From Jaapia argillacea MUCL 33604 (taxonomy: Eukaryota > Basidiomycota > Agaricomycetes > Jaapiales > Jaapiaceae): a stretch of DNA of 64,000 nt. Positions within the stretch are counted from its first letter, which is position 1, and the number at the start of each line of letters is the position of its first letter. The stretch covers positions 411,737 through 475,736 of the forward strand of contig KL197730.1 of NCBI GenBank assembly GCA_000697665.1, given 5' to 3'. Positions 1-64,000 of the stretch are shown in pieces. The position numbers were made by a program, and so were the translations under genes. Below the pieces are notes generated by a model. That model saw nothing but the letters and a program-made list of their open reading frames with translations, searched no databases and was not told where the DNA came from.

Positions 1-1162
1 GTAGTTGTTTGTCTTCAATGGAAATTGAAGAACAGGAGGGATCAGTGTTTCGGGATGTGGGAATGTGTAGGACAGACTTTGTAAGGTCCAGAATTGATGT
101 GTCCAGTAATCAGAACACAAAAGGAAACTCAACTCGACACAGTGATAGTGGAGGAGTAATCCTGAGGGGAGGGTGCACTATGGCGAGTACTTGCACAGGT
201 GTCCGGAACATCGGGAATCGAGTCGGACTACTCGGAAATCTAAGGATACGATACGACGAAACTAACTGTAAGACGTGTGATGAAAACAAACTAAAACAAT
301 AGGAAAACGAAGAAATCAAATCAAAACAGACTGAAACTAATACATTGGGATAGGAACAAAAGGGAAAACACTAATCAGAACGAAATAAGATCAGAATGAA
401 TCGAAAAGAAAGTGTCAAGATAGAACGTGAAGGTTGGGTAACGTCAACACAAGTCAAAAGTAAGAAAGATTGGAAATCCCAAAGGTAAAGAAGTCCGAAG
501 CCCGAGACAGTTAGATTCGAGGGGACACTAGAGAGCAACACAAGGACAAGCTTAGATTGAGAGCACGAGGGTGAACGACATCCGAGAGCAACTCAGGACG
601 AGAGAGATCACGAAAGATTGTTATTGGGGAAGTAGCTACGGACAGGTTTTTATACCTAAGTACATGAGGTAGCTACAGAATAGGGAAGGATAAAGGGAAA
701 GGTGAATTTGGGACAACATGAGGGTGAATCAAGTGAAGGAGTGCGCAACGAAAGAGGGGGACAAGTCGGAAGTCAAGTAACTGAGGTAAAACATACTGAG
801 TATCCTCGGAAGCGAGTGAAGTCCTAATGGAGGCGTATCGGACCGAAAGGGGAAGTGCACAGAAGCCTCAGGATGAGCAGGATCTATAGTAGTTAATCTC
901 GGAAACCTAAACCAAGTATCTTCCTGATCGAGGACTCAGTCCAAGAGCACAGACATGAGGTGGAGAAGTCGATAAGCGATGGTGTGGAGAGTGATGTAAG
1001 TGTTTTGTAAATCCCGGAGTATCGGATCATTGGAATGCATTGTGGCAGTGTATCGGGACTCGGATCATCGAGATAAGAAGCTTCCTGATAAGATTGTCGA
1101 GATTCCGGGGACGTGCAAGGTCGTAAGTCCAAGGTGGTGAAGGAGGAGTTCTCAGTCGGATC

Positions 1163-1800
1163 GGATGTCTCGGAGTCCTAGGAACGTTCGCATCGGGTGC
1201 ATCGGAGTCGTGTCGTCGGGTCGAATACGGTCCTGACTTGATAACGTCGGAATTCCCGATACTGAATGACGTGGAGGCGAGATGGTGAACAACTAGTCTT
1301 GAGTCGAATTCCGATGTTCCGGACTCCTAGGAACGTTTGCATCGGGTGCATCGGAATTGTATCGTCGGGTCAAATACAGTCCTAATCGTAGAACATCGGA
1401 AANNNNNNNNNNNNNNNNNNNNNNNNNNNNNNNNNNNNNNNNNNNNNNNNNNNNNNNNNNNNNNNNNNNNNNNNNNNNNNNNNNNNNNNNNNNNNNNNNN
1501 NNNNNNNNNNNNNNNNNNNNNNNNNNNNNNNNNNNNNNNNNNNNNNNNNNNNNNNNNNNNNNNNNNNNNNNNNNNNNNNNNNNNNNNNNNNNNNNNNNNN
1601 NNNNNNNNNNNNNNNNNNNNNNNNNNNNNNNNNNNNNNNNNNNNNNNNNNNTGAATGACGTGGAGGCGAGATGGTGAACAACTAGTCTTGAGTCGAATTC
1701 CGATGTTCCGGACTCCTAGGAACGTTTGCATCGGGTGCATCGGAATTGTATCGTCGGGTCAAATACAGTCCTAATCGTAGAACATCGGAAATCCCGATAC
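1163..1800. repeat. Tandem array with a ~149-bp unit, interrupted by an assembly gap
   Basis: The word cctaggaacg recurs at about 1177 and 1326, a spacing of 149 bp. The block beginning tgaatgacgtggaggcgag at 1264 recurs almost unchanged at 1652, straight after the run of Ns. At least three units are visible, and a diverged edge follows 1797 (ataccaagc-type junction). The gap at 1403-1651 lies inside the array, so the true copy number is probably larger than shown. Confidence 0.8.
1403..1651. other. Assembly gap (249 Ns)
   Basis: A run of 249 N characters sits inside the 149-bp tandem array. The distance between units across the gap is not a multiple of the unit, so the gap length is probably an estimate. 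Confidence 0.99.
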
Positions 1801-2299
1801 TAAGCAATGTGGAGGCAAAATAGTGGACATCTGGTCTCAGGAGGAATCTCAGAGTTGGAGCAGATAGGAAATTCCGATGTCATCCAGAATACGATCGAAT
1901 CGTTAGGAGAATTTGGCGCGCCTTTGGATGTTTGGATATTTCTGAGTTCAGAATGACAAGGAAGTGAATTACTGAAGGTCAAGTTTTGTTTGAGATGGGA
2001 CTGAGTGCCGTGTGGTTGTCAGGAGTGAGGGAATGGAATGGTGGGTCCGAAATTGTATGAAACTGGTAAGTTCAACTCGATCCAAAGAGAGGGGATGTCG
2101 TATACTTGATGCAATGGAGTTACGGTCGAAATGGTATAACAGTGTGATTCTTTTAGTAGGCGGATTGGGTTCCCCACAGTGTGAAGTAGGCTCTCTTATA
2201 TTTACTAGTTATCCTCAAGACTCAGCCCCTTAGAGAGGGCTGTGTAGCGAGACTACTCTACCAAACGCGACTAGGTCCCGTTCATCCCCACTTAGGGCA

Positions 2300-3059
2300 T
2301 ATGCATAGGTGTGTGCGCTCAGTGGTCATTCATTCTGAGACTGCAGACAGCTGTGGGCTTGGAAGCACGTTGATACATGTGTAATGACTACAGGCTACCT
2401 ACGAGGCAACCGAGGTCTTCACACCTCAGTGCCAGGGCTCTGGGCTTACCAGCACTTCTGATGACACTAGCTCCTCCCATAGTGGCAACACAGGTTGATT
2501 CCTGCCTGTCACAGTAAGGATCTACAGCAACAGGATAATCCACTCACTTCCTGAGTTGAGAAACAAGCCATGGCCAGTTCAGCTAGAGAGTTTACCACTG
2601 CAGGAGCATCATTTCACCTTCTAAGTGAAGCAAAAATTGACGACCAGATTAACTGGACAATCTATCAGAGATAAATACCATAGCTGTTACACACTTCCTA
2701 AGAAATGAAGTTATATGTTAATCACGAGAAGGATAGACAATAGCAAAACTGAAAACTCACCTCCTACAGAAATCAGATGATAATAAATTAGTATAGTTAA
2801 TTATTACTTCAAACTACACCCACTTTCTAATTACAATATGTTCATATTAATGTCAGCAGAATGACTTCAGGACAATTAAACAACCCTACCTTCTAAAAAT
2901 AGTGACACACCATTAAATTTATTTTCATGTTCACTAAAACCAGTTACCTTATATAATTTCAAAAGAGACCACAGAGCAATGTAGTATTCTTCCATAAAGT
3001 GACTCTATATATATGCATTTACATAAGCCACAAAATAGAACTGAAACATTTTGCCACAG
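2300..3059. other. AT-rich spacer, nothing recognised
   Basis: About 760 bp, becoming AT-rich toward 2900-3050. It has no ORF of note and no structured RNA that I can see. It probably holds the 3' flank of the decayed NACHT gene that follows on the minus strand. Confidence 0.4.
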
Positions 3060-4500
3060 CTAAGTCACCTTTATCAATTCCATGGCACAAAAAATATCCT
3101 CATCTGGAACATCCTCCCTACACATCATTGCCCACATACCAAACCACTTGTCATTGATGTTTGACAGAAACATGGTAAATTTGTTATTAAGATTTGGGTT
3201 CAAGTCTAGGAGTGGTGTTTCCAAATTGAAAATACTGCAAAAGTGATAGCACCAGTTCTCGCAGGCATAGGATAATGCCTCTGAAATATCATGACTGGAA
3301 AGGTTGTTATCACTATCAGTGGAGTCACCATTAATGGAAGAATTGGGGAAGTTCACAGAAATGATTTGAATGCAATCATTCAAAATTTGGATGTGGAATA
3401 GTAAAACCTCAATGATCTGCTGGAAGAGAGCTTTCAGACAAGGTTCCCCACTATATGCTGTATCAAACAAAACTTGACAGTAAAGGGTTCCATAACCTCC
3501 TCCAGCTTCTTGTCAGGATGCCCTTCTTTTCTGTCAACAAACTTGACAAGAGTAGAGGCATATATAAACAACCCTGCAGCTTTCTCAATAAGCAAGTCAA
3601 ACTGAAGCTGTGATAGCCAAGCATCCTTCACAGTTATCAAGGAATGCTTCTTCTTCCATATGTTTGTGAGCTCCACTGTGAAGAATTCCCAAATAGCAGA
3701 GTCAGCAGAATAGTCCCATAGATTGAGGGGTCTGATCAATGTGTCTGAGTGGTGAAAGTGCTTGTAGGTGTCAGTTCAACTTGTGACGAAAAAGCAAATG
3801 GGAAGATGATGATTGCAAATTGGTGAGCATTGGTCGGCATTGGGAAGGTGACAATCATTGAAGGCTTCAAGAAGGAGCTCAATGAGTTGATCAGCATCTC
3901 AGTGCTTGCATTCATCGAGGGCATCAATGACGACAATCAGAGCAGGAAACAATCCTGCATAACAGCAGATCATATCAAGGATTAGGGTCTTGAAATGGGG
4001 CTTAGGATCTTTATCCAGGATGTACAGGTCCTTCTTGAGGATATTGTCCATATCTTTGCAAACGAAGCTATGTGATATAGCCAGTTGTTGAGCAATGGTA
4101 GGGAAGAACTGGTCGATGTTGGAGCAGTTTGTGGAATCTTGTGAAAAGAAGAATGTGGTAGCCAACTTGGGACCAAGACAATCTCAAGCCTATCAGCAAC
4201 TGTGCAGGTGATGGTCGACTTTCCCAAACCAGCCAGACCATGAAGCCAGAAAATGTGGGGTCCATAATCTGCAGCTTCCCAATTCAAAACTTTCTCGACA
4301 ATATCCTCACAGGTGTCCTTTAGACAGAAGGAGCCATTGTGGCAGTCATATGCAGCATTGGGAACATATTTTGATTTCAGTGTGTCAATGATTGAACCTA
4401 TCCAATGGGTTGGCATACTCAAGATCAGGATGGATTTCAACATCAACAAGAACACCATGTGCAGAGGCTGTTATCGCTTCCCATTATAAACTGTTAGGGG
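3060..4500 (-). pseudogene. Decayed NACHT-domain NTPase (STAND/NLR-like)
   Basis: Read on the minus strand, the pieces line up in the order of an agaricomycete NACHT NTPase. A lead-in has NGSFCLKDTCEDI. The Walker A segment is HIFWLHGLAGLGKSTITC (4.2-4.3 kb). Then come ATTFFFSQDS, the Walker B piece ALIVVIDALDECKH (about 3.9 kb) and an ICFFVTS sensor-like piece. A helical part contains AAGLFIYASTLVKFV (about 3.6 kb). These pieces sit in different frames without credible introns, and a stop directly follows DALDECKH, so the gene is broken at several points. The effector part before the NACHT and the C-terminal repeats are not visible. Fungal NACHT proteins are signal-sensing NTPases of non-self recognition and form large, fast-turnover families. 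Decay next to transposons fits that pattern. Confidence 0.8.
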
Positions 4501-4625
4501 GAGTATCCAAAGACTGAGCACTGTGCAGCAGGTTTGCTGGCAAGGATGCCTTGTGGTTACAGATGCCAAGACCGGAAATAGCATTGGGCGCTTGTCTCTA
4601 GGAGAGGCACTCAGTGGAAGTATAA

Positions 4626-5862
4626 CACCTTAAACAGACCTGGCTGTGAGATGGTAGAATATCCTGAATATGATCCTTATCATTGCCTCAATTCATCAAG
4701 GGGTTTGGGGCAGGAATACAGTTGACAGCTCAGTCAAAATGTGATAACAGGTTTGACAAGACCCCACAGCCAATACTCAAACTCTGAATTTGCTGCAACC
4801 GCCCAAATTTAGAATTTGACACACAGATAAGCAGCTTGGCATATTCCGACAAAAATGCAAAGTATTGTCACAGCAGCATCGACAAAGCAAAGCTGATCTT
4901 TTTGTTTACCTTTGCTGCAGTTGCATATCCTATTCTTCAGTGTGTTGTCATGGTTACAAAGGGTATAAACCCGCAACAAAGGTAAACAAAAAGATCACCT
5001 TTTCCTTTGTCTATGCTGCTGTGACAATACTTTGCATTTGTGTCGGAATATGCCAAGCCACTTATCTGTGCGTCAAATTCTAAATTTGGTCGGCTGTGGC
5101 AAATTCTGAGTTTGAGCGTTGGCTGCAGGGTCTTGTCAAACCTGTTATCACATTTTGACTGAGCTGTCGACTGTATTCCCGCCCCAAACCCCTCGACAAA
5201 TTGAGGCAATGGTAAGTAGTGCCGTCCGAGGTTAAGGGTACATACAGTTATGGTTATCATAATTATGGTCAAGTACAGTTATGATATGACCATTTCCCAT
5301 ACCCTCTGTAACCGGTTGAGGTTATCATACTGGAGCTGTATGTAACTGTAACCGACCATCGGTTATTTTGTGTCACAGAAATCACAAAAACTGATGAGGA
5401 GCCTGTGAGGATGTCTTCAAACAGTTGACAGGTCCCCTTTATGCCTCCCTCAAGCCTCCTGAATATTAAATTGATGAGATATCTGAGGTTTTCTGACCTC
5501 TCAAGCATTTGGTGGTGACTCCGGAAATTGCTGGGTAACACTGATCATCATTGGGGACAGTGTATTTGGCAAATCTCAGTCTTACGACCTGCCAAAGAAC
5601 CAGATAACCATCTGGGGGTGTTATTTTGACTGGAATTGACAGTTAAAACCAGCCTGGAACCCGTGTTTGGGTGGGAGGTTATGTAAGGTTACATACGGTT
5701 ATTACTACGGTTATAATACGATACGCTCCTCAAGCATACCCGTAACCTTAGGTTATAATACAATACGACGAAAAAAATTTTATAACCGTATGTGGACAGC
5801 ACTAATGGTAAGGATCATATTCAGGATATTCTACCATCTCACAGCCGGGTCTGTTTAAGGTG
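4626..5862. mobile_element. Long palindromic (foldback/MITE-like) element, split by a nested hAT MITE
   Basis: The left arm (4626 to about 4925) is the reverse complement of the right arm (about 4975-5208 plus 5813-5862). Both ends read CACCTTAAACAGACC when viewed inward. The ends are flanked by TAA (4623-4625 and 5863-5865), which looks like a 3-bp target duplication. Without the nested insertion the element is about 641 bp, with a loop of only about 50 bp. It carries no transposase. A 3-bp TAA duplication is what PIF/Harbinger elements make, and CACTA elements also duplicate 3 bp. I lean to a non-autonomous PIF/Harbinger-type element, but the family is inferred from the duplication only. 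The arms differ at a few percent of bases, so it is not brand new. Confidence 0.75.
5217..5804. mobile_element. hAT-type MITE, 588 bp, nested in the palindromic element
   Basis: It starts TAGTGCCGTCCG and ends with the inverted partner TGGACAGCACTA (12-bp terminal inverted repeats, two mismatches). It is flanked by perfect 8-bp duplications ATGGTAAG at 5209-5216 and 5805-5812. An 8-bp duplication and ends fitting YARNG are hallmarks of the hAT superfamily. Many GGTTAT/ATAACC words lie near both ends, like the subterminal transposase-binding repeats of hAT elements. No transposase is encoded, so it would depend on an autonomous relative elsewhere. Removing it restores the continuity of the host palindrome exactly, which confirms the boundaries. 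Confidence 0.88.
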
Positions 5863-5865
5863 TAA

Positions 5866-7106
5866 GTCGCAGTTTTTGAGAATTGTAAACGGGATGCTGC
5901 CGGTCCCGCATTAAGATTCATATATGCCTTGCCAAACCGTTCGAAACATTCGATTGAACGAAGATACTGTACGCCACAAAGGATCCAGAATATGATCAAC
6001 CGTCCACGCCCACGGGACGTCGCTCCATCTGGTCGACTGTACGACGTGGCCGATGAACACATGGCACCGTATCCATACCCCATCGGTTCACAGCAATCCC
6101 GACCACTTTCACGGCCTAGCAGCCACACGCTCGCATCATTCCTTCTCGATCACCGAAGCTTCCATTGACCATCAAGTATCCCTGCTGCAGGACCCAAACA
6201 ACCCAACGACTTAACCTCCCTACAACCTTGCTTGGTATGAGCACGGACCCTTGGATCCTGCCTGGAAATGAGTTTGATGTATTCCCGCATCTCATGACCA
6301 AGGGGAAATCAAATTGAAAGATTGATGTAACATACCGATGATCTATGACTTGCGGAAGCTGAAGTACAACCCCAATAACAAGGGGTTCATAAGACGTACT
6401 GCCTGGAAGTCACGGCCGGCAATCAAGACAATCTCTGTCCTCTCCGTCGATCCCCTGGCTCATAATGATGAACTCAAATCCCGACTTCTGCTCCTAGCCT
6501 CGATATCTCTCTGAGAAAGCAGCTTGAGGAGGTCCGGGCCTACATCTAGGGATTCGGCTCGAGTCCTCGTCTGAGGATGAGACAGGTGTCACGGAGAGTC
6601 GAGGATTAGGACGAAGGGATACAAAGGAACCAGCGGAGAAGGATTAGCGAGGGGGGAGTGTGCCGGGGACAATCAATGGGACGGACCTACAGCTGCTATC
6701 GTGTCGCTTTCAGCTATCAATTGGTGATGGTGGTTGTATACGAGTGATTGACGTTCACTTCCGAGTTGTCGTATCTCTGGGAAGGCGCCACGAATCAACA
6801 TGTGATATGTCAGGGGGAGGATGTGAAGGCAGCGTACCTGAGAGGATTTCGTTCGCCCTCTTCGTCAGGGTAGGTACTAAGGACGACATCGTCATGGGTT
6901 GGTTTCGTATCAAAAGCCGAGGAGTCTGAACCCAACTGGGGCAAGCATCATCAACACTCCATCTGCAGTCAGAGATTCAAGTGATTAGGGAGCACGTACC
7001 CAGATCCATAGGGTCCGTGGGCTTCCCACTTGGCTGAGGCACACCGACGCCTAATCCATAATGCTTCCTCAACAAATCTCTCGCTCGTGTCCACTACTAC
7101 CGCCAG
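5866..7106. other. Spacer with fragmentary ORFs, no gene recognised
   Basis: Short plus-strand open stretches are present, for example 5929-6168 and a run around 6330-6520 reading IYDLRKLKYNPNNKG. None joins into a recognisable protein. It may be the remnant of a decayed gene or element next to the transposon pair. Confidence 0.35.
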
Positions 7107-7990
7107 TCACGGTATTCGCCAATAACGGACGCTCAGTTGCATCTCTAACTCCGGGAGGCGAAGGCGGCGTATGAGACGCTGCCGAGCGTGGGCCATACTC
7201 GATACAGTTCGTGTACCACGAGGTGTTGGCGATAAACCAGATGGAATGCGCGGTGTACTTGGAGAAGAAACAGTGGGGGTGGTTAGGTTGGTGTTGAGGC
7301 GGTGGAGGGAGATGGTGGGCGGGCGGGCGAAGGCAGAGGGGAGGGGGAGGACGGAGGACGTGTTGAAGTTGCTGCAGTTGAGAATGGGAGAGGTTTGTTG
7401 GAGGGTATTGATAGTGGATTTGGAACTGAGGACGACATCGTCAATGCCTTGCTGACAAAGGAAAGGTTGTAGTGACTTACCTTCGGGTTCAGTGCGTCGA
7501 TTTGACATTGTCCAGCGACGCTACAGTGGTTGAAGTGCCTCGAGCTGTCCGATCTTGACGTCGACGGCTGCAGCCTTGCCGACTTCAGCGAGATTTGCGA
7601 GCTCTGATAATGCACCTAGAGTCAATATTATATGATGGGTTCGACAGTGTTGTTTAGCAGAAATCACCATGATTGTCACAGGCAGGCGAATGATTAGACC
7701 TGTTGGAGATGGAAACTCACAGCAACTGTGTGGGAAAATGGACTTCGTCGTTGTTCTCCCAATTATGCGATTTGACATTGTCCAGAAGCGCTAACGCGGT
7801 TGAAGTGCCTCGAGCTATACGAACTTGACCATCACTATTCAACAACGTTTGCGAGCTCTGCTGACGCTCCTAGATTCAATATTAAACTGATGGGTCCGAC
7901 GATGTTGTATGGATGAAATCAAAATTGTCACTCGGGGGCACAGAAGGGGGCAACGCGTGGGAAAGCGGACTTCGTCTTCGCTCACTCCAT
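7107..7990 (-). other. Unrecognised coding-like stretch with an internal tandem duplication
   Basis: On the minus strand an exon-like segment with ALSELANLAEVGKAAAVD lies at about 7530-7620. It is preceded by a plausible 3' splice site (gactctag) and a further exon-like piece at about 7735-7765, and ends in TAG after LEALQPL. A second, more degraded copy lies at 7767-7990. Another minus ORF (7107-7508) is rich in S, T and P. I do not recognise the protein. It may be a small gene whose end has duplicated and decayed. Confidence 0.35.
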
Positions 7991-8000
7991 GTTCACCAAG
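7497..8000. repeat. Diverged direct tandem duplication (~270-bp unit)
   Basis: Unit 1 begins gatttgacattgtccag at about 7498 and unit 2 begins with the same words at about 7768. Both continue through ttgaagtgcctcgagct, ttgcgagctctg, a tcaatatta stretch and atgatgggt/ctgatgggt to a shared tail around ggacttcgtc. The copies differ by many substitutions and small indels, so the duplication is old. Confidence 0.75.
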
Positions 8001-8358
8001 TCCGCCTCCCCACCCGTTTCACTTCCCTTCCCCAAATGGGAGGACCAGATGGCACGGTGTGGTTCATGATTAACAACACCGCGCTAAGAGAATATGATTC
8101 TTACGTAACCTTTCGGACAGTGACTTTGGCTCTGAACATTGCTCAGCACTGCGTTGAAAGCTCAATTAAACCTTGTCAAGCCAGCTTCAGTTGACTTGTG
8201 GTGGTGAGATCTGCGGCATAGACGGGCCAGGAATCGAGACCAGCACTCAAGTTGATTCACGAACAAGCAATAGCTCTGTTCCCCAACTAACCCGTCGCAT
8301 TGAGCTTGGCGTTAATCACTGTCCACCTCGACCTACACCACGTCGCCATCGTCATTAC

Positions 8359-11292
8359 TCATAGCGAAGAACGAAGGGAGACGAGGAGACTCACCACCTG
8401 AGCAGTCTTTGCCCTCGATTTGGTCGCAGCAGCCCTCGACGTCCGACCAGAAGGTGCAAAACTCAGTGTTGCTTGTTTTGCCGAAGAGGCCGCAGCAGGT
8501 TTCTTTTTTGCCGGCGCTTTCTTCGTTGTAGTTGGTTGACTGAAATGCGCGAGTTACTAGGTGGGGGGTGATGAGATGAACTTGTAAAACATACCTCAGG
8601 ACAGCAGCCCGATTCGTCCGTTTCGTAGTGGTAGCTTTCGGTGGTGGGGCTTCTTCCTCGTCGTCATCATCGTCGTCCACAATGAAACCATCCTCATCAG
8701 ATTCAGGCTTATCCAAACCATTAGTCAACTCCGATCCAAAGAAAGATAAACCGAAAATCGTACAGAAACGACCTTCTTCCCTTTCCCTTTCGCAGGCGCC
8801 TTCTTAGCAGTCGCAGCAGCCTTTCCTTTCGCAGCAGTCTTCTTGGGAGGAGGTACAGCATCAGATTCTTCGTCCACATCGAAAGTAGAACCCCCATCGA
8901 CGTCCATTAACATCGAATCATCGGAGGCTGCGCCGTCAGAGTCTTCCGTCGCCTTCGCTTTGCCCTTTCCCTGAACAACACGGTTAGCAGGGAGGAGATA
9001 TAGCATAGAGGAAGGCAAGGATGAACCTTTGATTTTTGTTGCTGGCCGACTCGTTCGGCATACTCCTTCTCCTGTTGTTCTTTAGCTTTCATTAGCTAAC
9101 AAAGCAACGTCAATAAAGGCCTACAGATTGGATAGGGTTGAGGAAGCGACAACGTACAACATCGTCCAACTCCTCTTCGTCAACCTCTCCATTCGCTTGA
9201 ACACCCTTCATGAGCGATTTCAGCGTAGCAGCAACATGTCTACGCCCCCCACATTGAGTAAAACAACCAGCCCGACGACTCTCAAATCCCAAAACACTCA
9301 CGACTGAATAGCATGCGGATCATCCTTATCCACAAAAGTCTGAATCGCATCACTCATTCCTCCCTCCCCAAGTAACTGCAACTCCTGCGCACCCAAATAC
9401 TCCTTCACAAGCGTAGCCACCCTCACCCTACTCAACTTCTCCGATATTGTCAACTCAGGATCATCAATTGAGAGTTCTGGTACGTCGACTACCACTTTGT
9501 CTTTACGAGAGGTAGATTTTTTGGCGCGGTGGAAGATGAGGAGGTCTCGGGGGTTGGCGATCCGGCCTTGGAATTCTTGGCCGAAGCGGATTGGGTTGGA
9601 CATTTCGGAGACGCCTGTTGTGTCTACCTATATGAGAGAGGGAGTCAGGTCGATTTCGTACCAGGACGGGATCGATCGACTCACTTTGAGTCGAACGAGA
9701 GGGAGCATTCGAGGGAGTTCTTCGTCACCTTCTTCAACAGCTTTGGCGTTTCGCTCGTCCCATAGGGTGTTCGCCTGGTCGATGAGCGCGTTGACCTATT
9801 AGAAAAAGTTGACGAGAGGTGAGTTTGAGATTGTCAGACCGGAAGGATTGCGGCTTACCCTAGCTTTGAGGAACTTGGCAATCTCCATTTGGTCAGTCAG
9901 ATCAAACCCTTCTTCCTCCGCCACCTCCGATAACACAACCTCGTCTAACACGAACGGCCGAACACTCCGTAGAGGGATGGGAGTGAGTTGGAATTCTTTT
10001 CCTTGGATTTGTAGGAGTGCGACGTGTCTAGAGTCAGATCGCAGGGTTCGTCAGTTATGGATGACGAAATATTGGGGATAGGGTTTTTACTTTTCGAGGG
10101 CTTCACCGTCAGCTAGGGAGGTAGCGACCGAGGAACCAGGTTGAGTGATGAAGTATTTCTTGCCAGCGACAGGTTCGGGGATGATTCGACAATCATGTTC
10201 GTGGCCCCATACGACGAGGTCAATACTATCATCAAACATGCCCTCCGGAACACTCTCCTGCGGCCCATGTTTAACCCTACAAAATTCACCATCATCTCAA
10301 GTTTCAAGAAACCAAACAAAAAAAACAACCCACCGATTCTGGTGCACTAACAAAATATTAAACCAATCATCCTTGTCCCTCGGCATGAACATCCGAACCC
10401 TATTACTCCTCAACTCAAAATGCATTCGGGCATCTTTGACGTTACCAACTCCGTACATACCCAATTTGGTGTTACCTTTTTGGAGGAGGACGGGACGGAT
10501 TGCGATACCGGAGTTTTGGGCATCGGCGTCGTTGAGGGGCAAGTCGAATTTACCCATGTAGTTTACGAGACCGGCGGTGGAGAGGAGGTCGAGGGCACAG
10601 AGGGCGCCTTCCTAGGGTGGGGTTAAGATGGGCGAGGGGTGTGGGGGAGGTGGAGGACGTACGGGGCCGGCACCTTGGGGGTCGTCGTGGTTCCCGTGAA
10701 TAGAAAAAACGGGGATACCGATGTTGAAATTGGGATCTTCGTAATTGATCGCTGGGAACCTACCATCGATTCGTGCTTCAACTCAGCGGAGCCTGGAGGT
10801 GTGGATCAGAATTGACACTCACGAGAATCCGGTTGCTTTGCCCTCATCTGGATCGCTGAGGAGTTCGAGTTGGATGGGTTTGTCACCCATTGTATATTCT
10901 CGAAGCAGAGCCATTGTTTGGAAGAGACAGTCTCTTGATGGGCGGTTTTCGTGGAATAGGTCGCCGCCGAGGAGGATAAAGTCGACCTGAATTATTTCAG
11001 GTGTCAGCAGACATACTGGAATAGAGCAAATGTTCCACTCACATCGTGCTTCACGGCCAACTGCAGAATCTCCTTGAACGAGTTGATGGAGTCCTGCCCA
11101 CGAATTGGGTCCCTCTCGTTGTACCCGATGTGATTATCCGTCGCAAGCATAATGCGAATAGTGTCATTCTCGTCTGAAAGTTGAGGTCGACACGTCAGAA
11201 ACGTCTCCAATGCAAAGTCAGCTAGCTAGCCACTAACATCCATTCTGGATTGCGGTTGGAGGTGGTGCTGAGCCCCTTTGTGAGTTGCTCAT
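8359..11292 (-). CDS. MRE11: MRE11 double-strand break repair nuclease
   Basis: This is the Mre11 subunit of the MRN/MRX complex, a Mn-dependent 3'-5' exo/endonuclease that starts end resection, tethers breaks and activates the ATM/Tel1 checkpoint in the nucleus. The start at 11292 gives [13 protein letters not shown]. After one intron come the phosphoesterase motifs in order: [14 protein letters not shown] (D-x-H), [22 protein letters not shown] and [10 protein letters not shown]. The Mre11 DNA-binding domain follows (around [17 protein letters not shown]), then an acidic and Lys/Ala-rich tail with [13 protein letters not shown]. That low-complexity DNA-binding tail is usual for the family. 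It ends at TGA 8359-8361, after an Arg/Lys/Ala stretch. At least eight short introns interrupt it, and all catalytic motifs are present. It is head-to-head with the sugar-nucleotide transporter. The 3'-terminal exon boundary is the least certain part. Confidence 0.95.
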
Positions 11293-11641
11293 AGCTTTAG
11301 CGCTGGTCTTGGTGGGCTCAACAATTCTTGTATACGATTCAGTGAAGCTAGCAATAATGACGATAGAGGAGGGTAAGTAGTAAGTCGTTACGGTGCGGGC
11401 GAAGTGCCAGTGACTTTGGATTTCCAATTCCGCGTCGCGTCGCGTCTTTCCACGTTGCAGCCATCTTTACTTGTGCACTCCCACCACATCCCACACCGCC
11501 AAACCTTTGCCGCGCGACCGCAGTCGACGTCGCTGACCTTCAATATCTTCATCCCTGCCTACACCACGACAGACTGTACATACTCGCATATACCCCAATC
11601 CGACAATTGTACTAGAAATCTGCACAGGTTAGAACGCAATT
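11293..11641. promoter_or_regulatory. Shared divergent promoter, MRE11 / nucleotide-sugar transporter
   Basis: These 349 bp separate the two start codons and must hold both core promoters and 5' leaders. The sequence is mixed, with CT-rich and CA-rich tracts toward the plus-strand gene. No TATA box stands out to me. Confidence 0.6.
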
Positions 11642-13025
11642 ATGTCGGGTGACGATGGAGACAAAAAACACTCGAGAGTCGCAGTCGTATGTCCAGCCTC
11701 ACATTCGTGATTTTCGTTGTCTAACGGTGTATAGATGGGCACTGTCCTTTTCTACCTCGTCGCTGCGCTAGCGGTACGTCTCATTCAACTCGTCTCACCA
11801 GCAAGGTACTGACGACGGACTCGTTCCAGATGGTTATGGCGTGCATACATTCTACTCCTCACCTCCATTCACCTTCTAACGTCCTGACTTGTCTTGTAGA
11901 AATAAATGGGTCCTGAGCACGACCGAAACTCCGCTCTTTTTCCTCTTCACCCAACTCGTCATAGCCGTCGTGCTATTCCTCGGGTCACACGCAATAGGAA
12001 TAATCAAACTCCCCATGGATTTCTCCATCCCCCATATGAAAGCCATGGCCCCTTTAATTGCACTGAACGTATTCGGCCTCAGTTTCAGTAACTTCACTCT
12101 CAAATACGTCGACGCATCATTCTACCAAGTCGCCCGAGGACTCGTCTTGCCCTTCACAGTCCTAACATCCTACATGTTCCTACGCGCCCGCCCATCCCTC
12201 CGTATCCTCGCTGCATGCGGGATCGTCTCCTTAGGCTTCTTCATCGGTGTCTTCCTCGACGGCACCCCGATCTCACCCGTAGGTGTATGCTTCGGCGTCT
12301 TCAGCTCCGCAATCACCGCAACACATTCGGTGGTGATCAAGAGAACGTTGGATGTGGTGAAAGGAAGTGCGTTGGATTTGTCGTGGTATGGGAACGCGTT
12401 GAGTGCTGTTGGTTTGTTCCCGTTGGTTGTGTTGAGTGGGGAGATGCCGGGTGTGATGAGGTTATTGTTTGGTGGTGCGGAGGCTCCTGCTGGGAGCACG
12501 TTCACTCCTTTGGCGACTTTCTTGTGGGGTTCTGCGATCACAGTGCGTACTTTGATTTGATTCTGCCCGCCTGAACCATTTACATGAATATATGCGCACA
12601 GGGAGTCTTTGGTTTCTTGATGAGCATTGCCAGTCTACTTTCCATCAAAGTCACTTCACCAATCACTCACATGGTATCATCCGCCGTTCGAGGTGTCCTC
12701 GCTACTTTCCTCGGAATGTGGCTCTTCCACGACATCATCACAACGTATGCACCATCCCTTCTCTTGCCTCATTTCCACACGCTAAATTCGCCTCTTGACT
12801 AGCGGTCGTGCATCATCCATCGCAACCATCCTCGGCGGATCAATATACTACACCTGGGAAAAACACCTCGAATCACAAACGCCTTCCTCCATCAAACCCT
12901 CATCATCAGGCAAATCAGAGTACGGAAAGAGTCCGTATGAGAGAGTACCCGTCGAGGACCTGGAAGCTGGAAAGACCAACGGGCATACGTTGCATCATCA
13001 TCACAAGAGTGAGAAGCCCGAGTGA
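11642..13025 (+). CDS. Nucleotide-sugar transporter, SLC35C (GDP-fucose transporter)-like
   Basis: A Golgi/ER multi-pass antiporter of the drug/metabolite superfamily, exchanging a cytosolic GDP-sugar for luminal GMP. Splice sites read cleanly: 11642-11686, 11735-11773, 11830-11840, 11900-12542, 12602-12744, 12803-13025, giving 367 residues. The 11-bp third exon is notable. About ten hydrophobic helices are visible. The C-terminal half has VFGFLMSIASLLSIKVTSP followed by ITHMVSSAVRGV, the signature of the GDP-fucose/TPT branch. The family Lys-Val-Thr-Ser-Pro motif is intact. The cytosolic tail is His-rich with HHHHKSEKPE. The exact substrate (GDP-fucose, GDP-mannose or another) cannot be told from sequence alone. 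Confidence 0.85.
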
Positions 13026-13599
13026 GTTGAGTAGGTTGGGCTTGTGTTTATTTAGAAGGGGCCGGCGACCGCGGTGGGGCGGACATTGTCGTAATGGATT
13101 TCATATGTTATACATTACAGCTAATTCATTGGACTGGGGGTGGACGGGTTTCTGTTTGAATTCCGATTACGGGGTACAAAAGGACGGACAATACGTGAGG
13201 AAGTCCTACGGATCCCTCGCCAAGATGTGTCGGGCACCTTGCATAGTCGACGTCGGTTTATGGCGGGGGAGATGCCTGCGTGCCGAGAGAGACGAGACTT
13301 CGGATAGTGGAACGAAGTCAAGATAGTCAGAGGAGAATGACTGGGGAGTAAGAAATCATGCCGACTTCGAATGTGTATGGGTGCGCAGACAGATATCAGG
13401 CGATACATCTTTATCTGAAGGACAAATGACCATCGTGTTCTTATTCCTTGTGGATGAGTAGTATCAGAGTATACATGAGTTCACGGACAGATAGTTACAG
13501 TCATACAGCACTCAAAGGATGCCTCGCCGTATCGACCACGCGATCACAGGAGAAGTCCTCCGATTCACATCCAGCGGTTCTTCATAGTCTTCGCGAAGG
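13026..13599. other. 3' flank of the transporter and spacer
   Basis: About 570 bp between the transporter stop and the duplicated membrane-protein exon. It probably holds the 3' UTR of the transporter. Nothing else is recognised. Confidence 0.4.
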
Positions 13600-14060
13600 C
13601 TAGCATATCCAAGGCCTCTCAGCTTCCTTCTGGATGGCCACGCTCGACTTCATCATGGAGAGAAATATGAGCATTGCTGGGGTTTGGCCCAACGTCCACT
13701 GAATTGAGAAATGAACAAGTCGAAATATATCAGTAAGCCAGATCATGATGGTGGGAAACAGGAGGACGCACAATGCACGTCGTTAGATTAGCTCCCAGCC
13801 CCGTTATCAGGAATTGTTAAATCGCCAAGACCAAGTGCATCGATCTCAGACAAACTCCGGAACCATCCGACCCAATCCCCTTTCACTTCCCTCCACATAG
13901 CCACGCTGCAATCCATGATGACGGAGAGTAACATGAGCATTGCTAGGGTTTGGCCCAGTGTCCACTGAATTGGGGAATGAAACGAGTCAACAAGTAGTCA
14001 GCGAGACAGACGGCGGGGACAGGAGACGCACAACGTTGGATTGGCTCCCGACCCCATTTC
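13600..14060. repeat. Tandem duplication (~255-263 bp) of the last exon of the membrane-protein gene
   Basis: Copy 1 (about 13600-13805) and copy 2 (about 13862-14060) share, on the plus strand, gccacgctc/gccacgctg, the words atgagcattgct, ggtttggccca and gtccactgaattg, then cacaa and cgttrgattrgctccc. On the minus strand both encode an exon beginning WTLGQT with a 3' splice site before it. The inner copy (13.86-14.0 kb) keeps a long frame to a stop. The outer copy (13.6-13.7 kb) is diverged and closes early, so it is a dead duplicate exon. Confidence 0.8.
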
Positions 14061-15454
14061 TGCTAATGATTTGTTCGGTCGTTATGATCAGGTAGATCAT
14101 GTAGGGTATCGTTCCTTGAGAAGCTTGGGGATGACTGATCAAAGTTATAATATGGGAGACCATCATCGAAAAGAAGGAGTCAAGGTTTTGGTACTCACAG
14201 ACACCCACTAGTCTTAAAAAAACATCTCTAAGATCGGAGTTGACCCTTACTGCGGAGTCAGGTAGGTCGCCGATCCTCGCAACCGACGTGTGCCATTCTG
14301 GCTCTGCCCCTCGGTAAAAAAACACCACCTTGAACATCTGGACACTAAACGTATAAAGTAGAAAAAACGAGAAGATCGCGATACCAAAGGCTCTTAACCG
14401 CGGATTCGTGGCACGGATTGACTTGCCAACGATGACAAACTGCACCGGTTGTTATTCCGACACTCGCTATCTCTCACCAAACCAAAGGTAGGTGCATTGG
14501 CCCAAACTATGATGGAAAACACCCCTAGTGTCATGTTGTGCAGCAAGAAAGATAGTTGGACGGCACGAGCGTCAACGTCGTCTAAGGACCAATGGTACAT
14601 GGCGATGACGTTACCCGGGATGGTTACGAGGGTGCAGAGCATTGTTACGATGATAACATCCAGAAGCGAAAGGGCCTGTCCGGTTCGCCATTGGATTATG
14701 GACGCAAAGATAAGGGAGAGCGATGTGATGTAGGATGCTCGGGTGATTGAATGGAGGAGATTGGTGTTTTTGTGTAGGACTACGGCTCATTTGTTGAGCG
14801 ATGAGCGGGTTGAGATTGTGATGGAGAAACTCACTTGACACGGCTAAGGCTCCAAGGATCGTCTGAACGTACAGGGCCACTCGAACCTGAAGGACTGGAT
14901 GTATGAGATCAGAGAATCCGGAGGGAAATAAGTGTCGAATGCTACCCACTCCAATACCTATTAAAATTAAGAAAAATCTCCATAGACTATGTCATGTGTT
15001 GGGCGGTCCCAAGAAGGTTCAATTATTCCCGCTGCCTTGGTAGTGGGTTTGAAGGGAGGTATTCCCACTCCTTCAGTAGTGGTGTCTTGTAGGGAGGTAC
15101 AGTTTGTGAGCCAGATTTCAGGTATCATCATAGTCCGACGCTTGTACATCAGAACCCGTTGCTGGGATTGGAGATTTTTGAGAGATTCAGGTAGCTTAGA
15201 TCCAAATGAGCACGGCAGAAGTTGAACTGAGCAAAACGAGATAGTGTTGGGGGCAGAAGAGGCAGCGCGAAAGCAAGGGGTGGTGTTGCGCGTAAATGAT
15301 CTGCTTTCGTGATTTGCACTCTCGGCCAGGTGATTTCTCCTTCAATATTGGGTGGATTTGGTTCGAAATTGGAATAGAGTATTTCAGGAATATCTATTCT
15401 ACAATGGTAGCAGAAAAAACAGTCTACTAAGCATGGAAAGGCGTTGAGAGCCAA
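13788..15454 (-). CDS. Multi-pass membrane protein of an agaricomycete-specific family
   Basis: Exons on the minus strand encode successive hydrophobic helices: RVALYVQTILGALAVS (about 14.87 kb), SYITSLSLIFASIIQW followed by VIIVTMLCTLVTIPGN (14.6-14.75 kb), LGVFSIIVWANAPTFGLV, AFGIAIFSFFLLYTFSVQMF (about 14.35 kb), and the last exon WTLGQTLAMLMLLSVIMD, ending in TAA at 13788-13790. Such proteins are common, uncharacterised plasma- or endomembrane proteins in mushrooms. No function is known to me. Between NAPTFGLVRDSECRNNN and VQFVIVGKSIRA the frame shifts by one base at about 14450 with no plausible intron. That means a young pseudogene, a sequencing error or an unusual splice. The 5' end (15.0-15.45 kb; pieces PEIWLTNCTS and EPSWDRPTHDIVYGDF) is only tentatively joined. 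Confidence 0.6.
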
Positions 15455-15518
15455 GGTGACCGAGTTCCTGAACCTTAGCAGTACTTACGGATGGTCTGGG
15501 GCCGCGAGGGACCCGGTA

Positions 15519-15891
15519 TTGAATGTAAGGCAAGCTTGAGCTCGTTCCACACCCCTCGATCCTGAACATGGCAGAACTCTGGGTACTGTTCGATGGCGAC
15601 TGGCACCTTGCCCTCTGTGTCTCTCAAGATCAAATAACTCGTCTCTGTTTCAAACCGGTAATCTGACTGAGGCTGTTTTGATGATACTTACCCCAGGAGC
15701 CGCATACGGATACGGATGGGCTGCGAGACACCCGACAACTTGAATGTAAGGCAAGCTTGAGCTCGTTCCTCACACCACCCTTCGATCCTGAATATGTCCC
15801 ATCCTGCTCAACTCCTGGTACTCTTCGATGGTGACTGGCACCTTGCCCTCTGTGTCTCTCAAGATCAAATAACTCGGCTCTGTTTCAAACC
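15519..15891 (+). repeat. Tandem duplication (221-bp spacing) of the promoter and first codons of the HNH gene
   Basis: The sequence ttgaatgtaaggcaagcttg occurs at 15519 and 15740. Each copy runs through the start codon to gtttcaaacc (15656 and 15891). The upstream copy has its own ATG at 15568 with MAELWVLFDGDWHLALC, parallel to the N-terminus of the real gene at 15794, and closes soon after. So promoter, leader and about 30 codons were duplicated. Confidence 0.85.
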
Positions 15892-17011
15892 TCTCAAATG
15901 GCTTCGTTACGTCGGCTTTGCTATAACTGGCGCCGAGGGTACACTTTCCTTAACCCAAGATGGACCCCCTGTTGAAAATTACGACGAAATCATGGATGTC
16001 AGCGGACTAAGAGTCTATTTCTCGCCTGTCCCCGTCGGTGAGGCAACTGCTTCTGGCTCGTTGCACGAATCGCATTGAGCTGATCTCGAATGTCTGTCCT
16101 GGCCACCCCTATTGAAGCTGTAGATCATAGGACCCCCAACGACAACAGTGAACCCCTATCAACAGGCAGTCGGGCGTTTCGAGCCAAAATCGTCGCGCGA
16201 GATCAGCGCTGCGTCATTTCTGCAATAAAGAAGGATATGTGCCAAGCCTGTCACCTAGTTCCACATTCTATTGGAAACAAGGTAACTTTCCACACTTCCA
16301 TACAACTTCAAGAAGCTCAATTTGTGTCGCTCTCAAAGTACTTTGCTCGTTTGAGTGGAGAGCGCCGCAGTATTGATTCGGCAAGCGACGATTTAGAAGA
16401 CGGTCATGGTGTTCGCAATGGTCTACTGCTTTTCAACGGTTGTCATCGAGACTTTATAGATGGCGATTACGCATTTCTGGCGGTACGTCGACTGATCATC
16501 TTGGTCACGGCATCTGATATTGGTTTTGTAGACACCAAATTTCGCTCTTTCGGAATCCGATGTACCCTCATCAACTCGGCTCTCCCCTCCCCGTCAAGCA
16601 TTGCCACAACCCTATTCCACCGGCAACGGTCGCTTTACGCTCCAATGGCTCTCGAGTGAACCAGAGGAACCACTAGACCTGGCTATGGGTCACAATGTCG
16701 ACACCATGTACCCAGCACCTGACAAGTTCTCATCGTGGCCACCGAAGTGGTTATTCGATTGGAGGTATGGTGCAGCGGTCATGAAGAAGTGGTCGCCTCC
16801 CACATTCCTCGATACGTTGGCTCGGAAGCAACTCGCGATCGAGGCGAGCCTTGGCGGCGAGATTCAGGGCAAAGTGAACGCGCACTCAGGGACTTTGAGC
16901 CACATCATGAACCTTACAGGGGCGATTAGGCTGAGTAACTCCGGCGAAGCTGGGGCGTCGCAAGATGCAAACATTTCAGTTAATGATGGAAGTCGGGTCG
17001 CTGAAGACTGA
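15794..17011 (+). CDS. HNH-endonuclease-domain protein (HNH_2 type)
   Basis: Splicing 15794-16037, 16118-16482 and 16532-17011 gives 362 residues. The centre has SRAFRAKIVARDQRCVIS, then CQACHLVPHSIGN and, further on, RNGLLLFNGCHRDFIDGDY. This is the layout of the fungal HNH_2 domain (R-x-CV-x-(T/S) ... A/C-HL-x-P ... NGLLL ... H-x-x-F). The His of CHLVPHS is the expected catalytic base and CHRDF holds the last His. The N-terminal ~100 residues and C-terminal ~130 (PPKWLFDWRYGAAVMKKW) resemble other mushroom HNH proteins, which occur in many copies. No DNA target or role is known. The 5' end lies next to a duplicated copy of its own promoter. A mobile-element link is possible but unsupported here. 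Confidence 0.8.
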
Positions 17012-17287
17012 CGTGGGTGGATAGACGGTGGAATATTCTACGTGGTATGGTTTTAATCCTTGATACGCTAGTCTCTTCATGTAATTTCTACCGCCCTTCG
17101 TGTAATATTGTTCTTGTTCTTCATTTCGTGCCGAAGCCAGCGCTTCGCTCGACTGGAGGGTCATCACCTTTCCAAGCCGGCATCCGGCCCGGTGGGACAA
17201 TCGATGTCTGTATCTGTATCAGTCGGTCCTCCTGCCATCGTCTCTCCACCCACATACATCCCAACGATTGAACGAACTCATTTCATC

Positions 17288-19529
17288 ATGCCAGCCCCAC
17301 CAAAGTTTACAGAATACGTCGACAAGAACGCTAATCGCTTCATCCAGCGTTTGGCCGATGCTGTCGCCATCCCCAGGTGAGTTCCTGTCCATCGACGACT
17401 AATTCGTCGAAGTTAGAGGTCCTTGGAGTTTGTGATCGTTGCTAATATCCACATAGTATATCAGGGGATGCATCCCGACGCAATGATGTCTTTAAGATGG
17501 CTCAATTCCTTGAGAACCATCTCAAATCTGTTGGTGTCACTACTACGTTGGTGAACCTAGGTTCGCACACCATGGATGGTCAGGAGTTGCCTCTACCACC
17601 CCTCGTACTTGGTAGGATCGGGGACGACGAGTCGAAGAAGACGATCTTGATCTACGGGCATTTCGATGTTCAACCTGTGAGTTCATTCGATCACACGACT
17701 AACCCCACACCGCGGTCGCACATCCTTAGCTGGTGTTCACCATCTTTTCGGTGGTTTGTTGTGTAGGCCGAGAAGAGCGACGGCTGGGACACAGACCCTT
17801 TCACCCTCGTCGTCGATGAAAAATCCGGCAAACTTATCGGGCGAGGATCCACAGACGATAAAGGCCCGGTCCTAGGTTGGGTAAACGTCCTCGAAGCTCA
17901 CCAACAACTCGGACTCGACCTCCCCGTTAACCTCCGTTTCTGCTTTGAAGGAATGGAAGAGAGTGGGAGTGAAGGATTGGATGAGTTTATCGAGGCTGAG
18001 GCTAAGAAGGGGAAGGGAAGTTGGTTCGAGGGCGTTGATGCTGTTTGTATTGTATGTATCGAACCTTTTTTTGCGTCGCACTCGCTTGACTGACTCGATC
18101 GTGAAAATGACAGTCGGATAATTATTGGCTCAACACCCGTACCCCGTGCCTCACCTACGGTCTTCGTGGGTTGACGTACTTCAAGGTATGCGTCAGCGGA
18201 CCCGCTCGTGATTTGCATTCAGGTGAGCCCTCCGTCCATCCCTGCTGCCAAGCCTTGTTAAAAAACCTAAACCTCTGTCATATCCCAGGTGTATTCGGCA
18301 GAGCAGTACACGAACCGATGACAGACCTGATCGCATTGATGTCGAAACTCGTCACTCCTGATGGGAAAATTCTGGTTCCAGGTGTTGAGGAGATGGTTCC
18401 CGGAGCCGATGCCGAGGAGAGGTGCGTATATGCGCTCAATCTTCACATCCTTTCCCTCCTCCCTTCCTCCCTCCCTACACTCCACTCTCAAACCCCTCCT
18501 CTCCCTCAATCCATATTCACCATTCTAACACACCCATCTCCTCTTTAGGAAGATTTACACCTCCCTAGATTACTCAATCGCCGACGTCGAGAACTCCGCA
18601 GGCGCTTCCATCGCTCTCTCCTCGTCCAAGGAAGAAGTCTTGATGGGTAGGATGAGGAATCCCAGTTTGAGTTTACATGGGATTGAGGGTGCATTTTACG
18701 GAGTTGGAGCGAAGACTGTGATTCCGGCGAAAGTTTCGGGGAAATTCAGTATTCGGTCAGTTTATTCCCCTTTCGCATCCTTTACCTTCTCCCCTTCTCC
18801 CCATTTCCATTCTGCGTCCCTTCAGCCAGTAGTTTAACTAATAATGTTCGTCAGCCTCGTCCCACCTCAAACCCCAGACGCAGTCAACCCTCTTGTTGTC
18901 TCCTACCTCGAATCAGAGTTTGCAAAACTTAACTCGAAGAATAAGTTGGAATTGGAGTGCTTACATGGAGGTAAACCTTGGGTTGAAGATTTCAAACATT
19001 GGAATTATGAAGCTGCTGCGAAGGCCACTGAGGTCAGGATCGACGGTCACATTCCCTCGTTTTCTCGCTTTAGGATGCATTTTCACTCATGTTATATTGT
19101 TGATAGGCTATCTATAAAGTCAAACCGGACTTGACTCGTGAGGGCGGTTCCATTCCAGTCACGTTAACATTTGCGGAACAATTGGGTGTGAATGTGTTGT
19201 TGTTGCCTATGGGTAGGGGTGATGACGGTGCCCAGTAAGTTTTATCCTTTCTTCCTTCAAATTGACTTTTCGATTCTACGGGCGTCTGGGGCGTTGATTT
19301 GGCACACTTGGATTCTCCCTTTCCACTCTTGACGCGAGGAATCTGCTGCTGAACACCATCCACCCAGCTCGACGAACGAGAAACTGGATAGGTCGAATTA
19401 CATCGAAGGCGTACGTATTCTACATCATTGCTTCCCGTCATATTCACCCTTCCTGACGCACGGTTCACGTTTGTGTAGACCAAGTTGTTGGGGACGTACT
19501 TGTATGAAGTCGGTGCGATCAGCACATAG
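17288..19529 (+). CDS. DUG1: Cys-Gly metallodipeptidase, M20A family (DUG1/CNDP2)
   Basis: A cytosolic Zn/Mn dipeptidase that hydrolyses Cys-Gly and other dipeptides in glutathione turnover. The start [18 protein letters not shown] fits the family start. M20 motifs run in order: [11 protein letters not shown] (metal His and Asp), [13 protein letters not shown] (bridging Asp), [13 protein letters not shown] (catalytic Glu), [14 protein letters not shown] (dimerisation/lid region), [27 protein letters not shown] and [17 protein letters not shown] (last metal His). About eight short introns interrupt it, one after HFDVQP. It ends YEVGAIST with TAG at 19527-19529. All metal and catalytic residues are present. 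It is convergent with the SNF2 gene. Confidence 0.95.
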
Positions 19530-19956
19530 GTTCTTTGGCGAATGATCGGCGATGCGGCAGAGGTTTTCAGCTTTATCTCATGTATCTCAGGAAGGGCAGT
19601 GGAGGGAGGGGACGGGGCGTAGAAGTAAGAAACAAATTTGTAAATGTATTCGATTGTACGGACTCGGACTTGTCGATAGCGGTGGGGGGTGCGAATTTAT
19701 GTAGGCTGCATTTCCAGCCATTGGGAGGTTTAGTCCGCGGCGAGCGGTTCAGTGACTCTAGAGAATACGAATTTCGGTGACCAGGACGAGGGCGTGTATT
19801 TAGTCAAAGAGTATGAGTAACGCCCAAAAAAACATGAGAATGAGGGGGATTAAGGAGGCGTCGTGATACCATATCCAAGGAGTATCAAGCTTCAAGATCA
19901 AAAGCGCCGACGTCAGAGTTCGGGCCAAGCAAGGGAGTCACGCAATCCAATTGCGC
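19530..19956. other. Convergent 3' ends, DUG1 / SNF2 translocase
   Basis: 427 bp hold both 3' UTRs. Nothing else is visible. Confidence 0.5.
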
Positions 19957-22900
19957 TTATTCATCGTCGTCTTCGTCGTCCCTTCCTCCGTGCCTAAACA
20001 AAGCCATGAGATCATCCAACCCGAGTTTCGAGTTCTTCATCTTGTCTCCGCTCAGCGCAGCAGCAGCGAGCTCTCGCTTCTTCGCTTGGAGCTGAATACA
20101 GCGCAATAGATTGTCAGAGGCCAAGAGGAAACAAAGAGGACAAGGGTGCCGAACCTCAAGTATACGTTCTTCGACGGTATTCTCAACGACAAGTTTGTGG
20201 ATGTGGACATCCCTCTCTTGGCCAAATCGATGAGCTCGATCAAAGGCTTGGTCCTACATGTAGGCGAGCAGTTAGGAGGGAAGAATCTCGTCGGAGTAGC
20301 GAAAGTCTGACCTCGAGGGCGGGGTTCCACCACAGATCAACAAGGATGACATTGTTACAGGCTGTCAAGTTTAAACCTACGAAACGATGAGCACGTTAAA
20401 CGATTGTGGTGATGAGGAAACGGCTGTTAAAGTGCGTACCGGTGCTACCAGCCTTGAAAGAGATCAAGATGACTTTCGTGCTGTTACTCTTCCTAATCTG
20501 TGTCAAACTGGCGTCTCGGTGATCCTTGCTCATGCTGCCGTCATCTATAAGCACCCCATCAATCCTTAATGATATACCACAACGGGGGAGATTGCGTGGA
20601 CAACGTACATCGAACATACTTGAATCCCTCCGCATCCAAAAACGGTTCGATGAGATCCAACATGCTCGTGAATTGAGAAAAGATGATTGTCTTCTCTCCC
20701 TCACCACGCTCCTCGATCTCCCGAAGGAGTTCCAAGATCTTTCTGGTCTTGGATGAGTTGGGAGGGAGATCGGAGGGACCACTTCGAGTCGACTTCCTTC
20801 GAGCTTTTCGCGCGACGGAGGCACAGTCAAGACAATGCGCGCCGTCTTCTTCGGAGATGTTGTCAAAGTTGAGACTGGAAGGAGATGCCAAGCGAGAAAG
20901 GTAAGTAAAAGAAGATCGGAGACGGAAGGCATTCCATGGCGCACTCTTTCTGGCAGACCCCGCACTTCTTGGATATCCCCAACTTTCCAAAGATACCCGC
21001 CAAGTCGTCGTCGTCGTCCTCATCGTCAACAGTGCTCGCTGCACGAGGTTGTAGAGCTTCAGTATCCTTTCGGTAATCCTGGGAAATCAGAGCTGGGTGG
21101 TCACAAGCTAACAGCATCGCAATGGAGTTAGTTAGCTGCGAAGGGACATAAAACTTGCACACAGAAAGGAACTCACCTTGACGCAAGCGGAGTAGGAGAA
21201 CCAAAATCTGCGTGTAGTTTTTATTCATCTCCCCAGCTCGCTCGATGCTATCAAGTCTCTTCGATACTTTCTGCTCAATATCGTCGTAGAACGACCTCTC
21301 GTCCTCGTCGAAATCACAATGAACGACGTTCACATTTCTATCAGGAAGTTGGAGTAAAGGTCTGCCGTTCAAGAGGGTATCCTTCTTCCTACGCAACATG
21401 ATGGCTTTGAGAATAATCTAGAATCGAGCAAACAGAATCAGTTTTGCGACTCCATTGAACGATGATAAGGCGGAGACGTACCTGAAGACGTTTCATCGCC
21501 CTGACAGATCGACCAGCTTTGACGGGTTTGCTAATTTGCTCATTGAACTTATCCCAATCATTTAGAGGTCGGATTTGTAGGAACTTGATGAGCGAATACA
21601 AATCCTCCACGGAGTTTTGTCTACGAATGAATTGTTCAACGATAACGAACAAATCTCAATGAAGCAGAATGTGCCGACTTACAGGGGTGTTCCAGTGAGG
21701 CACCACCTAAACTTTCCTTGCAGTTCACAACAAGCGATAGCCATCTTGGTCTTCCGATTCTTGATGTTATGTGCCTCATCTATACCCAATCGAAAAAATC
21801 AAAATCCCTCAACGTCAGTCCTGCCATCGTAAACTCGACGACGAGGAGTGGCCCACCGAGAACAAGTCTCCACCACTTCACCCTAAATAACGCATCCTTA
21901 ACATCCTGCTTCCCCCTCCCTTTCGTCCCATTCTTCTTCGCAGTTTTCTTTGCCTTAGCCAAAGTCCGTCCAAAATGTTCATTGTCCGAGTCGTCATCCG
22001 AATCATCGCTATCTCCCCCGCCTCCTTCGTTCTTACAAGACAGCTGGTATGATTGGTATTCCTTGTCCACGACTTGGTACGTCGTGACAACCATATGCGC
22101 TCGTTTCAGGACTTCTGGATCTGGAAAGGCATTCAAACTATGAGTGGATGACCAAGCCGTGTGGGTAAGGGTGAGTGCATACTGGTAGTTCGCTTTGGTC
22201 CGTGATGTTGGATAACGGTGAGACCAACACACATCTTCTCCGCCTCGGAATGCCATTGAGAAACCAAGGCGAGGGGGCAGATAATCCTACAAGATACGAT
22301 CCGGTCGTCAGGAACCATGTCAAAAGTGAATCCAGTCGGGCGACTTACAAAGTGGGAGGTGCCCAACCTTCTTTCTTATTCTCCTTCCTAGGACGTCCCT
22401 CCACGATTCTAGTCAAAGTCTGTATCGTCTTTCCCAACCTATCAAAAACCCCAACCAAAGATCAATCATCCCTCCCCAATTGAAACCAACTTGAAAACGG
22501 AACTGACCCCATATCATCAGCCAAAATCCCCCCAGTCTTCTTCCCCTCCTCCCTCTCCCTCATCCACTTCCTTCCAACAACTTGATGAGGCAACAACTTA
22601 ATCCCAGCCCTAAACCCCTCCACAATCGAATCCTTCTCCAAATCTATATCATCAGGGATGGCGTCCTGCGCCATCGTATCTTCACAAAGCGCACGAAGCG
22701 CCTTTTCAGCTTCTTCAGCAGATGTTCGAGGGTCATAAAGGTCATTCGCATCAGGCACGTCAAAGGTCTCCCAAAGCGCGTCCTTGGTAGTAGCGTTGTA
22801 GTTAGTCGGCGATGGATTGGATGGAATACGGCTTTGAGTGGCGGGAGGATTTGAAGGGACGCGATTGGAAGGGACGACGTTAGGGTTGAACCCTGAAGGT

Positions 22901-23733
22901 TTGGGCAGATCACGATTGGAAGGGATATGGATGGGCGTGGCTTTGTTCTGTCCCGATTGTAGAGCTGGTTGGGGACGAGACACGTTGGTGGGGAGAGGTC
23001 GAGGGTTGACGGATTGACCTGCTTGGTTCGACGTGCGTGGGCTAGGAAGTGAGTTACCATAGTTAGAAACAGCGCATGGAGACAGAACCGACATGATCCA
23101 GAAAGTGGAGACTGGAGCGCCCATCCCTTCGAACAACTACCCGGTAGAAGAAAATGAGAAACCATAACTCACCGATCGGCGCCTTTCTTAGCAGGTACAG
23201 CGACCTCCTCAACACCCGAACTATCATCATCCTCCCCTCCACTAATACTCACAACACTGGGCACAGCCGCACCAACCCCATCACTCCCATCCTCCTCATC
23301 CGAAGATATCACAGCACGACCCCGAACTTTCACCCCTGACGATTTCGGCGCGGCTCCCAGATTCTTGGATACCTCAACTTCACTCCCGTCGTCATCAGAG
23401 GATGAGATCTCTACCACGGCCCGAGATTTCATCGGTTGTTTCCCTTTGTTGATTTGAGCAGACGGTAGACGAGCTTGTGGTGTTGGACGAGAAAAGGATG
23501 AATCGGTCGAGGATGAAGAGACAGACTATTCGATTAACAACATAGTCAGTATATGAAGAGACCGACGACAGGTAATACACTCACGATAACAGAAGGCGAG
23601 CTTACTTTCCTAGAACCCAATGGAACGAGATCGGGATATAATCCACCGTCGTTGGCGAGTTTCTTCCGACTAGACAATTTATATGACAGGACAGCACAGA
23701 GATAGGATAATAGAAGACGTACAGATTCTCCAT
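19957..23733 (-). CDS. SNF2-family DNA translocase, Rad5/Uls1-like
   Basis: A nuclear ATP-dependent DNA translocase. The start at 23733 (MENL..) is joined through two introns to a Ser-rich, acidic N-terminus with SUMO-interacting-motif-like patches VVEISSSDDDGSE and AVISSDEEDG and a long PSNP-rich linker. Helicase motifs follow: LLPHQVVGRKWMRERE, the Walker A GGILADDMGLGKTIQT (joined across an intron at about 22.5 kb), TLIICPLALVSQWHSE, the DEAH box WRLVLDEAHNIKNRKTK, CLTGTPLQNSVEDLYS, MLRRKKDTLLNGRPLL, QACDHPAL, then KTIIFSQFTSMLDLIEPF, FKAGSTGLNLTACN and FDRAHRFGQERDVH. Between the lobes, where Rad5/Uls1 carry a RING, I see only CGVCQKE and HCLDC, two CxxC pairs rather than a full C3HC4 ring. 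The SUMO-binding patches and the insert point to an Uls1-like role in clearing SUMO-marked DNA-bound proteins, but orthology is not proven. Confidence 0.88.
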
Positions 23734-24609
23734 CGTTGTAACGTGTAGATGTACGTATGATCAAGATTCCGCTTGTGGAAACTTGGTAACTTACAACAAA
23801 TCGGTGCGGATACGACGCGACAGGTAAATCGTAGCAGATAGGTTGAATTCTAATCTTGAAGGCAACAGAAAAGCACAACAAAACGCAGGATTTCAAGACG
23901 TCGAGGGCAGGGGGAAGTACAAAGGTGAGGAACAAGAAGAGGAACTTGGTAACGAGACGCGTCGACGCGTTTTAATGAACTGGCACGAGACTTTTGGCAC
24001 CATTCCCACGCATCGAGAATGGTAACAGCTCCTCCCAAACCTCTTTCAACCCTCAAATCACTCCACAAACTCGTAAAAGTGGGAGGATCAGTTAGAAATC
24101 ATTCATATAGCATGACCAAACCCCGTCTCCCATCACAACGAGGCCAAGCACACTGCAATGTTGAGGTGGATCTCGTATGCATCAGGAAAGGGGGGCAGGG
24201 TTTGGGATGCACTTGAACAATTGTGGATGGCAGATTGACATCATCATGAGCCTCAAACACAGACAAGATAGTCATCATGTCAAATTAAAGCATAATAAGG
24301 CATTGACATTGATGTTTATGAGAGCATGTTGGACAATGAGGCAGATCTGAAAGATAACTAGACACATACCACGCTCATGTGAACACCACACCGGTCCCAC
24401 CTGCTCTCTCCAGGTTCCCTCACACCCCAATTTGACGCCATGGATGACATGACCACCCACTTCCCTAGACACCACCTCCCTCCTGGGACACTCCCTTCTT
24501 CCTATCCCTCATCCCCACCCCTCTATCCCAACCTATCACTCATCTAACCCACCCTTCCACCCCTCATTCCCATTCCCAGCCCTAACTCCATCCAAGTACA
24601 CGAAATACC
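23734..24609. other. Spacer with a strongly pyrimidine-rich plus strand
   Basis: It is the upstream region of the SNF2 gene, then about 600 bp without a gene. From about 24380 to 24600 the plus strand is made almost only of C and T with some A (ccctcatccccacccctcta-type runs). This abuts the 3' end of the KPWE gene. Confidence 0.45.
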
Positions 24610-25448
24610 TCACCCTTCGACCAACTCCCAGGGCTTCTTCTTGACCTGTGTTAATGATTGGCTTGGAGATGCATCCTGGTTGACATTACACAGGTCAACA
24701 AGGGAGCACAGGAGGACGAATGAGCGATAGGTAAGGGGAAGTGAAGAGAAAGAACGACGAACATTCAAGCCTTGAGGTATAGTCTTGTTGAAAGGTATTT
24801 CGTCTGTCCTTCCTTCTTCGATGAGAGTTTTGAGTTCTGAGAAGGAAAGTACTCGAGGTTCTGGGTCTGAAGCGGGCTGGGGAGTTGGTGGTTCGGCGAT
24901 AGGTTCACCAGATGGAGTTGAGGTCACCAAGGTCGTACTTGGCGATACACTCGACGGAGGTTGAGGAGACGGTGTGACTGGCTGAAGAGACGACGCAGTA
25001 ACTGATTGACCGGCAGCTGTGGCATCGTCGAGTGTAATGGAGGCTCCGGTAATCCTAATACAAAGAATGTTGGCATGTTAAGCAAGACATAATTCTAGCA
25101 GGCTGGATACTCACCGATTGAAGTAAAAGACCCTCGAATTCAACAAAATATACGCCGTCTCCTCGTCCGTCTTCCCTTCAAGCGTACCACCTGCGATGAT
25201 ACTACTTAGACCTAACTTCCGATAGAAGACTAGAATCAGTAGACTGTTCCACAGACAAACCAACAAGGGCTCGAGGTAATTTTGAAAATTGGGGCGAGCA
25301 TAGGTTGCTGCTATGAATTGTTGGCTGAACGCACCTGATATTGGCTGTCCGTCTCGAAAGGATACATCCGGAAAGCCTCGAGGGCGATTCTAGGATCCAA
25401 ACCGCTGCTGGAAGGTTGATCACTGGTCGATGTTTGTGAAGACGACAT
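24610..25448 (-). CDS. Small KPWE-motif protein, PEX39-like
   Basis: About 190 residues in four exons. It starts MSSSQTSTSDQPSSSG, followed by PRIALEAFRMYPFETD, then (after an intron) LGLSSIIAGGTLEGKTDEE and ILLNSRVFYFNR. A Ser/Pro/Thr linker leads to a conserved end: LSFSELKTLIEEGRTDEIPF, IPQGLN, DASPSQSLTQ and KKKPWELVEG. The end matches the KPWE domain (a short FxEL..LI..G...IP segment followed by Lys-Lys-Pro-Trp-Glu). That motif is known from PEX39 (yeast Yjr012c, human C6ORF226), a cytosolic factor that binds PEX7 in PTS2 import into peroxisomes; other peroxin-linked proteins carry the same motif. Which one this is cannot be settled here. It is head-to-head with the ArfGAP gene. Confidence 0.75.
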
Positions 25449-25753
25449 GATCAATGCTCGAAATAATAGCGAGAGTAAAGATTCAAGGTTGTTCGAAGTC
25501 TGACATCAAGCGCCGGATCGCCTCGCCTCGTGGACGGCTTGGCCTGTTTACGGCCGTCTCACCTCGACTGGGTCTCCTCCCTCGGCCCATATCTTGCATC
25601 CGACCGCCTCGTTTCTTGTTTCTTGCTTGCCTCGTACCATCATACACCTTGGACCTAGGATACCGTTCACCCAAATAATACCCTCGAGAAATCTTACGAC
25701 ACGTTGCCACCGAATCTTGGACTTGAACCGGACCAGAGCTGCGATAGATAAAG
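25449..25753. promoter_or_regulatory. Shared divergent promoter, KPWE protein / ArfGAP
   Basis: 305 bp between two start codons on opposite strands. It contains CT-rich stretches toward the ArfGAP gene. No specific element is recognised. Confidence 0.55.
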
Positions 25754-27974
25754 ATGTCGGCCATCATCAACAAGTTCACTGCTGAGAGGAACCAAAGAGC
25801 ATTGTTGGAGCTAGTATCGCAACCCGGGAATGGTCAGTCCTCTTCATTCCGACCGTATAGCTCGTGCAAGTGATGACGGAACTGATTGGTCGATATGCGT
25901 GGTTCCGTTCAGACGTTTGCGCGGATTGTAAAACCAGGAATCCACGATGGGCTTCGCATAACCTTGGGATATTTATTTGGTACGTTCCCTATCTTAACCC
26001 CAGGTTCGGCGACTTACGAGGCGGACATCGTTGTTTCATTCTAAAGCGTTCACTGTGCTGCAATCCATCGGAAGATGGGAACTCACATATCAAAAGTGTA
26101 AGTCCCTACCACCAACCTTCCCTTTCACCTCCCACTGTTACGTCCCAGAGTGTCATTTTACAACTTGACTCACCAATCATCCTCTGTAGAAAGAGTGTCA
26201 CATTAGACACATGGACGAAGGAACAAGTCGAGGTTAGTCTCCTTCCCTTGTAATTCCAGTGACCCATCGAATGTTTGGCTAATCACGGTATTTCGTTGAT
26301 AACAGATTATGAAAACAAATGGAAACATCAAATCGAACGCCCATTTCAATCCAGACGAAGATCGACATCCTCCACCTGCTAATATGATCGATTCGGAGAG
26401 GGACAGTGACTTGGAGAAATACATTCGATGTACGTGACTTCGTCAGATTCTCATTCCTATATCCCTCTCCCTCCTCCCTCTCCCTCTACCACCCAAGTAT
26501 TTTTTCTCGCCAACTGACTTCGCTCGACCCAAAACTAGCAAAATACGAATATAAGAAATTCCTCTCCCGTTCCGCTCAAGTAGCATTAATCCTAGGTCCC
26601 TCCAGATCTCTTTCCTCCGTCCGTAAAATCTCCCCAGCAAGATCAGCCACAGCACCCGTTCCAGCTCCCGCACCGTCCTCTCCACCCAAACTACCCGCAT
26701 CATCATTATCGCCTCCCACATCCTTATTATCTCCGCCCACGTCTTTACTATCGCCACCCACACCTTCTTCGAGTCAAGCAGCGTTAAGAGTATCCCCACT
26801 GGGAGCGGGGTTCAACCCTCTCACAGGTTCCCAGATCCAGAGATCAGTATCCCACCCAATGCCTATCTCATCAACCCTCTCTCCACCATCGTTCACTTCG
26901 CCTCAAGTACCCTCGTCCAACCCTCTGTGGCAAGATATGGTCTCTCTCCAAACAGGGTCTTCTAACTCTTCGGCATCTATGAGAGGGGGAGTGGATTCGA
27001 CTTTGCCGCTGCAGTATGCACCTACTGGATCGAGTTTCTCTTCGATGGGGAGTCAAGCGACTGGGTTTTCAATGGGCAGTCAGCCAACTGGGTTCTCCGC
27101 GGGACAACCGACTGGTTCATCGTTTGGTGGGACGAGTCAGTTTGGTGGTGGACAGGCGTTTGGTGGTGGACAGGCGTTTGGTGGTGGACAGGCGTTTGGT
27201 GGTGGGATGTTGGGTTCGGCCGGTGGGATTGGGGGTATGAATGGGTCGTTTGGAGGTGGTGGGATCGGGTCTGGGGATCCTATGTTGACGGGATCTAGTT
27301 CGAGTTCGGGTATGGGCATGGGTGGGATGGGGATGACACCGTCGTTTTCAAGCAACCCTACCAACCCTTTCCAGTCTCAATTACAGCAGCAGCAGAATTT
27401 CACGTCGCCGATGTTCTCGCCTACACCGCTTACCCCCGGTGGCAGCACGAACCCGTTTGGACAGCAGATGATGGGGGCTGGGCCGACGCCTTCTCCCAAT
27501 TTTGCTCCGCAGCCTTCTCCGAACTTTGCTCAGCAGCCTTCACCGAATTTCGCTTCTAGGATCCAGCCCTCGCCTAGTTTCCAGGGGTCACCGTTCCAGC
27601 AGCAGCAGCCATCGCCTTTCCAACAACAACAACCTTTCCAACCGACCACGCCGTTCCAACAACCTACCACACCGTTCCAACAGCCTACTACATCATTCCA
27701 ACAACAACAACCTTCTCAATTCCAACCCCAACCTTCACCCTTTCCTCAACAGCAACAACAACAATCATACTTCTCGCAGCCAGTCCAGCAGATTCCACAA
27801 TCGTATCTCTCGCCACAAGGGCAATCGCAACAGTTTGGGATGGGAGGTATGGGCTCGCCTTCCTTCCAAGGTCAGCCGCAACAGCAGCAAGGGTATGGAA
27901 GTGGAGGAGCGGGAATGGGGGTTGGGGGTGTTGCTGGGAACCCTTTTGCGGGGTGGGTTGGTGGGAGGTTTTAG
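25754..27974 (+). CDS. ArfGAP-domain protein with a long Gln/Gly/Pro-rich tail (SMAP/Gts1-like)
   Basis: A GTPase-activating protein for Arf in vesicle traffic. The N-terminus MSAIINKFTAERNQRALLEL leads into the zinc finger: CADCKTRNPRWASHNLGIFI, spliced to CVHCAAIHRKMGTHISKV. This gives C-x2-C-x16-C-x2-C and the arginine finger in RNPRW. Then come SVTLDTWTKEQVE, MKTNGNIKSN, a charged segment and YEYKKFLSRSAQVAL, which close the ArfGAP fold. The rest is a low-complexity tail with three SPPTSLL-type repeats, a perfect threefold GGGQAF repeat (18-bp DNA unit at about 27145-27200), PFQQPTT repeats and poly-Gln. Three NPF tripeptides (NPFQSQ, NPFGQQ, NPFAGW) are candidate EH-domain docking sites, as in endocytic adaptors. 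It ends FAGWVGGRF, TAG at 27972-27974. Five or so short introns lie in the first 0.8 kb. The tail is one exon. Confidence 0.92.
27145..27205 (+). repeat. Coding minisatellite, 18-bp unit x3 (GGGQAF)
   Basis: The unit ggtggtggacaggcgttt is repeated three times without change inside the ArfGAP tail, adding Gly-Gly-Gly-Gln-Ala-Phe each time. It is in frame, so copy number can vary without breaking the gene. Confidence 0.9.
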
Positions 27975-30900
27975 GCGTGGGGTTTGGGTTGGAGGTTTGA
28001 TTGCGGGATGATTTGGACAGTACTTGGGGGAGTTTGGGACCGTAGGATATATAATGCTAGGACTCTTGTCGACGTTTCCGGGTGGCGAATATTATCCGGT
28101 TCACAGGACTGGTCCGTTTCCTCCATCTTAAGGGGAGTGCATGGAATGGGTGCTGGCGGATGTATGCTCGAAACAACAACAGTATCATCCCATCGGCCAC
28201 TGGACATAATGCCGCGTCAAGCCTCTGTTACTTGACTGACAAGTCATCTCGAGGGGCTGCACAAAGCCAGCAGACATCTGGGTTACTTATTGATGTCTTT
28301 GTCGCGTGACAGGAAGTTGCCCTCACAAATTGGAAGCCACTTGTCACGTTGTCACCCATTCCTTGCTTGCACCTGTCTATATCTGCTTTTTCTAAGTTTA
28401 TGAATGTTCATGATGTGCATTCCAAACCCTCTGTCCACGAATTTCCACATGTACACTGATAGAGTTGAACCTGGGATGAATCTGCCCCAGTCTTGCATAT
28501 GGAGCTGGTTCGCTGCGACCTTCGATGTCGTCACTTCAAACCGCCGCTGTAACCTCAACCTGCCATTGGACTACTAAACTTCCTGTAAATCTTCAAGGAA
28601 GACCTGCCTCAGCTGCCTCATTCTCGCCTTTGTTCGCCGCGCTTCTTCCTTCAATGCGAGTTCAGTCCTTACAAGGATTTCTCCTCAGTTACTGACCAAG
28701 ACTTTTCAGACGTCTGAGTGACGGATCTGGTTGGTTTGGATAGCCGCCAACTCCTGCAGGACAAATCTCAACACTCGCAACGGCATCAAAATTTGGGCAG
28801 GGACGATGGTAACCGCTTAGTCACCTGCGACGAATAGTACTGCGGAGAGGCTCAATCTAACCGTACGGCGGCTCTATGTATGGCACTGCGAAGCCCGGCA
28901 TGCCTCAGCATCGCTTCAGAAAGATTATCGACCCAAAACTGCGGTCCCTATCAACATTCGTCACCACTTTCTCCATCGAGATCATCCCCCGGGTGAAGCT
29001 CCCGTCACCGAGTCCAACCTTGCCTGGGAGGGAGTCGGGGTTATCTTGTCCTTACCCACGTGCACCAGCCCTCATACTCAATCCATGGAGGGCTTACACC
29101 ATATGGGACCCTTTGCCATGCGTAACCTCGTGCCGACTTTCTTCGTCGCCCGGTCATGGACATCCGTGAAACCTTCATTGCGACAATCCCGCAATCACCG
29201 ATTCATCTCCGTAGAATCGGCCAAGCCTGCGCATCGGTCATGCCTTGCCATGCGCCCGGCGTCGCCATACATTTGTCAAGCGGGCATCATGGCCGTGGAC
29301 CCACATCTACCATGTTATCCACGGCTTTGAGCCGCTGGTCGTTTTCCGGCCTTCATCGAACTTCTTGTTCGGCCTTATGCCCGTCTTTGATACCACATAT
29401 TCCGCATCGACCACGAAACGTTGACCGCCTCCCTTGTACGGAATACTGGCGGAGCGACCGCAAGGTATCCTCCGAAGCTGACAACGGCCCCAACGTCGTT
29501 CTCACGTCGATTATCAAAACCCTCTGTATCTCAACCAATGCAAATATCATCAAACTACCCATTGTGGATGGGGAGATCAGTGACTTGGTGTGAAGGAATT
29601 CATCCCCGCGGCCCCGTTCCTTGAAGCAATACGAATCACGCAAGGGACCCTGATCATCGGTTCCCAAACCTCTCGGGACCACACCGTGTCTACAAGCGCA
29701 AATTCACAATCGATATGCCAGCTGCGATTGGCGTTGCCAAGTCTCCGAGCGAAGAACCACCACGACGATTCAAATGCCTTTCAGATCCATGCCGTCATAC
29801 GTCGTTTCCCCCAAATTCAACTCCAGTCGGTCTATGCGAACGTGCGACACTACTGTATCAACGATCGTACGCATTTCCGAATTCTTCCCTTTCATCGCTA
29901 TGTAATACGGACGGAAGCTGAGCTATAATAGTTTGACTAGGAGAAAAGAACAATTTTCGTCCCTCGTTTCGGCCTCGACGCATGGGTTTTACGTCGTCTT
30001 CCTTGCCTACAAGGTCGCTTGTAACCTCCTCAGTAGTGGCTACTTATCGATCACTATCAACCCCCACCACATATCCCGAAACTCACGCACTACATCAGAC
30101 TTTTGAGGTACACGTGCTGCGACGGATGCTCCCCAAAAGTGCTTAGCTCGGTAGCCCACATCTCTGTCGCACGGGTTGATCACAGAAGATATGTGGCTCA
30201 CTTTTAAGCTTGGAACTTTTGATGGGCTTCTTGGTTTTCCAATGTTCGATTATCTGACCGGCACAAAGTGGGGCCTGGCTCTTGTCGACGTCGTACATAC
30301 TTGACTGCTCTGATCTTTGGCCGGAGCGACCATGTGGGTTGCGGCATATTAACAATCGGGTCTGGCGGATGGGTTAGATACGTTACTTTGCTTGCTGTTG
30401 CTGTTGGACACGCGCAAAAGACCCTGTGATGACCCTTCTGCCTTACCAAAGCCTCGCAACAGTTCGCAAGCAGTCACAGTTCTGTTCGCAAGACCTGCCG
30501 TCGTTCAACCACTGGATTTTACATGTGATATCAACCACCATGGAAGCATTTCAAGTCTGCGCTCCGGGCTCAAGAAACCCGGCGTTCTGGCCAGAGTGTT
30601 CTTTCATTCTTGACGACATGGCATTTGTTTTTCTATCCGTTACACAGCCATCACTTTCGACTTTCGGAGTGGGATGCTTCCCGCCTTTCCTTTCTTGGCT
30701 TTACCGCCTAATTCCCGTCGCACTCAAAGCTAAATTGGGGTTGTGGACGCAGTAAACTTAATCTTGTGTACGAAGAGGTGCTGACGCCCTCCGTTCCGAA
30801 AGATGAAATCCTCCCCCTTTTTTTTGAAATGAGAACCTGGTCTGTATCTCGAGATGCTGGGTTTACGTTGTGTTGATGGATGTGTCTTTGGTGAAAGCTT

Positions 30901-32444
30901 GTGTAGCGCAGAGGCGGGTTACCGTGAAATAGGAAGAGTGTTCTGGGCAACTGTTGCTTCGCTATAAACCCGCTAACTTGGGTCTCGTGGATATGAGAGG
31001 GTAAGCTTGTTGATGCTAGGTGGAAATAGATCCGTTCGAGACGGACGAGGGTGTGGTGCCTGTTAGCTCACTAATTAGCTGGTGTGAGACGAACGCTTGC
31101 GAAAGGACCCTTGGGATGACAGAACGATGGCGTATATGTTGGCGTCGGTGGCACGGGAAAGAAATCGCCTTTGCTGAGAAGGTTGGCAATATGATCGACA
31201 GGGATGTTTGTGTGATCGACGAGTCCATGCGCTGAGAAGAAAGAAGAGGGAGAGAGGACCAAAAGCCTCGGCTGAACTCGATCATCAGATTCGTAGAGAT
31301 ATGTTTGGAAAGGAGCTTCTCTCCACCTTGTCCTGATTAGCACGGCAGAGGTTCCAAGATTACATACCCTCTCCAAAGCCGCAGGCTGCAATCGAGTGTT
31401 TTTTGTCGGAGCTGAGTACTGTACCTTTTCCAAGCCCTCTCAAAGCCCCCCTCTATTTCACCGTCGGCGCAATTCGGGACCGAAGATGTGGGAGTTGTCC
31501 TTTTTATCTTGGAGCGAAGCCCAATGCAATCGCTGGTGGTGAGAGCCAAAATAGGTTAGTGTTCGTACAGAGCACCCACACGTGTCGCGAAGGCTTTCCA
31601 CCTCCGTATGTTTTTTTTCTGAGCCTTCCTTGGACCTTGCGTTGCTCGGTGCGGCCGGCGCTTAGGTTAGAAAACGCAGAGGAGACTCCAGAACTGCACG
31701 GATCAAGTGCGCAGCTTGCCGCGAAGGCGCTCAAAGTTAGAGGGGATATCTTGGAGGATCCAAGTATATACAGCAGCAGAAATATCGTTGGGCTTCGCGG
31801 GGGTTTGCCGTAATGGATTGCAGCCTTGAATGCGTGGGTCATGAGACAAATCCAACCATTCTGAGCATGAATGAGTAATCGGTACATAAGCAAGAACTTG
31901 GAGGCAAGGAGATGCTCTCAAGGTTGCGGGAACCCAAACGAGAAAGAACTAGGTTGACAAAACGCGTCGGACGGTGGGGTTTTGCAGCCCATCCTCGTCC
32001 CCCCCCCCTCCGCTGAGGTTTCCCTGGTTCGAATCCTGGTCATCCTGGTTTCTGGTATCGCAGGCCAAAGTCCAGGGCTACATCCAGGGCTACATCTCTG
32101 CTAGATCTGTGATCGGCGGTTAGGACTCCGGTCAATCCCGCTAAAGTTTGCCGGATTTGCCTGGCCGCGGGGAATCAGTGAAACAGTTGAAACGCAAGGG
32201 CACGACCTCATCGCTCACTCCAACGAACCCGTAATTTGTCTGCAGCCCTCTTCGAACCTCTGCACACCAGAAAATATCCTGTCTCGGATCTCAATCTCGG
32301 ATCTCCGCACCAACAACTCAAAAATCTCCTCTAACTCGGCGCTGTGTAAGCCTCATTTGTGCGTTCCAATTCCTTATACACTCAGTCCTAGTGGCTGTAT
32401 CTTACTCTTACTCCTTGTTTCTGGCCACATCCTTGCTTGCACCC
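27975..32444. other. Long spacer (4.4 kb) without a recognisable gene
   Basis: Short ORFs on both strands show no protein signature and no consistent exon-intron pattern. Base composition is not AT-rich, and I see no repeat ends. The right part (about 32.2-32.44 kb) must be the leader and promoter of the Zn2Cys6 regulator. The middle may be regulatory DNA, a long non-coding transcript or a decayed gene. Confidence 0.45.
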
Positions 32445-35400
32445 ATGACCCACCTTAATATCTCCCAACTATCAAACAATTACTACAATGATCGCGACGG
32501 TCGCCTCAAGCAGCCACAGCACCCCTACCACCTCGTGCCACAGCCCCGGCCCTTCGCAGTCAAGCTAGAGGCAGAGGGCTCGCCAATACTCTCTCCCTCT
32601 CCATCTCCACACTTTACATTCGGGAACTACACTCACTCCCAGAATCCCCCTACCTATCGTTTTGGATCAGTCCCCGACTCTCAGTCTTCGTCCAGTCAGC
32701 CCAGTCCAACCCCTTTCACGTTCATGTCCTCCCAGCCTTGGCCAGCCTCATACGGAAACAACACGCCCAACTCGATGCACCATTACGATCTTCCAGCCCT
32801 CCAGGACACTCGCACAATGTCTTTCCAAGACGATTATGAAGACGGTGACGAATTGTCCGAGTTGCCGGACTCTGCTGTGTCAGCGGGACCGTCAGGCTCA
32901 GGAACGAGAAAGGACGAGAAACAGGTTAGGCGGAGAAGTAGCAAAGGTAAGCACAGTTTTCTGGAATTCAGCAGAGGTCGTTCTGGGTGAAGTGGGCTGT
33001 TGCGCGCAGTTGTGGAGCACGGCGAGCAGTGTCAAGTGGCGAACTTGTCTCGAAGGATGATATTCTTATATTCACTCGCCCATATGGGCCCACCAGTGAG
33101 GTATCAATTATACCCATGGCGAGACCGAGTGCTCTCACCCAGTCCAGTCTCCTCTCGTTGTCTCTTCTTCCATCTCGTCCCGACTGCTCATCATTTCCTC
33201 CGCACTGCCGTCCGGGTGATTTTTTACCCGAAATTATTGGTCCGACGTCATAGCTTGCGACCAGTGCCGCAAATCCAAGTGCAAGTGTGAGCGTACCGCA
33301 AGTAACGAACCTTGCAAGAATTGTGTCTTGTTGGGTACTGGTGAGTATCTCCAGATATCTTCCGGTGGTTTCCGGGCCACCCCTTCCGCCTTCAAAATTT
33401 TCATTGACCCGTCATTTACAGCGTGTACATTCCTCGGGCCGTCTCGCAAGCGCGGCCCTCCAAAGGGTTACATTGATGCCATCGAAGCTCGCCTTCACCA
33501 AACCGAAGCTTTGATTGGGATCCTACTCGCCAGTAACGATGGTCGAGCTCGAACGCTGTTTGAAGACCTCAGCCAGGTGAGCATGGTGCTATTTCTGCCT
33601 TTTTCCCGTATTTAACCAATGATTTAGGACGCCCTTGCTCGAGAAATCATAAATCGAGTTGATAATTCCGCGTATGGTACCAAAGGCCGAAGACATGGTC
33701 CCGATGCACCTGCACCTGGTGGAAGGACTCGCCATGTTTCTTCAAGGCCGTCGCCACCTGTCCAAAGCCAGCCTACCACCAACGGGGAGCAGCTTGATAT
33801 TGACCTGCGATCCACTCAGTGAGCTGACTCTCACGCCATCTCGATTCCCGTTCTAACAGGAGTCAATCATCATTGTAGTCCCTCGAATGAATGGCAAGAC
33901 CAAGTAACCGCCAAGATGCAGGCAATTGCTCAATCACGTTCTCGGCATGGACATTCGTCTTCCTTGGACGATTCCAGTATACGATTCGCTCCAAGCACCA
34001 AAGACGATAGATCCATTCGTCCTGTTTCCTCCACGTCCGATTTACCTTCTTCCGCCGATCAATTGGACCCTTCCATGAGTCGTCGTCAACGCCGTCGTCT
34101 CGATTCCGAATTCGATAAAAGACATATTTCACCTTCACCCCATCGAGCTACCTCACGTTCACCAAGAGTACGACATTCGTTCCCTCAAGGACAAGGACAG
34201 TTACAACCTTCGAATAATAATAATTCGGTTTTGTTGGGCAATAGACGTTCGGTGACTTCGTTGACTGATATGGGTTCGCATTATTCTGGGTCCTTGTCTC
34301 ATAATTCGCATTCGCCGGAGGGATATGGGGAGGGGGATGGACAGAGTTCGGAGGAGACGGAGGATGAGGAGGAACTTGCTGATGCTGTTGGGCAGTTGAG
34401 TTTGAATGAGCATGAGGAGGTTAGGTATCATTCGAAAGTTAGCGGGTTGCATCTTTTGGGTGTGGAGGAAAGGGTGGATGGGAGGAGTGAGGGTGGGATT
34501 TGGTTAGTCATCTTTTCATTGATTTTGGGAGAAAGTGTAGCTGACGGTTTTGTAGGAAATTCCCGAGTTCTCGTGTTTGGCCACCCCTGCCGAATAGCGT
34601 TACCGCTAAGGTTGAAGACGAGTTCATTTCGAAACTTCCTGAACCTGCGATACAGGAGCACCTTTTGGAGTTGTACTTTGCCTACGTCCATCCTGCGTTA
34701 CCCGTCTTGCACAAGAAGGCGTTCTTGGAGGATTATGGGAATTTGTAAGTTGTTTTTCGGTGCTCCAAGAAACGTGTTTTTAATCATGGAGAACTATGCT
34801 TGTAGGAACAATGCAGATTCCCCTCAGAGCCCCGATGACACTCGCATGTCCCCTTTCCGCCGCCGAAGACGTTCCGTCCCCACCCTTTTGCTCCTCACGA
34901 TGTTCGCCGTCGCCTCTCGTTACTCCACAGCGGACACTCCCTTCCCCCCATCAGGTTCAATGTGGCCTGCAGGTGACACATATCTTGAACAAGCCAAAGC
35001 TATACTCGATTCTTCTTATGCGAGTTCCCGACCCAGCACTTGTCAAGCTTTGTTGTTGATGGGGTATAGGGAAGTTGGCATCGGTGCGATGGCTCAGGCT
35101 TGGTTGTATATTGGGATGGCGGTTAGGATGGCGCAGGATCTGGGCATGCATAAGAGTGCTGACAGATGGCAGAGGACTATGGGCACGTTATTTAGTCCGA
35201 TCGAGATGCAGGAAAGGAAAAGGATATGGTATGCTTGTGTTATCATGGATAAGTATATCTCGACATATATTGGTGAGTACTTTTCTGGCGTCCTCTGGTG
35301 TTAGTTGGGGCTGAACTTGTGGATGTTCTTTTTTTGCTTTCAGGGCGGCCCCTTGCTATCTTTGACCGCGACTTTGATAACGGGTTGCCGAGTGAAGACG

Positions 35401-37091
35401 AGGTATGTTTGATTTGGTATCACCGGCTGGGCAGATGTCTATTGCTCGGTCGCTTGTCGGGGCGTTCGTTGATGATATCTCTCCTCCCTAGGCTGAAGAG
35501 TTCGAGGATTGGAAGCCTCATGTCACTGAGCCGTTCGCAGCTGATCATGGCGATCTCGCTCCTCCGATGATCCCACCTACCGCGGGTCGAGTTATCACCT
35601 GCTTCAACGCTTCCGCCAAGCTTTGTGCGTACTCTCACATCCATTATATCCGACGTTTCTGACTTCGGTACTCAGCGATGATCTTGAGCCGTCTCGTGCA
35701 AACCATTTATCCTATTCATCCTGTTTCAGGCCGTCATCACGAAGCCCACCTTATCGAAAAGGAAGTCGACAAGTGGTACTTTGAGTTACCTGAACACCTT
35801 CGTTTTGATCCTGCTTCTCCAAAGACCCCTGCGCCATTGCCGCATATCCTCACTCTTCATATGCAATATTGGTGCACTGTCATCTTGTTGCATCGACCAT
35901 TTATTCGCCATCTCACCGATGCTCGGCATAGGTTAGTTATCCATTCGATGTGCCCGTTGAAGACCGGTTACTGAATTCGTCCCGATAGATCACCTGTTTC
36001 TGATAATCAGGACGAGCCAGACGTTCGTGCCATATCGAAAAAGAACTATGATATGTGTGTTCGAGCTGCGAATCATATTACTTCTATTGGTGTGTCGCGC
36101 TTCGATACTCCCTTTGCATAGAAACTGACGAGCTTTGTTGGTAGTCTCCGTCTATCTGCAAAACTTTTGTATCAAACGCTGTTCCGTCTATCTCTGCTAC
36201 TATATTTTCACCGCTAGCATTATGCATGTAACAACACGTATGTGATCAATTTCGCTCTACTCTTGAGTTATGTGCTGATGACTTTGTTTTGCTTTGGCAG
36301 TTACAATCTACCCTAATGACCCTCAAGCTCGAATGGGACTGACCAAGCTCGTCGAAGCTCTCCAAAAGATGGAGGTCGTTTGGCCAAGTGCGAGTCGTGC
36401 CAGACAACTAATCAATGGCTCGAAGGTCTGGTTGGATGAAGCATCGCATCCGAGAGCTGCCGACTACGCTTACAATCGACAAAAGCGACCCCTCGAAAAT
36501 TCGGATGGCGATATGGACCATCCTCATCTTCCCTCGATCGAATCAGCTATGCGTCATAGCTTTGGGTCTCCCAGCAGTGAACCCTTCTCTCTCGGCGTCG
36601 ATTTACACTCGAACGACCCCGCTCATATGGAATACTTCGCCGCGTTCGATCGATGGGCCGGGGAACCGACCCTGTCATTCCCACCTAGCCTTTCCACAGC
36701 TGTACTTCCGCAACAGTACAGTACGGGGCTTGTCGATGATCACCGTGGGTCATCGTCAGCCTCGACACATATCGGACGTCCGATGAATGGGAATGGGAAT
36801 AGCCACAGCAATGGACACGGAGGCGATAGCAGGTACCCACAGTATTGGAGCGATTATTCTTCGTTTGGGCAGCTTGGGTCGCCGTATACGCTTCCTGCTC
36901 TTCCTGGGTTGGCCCCGCCGAATGGACATGGTCCCGCTGGGTCTGGTGGGCCTCCAGGACATGCTGGAGCGCCTGTGTTTTTGCATGATCAATTCAGTAT
37001 CTTCAGTGCGTACTTTCTCCGCTATCTATTTCCCACTTCTTGCCGTTGACCGTGGATCCTTCTAGACGGCATCCCCTCGTCCAATCCCTGA
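32445..37091 (+). CDS. Zn2Cys6 fungal-specific transcription factor (XlnR-like domain layout)
   Basis: A nuclear DNA-binding regulator. The start MTHLNISQLSNNYYNDRDGR is the first ATG in frame. A Pro/Ser-rich region of about 165 residues precedes RRRSSK and the zinc cluster, which is split by a 306-bp intron. The cluster is ACDQCRKSKCKCERTASNEP then CKNCVLLGTAC, i.e. C-x2-C-x6-C-x8-C-x2-C-x6-C, all six Cys present. The linker FLGPSRKRGPPKGYIDAIEA and a short coiled coil follow. A disordered, charged middle leads to the Fungal_trans domain: YFAYVHPALPVLHKKAFLED, TLLLLTMFAVASRY, LLMGYREVGIGAMAQAWLYI, MAVRMAQDLGMHKS, KRIWYACVIMDKYIS, GRPLAIFDRDF and QYWCTVILLHRPFI. The tail is Gly/His/Pro-rich. 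It ends at TGA 37089-37091 with about eight introns. This is one of the best-conserved Zn2Cys6 types in mushrooms. Targets are unknown to me. Confidence 0.9.
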
Positions 37092-37911
37092 GGCTGAAAT
37101 GCTGTGAAGAGATGTATCATAATAGGGACCTTATTAAGTCTTCCTTTGTTTTTGCTCTGCTCAAGTTCTGTGTTCTGTGGGGACCCGTTTACACATTGTT
37201 GTTGTTGTACTCCGTAGTTTTATATTGTCATATGGGTCGGTTAATTCCTGGGAGGTATTGTAAGAATTGTCAATATGTACACACTGAAAATCATAGACTT
37301 GGTGTTCGCGTCTCGTGTGCATATGCATGGAAGGGCCCGGATGTTCCACTGTGGAGATTTGACCAGCGGTGGAATGGGGGGTTTGGCGTAGCGATCTCCG
37401 TTGAAACGTTCCCTTCCCGTTCTCTGATACCCGATTTCGAAGATCATAGGAACTTCAATATTCCAAGGGTCTACGAGCATATACACATAGATGCACATCC
37501 GAACTCTGCCTAAGCACTGTTCACGCTTGGTCCCAGTGCATTTACAACCTCTCTGGATAGTTGTATGTGTCCCCAAAGTTGCAATACATGACGCCTGTGG
37601 TTCCTTTTCCACTGGCAGGTGATCAAATACCACCACATGCTGCCTGATGATCGCCTAATTTGCACATATGCGTGCTGTGTATGTTTGTACTTACCTCTCC
37701 TTCCTTATGTCAAAGATACGCCAGAGCTAGCGATGTGGGTGCAAAAAATAAATGAAACGTCCGTTCCGTTGGCATCGACAGGCAAGCCAAGCCGTGCAAA
37801 TCGCTTTCGGTCGGTGGTAGCCGGCGAGGGACAAGCCGCTTTGGAAGCCGTCTAGTTTCAGACCAGAACAGACGTTGAACAGCCTGCATCTTTGATTTCC
37901 TCCTTATAATC
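37092..37911. other. Spacer between the Zn2Cys6 gene and UGD
   Basis: About 820 bp holding the 3' UTR of the regulator and the upstream region of UDP-glucose dehydrogenase. No gene is recognised. Confidence 0.45.
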
Positions 37912-37960
37912 TTTCCTTCACCGTCTCCCCTCCCCCACCGTTTCCTCACTTTTCGACGCC
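37912..37960 (+). promoter_or_regulatory. CT-rich leader before UGD start codon
   Basis: The last ~50 bases before the ATG are almost pure pyrimidine (ttccttcaccgtctcccctc, then more C/T). CT-rich leaders are known for strongly transcribed fungal genes and often mark the transcription start. Confidence 0.55.
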
Positions 37961-39823
37961 ATGGCCCCCATCAAAGTCACAAAAATCTGCTGTAGTACGT
38001 GGTTTCTACACTTATACCGGCTTTGAGAAGAGATAGTTGACTGTTGTCAACGTGCAGTCGGTGCTGGTTACGTTGGTGAGTACTGTATTCCTCGTGTCAT
38101 CATACTCGCCATTGAAGACGAATATCACTCTTATTGTTCTCAGGAGGACCGACATGTGCTGTTATCGCCCTCAGATGCCCCCACATCACCGTCACCATCG
38201 TTGACCTGAACCAAGATCGCGTCGACGCGTGGAATAGCGAGGACTTCAAACTACCTATATATGAACCTGGATTAGAGGATGTCGTCCGTCAAGCTCGCGG
38301 TCGCAATCTTTTCTTCTCCACCGACGTTGACAAGGGCATCAAGGAAGCAGATCTTATCTTTGTTAGTGTGAACACACCCACGAAGAAGACAGGTGTGGGT
38401 GCTGGGTTCGGTGCCGACCTCCAGTGCGTATGGTCTTGGTATCTCTCACAGGGTGACAGTGTGGCTGAACCAAGGTGACTAGCTATGTCGAACTCGCCAC
38501 ACGTCGTATTGCAGCCGTAGCAGACTCATCGAAGATTGTTGTCGAGAAATCTACAGTGCCATGCCGGACAGCAGAGTCGATGCGCACTATCCTCGAGGCC
38601 AATTCGAAGAACCATTGTCGCTTTGATATCCTGTCCAATCCCGAATTCTTGGCAGAGGGCACTGCCATCAGCGACCTCTTCAAACCTGACCGTGTCTTGA
38701 TTGGATCCCTACAAACTGAAGAAGGTCTTGAAGCATGCCGGGCTTTAGCAGATGTCTACGCCAACTGGGTTCCGTGAGTCTGTTCTCAACTTTTAGTCGT
38801 CTTTGAGTCACTGAACAGGTGCATATAGCCAAGAACGTATCCTTACCGTCGGCCTTTGGTCTTCAGAACTCTCCAAACTGGCCGCAAATGCCATGCTTGC
38901 CCAACGCATCTCATCCATCAACGCCCTTTCCGCCATTTGTGAAGCCACTGGCGCGAATATCGATGAAGTGGCCCACGCAGTGGGATGTGACTCTCGCGTT
39001 GGTCCTAAATTCCTCAAGGCATCCGTCGGATTTGGTGGAAGTTGTTTCCAGAAGGATATCTTGAACTTGGTGTATTTGAGTGAGAGTTTGCACTTGCCGG
39101 AGGTTGCGGCTTATTGGAGACAGGTTGTGGAGATGAATGAATACCAGAAGCGGAGGTTCTCGAAGAGGGTTGTTGACACATTGTTCAACACCATTACTGG
39201 CAAGGTACATTGACTGTATGCGCTCTGATGCGAGGAGGGTGTATGCTGACGGGTTCTCGATTGTTTGTATAGCGCATCGCTGTCCTGGGATTCGCGTTTA
39301 AGGCTGATACAGGGGACACTCGCGAGTCGGCTTCCATCACACTCATTCGTGATTTCGTCGCTGAACGCGCCAACGTCCATGTCTATGATCCCAAAGTCGA
39401 GGAAGAGCAGATCTGGATGGATCTCACCGAGGCGATGCCCCAGCTTCCTGCTGAAACTAGTCCGTGCCTCCTCACATCTCATCCTTACTTCTACTGATTA
39501 CCTGTTTGATTATCTGATCAGTCAAGAAGCAAGTAACACTTTGCTCGTCTGCTTTGGAAGCTTGCAAAGACGCGGAAGCTGTTGTGATTGCTACTGAGTG
39601 GAAAGAGTTTACTTTGATTGATTGGGAGACCGTTTATGCGAATATGAAGAAGCCTGCGTTTGTGTTTGATGGGAGGTTGCTTGTGGATGCGAAGAAGTTG
39701 AAGGAAATTGGGTTCAAGGTACGTCTTCTTGTTCCTTCCTATCATACATTGTGCTTGTCGAGGGTGTTGATGATATGGCTTTTCTTTCAGGTCACCGTTA
39801 TCGGACGCGGGAACGGCCTTTAG
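37961..39823 (+). CDS. UGD1: UDP-glucose 6-dehydrogenase
   Basis: A cytosolic NAD enzyme (EC 1.1.1.22) that oxidises UDP-glucose to UDP-glucuronate, the precursor of UDP-xylose and glucuronic-acid-containing wall polymers. The start is [11 protein letters not shown]. Two tiny introns flank the exon coding IGAGYVG, the Rossmann GxGxxG motif. Then come [88 protein letters not shown], the catalytic Cys in [16 protein letters not shown], and the C-terminal NAD-like fold [32 protein letters not shown] and VFDGRLL. It ends [10 protein letters not shown]. Length and all active-site residues match the eukaryotic enzyme. About seven short introns interrupt it. Confidence 0.96.
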
Positions 39824-40203
39824 ATTTGTGAAGAGACACATAGACTTGTAGACTTGATTTTGGCTCTGGTCATTCGTCGATTGTTTCCCTCCTGGACAGT
39901 GGAGGGTATTGTCATTAGGAGACTTGGACATTGGTGTCTGGGATGGAACTGGTATTTCGTACAACGTATTCCCTTTTGATCGTTCTTTCTCTCTCGATAA
40001 TATGGGTTGGAAGAAACCTTGATATGTAGTGTACGTTCCCGATTATTAGATGGTAATTTTGTCCTCATTGGACGATGGACTTCGACGCACATTTGATAAG
40101 TTCTAAGCAGTGCTTGTTTACAAGTAACCATCGAAAGATCCAGCGGTCATCTCTGGCTCCCACTCCTGGATCCCAATCATTGACCGCTTGGATCCCAATA
40201 TCG
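39824..40203. other. Spacer, UGD 3' flank
   Basis: 380 bp with the UGD 3' UTR and the upstream region of the F-box-like gene. An upstream in-frame ATG at 40075 would lengthen the next protein by 43 residues with no family feature, so I treat it as leader. Confidence 0.4.
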
Positions 40204-41130
40204 ATGCCAAATATTCAGACTTTGCCTGTAGAGCTACACCAGGCCATCCTCGCTTACCTCCCCGTCCCTGGTTTGCTAAGCGCATACCGCGTTAACGCTA
40301 GCTGGAGATCCCTCGCGCCAAAGGGCGCAACCCCAAATCGACTCCACCTATTCTCGCTTGCATTTCGCCCCCATAAATGCCATCTTTATCCGCATCCAGT
40401 CAACCTTGCTACTCGATTGTCCTACGTTGAGTACATCGAAACCAAGTACTCCGTACGAATTCCAGAGGAATACCGTGTCGTCCTTACCGAGTGGCCCATC
40501 TCGATTCCTCCATCTGGGATGCATTGGCCGCATGCTCTCCGGTTCTTCGACGACCCAAAGAAAGGATGTACCTGCCATACTCCGAATGGACTATGTTTTT
40601 GTAAACAAGCCGGATGTCATCCCAAGTCGATCACCATCCGCACCAGCTTGCTCCATCGAGTTCACGCTGGGGAGGATTTCAATGTGACAGCGCAGAGGTG
40701 GGAGTTGTACAAAGGACCAACTTTCCACGCCCCGGAAGCTCGCGCGCAGACCTTGCGCCTTCTAAACTCCTATCGCGAGCTCGTGGATATCTCTGGGAGG
40801 GATGAGGACTCAGAGGAGGATATCCCCCGCCAAGTTGGCGTCTGGCAAATTCGAGGGGAAGTGTCGGACCTTACCCTTCTGGTGCTGGATATGTCGACTT
40901 GCATCACACAATTCGTCGATCCCGACGATGGTCTACGGAAGGCATTCATAGACAGATCTTTGATGATATTGAATGGGGAAGCGAGGGGTCAGATCCATAT
41001 GTGGTCAAGGGCGAGGTGGTATCATGGGTTTCAGGCGGAGACCTTTTTAGAATGGAGGATTGAAGAGCTGACGGAGGAACAGTTGAGGGTTTACCGACAT
41101 CTTAGTCGCCCGGCGTGTTATGTTCTCTGA
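40204..41130 (+). CDS. F-box-like protein, single exon
   Basis: 308 residues from the ATG at 40204 (MPNIQTLPVELHQAILAYLP, then GLLSAYRVNASWRSLAP). This is the start of an F-box: Leu-Pro-x-Glu-Leu, Ile-Leu-x-Tyr-Leu, then the Ser..Val..Trp helix. F-box proteins bind Skp1 and bring substrates to SCF ubiquitin ligases, and mushrooms carry hundreds. The rest has a Cys-rich patch CTCHTPNGLCFCKQAGC, which could bind metal, and a C-terminus with EWRIEELTEEQLRVYRHL. I see no LRR, WD40 or Kelch repeat. The substrate is unknown. Confidence 0.65.
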   Translation: MPNIQTLPVELHQAILAYLPVPGLLSAYRVNASWRSLAPKGATPNRLHLFSLAFRPHKCHLYPHPVNLATRLSYVEYIETKYSVRIPEEYRVVLTEWPISIPPSGMHWPHALRFFDDPKKGCTCHTPNGLCFCKQAGCHPKSITIRTSLLHRVHAGEDFNVTAQRWELYKGPTFHAPEARAQTLRLLNSYRELVDISGRDEDSEEDIPRQVGVWQIRGEVSDLTLLVLDMSTCITQFVDPDDGLRKAFIDRSLMILNGEARGQIHMWSRARWYHGFQAETFLEWRIEELTEEQLRVYRHLSRPACYVL

Positions 41131-42397
41131 GGGCGCACCAATGACGAATCGACCGCCGACTTTAAGTCGGAGCCGTCTTCATCCGGTGCACACGAAACCA
41201 GATTCCAGAAGCTGGCGATTTATCTTGTGAGCCTCCTTTATCTCATTCTGTCCGCCGTCATATTTAGGATAGTACTCCGACATTCACTCGCTTTGGGTGT
41301 AATCTGTGAGTGTTCTCGTTGTCACTCATTTACAACGTCTAATTCTGCCATGTACATCCAGGCTCACCCTCCACAGCGTCCATATATCCTTCATTTAACC
41401 AAGTCGAGAAATCTTGGCCCGTTGGATGTGCAGATGTTCAGTTACATGCTGCTATGTCGAGCTGAATTCGTGATCCACGCCGTCACATGTTCGCAAATCA
41501 AGAGGCTCCTTTCCCCGTCATCCTTCAGCGGAGGTACCGCTTTGATGATATCCCCGGTGATAAACGTAGTGTTTGCTCATTGCATGGCAATTGAATTCCT
41601 CAAGTTCTGCGTCATCCTATCTCGCCATTCATAGCCCAAGATGATGGGATATCAATAGGAAGTCTGGTTGTCATGATGATTGATTCCTATTGAAGGAAGA
41701 GATTGAACACCATGGATCGCTCGGCCCACGACCACGAATCGTTCTGATATGTTCTGCTTTGGACCTCCATCACCTATTCAAGTTTCCCATCAAGCGATGC
41801 GACGCCATTTCGACATCCATGCCAGTGATTTGGAACGTTGGATCAGACGGTCAACCTTTTCGTCATGGTGATGTGGGATGGACTTCCAGATCCGATGGAT
41901 GGCGGGGAGATGGCGGGAGAGGTACGAAGAAAGGAAAAGTGTACGACTCTGATGGGGGACGACGACAAAGAGGAGCCCGATATCCCCTCATTGATGAACT
42001 CCGAATCTGCAGACGGAAGGGCCTTGAATTCAACTTCACGCACGGGGTTGAGATTGCTTTGGCTAACCAGATTACTACTGGACTCATCGTGTATTCCTAT
42101 GTAGCGATACGTTGTCCATAGCGTTCGTTTGACATTGTTCGAGTGGCTACCCGTCGGCGAGGCGGGTGCTCGCAACTCCACCCAACTATGCGAAGGCGGA
42201 ATGGGTTCAAGCCCGAGAGGGGTAAAAGTTCCCGCGACATTGCTTTCCCTCCAGTTCCCAATTCACGGTCACTTTCGGCGCTTTCGCTCTGCTCCCCACC
42301 CATCATCTGTTGTGGCATCCCTATCGAAGTTGTCATTTGATTCTAGAAATGTCTCTATAGCCGTTTCGCACTGTGCGATTTCCAACTTTCCCAAATT
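41131..42397. other. Spacer with weak ORFs, no gene recognised
   Basis: About 1.27 kb. Open stretches at 41227-41634 and 41690-42121 have no family signature. The last part is the promoter of the EST1-like gene. Confidence 0.4.
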
Positions 42398-45300
42398 ATG
42401 TCTGAAACGGCTTCTCAATTGGCCAAGTGGGTTCAATCGCAGCATTCGCATTTGATTCCACGCTCATCAGGCCGTGGGGGAGCAGCGAGGCCAAGGGCCA
42501 GTATCAAGGCTTGAAGGAGATTGTCAAGACCCGCGATCCTTGGGATCGAGACGTGGAATTTCAGAGGAAGAAGTGAGTGGTTGGGTCCTCCTTGCTCGCT
42601 GCTGCGTCTCGAGAACTTGGGCGGGAAGCGGCTTCGGCCTTGTGGTTACTTCACTGGACTGCTGTGAGGCCGTTCGGATGACTGGAAAACTAGGATTTCT
42701 CGCATCGTGTGGCGTCGTCAATCGTTGCCGCGCATATTTCTATTCTACTTTCCTCCATATTGTATTAAACTTCGTGCTCCACGAATAATGTTTACTAACT
42801 GACATCATCTACTAGTCTCCGACGCAAATATCTACAACTACTTCTCCTCCACCCTTATGCGGAAGAATCCAAAGATATCGAAACCCACCTATGGATTCAA
42901 ACTTCACACCAATTCATCGCAAACTACAAGCAACGTCTAACAGCACTCGACCGTGCCATCTCGTCTTCATCTCGTGGTGGACACCATCCGCAGCAGCAGC
43001 AACGTCACGGTGGCCCCGGACCCGTCGAACACCGTAAACTTCTCCAACGTTTCCGTCAGTACCTCGCCGAAGAAGAAAAGTTTTGGGCCCAGCTCGTTGT
43101 CCGTTTCCGACAGTCTTTTGGGTTATCAGAAGCCCATTCTGCTCTCGTTGTCCTTGGAATCCTCCCAGAACCTGAAAATCCTCCAACTAGCCCCACGCGG
43201 AATAATCATTTCCAATTCCCGCTAGAAGATCCCACTCGCGATGTACTTCCCACTACCGAAGCGCAGCGTCAGGCTCAACTCGCAATCTTAAGCAAGGCTC
43301 TTGTACGCCTTGGTGACATTGCCCGGTACAAGGAGCTATATAACGAAGGAGGCGGTCGACCTCGCGCTGGTCACGAAGATGGACCTGTGGCGGTCCCTCC
43401 GAAACGAGGGGGCGCTCGAGGTGGTAGAAGAGGTGGTGCGCCACTAGAATTACCTCCGGGTCGGGAGAGAAACTACGAGAAAGCCCAGAAATGCTACGAA
43501 CAAGCCAGGGCTCTATTCCCAGAGGAGGGAAACCCTTCCCACCAACTGGCAATTTTGGCCACATACAAGAAAGATATTTTTGGTTCGCTGGTTCACTATT
43601 ACCGGGCACTATGTGTCGAGCAGCCCTATGATATGGCTTCGGAGAATATGGGAACTGTGTTTAACAAGGCGATTGACCAATGGAGGAGAAATGAATCGGA
43701 GACGGACGATGGAAGGAATGAGCCGAGGCACAAGGTTAAGGCCTTTAAGGACAAGGTAGTTATTCTGCATGGCCTTTGGAGGTATGGAATAGAGACGTGA
43801 GTCGTTTTGTCCATGTAATCCACCAAGGCCCGAGATTGACCAATTCTTTCTTTTAGCATGGAATTAGTTTCCCCTGGTCACGCGGAAGGCGTGGTGTATG
43901 ATTTCGAGTCACTCTTGTCTGAACGTATCCTGCCCACCGAAACTATCCGCGACGTCGTCATGCTTTCTGAAGGTGCTCTGTGGAAGCACCGATATATCCG
44001 TGATCCCCCCTTGGATCGAAAGTGGCTTGCCTCATCAGACTCGACGCCTGTTTTTTCGGCATCTGCTGTCGAATCCCACATGGCTACCCACATCCTTGCG
44101 CTGCACCGCGCCCTCCTTTTTGTCGGCATTAACGAATTGGCCGAGAAACCCGAAGACGTCCAGAAGGGAGACCTAGCCCAGAAGATCACTGCGAAATTTC
44201 GGAGGATGCTTCCCGCACTTCGAGTGGCTGGCAAGTGGTTACGAGCGAATCTTAAGTATGTTATACAAGGTCAAGAAGCGAAAGAGTTGCGAGACCAACA
44301 ACAGCAATATGCTAATCGGGTGGAGAGGGGGAGGGAACAGTCTTCTGGGGGACTTGCAGTGCCGATTGGGGAAGTTGATAGCTTTTGGGCGCATTATGCT
44401 CAGTTTTCCACAGCGTTGGCGGGAACGTTCCCGATGGAGAAGCTTCCACGACTGGTCGCTCCGTTGGACGAGGATAAGGATTTGGATGGGTTCTTACCGT
44501 TGAAGAAGTATTTGACGTCGAAGGGGAGGGCAGCATCTCAATCTGCGGGAGTGCAAGATCCTGTTATGGGACATCCGAATGACGAGCTTTTGATGAGGAT
44601 TTCAGATATCTTGGAGGATACGCAGGCGATTACCGAGTCTAAGGTACGACCTTCTGACCGGGAGTAGATTCGACTTCTGACGGGTCTTGCATTACATCTC
44701 TCCCTTAGGGATCTCCCATCGTTGCTCACAATAACCAATTTCGGCTGAAAGATGACCGAATTCCGTATGGAGTCACCATGTTTCTACCACCTCAAGTAGC
44801 AGAAGCTCCTCAACCTTTGCACCCCTTACCCTCCTTTCCACTCTCTTTGCCATTAGCGATGCTACGACATCGTGATGTCGATGAAGAGACTACCACAGAA
44901 ACATCCAGGACGGATGACGATCCTGTTCGCGAGGCTGGAAATGCCTTCCTCGATGGATTGGGCGAGTCTGATAGTCAGATTGATGAACTGGATGATGATG
45001 TCGATGAGATTGTTTGGCATCCGAGGTTCGTCGTGTCTCCTTTGAAACACGATCCCTTTGGATATCGCTGCTGATGAGGATTGGTTCATCTTTTAGGGTT
45101 GATAGGCCCCCGATCTCGCCAATAGGTCCTCGACGCGCTTCAATTCCCTCCCCGCCTGCTACTAGTCAAGCCGCCAGCCCCGTTCGCACCTCTCTCAGCC
45201 CGAGAGGGTCTGTTCCCATACCACCAACTCGGCTGCCAGCTAGTAATATCCCCATTGGCACCCCTCGTAGCATTTCAAACCCCGTTGGAACTACGGCGCA

Positions 45301-46003
45301 AGACTTGTTGAACAATGTGATGGGGATACCTCGCATTCCGAGTGGCGGTGATATCTCTCGAATTCTTCAACAAGAGTCTACCACTCCTCAAGCTCAGCTT
45401 CTTTTTGGTTCAGGCCCGCCGAGCGCCTCTACTCACTCCATTTGGTCAACGGCTTTGGACAATCCTGCAAGTCGCACCAATATTCAGCCACCACCGACAA
45501 TGAATGCGAATCCGTCACCTCCTTCTATCCCTTACTATCAAACTGGACCCCATCATCATGGCCACTCGTTGTCCGTAGATCAGGGTTATGCCCAGCCGTC
45601 GCTTTCATCATTCCATCAGCCTACACCAAGTTATACGGATCAGCTTTTCAATCCGACACCTTCTTCGAGCTACTCTCCTCAAGTTTCTTCCCTGATTGGT
45701 GGGATGCACCACAGAGGTGGATCACTCACGTCCTCCCAGCTCTTCGGGAATGATCGTGGAGGGCGAGGGTACGACGCTCTCGGTTTGGGCTATGACTCGC
45801 CAGTCGACATTCCTTTGGCTCATTCCATAATGCCACTCTCGGACGCCGCTTTTATGCCTACCTCCGCCTCGCTCAGCCATGATCTCAGAGAGATGCATCT
45901 TGCCGAACGGGATCGCTCCCCATTCGACCATAGGGGAGGTTTGCAGGGATACCCTTCGTCCTACTCTTCCAGGCCAGTCCCCCAGCAGTGGGGACATACC
46001 TAA
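42398..46003 (+). CDS. EST1/SMG7-like 14-3-3/TPR protein
   Basis: A member of the Est1/SMG5-6-7 family, which acts in nonsense-mediated decay through phospho-Upf1 binding and in telomerase recruitment. The start MSETASQLA is followed by a small intron (donor gtgggt), leading to EAKGQYQGLKEIVKTRDPWD. The 14-3-3-like fold follows: NLRRKYLQLLLLHPYAE, WIQTSHQFIANYKQRL, KLLQRFRQYLAEEEKFWAQL, ALVRLGDIARYKELY, NYEKAQKCYEQARALFPEEG, HQLAILATYKKDIFGSLVHY, YRALCVEQPYDMASENM. Then the helical hairpin domain: AVESHMATHILALHRALLFV and LRVAGKWLRANLKYV. The last ~400 residues are Ser/Pro/Gly-rich and disordered, ending VPQQWGHT. There is no PIN nuclease domain, so it is closer to fungal Est1/SMG7 than to SMG6. 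It has four or five introns. Confidence 0.87.
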
Positions 46004-46624
46004 AGTCTCGTCAGTACCCACGTCACTTCCCCGAATCCTGATGCAGAAATGTGGTGGACAAAAGACACTCCACCTTCCCTATTCCTGTGCTCGAACCTAG
46101 TGCTAGGCGTCCAGTTCCAACGAACTTGGATGATACATGCCCCCTTTGTGGCTTACTGTTTCCCAGCTCTGGTTTGCAGCACCTTGCCCCCGACGTTTAT
46201 GGCCATTCATGCCAAGTCTGGTATGGCTGGGACCCGTTGTGAAGGTTCTTCGATAGGTGTCATGTTTGTTTTATGCGTTCCTTCATATATTGTCTCGTTG
46301 TATATTCCCCATGGGTTTCCAGTAACGAGTTGTCATGTCCCAGTTTTGGATGGACTTCTGGTTGTTGTGGGCTTTAAGCGCCCATCGACCTCTCCTTATG
46401 GTGATGAACCATGTATTTATCGTGCTTGGCTCTCCCTCGCCAACTTATGACTAGTCATGTCAAACAAGAGTCGGGGATTGCACCATCGCGGACACCAAAG
46501 TTATGACGTCCACCGCTCCGGTGGCTAACAATGGAGCAGTATCCGCTTCAATGTCTGTCAGGCCTTCACGATTCAGATTTCTTTCTTATCTGCTGCCTCT
46601 ATCTTGCTACACTTCAGTACCCCC
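46004..46624 (+). other. Spacer with a short Cys/His-rich ORF
   Basis: 621 bp. An ORF at 46051-46242 reads DDTCPLCGLLFPSSGLQHLA and then a His-Ser-Cys, i.e. a CxxC...H...H-x-C pattern that resembles a small zinc finger. It has no clear partner exon and could be chance or an alternative 3' exon of the EST1-like gene. Confidence 0.35.
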
Positions 46625-48715
46625 ATGTTTAACCACCTCCAGGTCCTAGACGAAAAAGTCGTCAAAAATCGTTCAAAACCGTTGTTCAAACTGCCCAAGG
46701 GTGCGGGTAAAAGCTCCCTTAAAGAATGGGATAGTGTCTCCTACGAGACTTTTGGCTCGGACGTGAATTCCGCTGCCAAACATGTGTGGTCTCTGCTGTC
46801 AGCCCAAAATATGCGCCCTGGTGAAGTAGTTGGAGTGTGGTGAGTTATCTGGTCTCGTGGGCCCCCCTCCGCCAGCCGGGTTGACATCTTGATGAATAGG
46901 GTGAAGGGAGATAAATACGAGGATATTGTGACTATCGTCGCACTGAGTCGAGCTGGATACGTGCCCCAGTTGATATCTATCTGTCTCGAAGCTCCGGAGG
47001 CTGTGAACTCCCTACTCTCTCGAGGAGGAGTCAAGGTTCTCATCTACGACGACGACCTACTTGAGGAACCTGCTAAAATCCTCGTTCACTCCATCCCAAC
47101 AAGTACGCTCAAACGGGACTCAGGGCATCCTGGACATCGATTGGAATCCTTGCCAGACGTTGATCTACCTTCAATATCAACCAATCCGGACGACCCTGCG
47201 TTCATCATCCACACCTCCGGCTCTTCTGGAGCAGGACCAAAGCTCGTTTGGTGGTCGAATCGCTGGGTTGACTCGGCATTCCAAAAATCGAGTGATTTCG
47301 CGACCAATGGTCCCAGTCAAGACGTTTGGCCTATCGGTGGAAAACTCTGCCACATCTCTGGTCTCTGTCGTAAGCTTCCACCAACATCTCTTTTCTGTGG
47401 CACCCATTTTGACCCTTCCTATTTTTCTAGAATATTTCAGCATGTTGTACAACGATGCATGTATGCTTCTTCAGCCAGGAGCAGGGATTTCCGCCGATGT
47501 CATGGAGGATTTTTTCGAATATGGTGGTATTAACTGCCTGTTCATCATGGTTCCTCGCCTTCGCAATATCATTCAAGCGGCACGCGACCCTCACAATCCC
47601 TCATTGTTGAAAAAAATTCAGAACTTGCGTTTAATAATCACGTCAGGCTCTCCTCTACACGAGGACGAAGCGGCCTGGTGCCACGCCAACCATATCCCTC
47701 TCGTCGTGGGTTCTTTTTTTCTCTCGTATACTCCACCGTTTGACCCTGTGCTCACCCCACTGTCGTTGGGTAGATGCAGTACGGCATGACGGAGTGTGGT
47801 AAAATACCTATGCCCACTCACGTTAACCACGCGCTTACCCACTATTCTTTTTCTTTGTAGGACTCTTACTCAACTGCCGAAAGTTTGACCACCCCAACCA
47901 CCTTCAAGGCGTCCCTGGTGTATCCTACAGGTTCCTTCCATTTCTCGATGAAGACAGAGGTCTGGGACTTGATCGCGATGAAAATGACGAACAGTTGTAC
48001 GAATTTGTTGTCCTGCCTGACTCCCCTGAAGTTCCAGATCGGAGCTTGTGGAAGGATGAAGGGTGGTATGGTACCGGTGATATCTTTGAGGAAGTAGGTC
48101 CGGATACCTATGTGTATAGGGGTAGGAAAGAGGAATGGATCGTCAACGATAATGGGGAGCGATGCGATACAAAGTAAGTTTTCCCTCACATTCTCATCTA
48201 TACCCGTGTTGCCTGAGTCTTAATCACGATTTGTTTGGCCCTGAATATAGGATAATCGAAGACGAGCTCCGCAAATCATGTCCAGATCTCATACACGACT
48301 GCATCGTCGTGGGCAACAACCGTCCTTCAGCCTCTGTCATTGTCGAATCACACCTGGCTACCATCGATGCATGCCATGACGAAGTCAAGACGACGATTCT
48401 TGACCGGACCAAGGATTTCAACAATCGTCGACAGTGGCATGAGCGAGTTGCGCACCGTGCTCTGATACATGTCGTCGGTCCAGAGACATTGCCAAGGACT
48501 GGGGTGAGACTGATCTACCTCTTTGACTCTCTTACTTGAACAAGGCCAATGGAGCTACCTTGTTTGTATAGGCCAAAGGGAACATTCGGTAAGTTTCCAT
48601 TGGGTTGCAGATAATGGAACCTCGGTTGACACACTCCTTCAGTCGCATGATGACAGAACAGACTTTCGCTAGGGAGCTTGATCATATGTACTCTCAAGTG
48701 TATCCAGTGTCGTAA
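46625..48715 (+). CDS. Free-standing adenylate-forming enzyme (ANL superfamily, NRPS-like A domain)
   Basis: An enzyme that activates a carboxylic acid as acyl-AMP. The start MFNHLQVLDEKVVKNRSKPL is the first plausible ATG. Core motifs in order: the A3 P-loop FIIHTSGSSGAGPKLVWW; LCHISGLC and the MVPRLRNIIQ helix; LIITSGSPL; MQYGMTECG (A5); DEGWYGTGDIFEEV (A7); VYRGRKEEWIV (A8); and LPRTGAKGNIRRMMTEQTFA (A10, Lys present). The A10 form is nearer to fungal NRPS-like and aminoadipate-reductase A domains than to classic acyl-CoA synthetases (GKIxR). The protein stops right after A10 (HMYSQVYPVS), so no carrier, thioesterase or reductase domain follows. It has several introns. Substrate and acceptor are unknown. 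No other secondary-metabolism genes lie nearby. Confidence 0.85.
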
Positions 48716-48910
48716 ACTTCACATTGCGCATGTATGTTTCAATGCGCGTACGAATGGGTATGCAGGGAGTATTAATACAGTATTCAAGGTAATATGTATG
48801 CAATGCAACAGAGCGTGTAAAGCGTGTAAAGTCTTGAAGTCGACAAAATAAATTTTAGGCTGATAAAATCCCTCAGGCAAACAAGATCCGAAAACCTCTT
48901 CATTTCATCA

Positions 48911-51043
48911 TTACTCATTCATGCGCACCAGTTCTATAGCATTTGCCATGATCTTCTCCAGTGGCCACCTATCACCGGGCCTGTGCTTCAGGTCCAAGAC
49001 GTCGCCAATCTCATCACAGGCTTTGAGAACGAGATCGATATCGGCTTTCGTGTGCGCGGCGCTGACACAGAAGCGGACACGACTGGTGACAAGGGGAGTA
49101 GCTGGATAAGCCACGACAACGACAACGATAGGTGTTTCCATCGAACGCATCATGCGAGAGAATAGCGGCATTTTGCCAGGGTTGAAAAGCAACAAGGGGA
49201 CGATGGGAGAGTCAACGTGACCGTAAGTGATGAACCCGAGTTTCTCGAGACCACGCGAGAGATAACGGGAGTTGAAAGCGAGACGACGAAGACGGTCGTG
49301 TCCTTCCGAGCCATCACGTAACGCGGGAGGTAAGTCCAGCCAAGCAGGAAGAGATGAAGCGGGTGCGGGGCCTGGATGTTCGTAACCGTCTGAATCTGTG
49401 AGGCGGAGTGTTGAAGCGGAGGATGACGATGAGGAGGGAGAGAAGGACGCGGGAAGGGAAGGGGAGACGCCCATAATGCTTGCCATGCTAGCAATGACTT
49501 GGACTAGGACGGGGGGCGTCATGGCTTCTGCGTAAGCACCGGTGTGGCCTCGCAGACGCAGACGGTCGACGAGAGTCTTTGATCCGGCAATGTAACCACC
49601 AGCTGCGCCAAAGGATTTCGTGAAAGTACCCATGAGAATGTCGACGGATCGGGGAGGGATGTTGAAGTAGTCAGTAACGCCACGACCGTGAGGGCCAAGA
49701 GCACCGATGGAGTGGGCTTCGTCAATGAACAGGTAGAACTGTCGAATAAAGTCAGCCAACGAACATTTCCAATATAGAAGCAAGCGGACCTTGTATTTCT
49801 TCTTGAGCTCCATGATGCGGGGAAGATTGACAAGAGTTCCCTCCATACTGTACAAGCCCTCGACGATAATCAAGATCTTCTTCCAGGGACGATGGGTCTT
49901 CGGTTGACCCTGACTGATGACTTCCCGCAACAACGATTCCAAGTCTGCCATATCATTATGCTTGAACATCCTAACGTTGGCTCCACTCAACCGCACTCCA
50001 AACCGGATTGACGCGTGATTCAACTCGTCCGAGATGACCAAGCACCCCTTACCAACCAACGCAGGAATGATCGTCGAGTTGGTGGCGAAACCCATTGAAC
50101 TGATGAGGGAATCCTCCATGCCGACGAATTTGGCTACGAGACCCTCCGCAGTCGCGTGCAGGTCCAAACTCCCACCTTCCAACCTCGTACCGCAAGCTGA
50201 GACTCCGTAACGCTTGATACCCTCCTCCACTGCATCCGCACACCCTCCCCGAGCTTGTGCGAAACCAAGATAGTTGTAGGATGAGATATTGAGCGCTCGA
50301 ACGCGTTTGCCAGTGGGTTCGAACGTTACGTTGAAATCATGAGAGATACGGTCCAAAAGAACGATCGTACGGCCAGCAACGCCGGTAACCGGATAAGAAA
50401 AGCAGTCGTCCAGACGCGTTTTCAAGCGACGGGTATAGAAAGAGTCGAAGTCGGAATTAAGAGGTGCGTAACCCTGCAGCTGACTTCAGAAAAACTCGAG
50501 ATAAATAGAGGAGTAACTCACGTTAACGGGTATAAGGTGCTGGAAAGTGCTGGGTTTGAAGTGTTTGTGGAAGAAATCGCGGATGTGACCGATGCAGATT
50601 AAGATTATATAGCTGACATATGTCGTGAATAAGATATAGTAGGGTGGGTCTTGTTCCAGCCAAGGGGTCACCGGTACACCCTGGGGGTGCTGGGAGGTGT
50701 ATCGGTAGTCACTGTTGGCGCAGTGACCGAATTCCGAGTGTACGGTGGTGAAAACCTGTTCAGAAGTTGGTGGGATGGGAGGATAGTAGAGAATATTGTC
50801 CTCGTGATCACTTTCTTCCGCCAAAACCGTGTCTTCCGACGACGTTGTCACTGATGATGACAACGACAGTGCAGGAGTAGCCGTGGGCGTGCCACCATGA
50901 GCTCTGGCTCGCGCGTCTGCTGCCCGAACCGCAGACAGGTATGAAGCTGCGGTCGATAAGTTGGACGAGGACTTTTTCTTGAACATCGATGGAGTCGGCG
51001 ACGGAGGGTTCAATGCCATGGGCGACGGCATTGGAGAGGGCAT
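48911..51043 (-). CDS. LCB2: Serine palmitoyltransferase subunit 2 (LCB2)
   Basis: The PLP-binding catalytic subunit of the ER enzyme that condenses serine with palmitoyl-CoA, the first step of sphingolipid synthesis. The start at 51043 gives MPSPMPSPMALN and a disordered ~100-residue head. A membrane helix IILICIGHIRDFF follows. The alpha-oxoamine synthase core is complete: RALNISSYNYLGFAQ, YGVSACGTRLEGGSLDLH, SSMGFATNSTIIPALVGKG, LVISDELNHASIRFG, FIDEAHSIGALGPHGRGVTD, and the Schiff-base Lys in MGTFTKSFGAAGGYIAGSK. Introns lie at about 50473-50521 and 49739-49789. The second is 51 nt and has no stop, so its retention would only add 17 residues. A ~70-residue Ser/Pro-rich insert (SFSPSSSSSSASTLRLTDSD onward) sits after ASMASIMGV, where relatives have a short link. 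It ends ELVRMNE, TAA. Confidence 0.95.
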
Positions 51044-54000
51044 TATTTTTCGTGGGTTCGTCGCTGTCGTCGTCGTTCGAGTTCAAGAGTCCTGAAGAAA
51101 TTACGAATTTCCGTTGCAAAGGAAGATGCCTAATACGGCAAGCTTATCGTAAAGCCGTCCGACGCCGAGGAGGGCCGAGTCGGTTCTGACCGAACCGCGA
51201 TTTATCATCGCGGGCGTTTAGTGCACACCCTAGGCAATAGGAACTGTTCAATCCAGGAGGATCGCGAGTCTATCGTCGTCATCTGTGCTATGAATATACG
51301 GAGGCCGAGAAAACACAGGTCACAGAACAACCCCGTGGATAACAGGTCTGGAGTGAAACGCGGGTATCTTTCTCGGGCGAGGGGTTCCCTACGATAGGTT
51401 GGCAGCCCAATTCCAATTCGATACAGACCAGCCAGATACAGTATACTTCAATGTCTAGGGATGCTGGAGTGCCGGTAGCTGTTACACCAATACACGAGGT
51501 TCGCAGTTATATCAGGCCGATATCAGGGGCTGATGGAAGTCAGCGGTGCTTGGGATTGTCGATGAGGAGGATCGCTGGTCAGATTTCCAGAAGGAACGGG
51601 GTAGGTACCAGAGTGGAAGAGAAGGCATCTGCATCTTCAAGATCTTGGACTCTGGGCGGCAATGGCACTCACAGACGAAGAAGAGCCGAGAAGACGACTG
51701 CGTCATATTCCCTACGTTCTAAAGGTGTCAGTTGGTGAAGGTTTCGCGATTATTCGCGGGAACAAATAATGATTCCGACCGCTCAGATCGTCAACATACC
51801 AATGACCTGAATTGAGAACTCCGACATCCCGTAGGAATCACTCAGATCTGTTCAGGTACATAGTCTGTAGCCGAAAGGGAGGCATTAGTGGAGCTTGTAC
51901 GACGAGCTCAACGTGGGACGTACAATAACCCCTGGGATGAGTCGCGGTATACTTTGAATTCGGAATTCGATGACGCAGTGGCTTCTGGGGTGATGATTCA
52001 ATAATTAATGATATCCAGGAGGCTATTATAAGCCGGGAATAGGCTGGCTCCAGGCGGTCAGAACTGCTCAGGATAACTGAGTAAGATGGGAGGACGAGGC
52101 GAATGTCAGACGTGCGAAGTGTTGTTGTGGAATCATTGAGCTTCAGGGCTATCAATTCCACGGTGCAGGGATCATCGGTACCAACCATGATCATCCTTGG
52201 GTCAAGGGCGCCATATGACGTGTAAGTAGGCGTCAGAAATATGCACGGTGGAGGTGCAATCAATCTCCAGGTTGTGGGATCTTCGTCTCGTTCGGTAAAT
52301 GGGAAGGGCCCATGGCAGCCGGGGTGCTGTAGCAGGCAGCTCGAAAGGGCCAGAAATTTGATTTCCTTGCTCTACTGATAGATTGACCAAAATTGAAGAC
52401 ATCGTGAGGGGCATGATTGAACAGGTTGTCTTTGGGAATAGGGTCGCGTCCAGTCGAGAGAAGAACATCTTCTTTATATCTGAGAATATTTAGATCCGTA
52501 GTATTTGAGACGGTACTTAGCGGTGGTCTTGGAAGATGGAGATAGGGAAAGGCTCAGAACGGCCCGTTCACCCTGCGGTTCCGAATCTTCTGCTGCGTTC
52601 CCAGAAGAAATCAGGGCAAGATACTGGTGTTTGTGGGTAAAAGAAAAATCTGAGTGTCCTCGTGCCGATACTGGTGGTACATCTGATACATCTCAGCCTG
52701 TGCATCTTGCCAAACTTTGTCTGAACCCTCCTGAGCAGCCCCTTACCCCATCATTGGATGACTCGTCTTATGGACTCTTGAATACCTCACTGTTTGAAAA
52801 CAGTCCTCTGCCTTCACCAACATTGTTTCCATTGGTGCTCACGTCTGTTTCATTGGATTCCACATCTGAAGAGGAACCNNNNNNNNNNNNNNNNNNNNNN
52901 NNNNNNNNNNNNNNNNNNNNNNNNNNNNNNNNNNNNNNNNNNNNNNNNNNNNNNNNNNNNNNNNNNNNNNNNNNNNNNNNNNNNNNNNNNNNNNNNNNNN
53001 NNNNNNNNNNNNNNNNNNNNNNNNNNNNNNNNNNNNNNNNNNNNNNNNNNNNNNNNNNNNNNNNNNNNNNNNNNNNNNNNNNNNNNNNNNNNNNNNNNNN
53101 NNNNNNNNNNNNNNNNNNNNNNNNNNNNNNNNNNNNNNNNNNNNNNNNNNNNNNNNNNNNNNNNNNNNNNNNNNNNNNNNNNNNNNNNNNNNNNNNNNNN
53201 NNNNNNNNNNNNNNNNNNNNNNNNNNNNNNNNNNNNNNNNNNNNNNNNNNNNNNNNNNNNNNNNNNNNNNNNNNNNNNNNNNNNNNNNNNNNNNNNNNNN
53301 NNNNNNNNNNNNNNNNNNNNNNNNNNNNNNNNNNNNNNNNNNNNNNNNNNNNNNNNNNNNNNNNNNNNNNNNNNNNNNNNNNNNNNNNNNNNNNNNNNNN
53401 NNNNNNNNNNNNNNNNNNNNNNNNNNNNNNNNNNNNNNNNNNNNNNNNNNNNNNNNNNNNNNNNNNNNNNNNNNNNNNNNNNNNNNNNNNNNNNNNNNNN
53501 NNNNNNNNNNNNNNNNNNNNNNNNNNNNNNNNNNNNNNNNNNNNNNNNNNNNNNNNNNNNNNNNNNNNNNNNNNNNNNNNNNNNNNNNNNNNNNNNNNNN
53601 NNNNNNNNNNNNNNNNNNNNNNNNNNNNNNNNNNNNNNNNNNNNNNNNNNNNNNNNNNNNNNNNNNNNNNNNNNNNNNNNNNNNNNNNNNNNNNNNNNNN
53701 NNNNNNNNNNNNNNNNNNNNNNNNNNNNNNNNNNNNNNNNNNNNNNNNNNNNNNNNNNNNNNNNNNNNNNNNNNNNNNNNNNNNNNNNNNNNNNNNNNNN
53801 NNNNNNNNNNNNNNNNNNNNNNNNNNNNNNNNNNNNNNNNNNTCTCTCATTGCTCACAACTAGCAAAATCAGAATTAGGGAGAAATTGACAGATATACCT
53901 GGTTCCCATTATAATATCTCCCACTTCATGATTGTTACACTCAGGGAGATCTTTCTGCACCCTTTACAATTCATTGAACCCATTACCAGAGTCACTTCTG

Positions 54001-54656
54001 ACAACTGATGGGTCCCAGGGTGTTGTCCATCGACAAGCAAATTAAAGAATCCAGTGGTACAGGCAGAATAAGCAGATAAAAGTTAACTTTCTTGAGGCTT
54101 GTGGGTGGATAAAGACCAAAGACCTCGTTGTAGATAAAATTCGGATTTTTCTGAAGTCATTTGGTCGTCTGAGAGGCTGTGGATGAGGAGCTACAAGCAT
54201 CAGAGGGACCGTGAGAAAATGCGCCCAAAACGTCCGAATATAGTAACTACAGCCACGCATCTGAGGCGTAGGAAAATAATTGAAACTCCGCTATCTGGCC
54301 GGTATCTACCACACACACCAGTAGCAAGCCGAAATCAGGTCAGGCTTGTATCAAATTTGAGTGGACAGAACAAGAGGGGTCCGACAAAAATATTTGCGAC
54401 ATCATCCTCAAATTCTGACGAAGACCCTGGAAACTGGGGATAGGGAGATAGTCCTTCCCTTTAAGGGGTGTCCAGACCACGAATTTCACTTCGTTCAATC
54501 ACGTTTACGGATCTAACTGGCGCGTTGGTAGACGCGTCCTCGAGCCCCCCGCTCCTACTCTTCCACTAGGTATAGGCTAAGATACAAAACTAGATGTGAG
54601 TAGTGGAACAATATGTACGGTAATATGTAGAGTATATACACCCCAATCTACCTGCA
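51044..54656. other. Accessory, gene-poor stretch with a 964-N gap
   Basis: The LCB2 promoter occupies the first few hundred bases. The rest contains no recognised gene. A plus-strand ORF runs from 52505 into the gap (LFENSPLPSPTLF and a Ser/Glu-rich end), and another open stretch leaves the gap at 53843 (SHYNISHFMIVTLREIFLH) and closes at 54008. Both are composition-biased and match nothing I know. A retroelement hidden by the gap is possible but unproven. Confidence 0.4.
52879..53842. other. Assembly gap (964 Ns)
   Basis: A continuous run of N. ORFs reported across it are artefacts. Its place in accessory sequence suggests an unresolved repeat. Confidence 0.99.
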
Positions 54657-57600
54657 TCACATACTGGGCCGCCTTCGTTTCATTGAGGATTGCGAGGAGG
54701 GGATTGTGACTGAGTGCCGCTTCCGAGAGTTGCCACCCTGAGATGGAGGCACGGCTATGGTATTCTGTGCAGCTAATACTGCTGGAAGATTCTTTGGGGG
54801 GATCTTGCTGTCAAAAATACCAAGTGAGTGCTCTTCGTCATCCGAGATGAACATTGTGAAGAGTAGAGGATCGGGAGGGAGAGGCCCATCCTCAACGCCG
54901 TCGACTGAGAATTCCGGATGGACAGTACGAATATGCTCAGGCATATTGTATTTCCAAACAGCCGTGCGCATGCCTCCGACCTCGCCGGTGCAGCCCGCGA
55001 AAGTACAGAGAATTGGAACATTGGTACATGGGCTTGCGGAAGTTGAGCAGAGGGTGGACTTGTATTTGAATGTTTCCGCGTGCTGACAGTTGCTGCATGC
55101 TTGAGGGTGGGCACCTTTTGTGAGGAAAACTTCAGAGCAGTTGGTGATGCCTGATCACCCGCAGAAACCACAGGGCATTGCATGTCCAACCTAGAATGGG
55201 TTTCAGGTCACGAAATGAATAGATAATGTTGAAACGAGAACGTACTCCACCACCACGAAGCTCCTCCTCAACTCCCCGCATCGCTCAAAGTATATGAGCC
55301 CCAACGTGATGGCGCACTTTCTTCAGATCCGATAGGAGGGCGAGGCACTGATAGCAGTGGAATACCTGGGGTTTGTCCTGCTGCTGGGCTTGTAGAGCCA
55401 CAGAACAAGGTTCTGAGATGAGAGTGGGAGTGCCTAAAGGCGAATGGGACATATCAATAAGGAGGCAAAAAAGATGAATTGAGAAAGACTGAAACTACCC
55501 ACCAGAGATATCAACATATGGGAAGGTTTCGTTTGAACAGAACCTTGGCAAGAGCGAAATAGCTTTCTTGTCCCTCACGTTCTCCCAAAGTTTTTCCAAC
55601 ACTAAGTTCAGCTCCTCCCCCAACATCTCCCACGTCAAGCCGGATTCGTTAAGCTGCGATAGGGTGGTGTCTGGCAGAACACCTTTCATATCTGCAACAC
55701 GAGGATTAATAGGTTCGCATACGGAACTGTTCACCTTGACGGCGAGTGCCTTTCGCGTGGCTTTGCCCACTGGATTTGGATTGGCTGAGTGGAGGCCGAA
55801 CTTCACGAATGTGCCATTCCAAATCCACCTCCCTTGTGAGTCGGAGTCGCGGACATCATCAGATGACAACGTGATCATCTGCATCCCGAGAAGTTGGCCG
55901 GTAATTTTGATACCTGCAGCGGCATGAGGCAGTGATTGACACTTGACATGATCAACAGTGGCACCTCTCTCTTTGAGGGAGATGCTCTTCAGGATTGTGA
56001 GCGCAACTTGATCTTCGCAGATAACAAGGGTGGTGAACAGATCACCGGGGAGGAATGTATCTGGATCGAGCAGGTCTTCAAGACGGAACGTGAATAAGAT
56101 GGTGTCGTCGGAGTAGATTCGTACACGAAATATCCTCTCGTGGGATTTGCGACAGTACTCTGGCGTGATGATGATTCGACAGAGCGAAGACTTATGGATC
56201 TTCTTTCCGTTGACCTCAATATACTGTGATGCATTGCGAGCAGCCAGTGAAGGAGGGAGGCGATGTTCATCTGGCTCGTCAAGCATGTCTACCAACTCAA
56301 CGTGATGAATGTCATCATCTACATTGGGGCAGGGAGTGTTGTCATCCAATTTGAAGACTGCAGCTCGATTGGTAGTGGCATCTTCAATGGACATCACATG
56401 GTCTTCGAGATCATTGTCATTGTGTCCTGTCGGTACTGGACGTGAAGGAGATGATTGCAGTGAGGTGGCAAGAGGGACCGGAGATGATGACGGTGAGTCA
56501 GCTACGATTTCGGGTTCCATGGACCAGTCAGGTTCTGTTGAGACCCCAGGGTATTTTCCATCGCCAAATGGTTTCAACATATCTACATTACGGCAGGTGT
56601 CAAAAATGGAGGTAAGGTCAACAGAAAGACCAATGGTTTCGAGAGTGGCAAGGGCTTGATCACGGCCAGTGTACCAGCAGGATTCCAGGTGAGGTTTCCA
56701 TGTCGTTGCATCACCATCCCAGCTCTCGGGATTCAGATGGTCAAGCTTGTTGGACGATGTGATTTTCAGCCGTCGAAAGCCTTGATCAAGGTTAGGGTGT
56801 CGCGCGAGAACACTATCGATATCGACCGCAGCTCTGAGACGGTCAACAAGCTCTTTAAAGTTGAAATTGGGGTTGTGACTGCCTTGCATACGGACTCAAC
56901 CAAAGAGGGCCTCGAGACGGTCATCACCCAACCAGAAGAGAAATAACTTCTGGTCGCCATCCTCCACCTGCTGCTTGGCGACACAGAAGAAGACATTCTT
57001 CACAGTGGTTTGTGTATCCCCATAGAGCTGGGCTGGCATCAAATTTACCCGATATTCGTGGAAGAGAATGAACACCATGTGAGCATACTTGCTCAAGGCT
57101 GTCAGCTGCTGTGCGAGACACCAGTCGTGTTTCGAGAAGCCATCTACAAATGCAGAAAACATTTCGCCGATAACACGAATGATTTTGATCTCCTGGAGGA
57201 CTCCTGGATTTGGATTGGGACCTTCAATCGCAGCAACAGCACGGATGAGGTCAATGGCGCGGGGTACATCTTGTGCATTGGCAGGGTTCATCAAGGTATT
57301 GATTTCGTGTTCCGAGTGATGTCCAGTTCGAAGAAGGTGTTGAATTAAGATGTGGCGATTAACGATTGTATTGCCAACAACCATACCCTCCTGCGTTCGC
57401 AAGAGCTGAGACATGCCTGAGAGTAAACTTCAGCGATACATTGCAAATCACGGCCAAAATACGTACGTTTAATCTCATGCTTCCAGTCGAAATCGGCAGT
57501 GATATCGCCATCTCCAACATAAAGGTTCAGCCCTGGTAAACGACTGAGACGTCCATATAGAGGATGTTGAGGTTCGATCATATGCTTCATGAACAGTAGG

Positions 57601-59999
57601 TACATCATGGCTCGGCGGCTTGCAGCTCCATCTGACGAGAAGCTCTTTATTGGACCAAAGATTGGTGCTCCAACCTCGTTCCACGATGTAATCACAGTTT
57701 CGGCAATACGAGCAGATTCCTCTGGAGTTTCGGCACCACAAGTTGGTGACACAACAACTGGGAATGCGCCACGAAGTTGAGTACCGAACGATGCCAGGGC
57801 GATGACGGAAGCTTCCTTTCCGTAATGAACTTCGCCCTCGTAAAGCGCTCGCACAATGCTTTCCGCACTCTCCAGGGACGTAAGCCAAGTCGAGATGCGG
57901 TGAACATGTTGTCGACACATCCCCCCCACTGCATCCAAATGGCCAAAATAGCACGCTTGTTCCTCTTCCGCTACCTCATCCCAAAGCATGCACATTCCTG
58001 AGGGAAAGGGAGACTCGAGTGCCTTTGCCCGAGGAAGAAAATTTTCTCGCATGTTGAAAAGAACTTCGTCCAATGTCGGTACTCCAGGGCTTGGCATGAT
58101 TCGAGTGAAGGTCTTGTGGTTCTTGATGGCAGTAATGCTGGGAATCGAGATGTAGTGACTGAGGGCGTAGAGTAGCTTCCGCCCACCAAGGTGGAACACC
58201 AGGAGGGCAATGTCAAAGTCTGTGGTATCGTAACCTCTAGCGTGATAGATGCCGAGAAGACTGTCTTTGAGTTTGGAAATGATTTTCGATAGACTAGCGC
58301 CTTCTTTCAGGGCTTGTCGAATGAGCTGCTGGAGACGTGGTACATCTCCTGTTGCTACCGCCATTAAAAACCGCCTGCAATCCTGTACTCTTTGCATAAG
58401 AGAAGCACATCTTTGACCAAGGTTCAAACTCTAATCAGAGGTGGTCAGGTTTGGATCAAAAAAAGAGGAAGAGACTCGACATACTTCACGCTTCAAGGCC
58501 AAAATAGTCTCATCACGCTCCTTCAAAAGTTCTCGAAGCTGTTCATGGGTAAGGTACTTGTGGTTGGTGTGGGCTGACACCTTCGCAGCCATTGAAGCAA
58601 GCCGCTCAACCTCCTTCGTCACTGACTGACATTGCAGGCAGGGGGAGCCATCAGATACCAAATACATGTTGCAATGCTTGGAGCGCACACGAAAGCTCTG
58701 GCCGTTCTGCTCCACAGCACAGAATTGATACCCGATGGTTGACGGAGAGTATTCATGGCGCTGAAATGGGTACGATTCGAAAAAATGGTCCCTTGGCCAA
58801 CGAAGGGGAATGCCGGGACAGTGGGTGAGGTTTGAAGACAAATGACTCGGCGAGGGCGAAGGGAGGGTGCCATTAGAGTGGTGTAATGTCGAATCATCAC
58901 TGAGAATCATGTCGATGTCCCTAGAAAGAGGTAAATTTCAATGATGTTGCGAGCGAGGACAAATTGTTACTCACGACGATGAATCGACATCCTCAAAGTC
59001 CTTTGGCACCATAATGTCGAAAGCCACAAGAGGCTGGCCAGACTCCACCCAATCTGGCGACATCGGGCTTGGAACAGTGGGCTGTGGAAGCGGCGAAATG
59101 GGAAATAAGGCCTCTCGAGCTTGCGAGGCTCCAGAAACCTCCATTTCCTGAGACCTAACTCGACACTTCTTCACACTTCTCATGTGACCGATCAACGGCC
59201 CCATGTTCATCTTTCGCGATCCCGTCAAGATCCAATGTGAGCACTTGGGACAACGAACATGGTATGTTTTGTTTTTACCCAGCTTGTCCCATTGTAGATT
59301 CTCTGCTCGAAGAGACGGCGTGGACTCGGGAAGAATCGAAGGATGTGTAGGTAGAGTTGGGAAGGAGGGAAGGAGGAATGGTGGGGTTGGGGCTGATTCA
59401 GTGGGGAAGCTAAGTGGAGCAGACTGGACCAAAGTCGAAAAAGCCATATGTGCTTGGTCGGGAGTCGAGTCATTCGAATACACGAAGGTGGGTAGTGTAG
59501 TACTAGTAGTGTTTTGGGGTAGAAATCGAAGGGAGTTGGAATCCCATTGGGACCAATCTGGTTCAACACTGTAATCTCGAGCTAAAAACTCGGAGATTGC
59601 CTGAGACGCATCAAAAGGTGCGCCGCCCTCGTAGTCGTCGACAAGCATGGACTCATCGTCGTCAGCAATAGCGAGGGGCTCTTCTAATTCGCGTGTGGCA
59701 TTGAAATTGTGAGGGAGAGAATTGTCGTAAGTGTAGTCTGCTAGCAGATTTGATATTTCGAGCTGGGGAGATGTTGTTGTGGTGGGGAACGTCGATCGGG
59801 AGTCACAGAGTTCGGCGGTCGAGAAGGGGATCAAAGATGGGGAACTAAAGTCAAGTCTATCCGGCTTGGGCTGCACGCTGTCTGGGAAGGAAACAGCTGT
59901 CGTCGATGGAGGAGCTCCATCACCCAACATGTGCAGTTTTGACGCCCCTTCTGACCGCGGCGAACGACTGGTACTGCAGTGCGACCAACGCGCCAACAA
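54657..59999 (-). pseudogene. P-element/THAP9-like zinc-finger transposase family member, with three in-frame TGA codons
   Basis: Six exons join in one consistent frame: 59999-58975, 58920-58485, 58430-57467, 57416-55503, 55433-55246, 55190-54657 (5,061 nt, 1,687 codons). The N-terminus is disordered, then a zinc finger CPKCSHWILTG...HMRSVKKC. A coiled coil (YLTHEQLRELLKERDETILA) leads to the core: LRRFLMA-type helix, GIYHARGYDTTDFDIALLVF, LGGRKLLYALSHYISIPSI. Candidate catalytic pieces follow: CMLWDEVAEEEQACYF, IKSFSSDGAASRRA, LYVGDGDITADFDWKHEIKR, a helical insert with INTLMNPANAQDVPRAIDLI, and LGDDRLEALFG. The order Asp-Glu + G-VG, Ser-Asp-Gly, Asp-x2-His-x2-Lys, DxxExxFG parallels P-element and THAP9 DDE transposases. 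The C-terminus holds further fingers (HCYQCLAL...HHVGAH, MPCGFCG, CTFAGC...EHIRTVH). TGA codons lie at 56896-56898, 55285-55287 and 55155-55157. Family membership is from memory of agaricomycete multicopy proteins. The P-like link is inference. No flanking inverted repeats were found by eye. Confidence 0.7.
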
Positions 60000-60641
60000 G
60001 CACGGCGTTTGGTTGGAAATCTCTCACGATATTTCCACGTGGGATCAACAGGTCGTCATATTGTGTATTTTCGGTTGCTCAAGGTCTCAGACTGCCCGTC
60101 TTTTCGCAAGCATACACAATGTCATTGCATTATTATGTTCGTGTTGTTCGTTTGGTGAGAATGCCACTCAAAAAAAAAGTAAGAGAAAATGCGCGACATG
60201 ACGCGAAAGTGGCTGAAAATCGACCCCGAACACCACTAGGCTATCCACTTGCTCAGAGGACGATGTTCCCGATACAGATCTTGGACCCCTCTTGGGACAG
60301 AACGCAAAAGATTGGGGTCGATTGTTCTTGTTGAGCAGTAGAAGGGAGGAAGTAAGTACACAGTCCCAGTGCTCAGTGGGCGTAGAGAAATCGAGGACCT
60401 TCGAGGACCGAGTTCAACTCGCCATTGAACAGGCGTGAACGATGGGTCACAACCACGAGATTCATGTCACATCGCCACGTCCTCGCTCAGCATACAACAA
60501 CTCATCGACCTGACAAAGTACACGTCTATTCACTCTCCATTCACTGGAACTGCGCTCTCCGATAAGTCATAAATCTGAGGTACGGAATGAGATTCAAACT
60601 AGCATGTACTACATTGTCTCACTGCGTTTAGCACAGATTCA
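60000..60641. other. Upstream region of the transposase-like gene
   Basis: 642 bp, no gene. A 10-bp inverted pair aatcgacccc/ggggtcgatt lies at 60219-60228 and 60314-60323. It is too short and common to call a transposon end. Confidence 0.4.
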
Positions 60642-61010
60642 TCACCACGCTTCGTCTGAGTCTCGCAACCTCAGGCTGATGTTCGTATTATGTCTGTGAG
60701 CTTTTGCCCCGCGTAAAACAATATAATTCTCTCCATATCTGTGGCTCCGCAGGATCGCAAGCTGACGAAAAGATTCCAAACTAAATCGCAAGTGTTCCCT
60801 CGGCAGGTCCATGTCGGAAACTTCCAACAGCTCGCTCAATAAAATCATATCTGTCGACACTTTATCAAGCGAAAGCTCCGACCCCGTTTCTCCTGGCGAT
60901 CCTAGCAGCGTCATGTATGTCCCACTCATGGCTTCTGAATTCTGAATCTCGGTCGTCGACCCGACATCGTCGGACTCCGTGAAGCTGCTCCCTACCTCGC
61001 CGATCTCCCT
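60642..61010 (-). CDS. Short coding-like ORF, unrecognised
   Basis: On the minus strand an open frame from above 61000 continues through an ATG at 60929 (MSGTYMTLLGSPGETGSELS) to a stop at 60642. It has amphipathic, protein-like composition: DKVSTDMILLSELLEVSDMD, then LPREHLRFSLESFRQLAIL. It may be a small protein or the last exon of a gene. No family is recognised, and it may be chance. Confidence 0.3.
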   Translation of the reverse strand, partial: REIGEVGSSFTESDDVGSTTEIQNSEAMSGTYMTLLGSPGETGSELSLDKVSTDMILLSELLEVSDMDLPREHLRFSLESFRQLAILRSHRYGENYIVLRGAKAHRHNTNISLRLRDSDEAW

Positions 61011-61566
61011 TCGTGTGGCACGCTCAACAGCACCACCGTTGTGTCGTTGGCTTTGTTGCCTGCGGTCTCAAGCAACTTCGGTCGTTCAGGTGTAATGTCG
61101 CCGTCTGCCTACTTTTGTTCAACGGACATGTGAAGACTATTCAATGGATCCTGGTTACCTCAGAATTCGGCGAGGGGAAAATGTATTGGATAGGATCGAT
61201 CATGATCATGGACGGTAAGTGAATGACAGAAACAACTGGAGGTGATAGCACGTATGTAACCTTTGAGTTGCATCTACGGAGTATTCAAGGGCCTCGATGG
61301 CAGGGTATTGAAACACACACGTTTGATAATGCGAACCGAGGAGTTTGTGAGACTATAGTAACAATATCCGTGCAGTATACGAGGGTTTTGAGTCTGAAGT
61401 GGCGCAGAATTGACGGAGTGGTGCTTGTTTTGGGACGGCCACGTGGTGCAGTCTTGAGTGAAGGTCTGCAGACCAAGCTTGCTCTTCAGATCTACCCTTT
61501 GAATATTCACTTGGATACTACCGAACTACGTTCTTTGCTACGCTGGCCAGAGAGTGCTGTGCGGCC

Positions 61567-63449
61567 ATGGTTTCTACCGTCCACGAACTGCCATCCGAAC
61601 TCCTTGAACAGATCTTTGGTTTATTGGACGTTCGATCTATTCTGAAATGCCAATCGGTAGGTCCTGTGCACAAGGCTACTACGTGCTCTGAGATAGGGAC
61701 TCCTTGATCACAGGTATCAACATTCTTTCGTGACTTGATCCAAAAATCCCTGCTCCTCCAATATACCATCGAACTCGGTGTGGCTGGATACACCAATAAC
61801 TCAGCCAGCCCTTCGTCCATCGAAAAGCGTCTTCAAATGCTTGAGCAGCATCAAGCTCAATGGACGGCACCCGTCTTGGAATGTTCCAACACCATTCGCC
61901 TCCCAAACCAAGATCCAGATGGTGGTATGCGCCATTTCGAAAATGGAATGCTTGTGGACATGTACGACGCGACGAATACGGGAAAGTGGGGGTTTGACAC
62001 TCTCACTATGTACAACCTCACCTCTGTCGCTGAGGTGCCATCGAGCTCCACTATCAGAACTCAATTCGAGTTCAGTAGCTCATCAGCTATGGATCCGTTA
62101 CAAGATCTGATGATCTTTGTACTGGTTCCGGCTCAGCCACGACCGTAAGAAGAACGCTATTTCACTGCTTCTAATTGCAAACTTGGGACTGACTTGTGAC
62201 TGCAGATCGTATTTTGAACTCTCCATTGCCTCGCTTCGTGACGGAAATCCACATCCACGTGCGACTTCTCAATCCATCCGAGTCGGGTCTGCGGATATCA
62301 ACATGGATATGCCTCTATGCACCGGAGTTCAGATCGCAGGCGATCTGTTACTTCTGTCCGTCTACACTCAGAAGTATGCTCATAAGCTGGAGCTTTTCGT
62401 GTTGGACTGGACCACGGGTCTTGTCCGAGGGGCAAGTCTGGTAACATTTTTAAGTGCTGACTAGCGAGCTCATTCTATTATCATAGAAAATTCAGCAACC
62501 GGGAAATCGTATTCTGAACCACTTCCTCCTCGTGTCGGACAGCTGCCTACTCGTGTGTTGCCTCGAAAGGCAACGACGGTTACCCATCGTTGATGTTTAT
62601 CGTCTCGATAATTCACCATCGATCCAGCCTGGTTCTCAGAAACTTGCGACGATCGTCAGAACATTTGAACTCCCTGCTCCCAACTCCGACCACATCACGA
62701 GAATGAGGTTTGCCACCGATACTGCTCGGACATACCCACCCTCAGAGTGCGAAAAGTCTTCGGGACTCCCCTTTTCAATGCCGTCCAATAATCGTCTAAT
62801 CTCACTAACCCTGCGGATATCCGAGAACAGCACAGACCACACGCAGCATCTGTTCGATATCTTCACCCCATTGGGCACCTTCCTCCATTCGCACAAAATA
62901 TCAGAAGAGTCCACGGTAGTGCGGTGGAAGGACTGGGGACCATCTTCGACGCGTTGGTTTCGTCGCTTACAACAATCACCGTCTCACCAAATGCATGGAT
63001 ATCGCGTCATAGCTCTCAACCGCATTTGGGACTTCAATCCACTGGACGTAGCGCGAGATATGCACCGCTCTAATATGCGGTCTACTTCCGACGATGCCAC
63101 TCTAAATGCAAATTCTCAATCGACGGCCGAAGTTTGGCCCACCACCAAGCCAGGACAGCGAAGTTGGATCAGAGCGGAGCCGACTACGATCAAAGCTGGT
63201 GGGATCTTTCAAGATGATATCATCTCGACATTGCCCTATCGCGAGACGTGGTTTGAGAAGCCTTTGAACGTGGAAGGAGTTTGGCTGTCAGATAGAGTGA
63301 TTGGCTACTCGGTGGGTCATCCGCTTCCGTGCCATTTGCTGATTCTCACCCGCAACCCCGCAAGCTTGACGACCAGAACTTCTACGCCGATGTGTACCAG
63401 GGATTATGCTGCGTTCCTAGATGCGCCGAGTGACTCTGTAGCTGCGTAG
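61567..63449 (+). CDS. F-box protein with a long beta-rich C-terminal region
   Basis: The start at 61567, MVSTVHELPSELLEQIFGLL, then DVRSILKCQS|VSTFFRDLIQ across an intron (61657-61713), is a clear F-box: Leu-Pro-x-Glu-Leu-x3-Ile-Phe, Leu-Cys/x-Val, Phe-Arg-x-Leu-Ile. F-box proteins link Skp1 of the SCF ubiquitin ligase to substrates. The next segment, YTIELGVAGYTNN and KRLQMLEQHQAQW, is the typical follow-on of the agaricomycete F-box family (a helix-rich link to a propeller-like region). The rest is strand-rich: VGSADINMDMPLCTGVQIAG, DLLLLSVYTQ, ELFVLDWTTGLVRG, DSCLLVCCLE, DVYRLD. This suggests an irregular beta-propeller, though no WD40 repeat is clean. Further introns lie near 62150-62205 and 62440-62487. 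About 565 residues. The substrate is unknown. Confidence 0.78.
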
Positions 63450-63558
63450 TGAAGCTCATTGTACTTGGTTTTATTGGGAGAGATCACTTCTATTTTGGGA
63501 TACATAATGTGAGGGCAATAGGGTGGCCATGACAGCTACTTCCGTACTATTACAATTA

Positions 63559-64000
63559 TTACTGAGCGGGTCGACGCGTAGATCGCCCGTGTTTATCACG
63601 GTAGAACACGATGTCACCTAGGTTCCAGGGGTCAACCACCGTGACGAAATTCAGCAGAGCATCACAAACCTTCATCTTCCACGAATTGACATTTATTGTA
63701 ATTATCCCACAACGCCCTGAAGACAGGCTTTTCCGAATAGCAGTAGTGGTTGCCCATGAAATTTTTGAGGTGTTCTGTCGCCTTTTCACCGTTGTCTGTA
63801 TTTGAGGTACGTGGGGGCCGTGATTAGAGAAGCAGCAGAAGCGGGATGACGATGGGACCTACACCAAGGCATCTTTGGGAAGAAGTGATGTACGACGTGA
63901 TAGTGAGCAACGTCGTGCAGGAAGAACCTCCCCCACCACCCGAGGAAGTCCCGATCGACCGTAGCAGCTGCCCCTCTTTGAAAATTCCACTGGCCCTTTC
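63559..64000 (-). CDS. Fatty-acid desaturase, Delta12 (FAD2)-type, 3' end only
   Basis: The gene runs off the window, so its start lies beyond 64000. On the minus strand the first readable exon gives GAAATVDRDFLGWWGRFFLH then DVAHYHVVHHFFPKMP. VVHHFFP is the third His box (HxxHH) of membrane desaturases. After an intron come YNGEKATEHLKNFMGNHYCY and KPVFRALWDNYNKCQFVEDE. After a second intron (about 63609-63660) come GDIVFYRDKHGRSTRRPAQ and TAA at 63559-63561. This is the C-terminus of an ER oleate (Delta12) desaturase making linoleate from oleate with cytochrome b5. A Delta15/omega-3 enzyme has the same end, so regioselectivity is not settled. Confidence 0.88.

Follow-up and report, generated by a model that had tools for sequence, protein, structure and literature searches.

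A dead DNA transposon of the agaricomycete Jaapia argillacea with a divergent transposase probably related to the P superfamily

Few eukaryotic transposons have been studied as closely as P elements. The P element of Drosophila is described as making 8-bp target site duplications and as carrying terminal plus inner inverted repeats, and its transposase is described as unique in its use of GTP as a cofactor. The [C/D](2)H motif is given as part of the P signature (PMC8230255). Galileo, a member of the superfamily, is reported to make mostly 7-bp duplications. In a survey of 257 genomes, P is listed in all main groups, fungi included, and the P elements of rust fungi, present in Repbase as P-1_PSt, P-1_MLP, P-2_MLP, P-N1_MLP and P-N2_MLP, are described with the characteristic 8-bp duplications (PMC3164196). 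THAP domains are reported as confined to animals. Duplications of 8 bp are also ascribed to the hAT elements, together with a C/DxxH motif, and to Dileera; Kyakuja is described as having 7-bp duplications and no terminal repeats. This background draws on published work (PMC8230255, PMC7776569, PMC3985635, PMC9587614, PMC6416283, PMC4168063, PMC3164196, PMC3212892, PMC4438587, PMC12730594). No report of a P element in mushrooms was found among the openly accessible papers searched. Since P elements have already been reported from rust fungi, the novelty of the element described here lies not in its host group but in its divergent protein.

The element, its ends and its genomic copies

The window is a stretch of 64,000 nucleotides from Jaapia argillacea MUCL 33604, and all coordinates are positions in it. 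A DNA transposon of 5,924 bp lies on its minus strand. The inverted repeat at 54371-54409 and 60256-60294 was picked up by a blind repeat search, the 5' end is common to the copies C66, C32 and C57 of the same genome, and the longest exact match between the direct repeats abutting the two ends is exactly 8 bp. Terminal and inner repeats were delimited by the inverted-repeat search.

54371..60294, minus strand: whole element, a putatively P-like DNA transposon (dead copy), from the blind inverted-repeat search, 5' end homology and the abutting 8-bp direct repeat
60295..60302, minus strand: target site duplication, 5' side, TTCTGTCC, perfect over 8 bp
54363..54370, minus strand: target site duplication, 3' side, TTCTGTCC, perfect over 8 bp
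60283..60294, minus strand: 5' terminal inverted repeat, CAAGAGGGGTCC, 12 bp exact
54371..54382, minus strand: 3' terminal inverted repeat, 12 bp exact
60256..60266, minus strand: inner inverted repeat, ACATCGTCCTC, 11 bp, 16 bp inside the terminal repeat
54399..54409, minus strand: inner inverted repeat of the 3' end, ACATCATCCTC, 11 bp, with the same spacing as at the 5' end

Both ends are located outside the gene and had been missed by the first-pass annotation. The 8-bp duplication and the terminal plus inner inverted repeats resemble those of the Drosophila P element (PDB 6p5a, 6pe2), but the ends of the window element are bipartite, with 12 and 11 bp, whereas the fly repeat measures 31 bp. 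The inner-repeat motif is also found in the ends of C32, C66 and C57 with at most one change.

At least seven further coding relatives and two internally deleted derivatives lie in the same genome. Both ends were located in seven elements, and in all seven the first 14 bases of the terminal inverted repeats match at 13 or 14 positions. Perfect 8-bp duplications flank six of them: the window element, with ends defined by the blind repeat search and by homology at one end; the two elements of C32 and that of C57, with ends defined by homology between copies; and C37 and C29, whose ends came from a scan with an 8-bp repeat among its own search conditions. The seventh, C66, has no 8-bp target duplication. 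The first element of C32 has inserted into another copy, which is inverted and internally deleted, at the 3' terminal repeat of that copy; both carry a duplication of their own. Shuffling the flanks 200 times, with 40 shuffles per copy for five copies, never produced a 13/14 inverted repeat together with an 8-bp duplication. No empty site of the window element was seen among the 14 matches to its joined flanks: two are the element's own two halves, and the other 12, which are 94-100% identical, are limited to 46-54 of the first 55 bases and represent a separate short repeat beside the insertion. The terminal inverted repeats and the 8-bp duplications, together with the number of copies, the nesting and the internally deleted derivatives, settle the mobile origin that the first-pass annotation had proposed.

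The interrupted transposase gene

A six-exon model on the minus strand, with its ATG at 59930 and 1,662 codons, links all the motifs. Its splice sites are modelled, and several splice choices fit. Exons follow the gene model, for exons 3 and 4 also the alignment of copies; motifs were read from the sequence and stops from the spliced frame.

58978..59930, minus strand: exon 1, with a CxxC...H...C finger pattern, splice sites modelled
59163..59252 (approximate), minus strand: N-terminal zinc-finger pattern CPKC...HMRSVKKC (C2HC)
58485..58920, minus strand: exon 2
57467..58430, minus strand: exon 3, with the putative catalytic D1 and D2 and the D(2)H motif
57978-57980, minus strand: D1 (WDE)
57630-57632, minus strand: D2 (SDG)
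57486-57488, minus strand: D of the D(2)H motif (DWKH)
55503..57416, minus strand: exon 4, with the insert region, the putative catalytic E and then a long C-terminal region
56911-56913, minus strand: E (DRLEALFG)
56896..56898, minus strand: in-frame TGA stop directly behind LEALFG, residue 958 of the model
55246..55433, minus strand: exon 5, with a C2H2-type pattern FHCYQC...HHVGAH
55285..55287, minus strand: in-frame TGA stop in exon 5, residue 1472 of the model
54657..55190, minus strand: exon 6, with a second C-terminal finger pattern (C..C...WKYNM..H....H)
55155..55157, minus strand: in-frame TGA stop in exon 6, residue 1497 of the model

The gene had been annotated as six exons spliced into one frame of 1,687 codons. 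The six exons and their order hold, but the frame is broken by three stops that were missed, and the greater length would require a start further upstream than the ATG at 59930. The window copy is dead because these three TGA codons interrupt its frame. That all three are TGA is recorded as an observation only. The motifs CMLWDEV, SSDGAAS, DFDWKHEIKR and LGDDRLEALFG are read directly on the minus strand in the order claimed, and the zinc-finger patterns at both ends of the protein are likewise present and recur in C32, C66, C37 and C29. D1, D2 and E (D151, D267 and E490 in the numbering of the core) are invariant in all five aligned genome copies. The D(2)H motif is readable in all five, in C29 only in another frame because the end of its exon is unclear. 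The three close copies all look broken: stops interrupt the window copy and C66, and in C32 the reading of exon 1 contains a stop and a donor site seems to have been lost.

Signs of CpG or RIP-type decay were looked for in a comparison of these three close copies. The C-to-T rate is 0.11 to 0.18 at CG and 0.06 to 0.15 at CA, CC and CT, and in the window copy it is higher at CT than at CG; the G-to-A rate is highest at AG, not at CG. On these rates, repeat-induced mutation is not claimed.

Kinship of the transposase and its rivals

The element is a cut-and-paste DNA transposon, and we hold it quite probable that its gene encoded a DDE transposase that is a distant member or a sister of the P superfamily. 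The catalytic D, D and E with a D(2)H motif between D2 and E are signature features of P, and the D-D-D(2)H-E order, the DxxE and the FFG-xxR-like E motif are those of the Drosophila transposase. The D2-E spacing is 223 residues in the window and 226 in C37 compared with 228 in the fly protein; the spacings of D1 to D2 (116 vs 73) and of D2 to D(2)H (48 vs 36) differ more. About 220 residues follow the E motif in the fly transposase, whereas about 700 follow it in the window protein. The zinc-finger patterns of the window protein are of the C2HC and C2H2 types, whereas the fly transposase has a THAP domain, for which no match was found in the window protein; THAP9 and the zebrafish P-like elements also differ, as an animal lineage with a THAP domain. 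Since this domain is reportedly confined to animals, its absence does not exclude a fungal P lineage.

The transposase is so divergent that standard protein families fail to recognise it. No Pfam match to the pieces of the window protein or to the five cores passes its curated cut-off. The family matched by most cores (two of five), below the cut-off, is TNP-like_RNaseH_C, the P-element RNase H C-terminal domain, with a best E of 0.029 and 14.8 bits against a cut-off of 24; in C32 the match covers residues 495-513, which is the E motif. PF21787 is silent across the genome and also in all controls, and is therefore uninformative. A profile alignment (hhalign) to the fly protein, whose sequence was verified to be identical to that in PDB 6p5a, gave a P-value of 0.032, a score of 23.8 and a probability of 1.6, with the best block at the E motif; when the fly protein was shuffled, 6 of 300 sequences reached this weak score, and in a separate control none of 100 reached the probability. 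With relaxed settings, the path places fly D303, D339, H342, K345, D528 and E531 on window D267, D315, H318, K321, D487 and E490, and the first catalytic D is not brought into register. A profile search of solved structures at E up to 10 returned no P transposase; its sole match, a designed-looking binder at E 0.1, was taken as chance. None of the 27 pattern matches in viral contigs was confirmed as a relative. AlphaFold2, run on exon 3 alone as a single sequence, predicted mostly helix with a mean pLDDT of 38, too low for a meaningful fold comparison. The motif order, the D2-E spacing, the 8-bp duplications, the sub-threshold Pfam match and the weak profile alignment thus favour the divergent P-superfamily transposase of the first-pass annotation, making this kinship likely but not proven.

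The fly residues that contact GTP are K385, K400, V401, S409, F443, D444, N447 and D528. The same residue stands in the window at V401, F443 and D528, K400, S409, D444 and N447 differ and K385 is unaligned, in a region where the alignment is weak. Since most of these contacts are not kept, GTP binding of the fly type is unlikely for the insert.

The same features can be read in other ways. The family may constitute a superfamily of its own, a fungal sister of P and hAT that has retained P-like motifs from one shared DDE ancestor; the lack of a curated match, the mostly absent GTP contacts, the long D1-D2 spacing and the long C-terminal region with fingers at both protein ends would all fit, but P is matched in motif order, in D2-E spacing, in the D(2)H and in the DxxE within the E motif, and we consider this reading doubtful, though the most serious of the rivals. 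A divergent hAT transposon is improbable. hAT elements begin with CA and have zinc fingers of the BED type, and the C-terminal CxxC...H...H patterns of the window protein, which we take to be BED-like, would agree with such an origin, as do the 8-bp duplications and the C/DxxH motif. Among the 16 profile controls, which were reading frames of hAT and KDZ loci, the hAT-locus frame L057 reached a P-value of 0.024 and a probability of 2.0, compared with 0.032 and 1.6 for the fly protein, although its score is lower (22.6 vs 23.8). However, the other seven hAT-locus frames score 10.8 to 18.6, the best Pfam family of the core is P-type (below the cut-off), and the hAT dimerisation domain, whose model matches 31 places elsewhere in the genome, was found neither in the window protein pieces nor in the five cores.

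KDZ elements (Kyakuja, Dileera, Zisupton) are common in this genome, with 71 matches to the KDZ transposase family, as would suit a basidiomycete, and the duplications of Dileera have the right length; yet neither the pieces of the window protein nor the five cores gave a KDZ match, the eight KDZ-locus frames score only 12.9 to 17.3, and Kyakuja differs in its duplications and in lacking terminal repeats, so that a KDZ identity, which we regard as very improbable, was rejected. Least probable of all is a host gene without a known function, perhaps one that was domesticated from a transposon: the gene has several exons and its relatives have long conserved reading frames, but it sits inside element ends with a matching duplication, carries three stops, and looks broken in all three close copies. 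The DUF6589 (PF20231) proteins of the same genome, with 23 matches, also include several copies with stops, but they were rejected as closer relatives, there being no profile similarity (hhalign probability 0.2, from a DUF6589 alignment with introns and stops unresolved) and no PF20231 match in the window protein pieces or the five cores. No paper naming DUF6589 was found in the literature search.

Within the preferred P-type kinship, a more specific placement is put forward tentatively: a fungal cut-and-paste lineage that Pfam does not recognise and that branches deeply within the P superfamily or is its sister, with a P-type catalytic core, 8-bp duplications, an insert that lacks the GTP contacts, zinc fingers at both protein ends in place of THAP, and bipartite element ends. 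The rust P elements, as described, are likewise fungal and from Basidiomycota, have autonomous and non-autonomous forms and make 8-bp duplications (PMC3164196), and the window element may belong to the same lineage.

A model for transposition and its implications

In the mechanism that we propose, the N-terminal zinc finger, the C-terminal ones or both would recognise the ends of the element, perhaps through the inner 11-bp repeat, and a predicted RNase H-like core, with D151, D267 and E490 as its catalytic residues and the insert after the DxxH motif, would excise the element and join it to the target at two positions separated by 8 bp. The 8-bp duplications would arise on repair, and the enzyme of full-length copies may have moved the internally deleted ones.

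The significance is lower than that of a first fungal P element, which the rust fungi already provide. The element ends described here make an otherwise unannotated gene family recognisable as transposons. If the kinship is correct, a P-like lineage of fungi that lacks both THAP and the GTP contacts would open the origin of the GTP cofactor to study, and it would suggest that GTP use and the THAP domain are additions that the animal branch made to a simpler transposase of the P type.

Element ends and target duplications

A blind inverted-repeat search of window positions 53860–61500 returned as its best pair 54371–54409 with 60256–60294 (39 nt, 72% complementary), and this pair encloses the putative transposase gene, which lies on the minus strand. 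The eight bases TTCTGTCC flank the element on either side, and a ninth base no longer matches. When two related copies were searched by blastn, the 5′ end of the window element was found again in contigs C66 (82%) and C32 (83%, and 81% in inverted orientation). In the window, C32, C66 and C57 elements, a terminal repeat of 12 to 16 bp common to both ends is followed on its inner side by 12 to 16 other bases and then by ACATC[G/A][T/A]CCTC, again at both ends, so the ends of these elements are bipartite. Six of the seven elements with both ends placed have a perfect 8-bp duplication, the exception being the C66 element.

Elements with both ends placed and a perfect 8-bp duplication
Window element, 54371–60294, minus strand (the whole window is contig C22, 411737–475736, in a genome of 43.7 Mb): TTCTGTCC
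C32 element 1, full-length, 6,048 bp: GGACAGAA
C32 element 2, L034:5536–6914 = C32:80536–81914, inverted, internally deleted: ACTCGGAG
C37 element, 10,998 bp, 3,693 masked bases in the inspected part: CTTTTAGT; 8-bp repeat a built-in condition of the end scan
C29 element, 5,732 bp: CTGCACCC; same condition
C57 element, 1,588 bp, internally deleted: GTGGTGAG

None of 200 shuffled-flank trials gave a 13/14 terminal repeat together with an 8-bp duplication. Duplications of 9 to 12 bases were absent from the real flanks scanned; lengths of 3 to 7 gave no match in the window and C66 and matches at some lengths in C32, C37 and C29, and length 8 gave three matches in C32, one of them within the terminal repeats. 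C32 element 1 sits within the 3′ terminal repeat of C32 element 2. It entered at GGACAGAA; reverse-complemented, this sequence gives the window duplication TTCTGTCC, a relation that hints at either a target preference or a terminal repeat lost at the window site.

The first-pass annotation had proposed a mobile or once-mobile origin, and a comparison of the boundaries of genomic copies bears this out. Shared ends, inverted repeats, target duplications, multiple copies, a nested insertion and internally deleted copies make it certain in practice that the window copy belongs to a family of mobile elements.

Around the element, about 50 bases just beyond it (54281–54335) occur at 12 further places in the genome with 94–100% identity, and since the similarity breaks off there, a different short repeat seems to end at this point. 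A masked N stretch (about 52880–53860) adjoins the element. A short open frame on the plus strand (61462–61707), about 1.2 kb away, matches the F-box model just short of the cut-off (E 3.1e-05; 24.1 bits against 24.3).

Reading frame and copies in the genome

With GT-AG introns, the gene can be modelled as six exons totalling 1,662 codons, starting at an ATG at 59930, in keeping with the six-exon gene described earlier; the single 1,687-codon frame claimed for it did not hold, as TGA stops occur at residues 958, 1472 and 1497. The stop at residue 958 immediately follows the LEALFG motif, so that all residues past the catalytic Glu region, about 700 beyond the E motif in the model, would be lost.

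Exon 3 matches at least seven places: the window, C66 (72%), C32 (68%), C37 (31%), C29 (29%) and fragments in C60 and C27. The C37 copy as query added a fragment in C21, and both counts are lower bounds. A 143-base end of the C32 element found eight places, including the new contigs C57, C2, C42 and C28, with the 5′ end alone seen in C2, C42 and C28. Against this query, the C57, C2 and second C32 ends each show 96% identity.

No intact full-length copy was found among those examined. Stops break the frame in the window and C66 copies and lie in the matched parts of C37, C29 and C27; the C32 copy has a stop in the exon 1 reading and apparently lacks the exon 3 donor site. The C60 fragment, cut off by the contig start, is free of stops. 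Pairwise DNA identity among the three close copies is 0.60 to 0.64 over the element, and this difference of about 40% points to a coding family that is old in this genome.

Comparison with the fly P transposase

The four motif blocks of the first-pass annotation were all read directly from the sequence. Alignment of five cores, the catalytic parts of genome copies, shows an invariant first D (WDE, IDG, MDE), second D ([SLT]DG) and E, the last within DxxExxF in four cores and NxxExxF in one. From residues 230, 303, 339 and 531 of the Drosophila P transposase (PMC8230255), its spacings are 73, 36 and 228. The D2–E distance in the window (223) is close to the fly value, whereas D1–D2 (116) and D2 to DxxH (48) are longer. 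The D(2)H motif is given as part of the P signature (PMC8230255) and is also described as common to five superfamilies.

By hhalign, the cores aligned with the fly P protein (sequence identical to PDB 6p5a) at a P-value of 0.032, the E motif being the strongest block. A relaxed-setting path placed fly D303, D339, H342, K345, D528 and E531 on identical residues, with D230 out of register. Shuffled fly proteins never exceeded the real probability (0/100) and reached the real score in 6 of 300 cases; the reversed protein scored 15.5 against 23.8. The longest reading frames from eight hAT and eight KDZ loci, 16 controls in all, scored below the fly protein, and the hAT-locus frame L057 surpassed it in P-value (0.024 versus 0.032) and probability (2.0 versus 1.6). 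Because shuffles reached the score and L057 had the better P-value, this comparison by itself is weak evidence. Among Pfam families, TNP-like_RNaseH_C matched the most cores, two of five, below the cut-off (best E 0.029), and a single-sequence model of exon 3 had a mean pLDDT of 38.

Eight residues are described as holding GTP in the fly enzyme, and three of them are the same in the window in the weak hhalign alignment. The N-terminal pattern is CxxC...H...C instead of THAP. Two patterns of the C-terminal part, CxxC...HxxxH and C..C...WKYNM..H....H, are found again in C32, C66, C37 and C29. Separately, DUF6589 has 23 matches on 12 contigs (C35, C40, C14, C87, C13, C22, C3, C12, C29, C6, C21 and C10), many holding stops, as another transposon family would; no profile similarity between it and the window family was found.

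The invariant D, D and E motifs favor the earlier proposal of a divergent P-superfamily DDE enzyme, and the profile evidence for it is weak; the encoded protein is likely to be a P-like DDE transposase and a possible member of the P superfamily. P elements with 8-bp duplications have been reported in rust fungi, autonomous and non-autonomous in Melampsora and as remnants in Puccinia, and were described as new for Dikarya at the time (PMC3164196); one survey lists P among the superfamilies present in every group, fungi included (PMC4438587). A basidiomycete P element is therefore already known as such. A term search found no mention of P in a 2025 survey devoted to TET-bearing DNA transposons of fungi, which was not looking for P (PMC12730594). 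The interest of the element lies in the distance of its protein from known P transposases.
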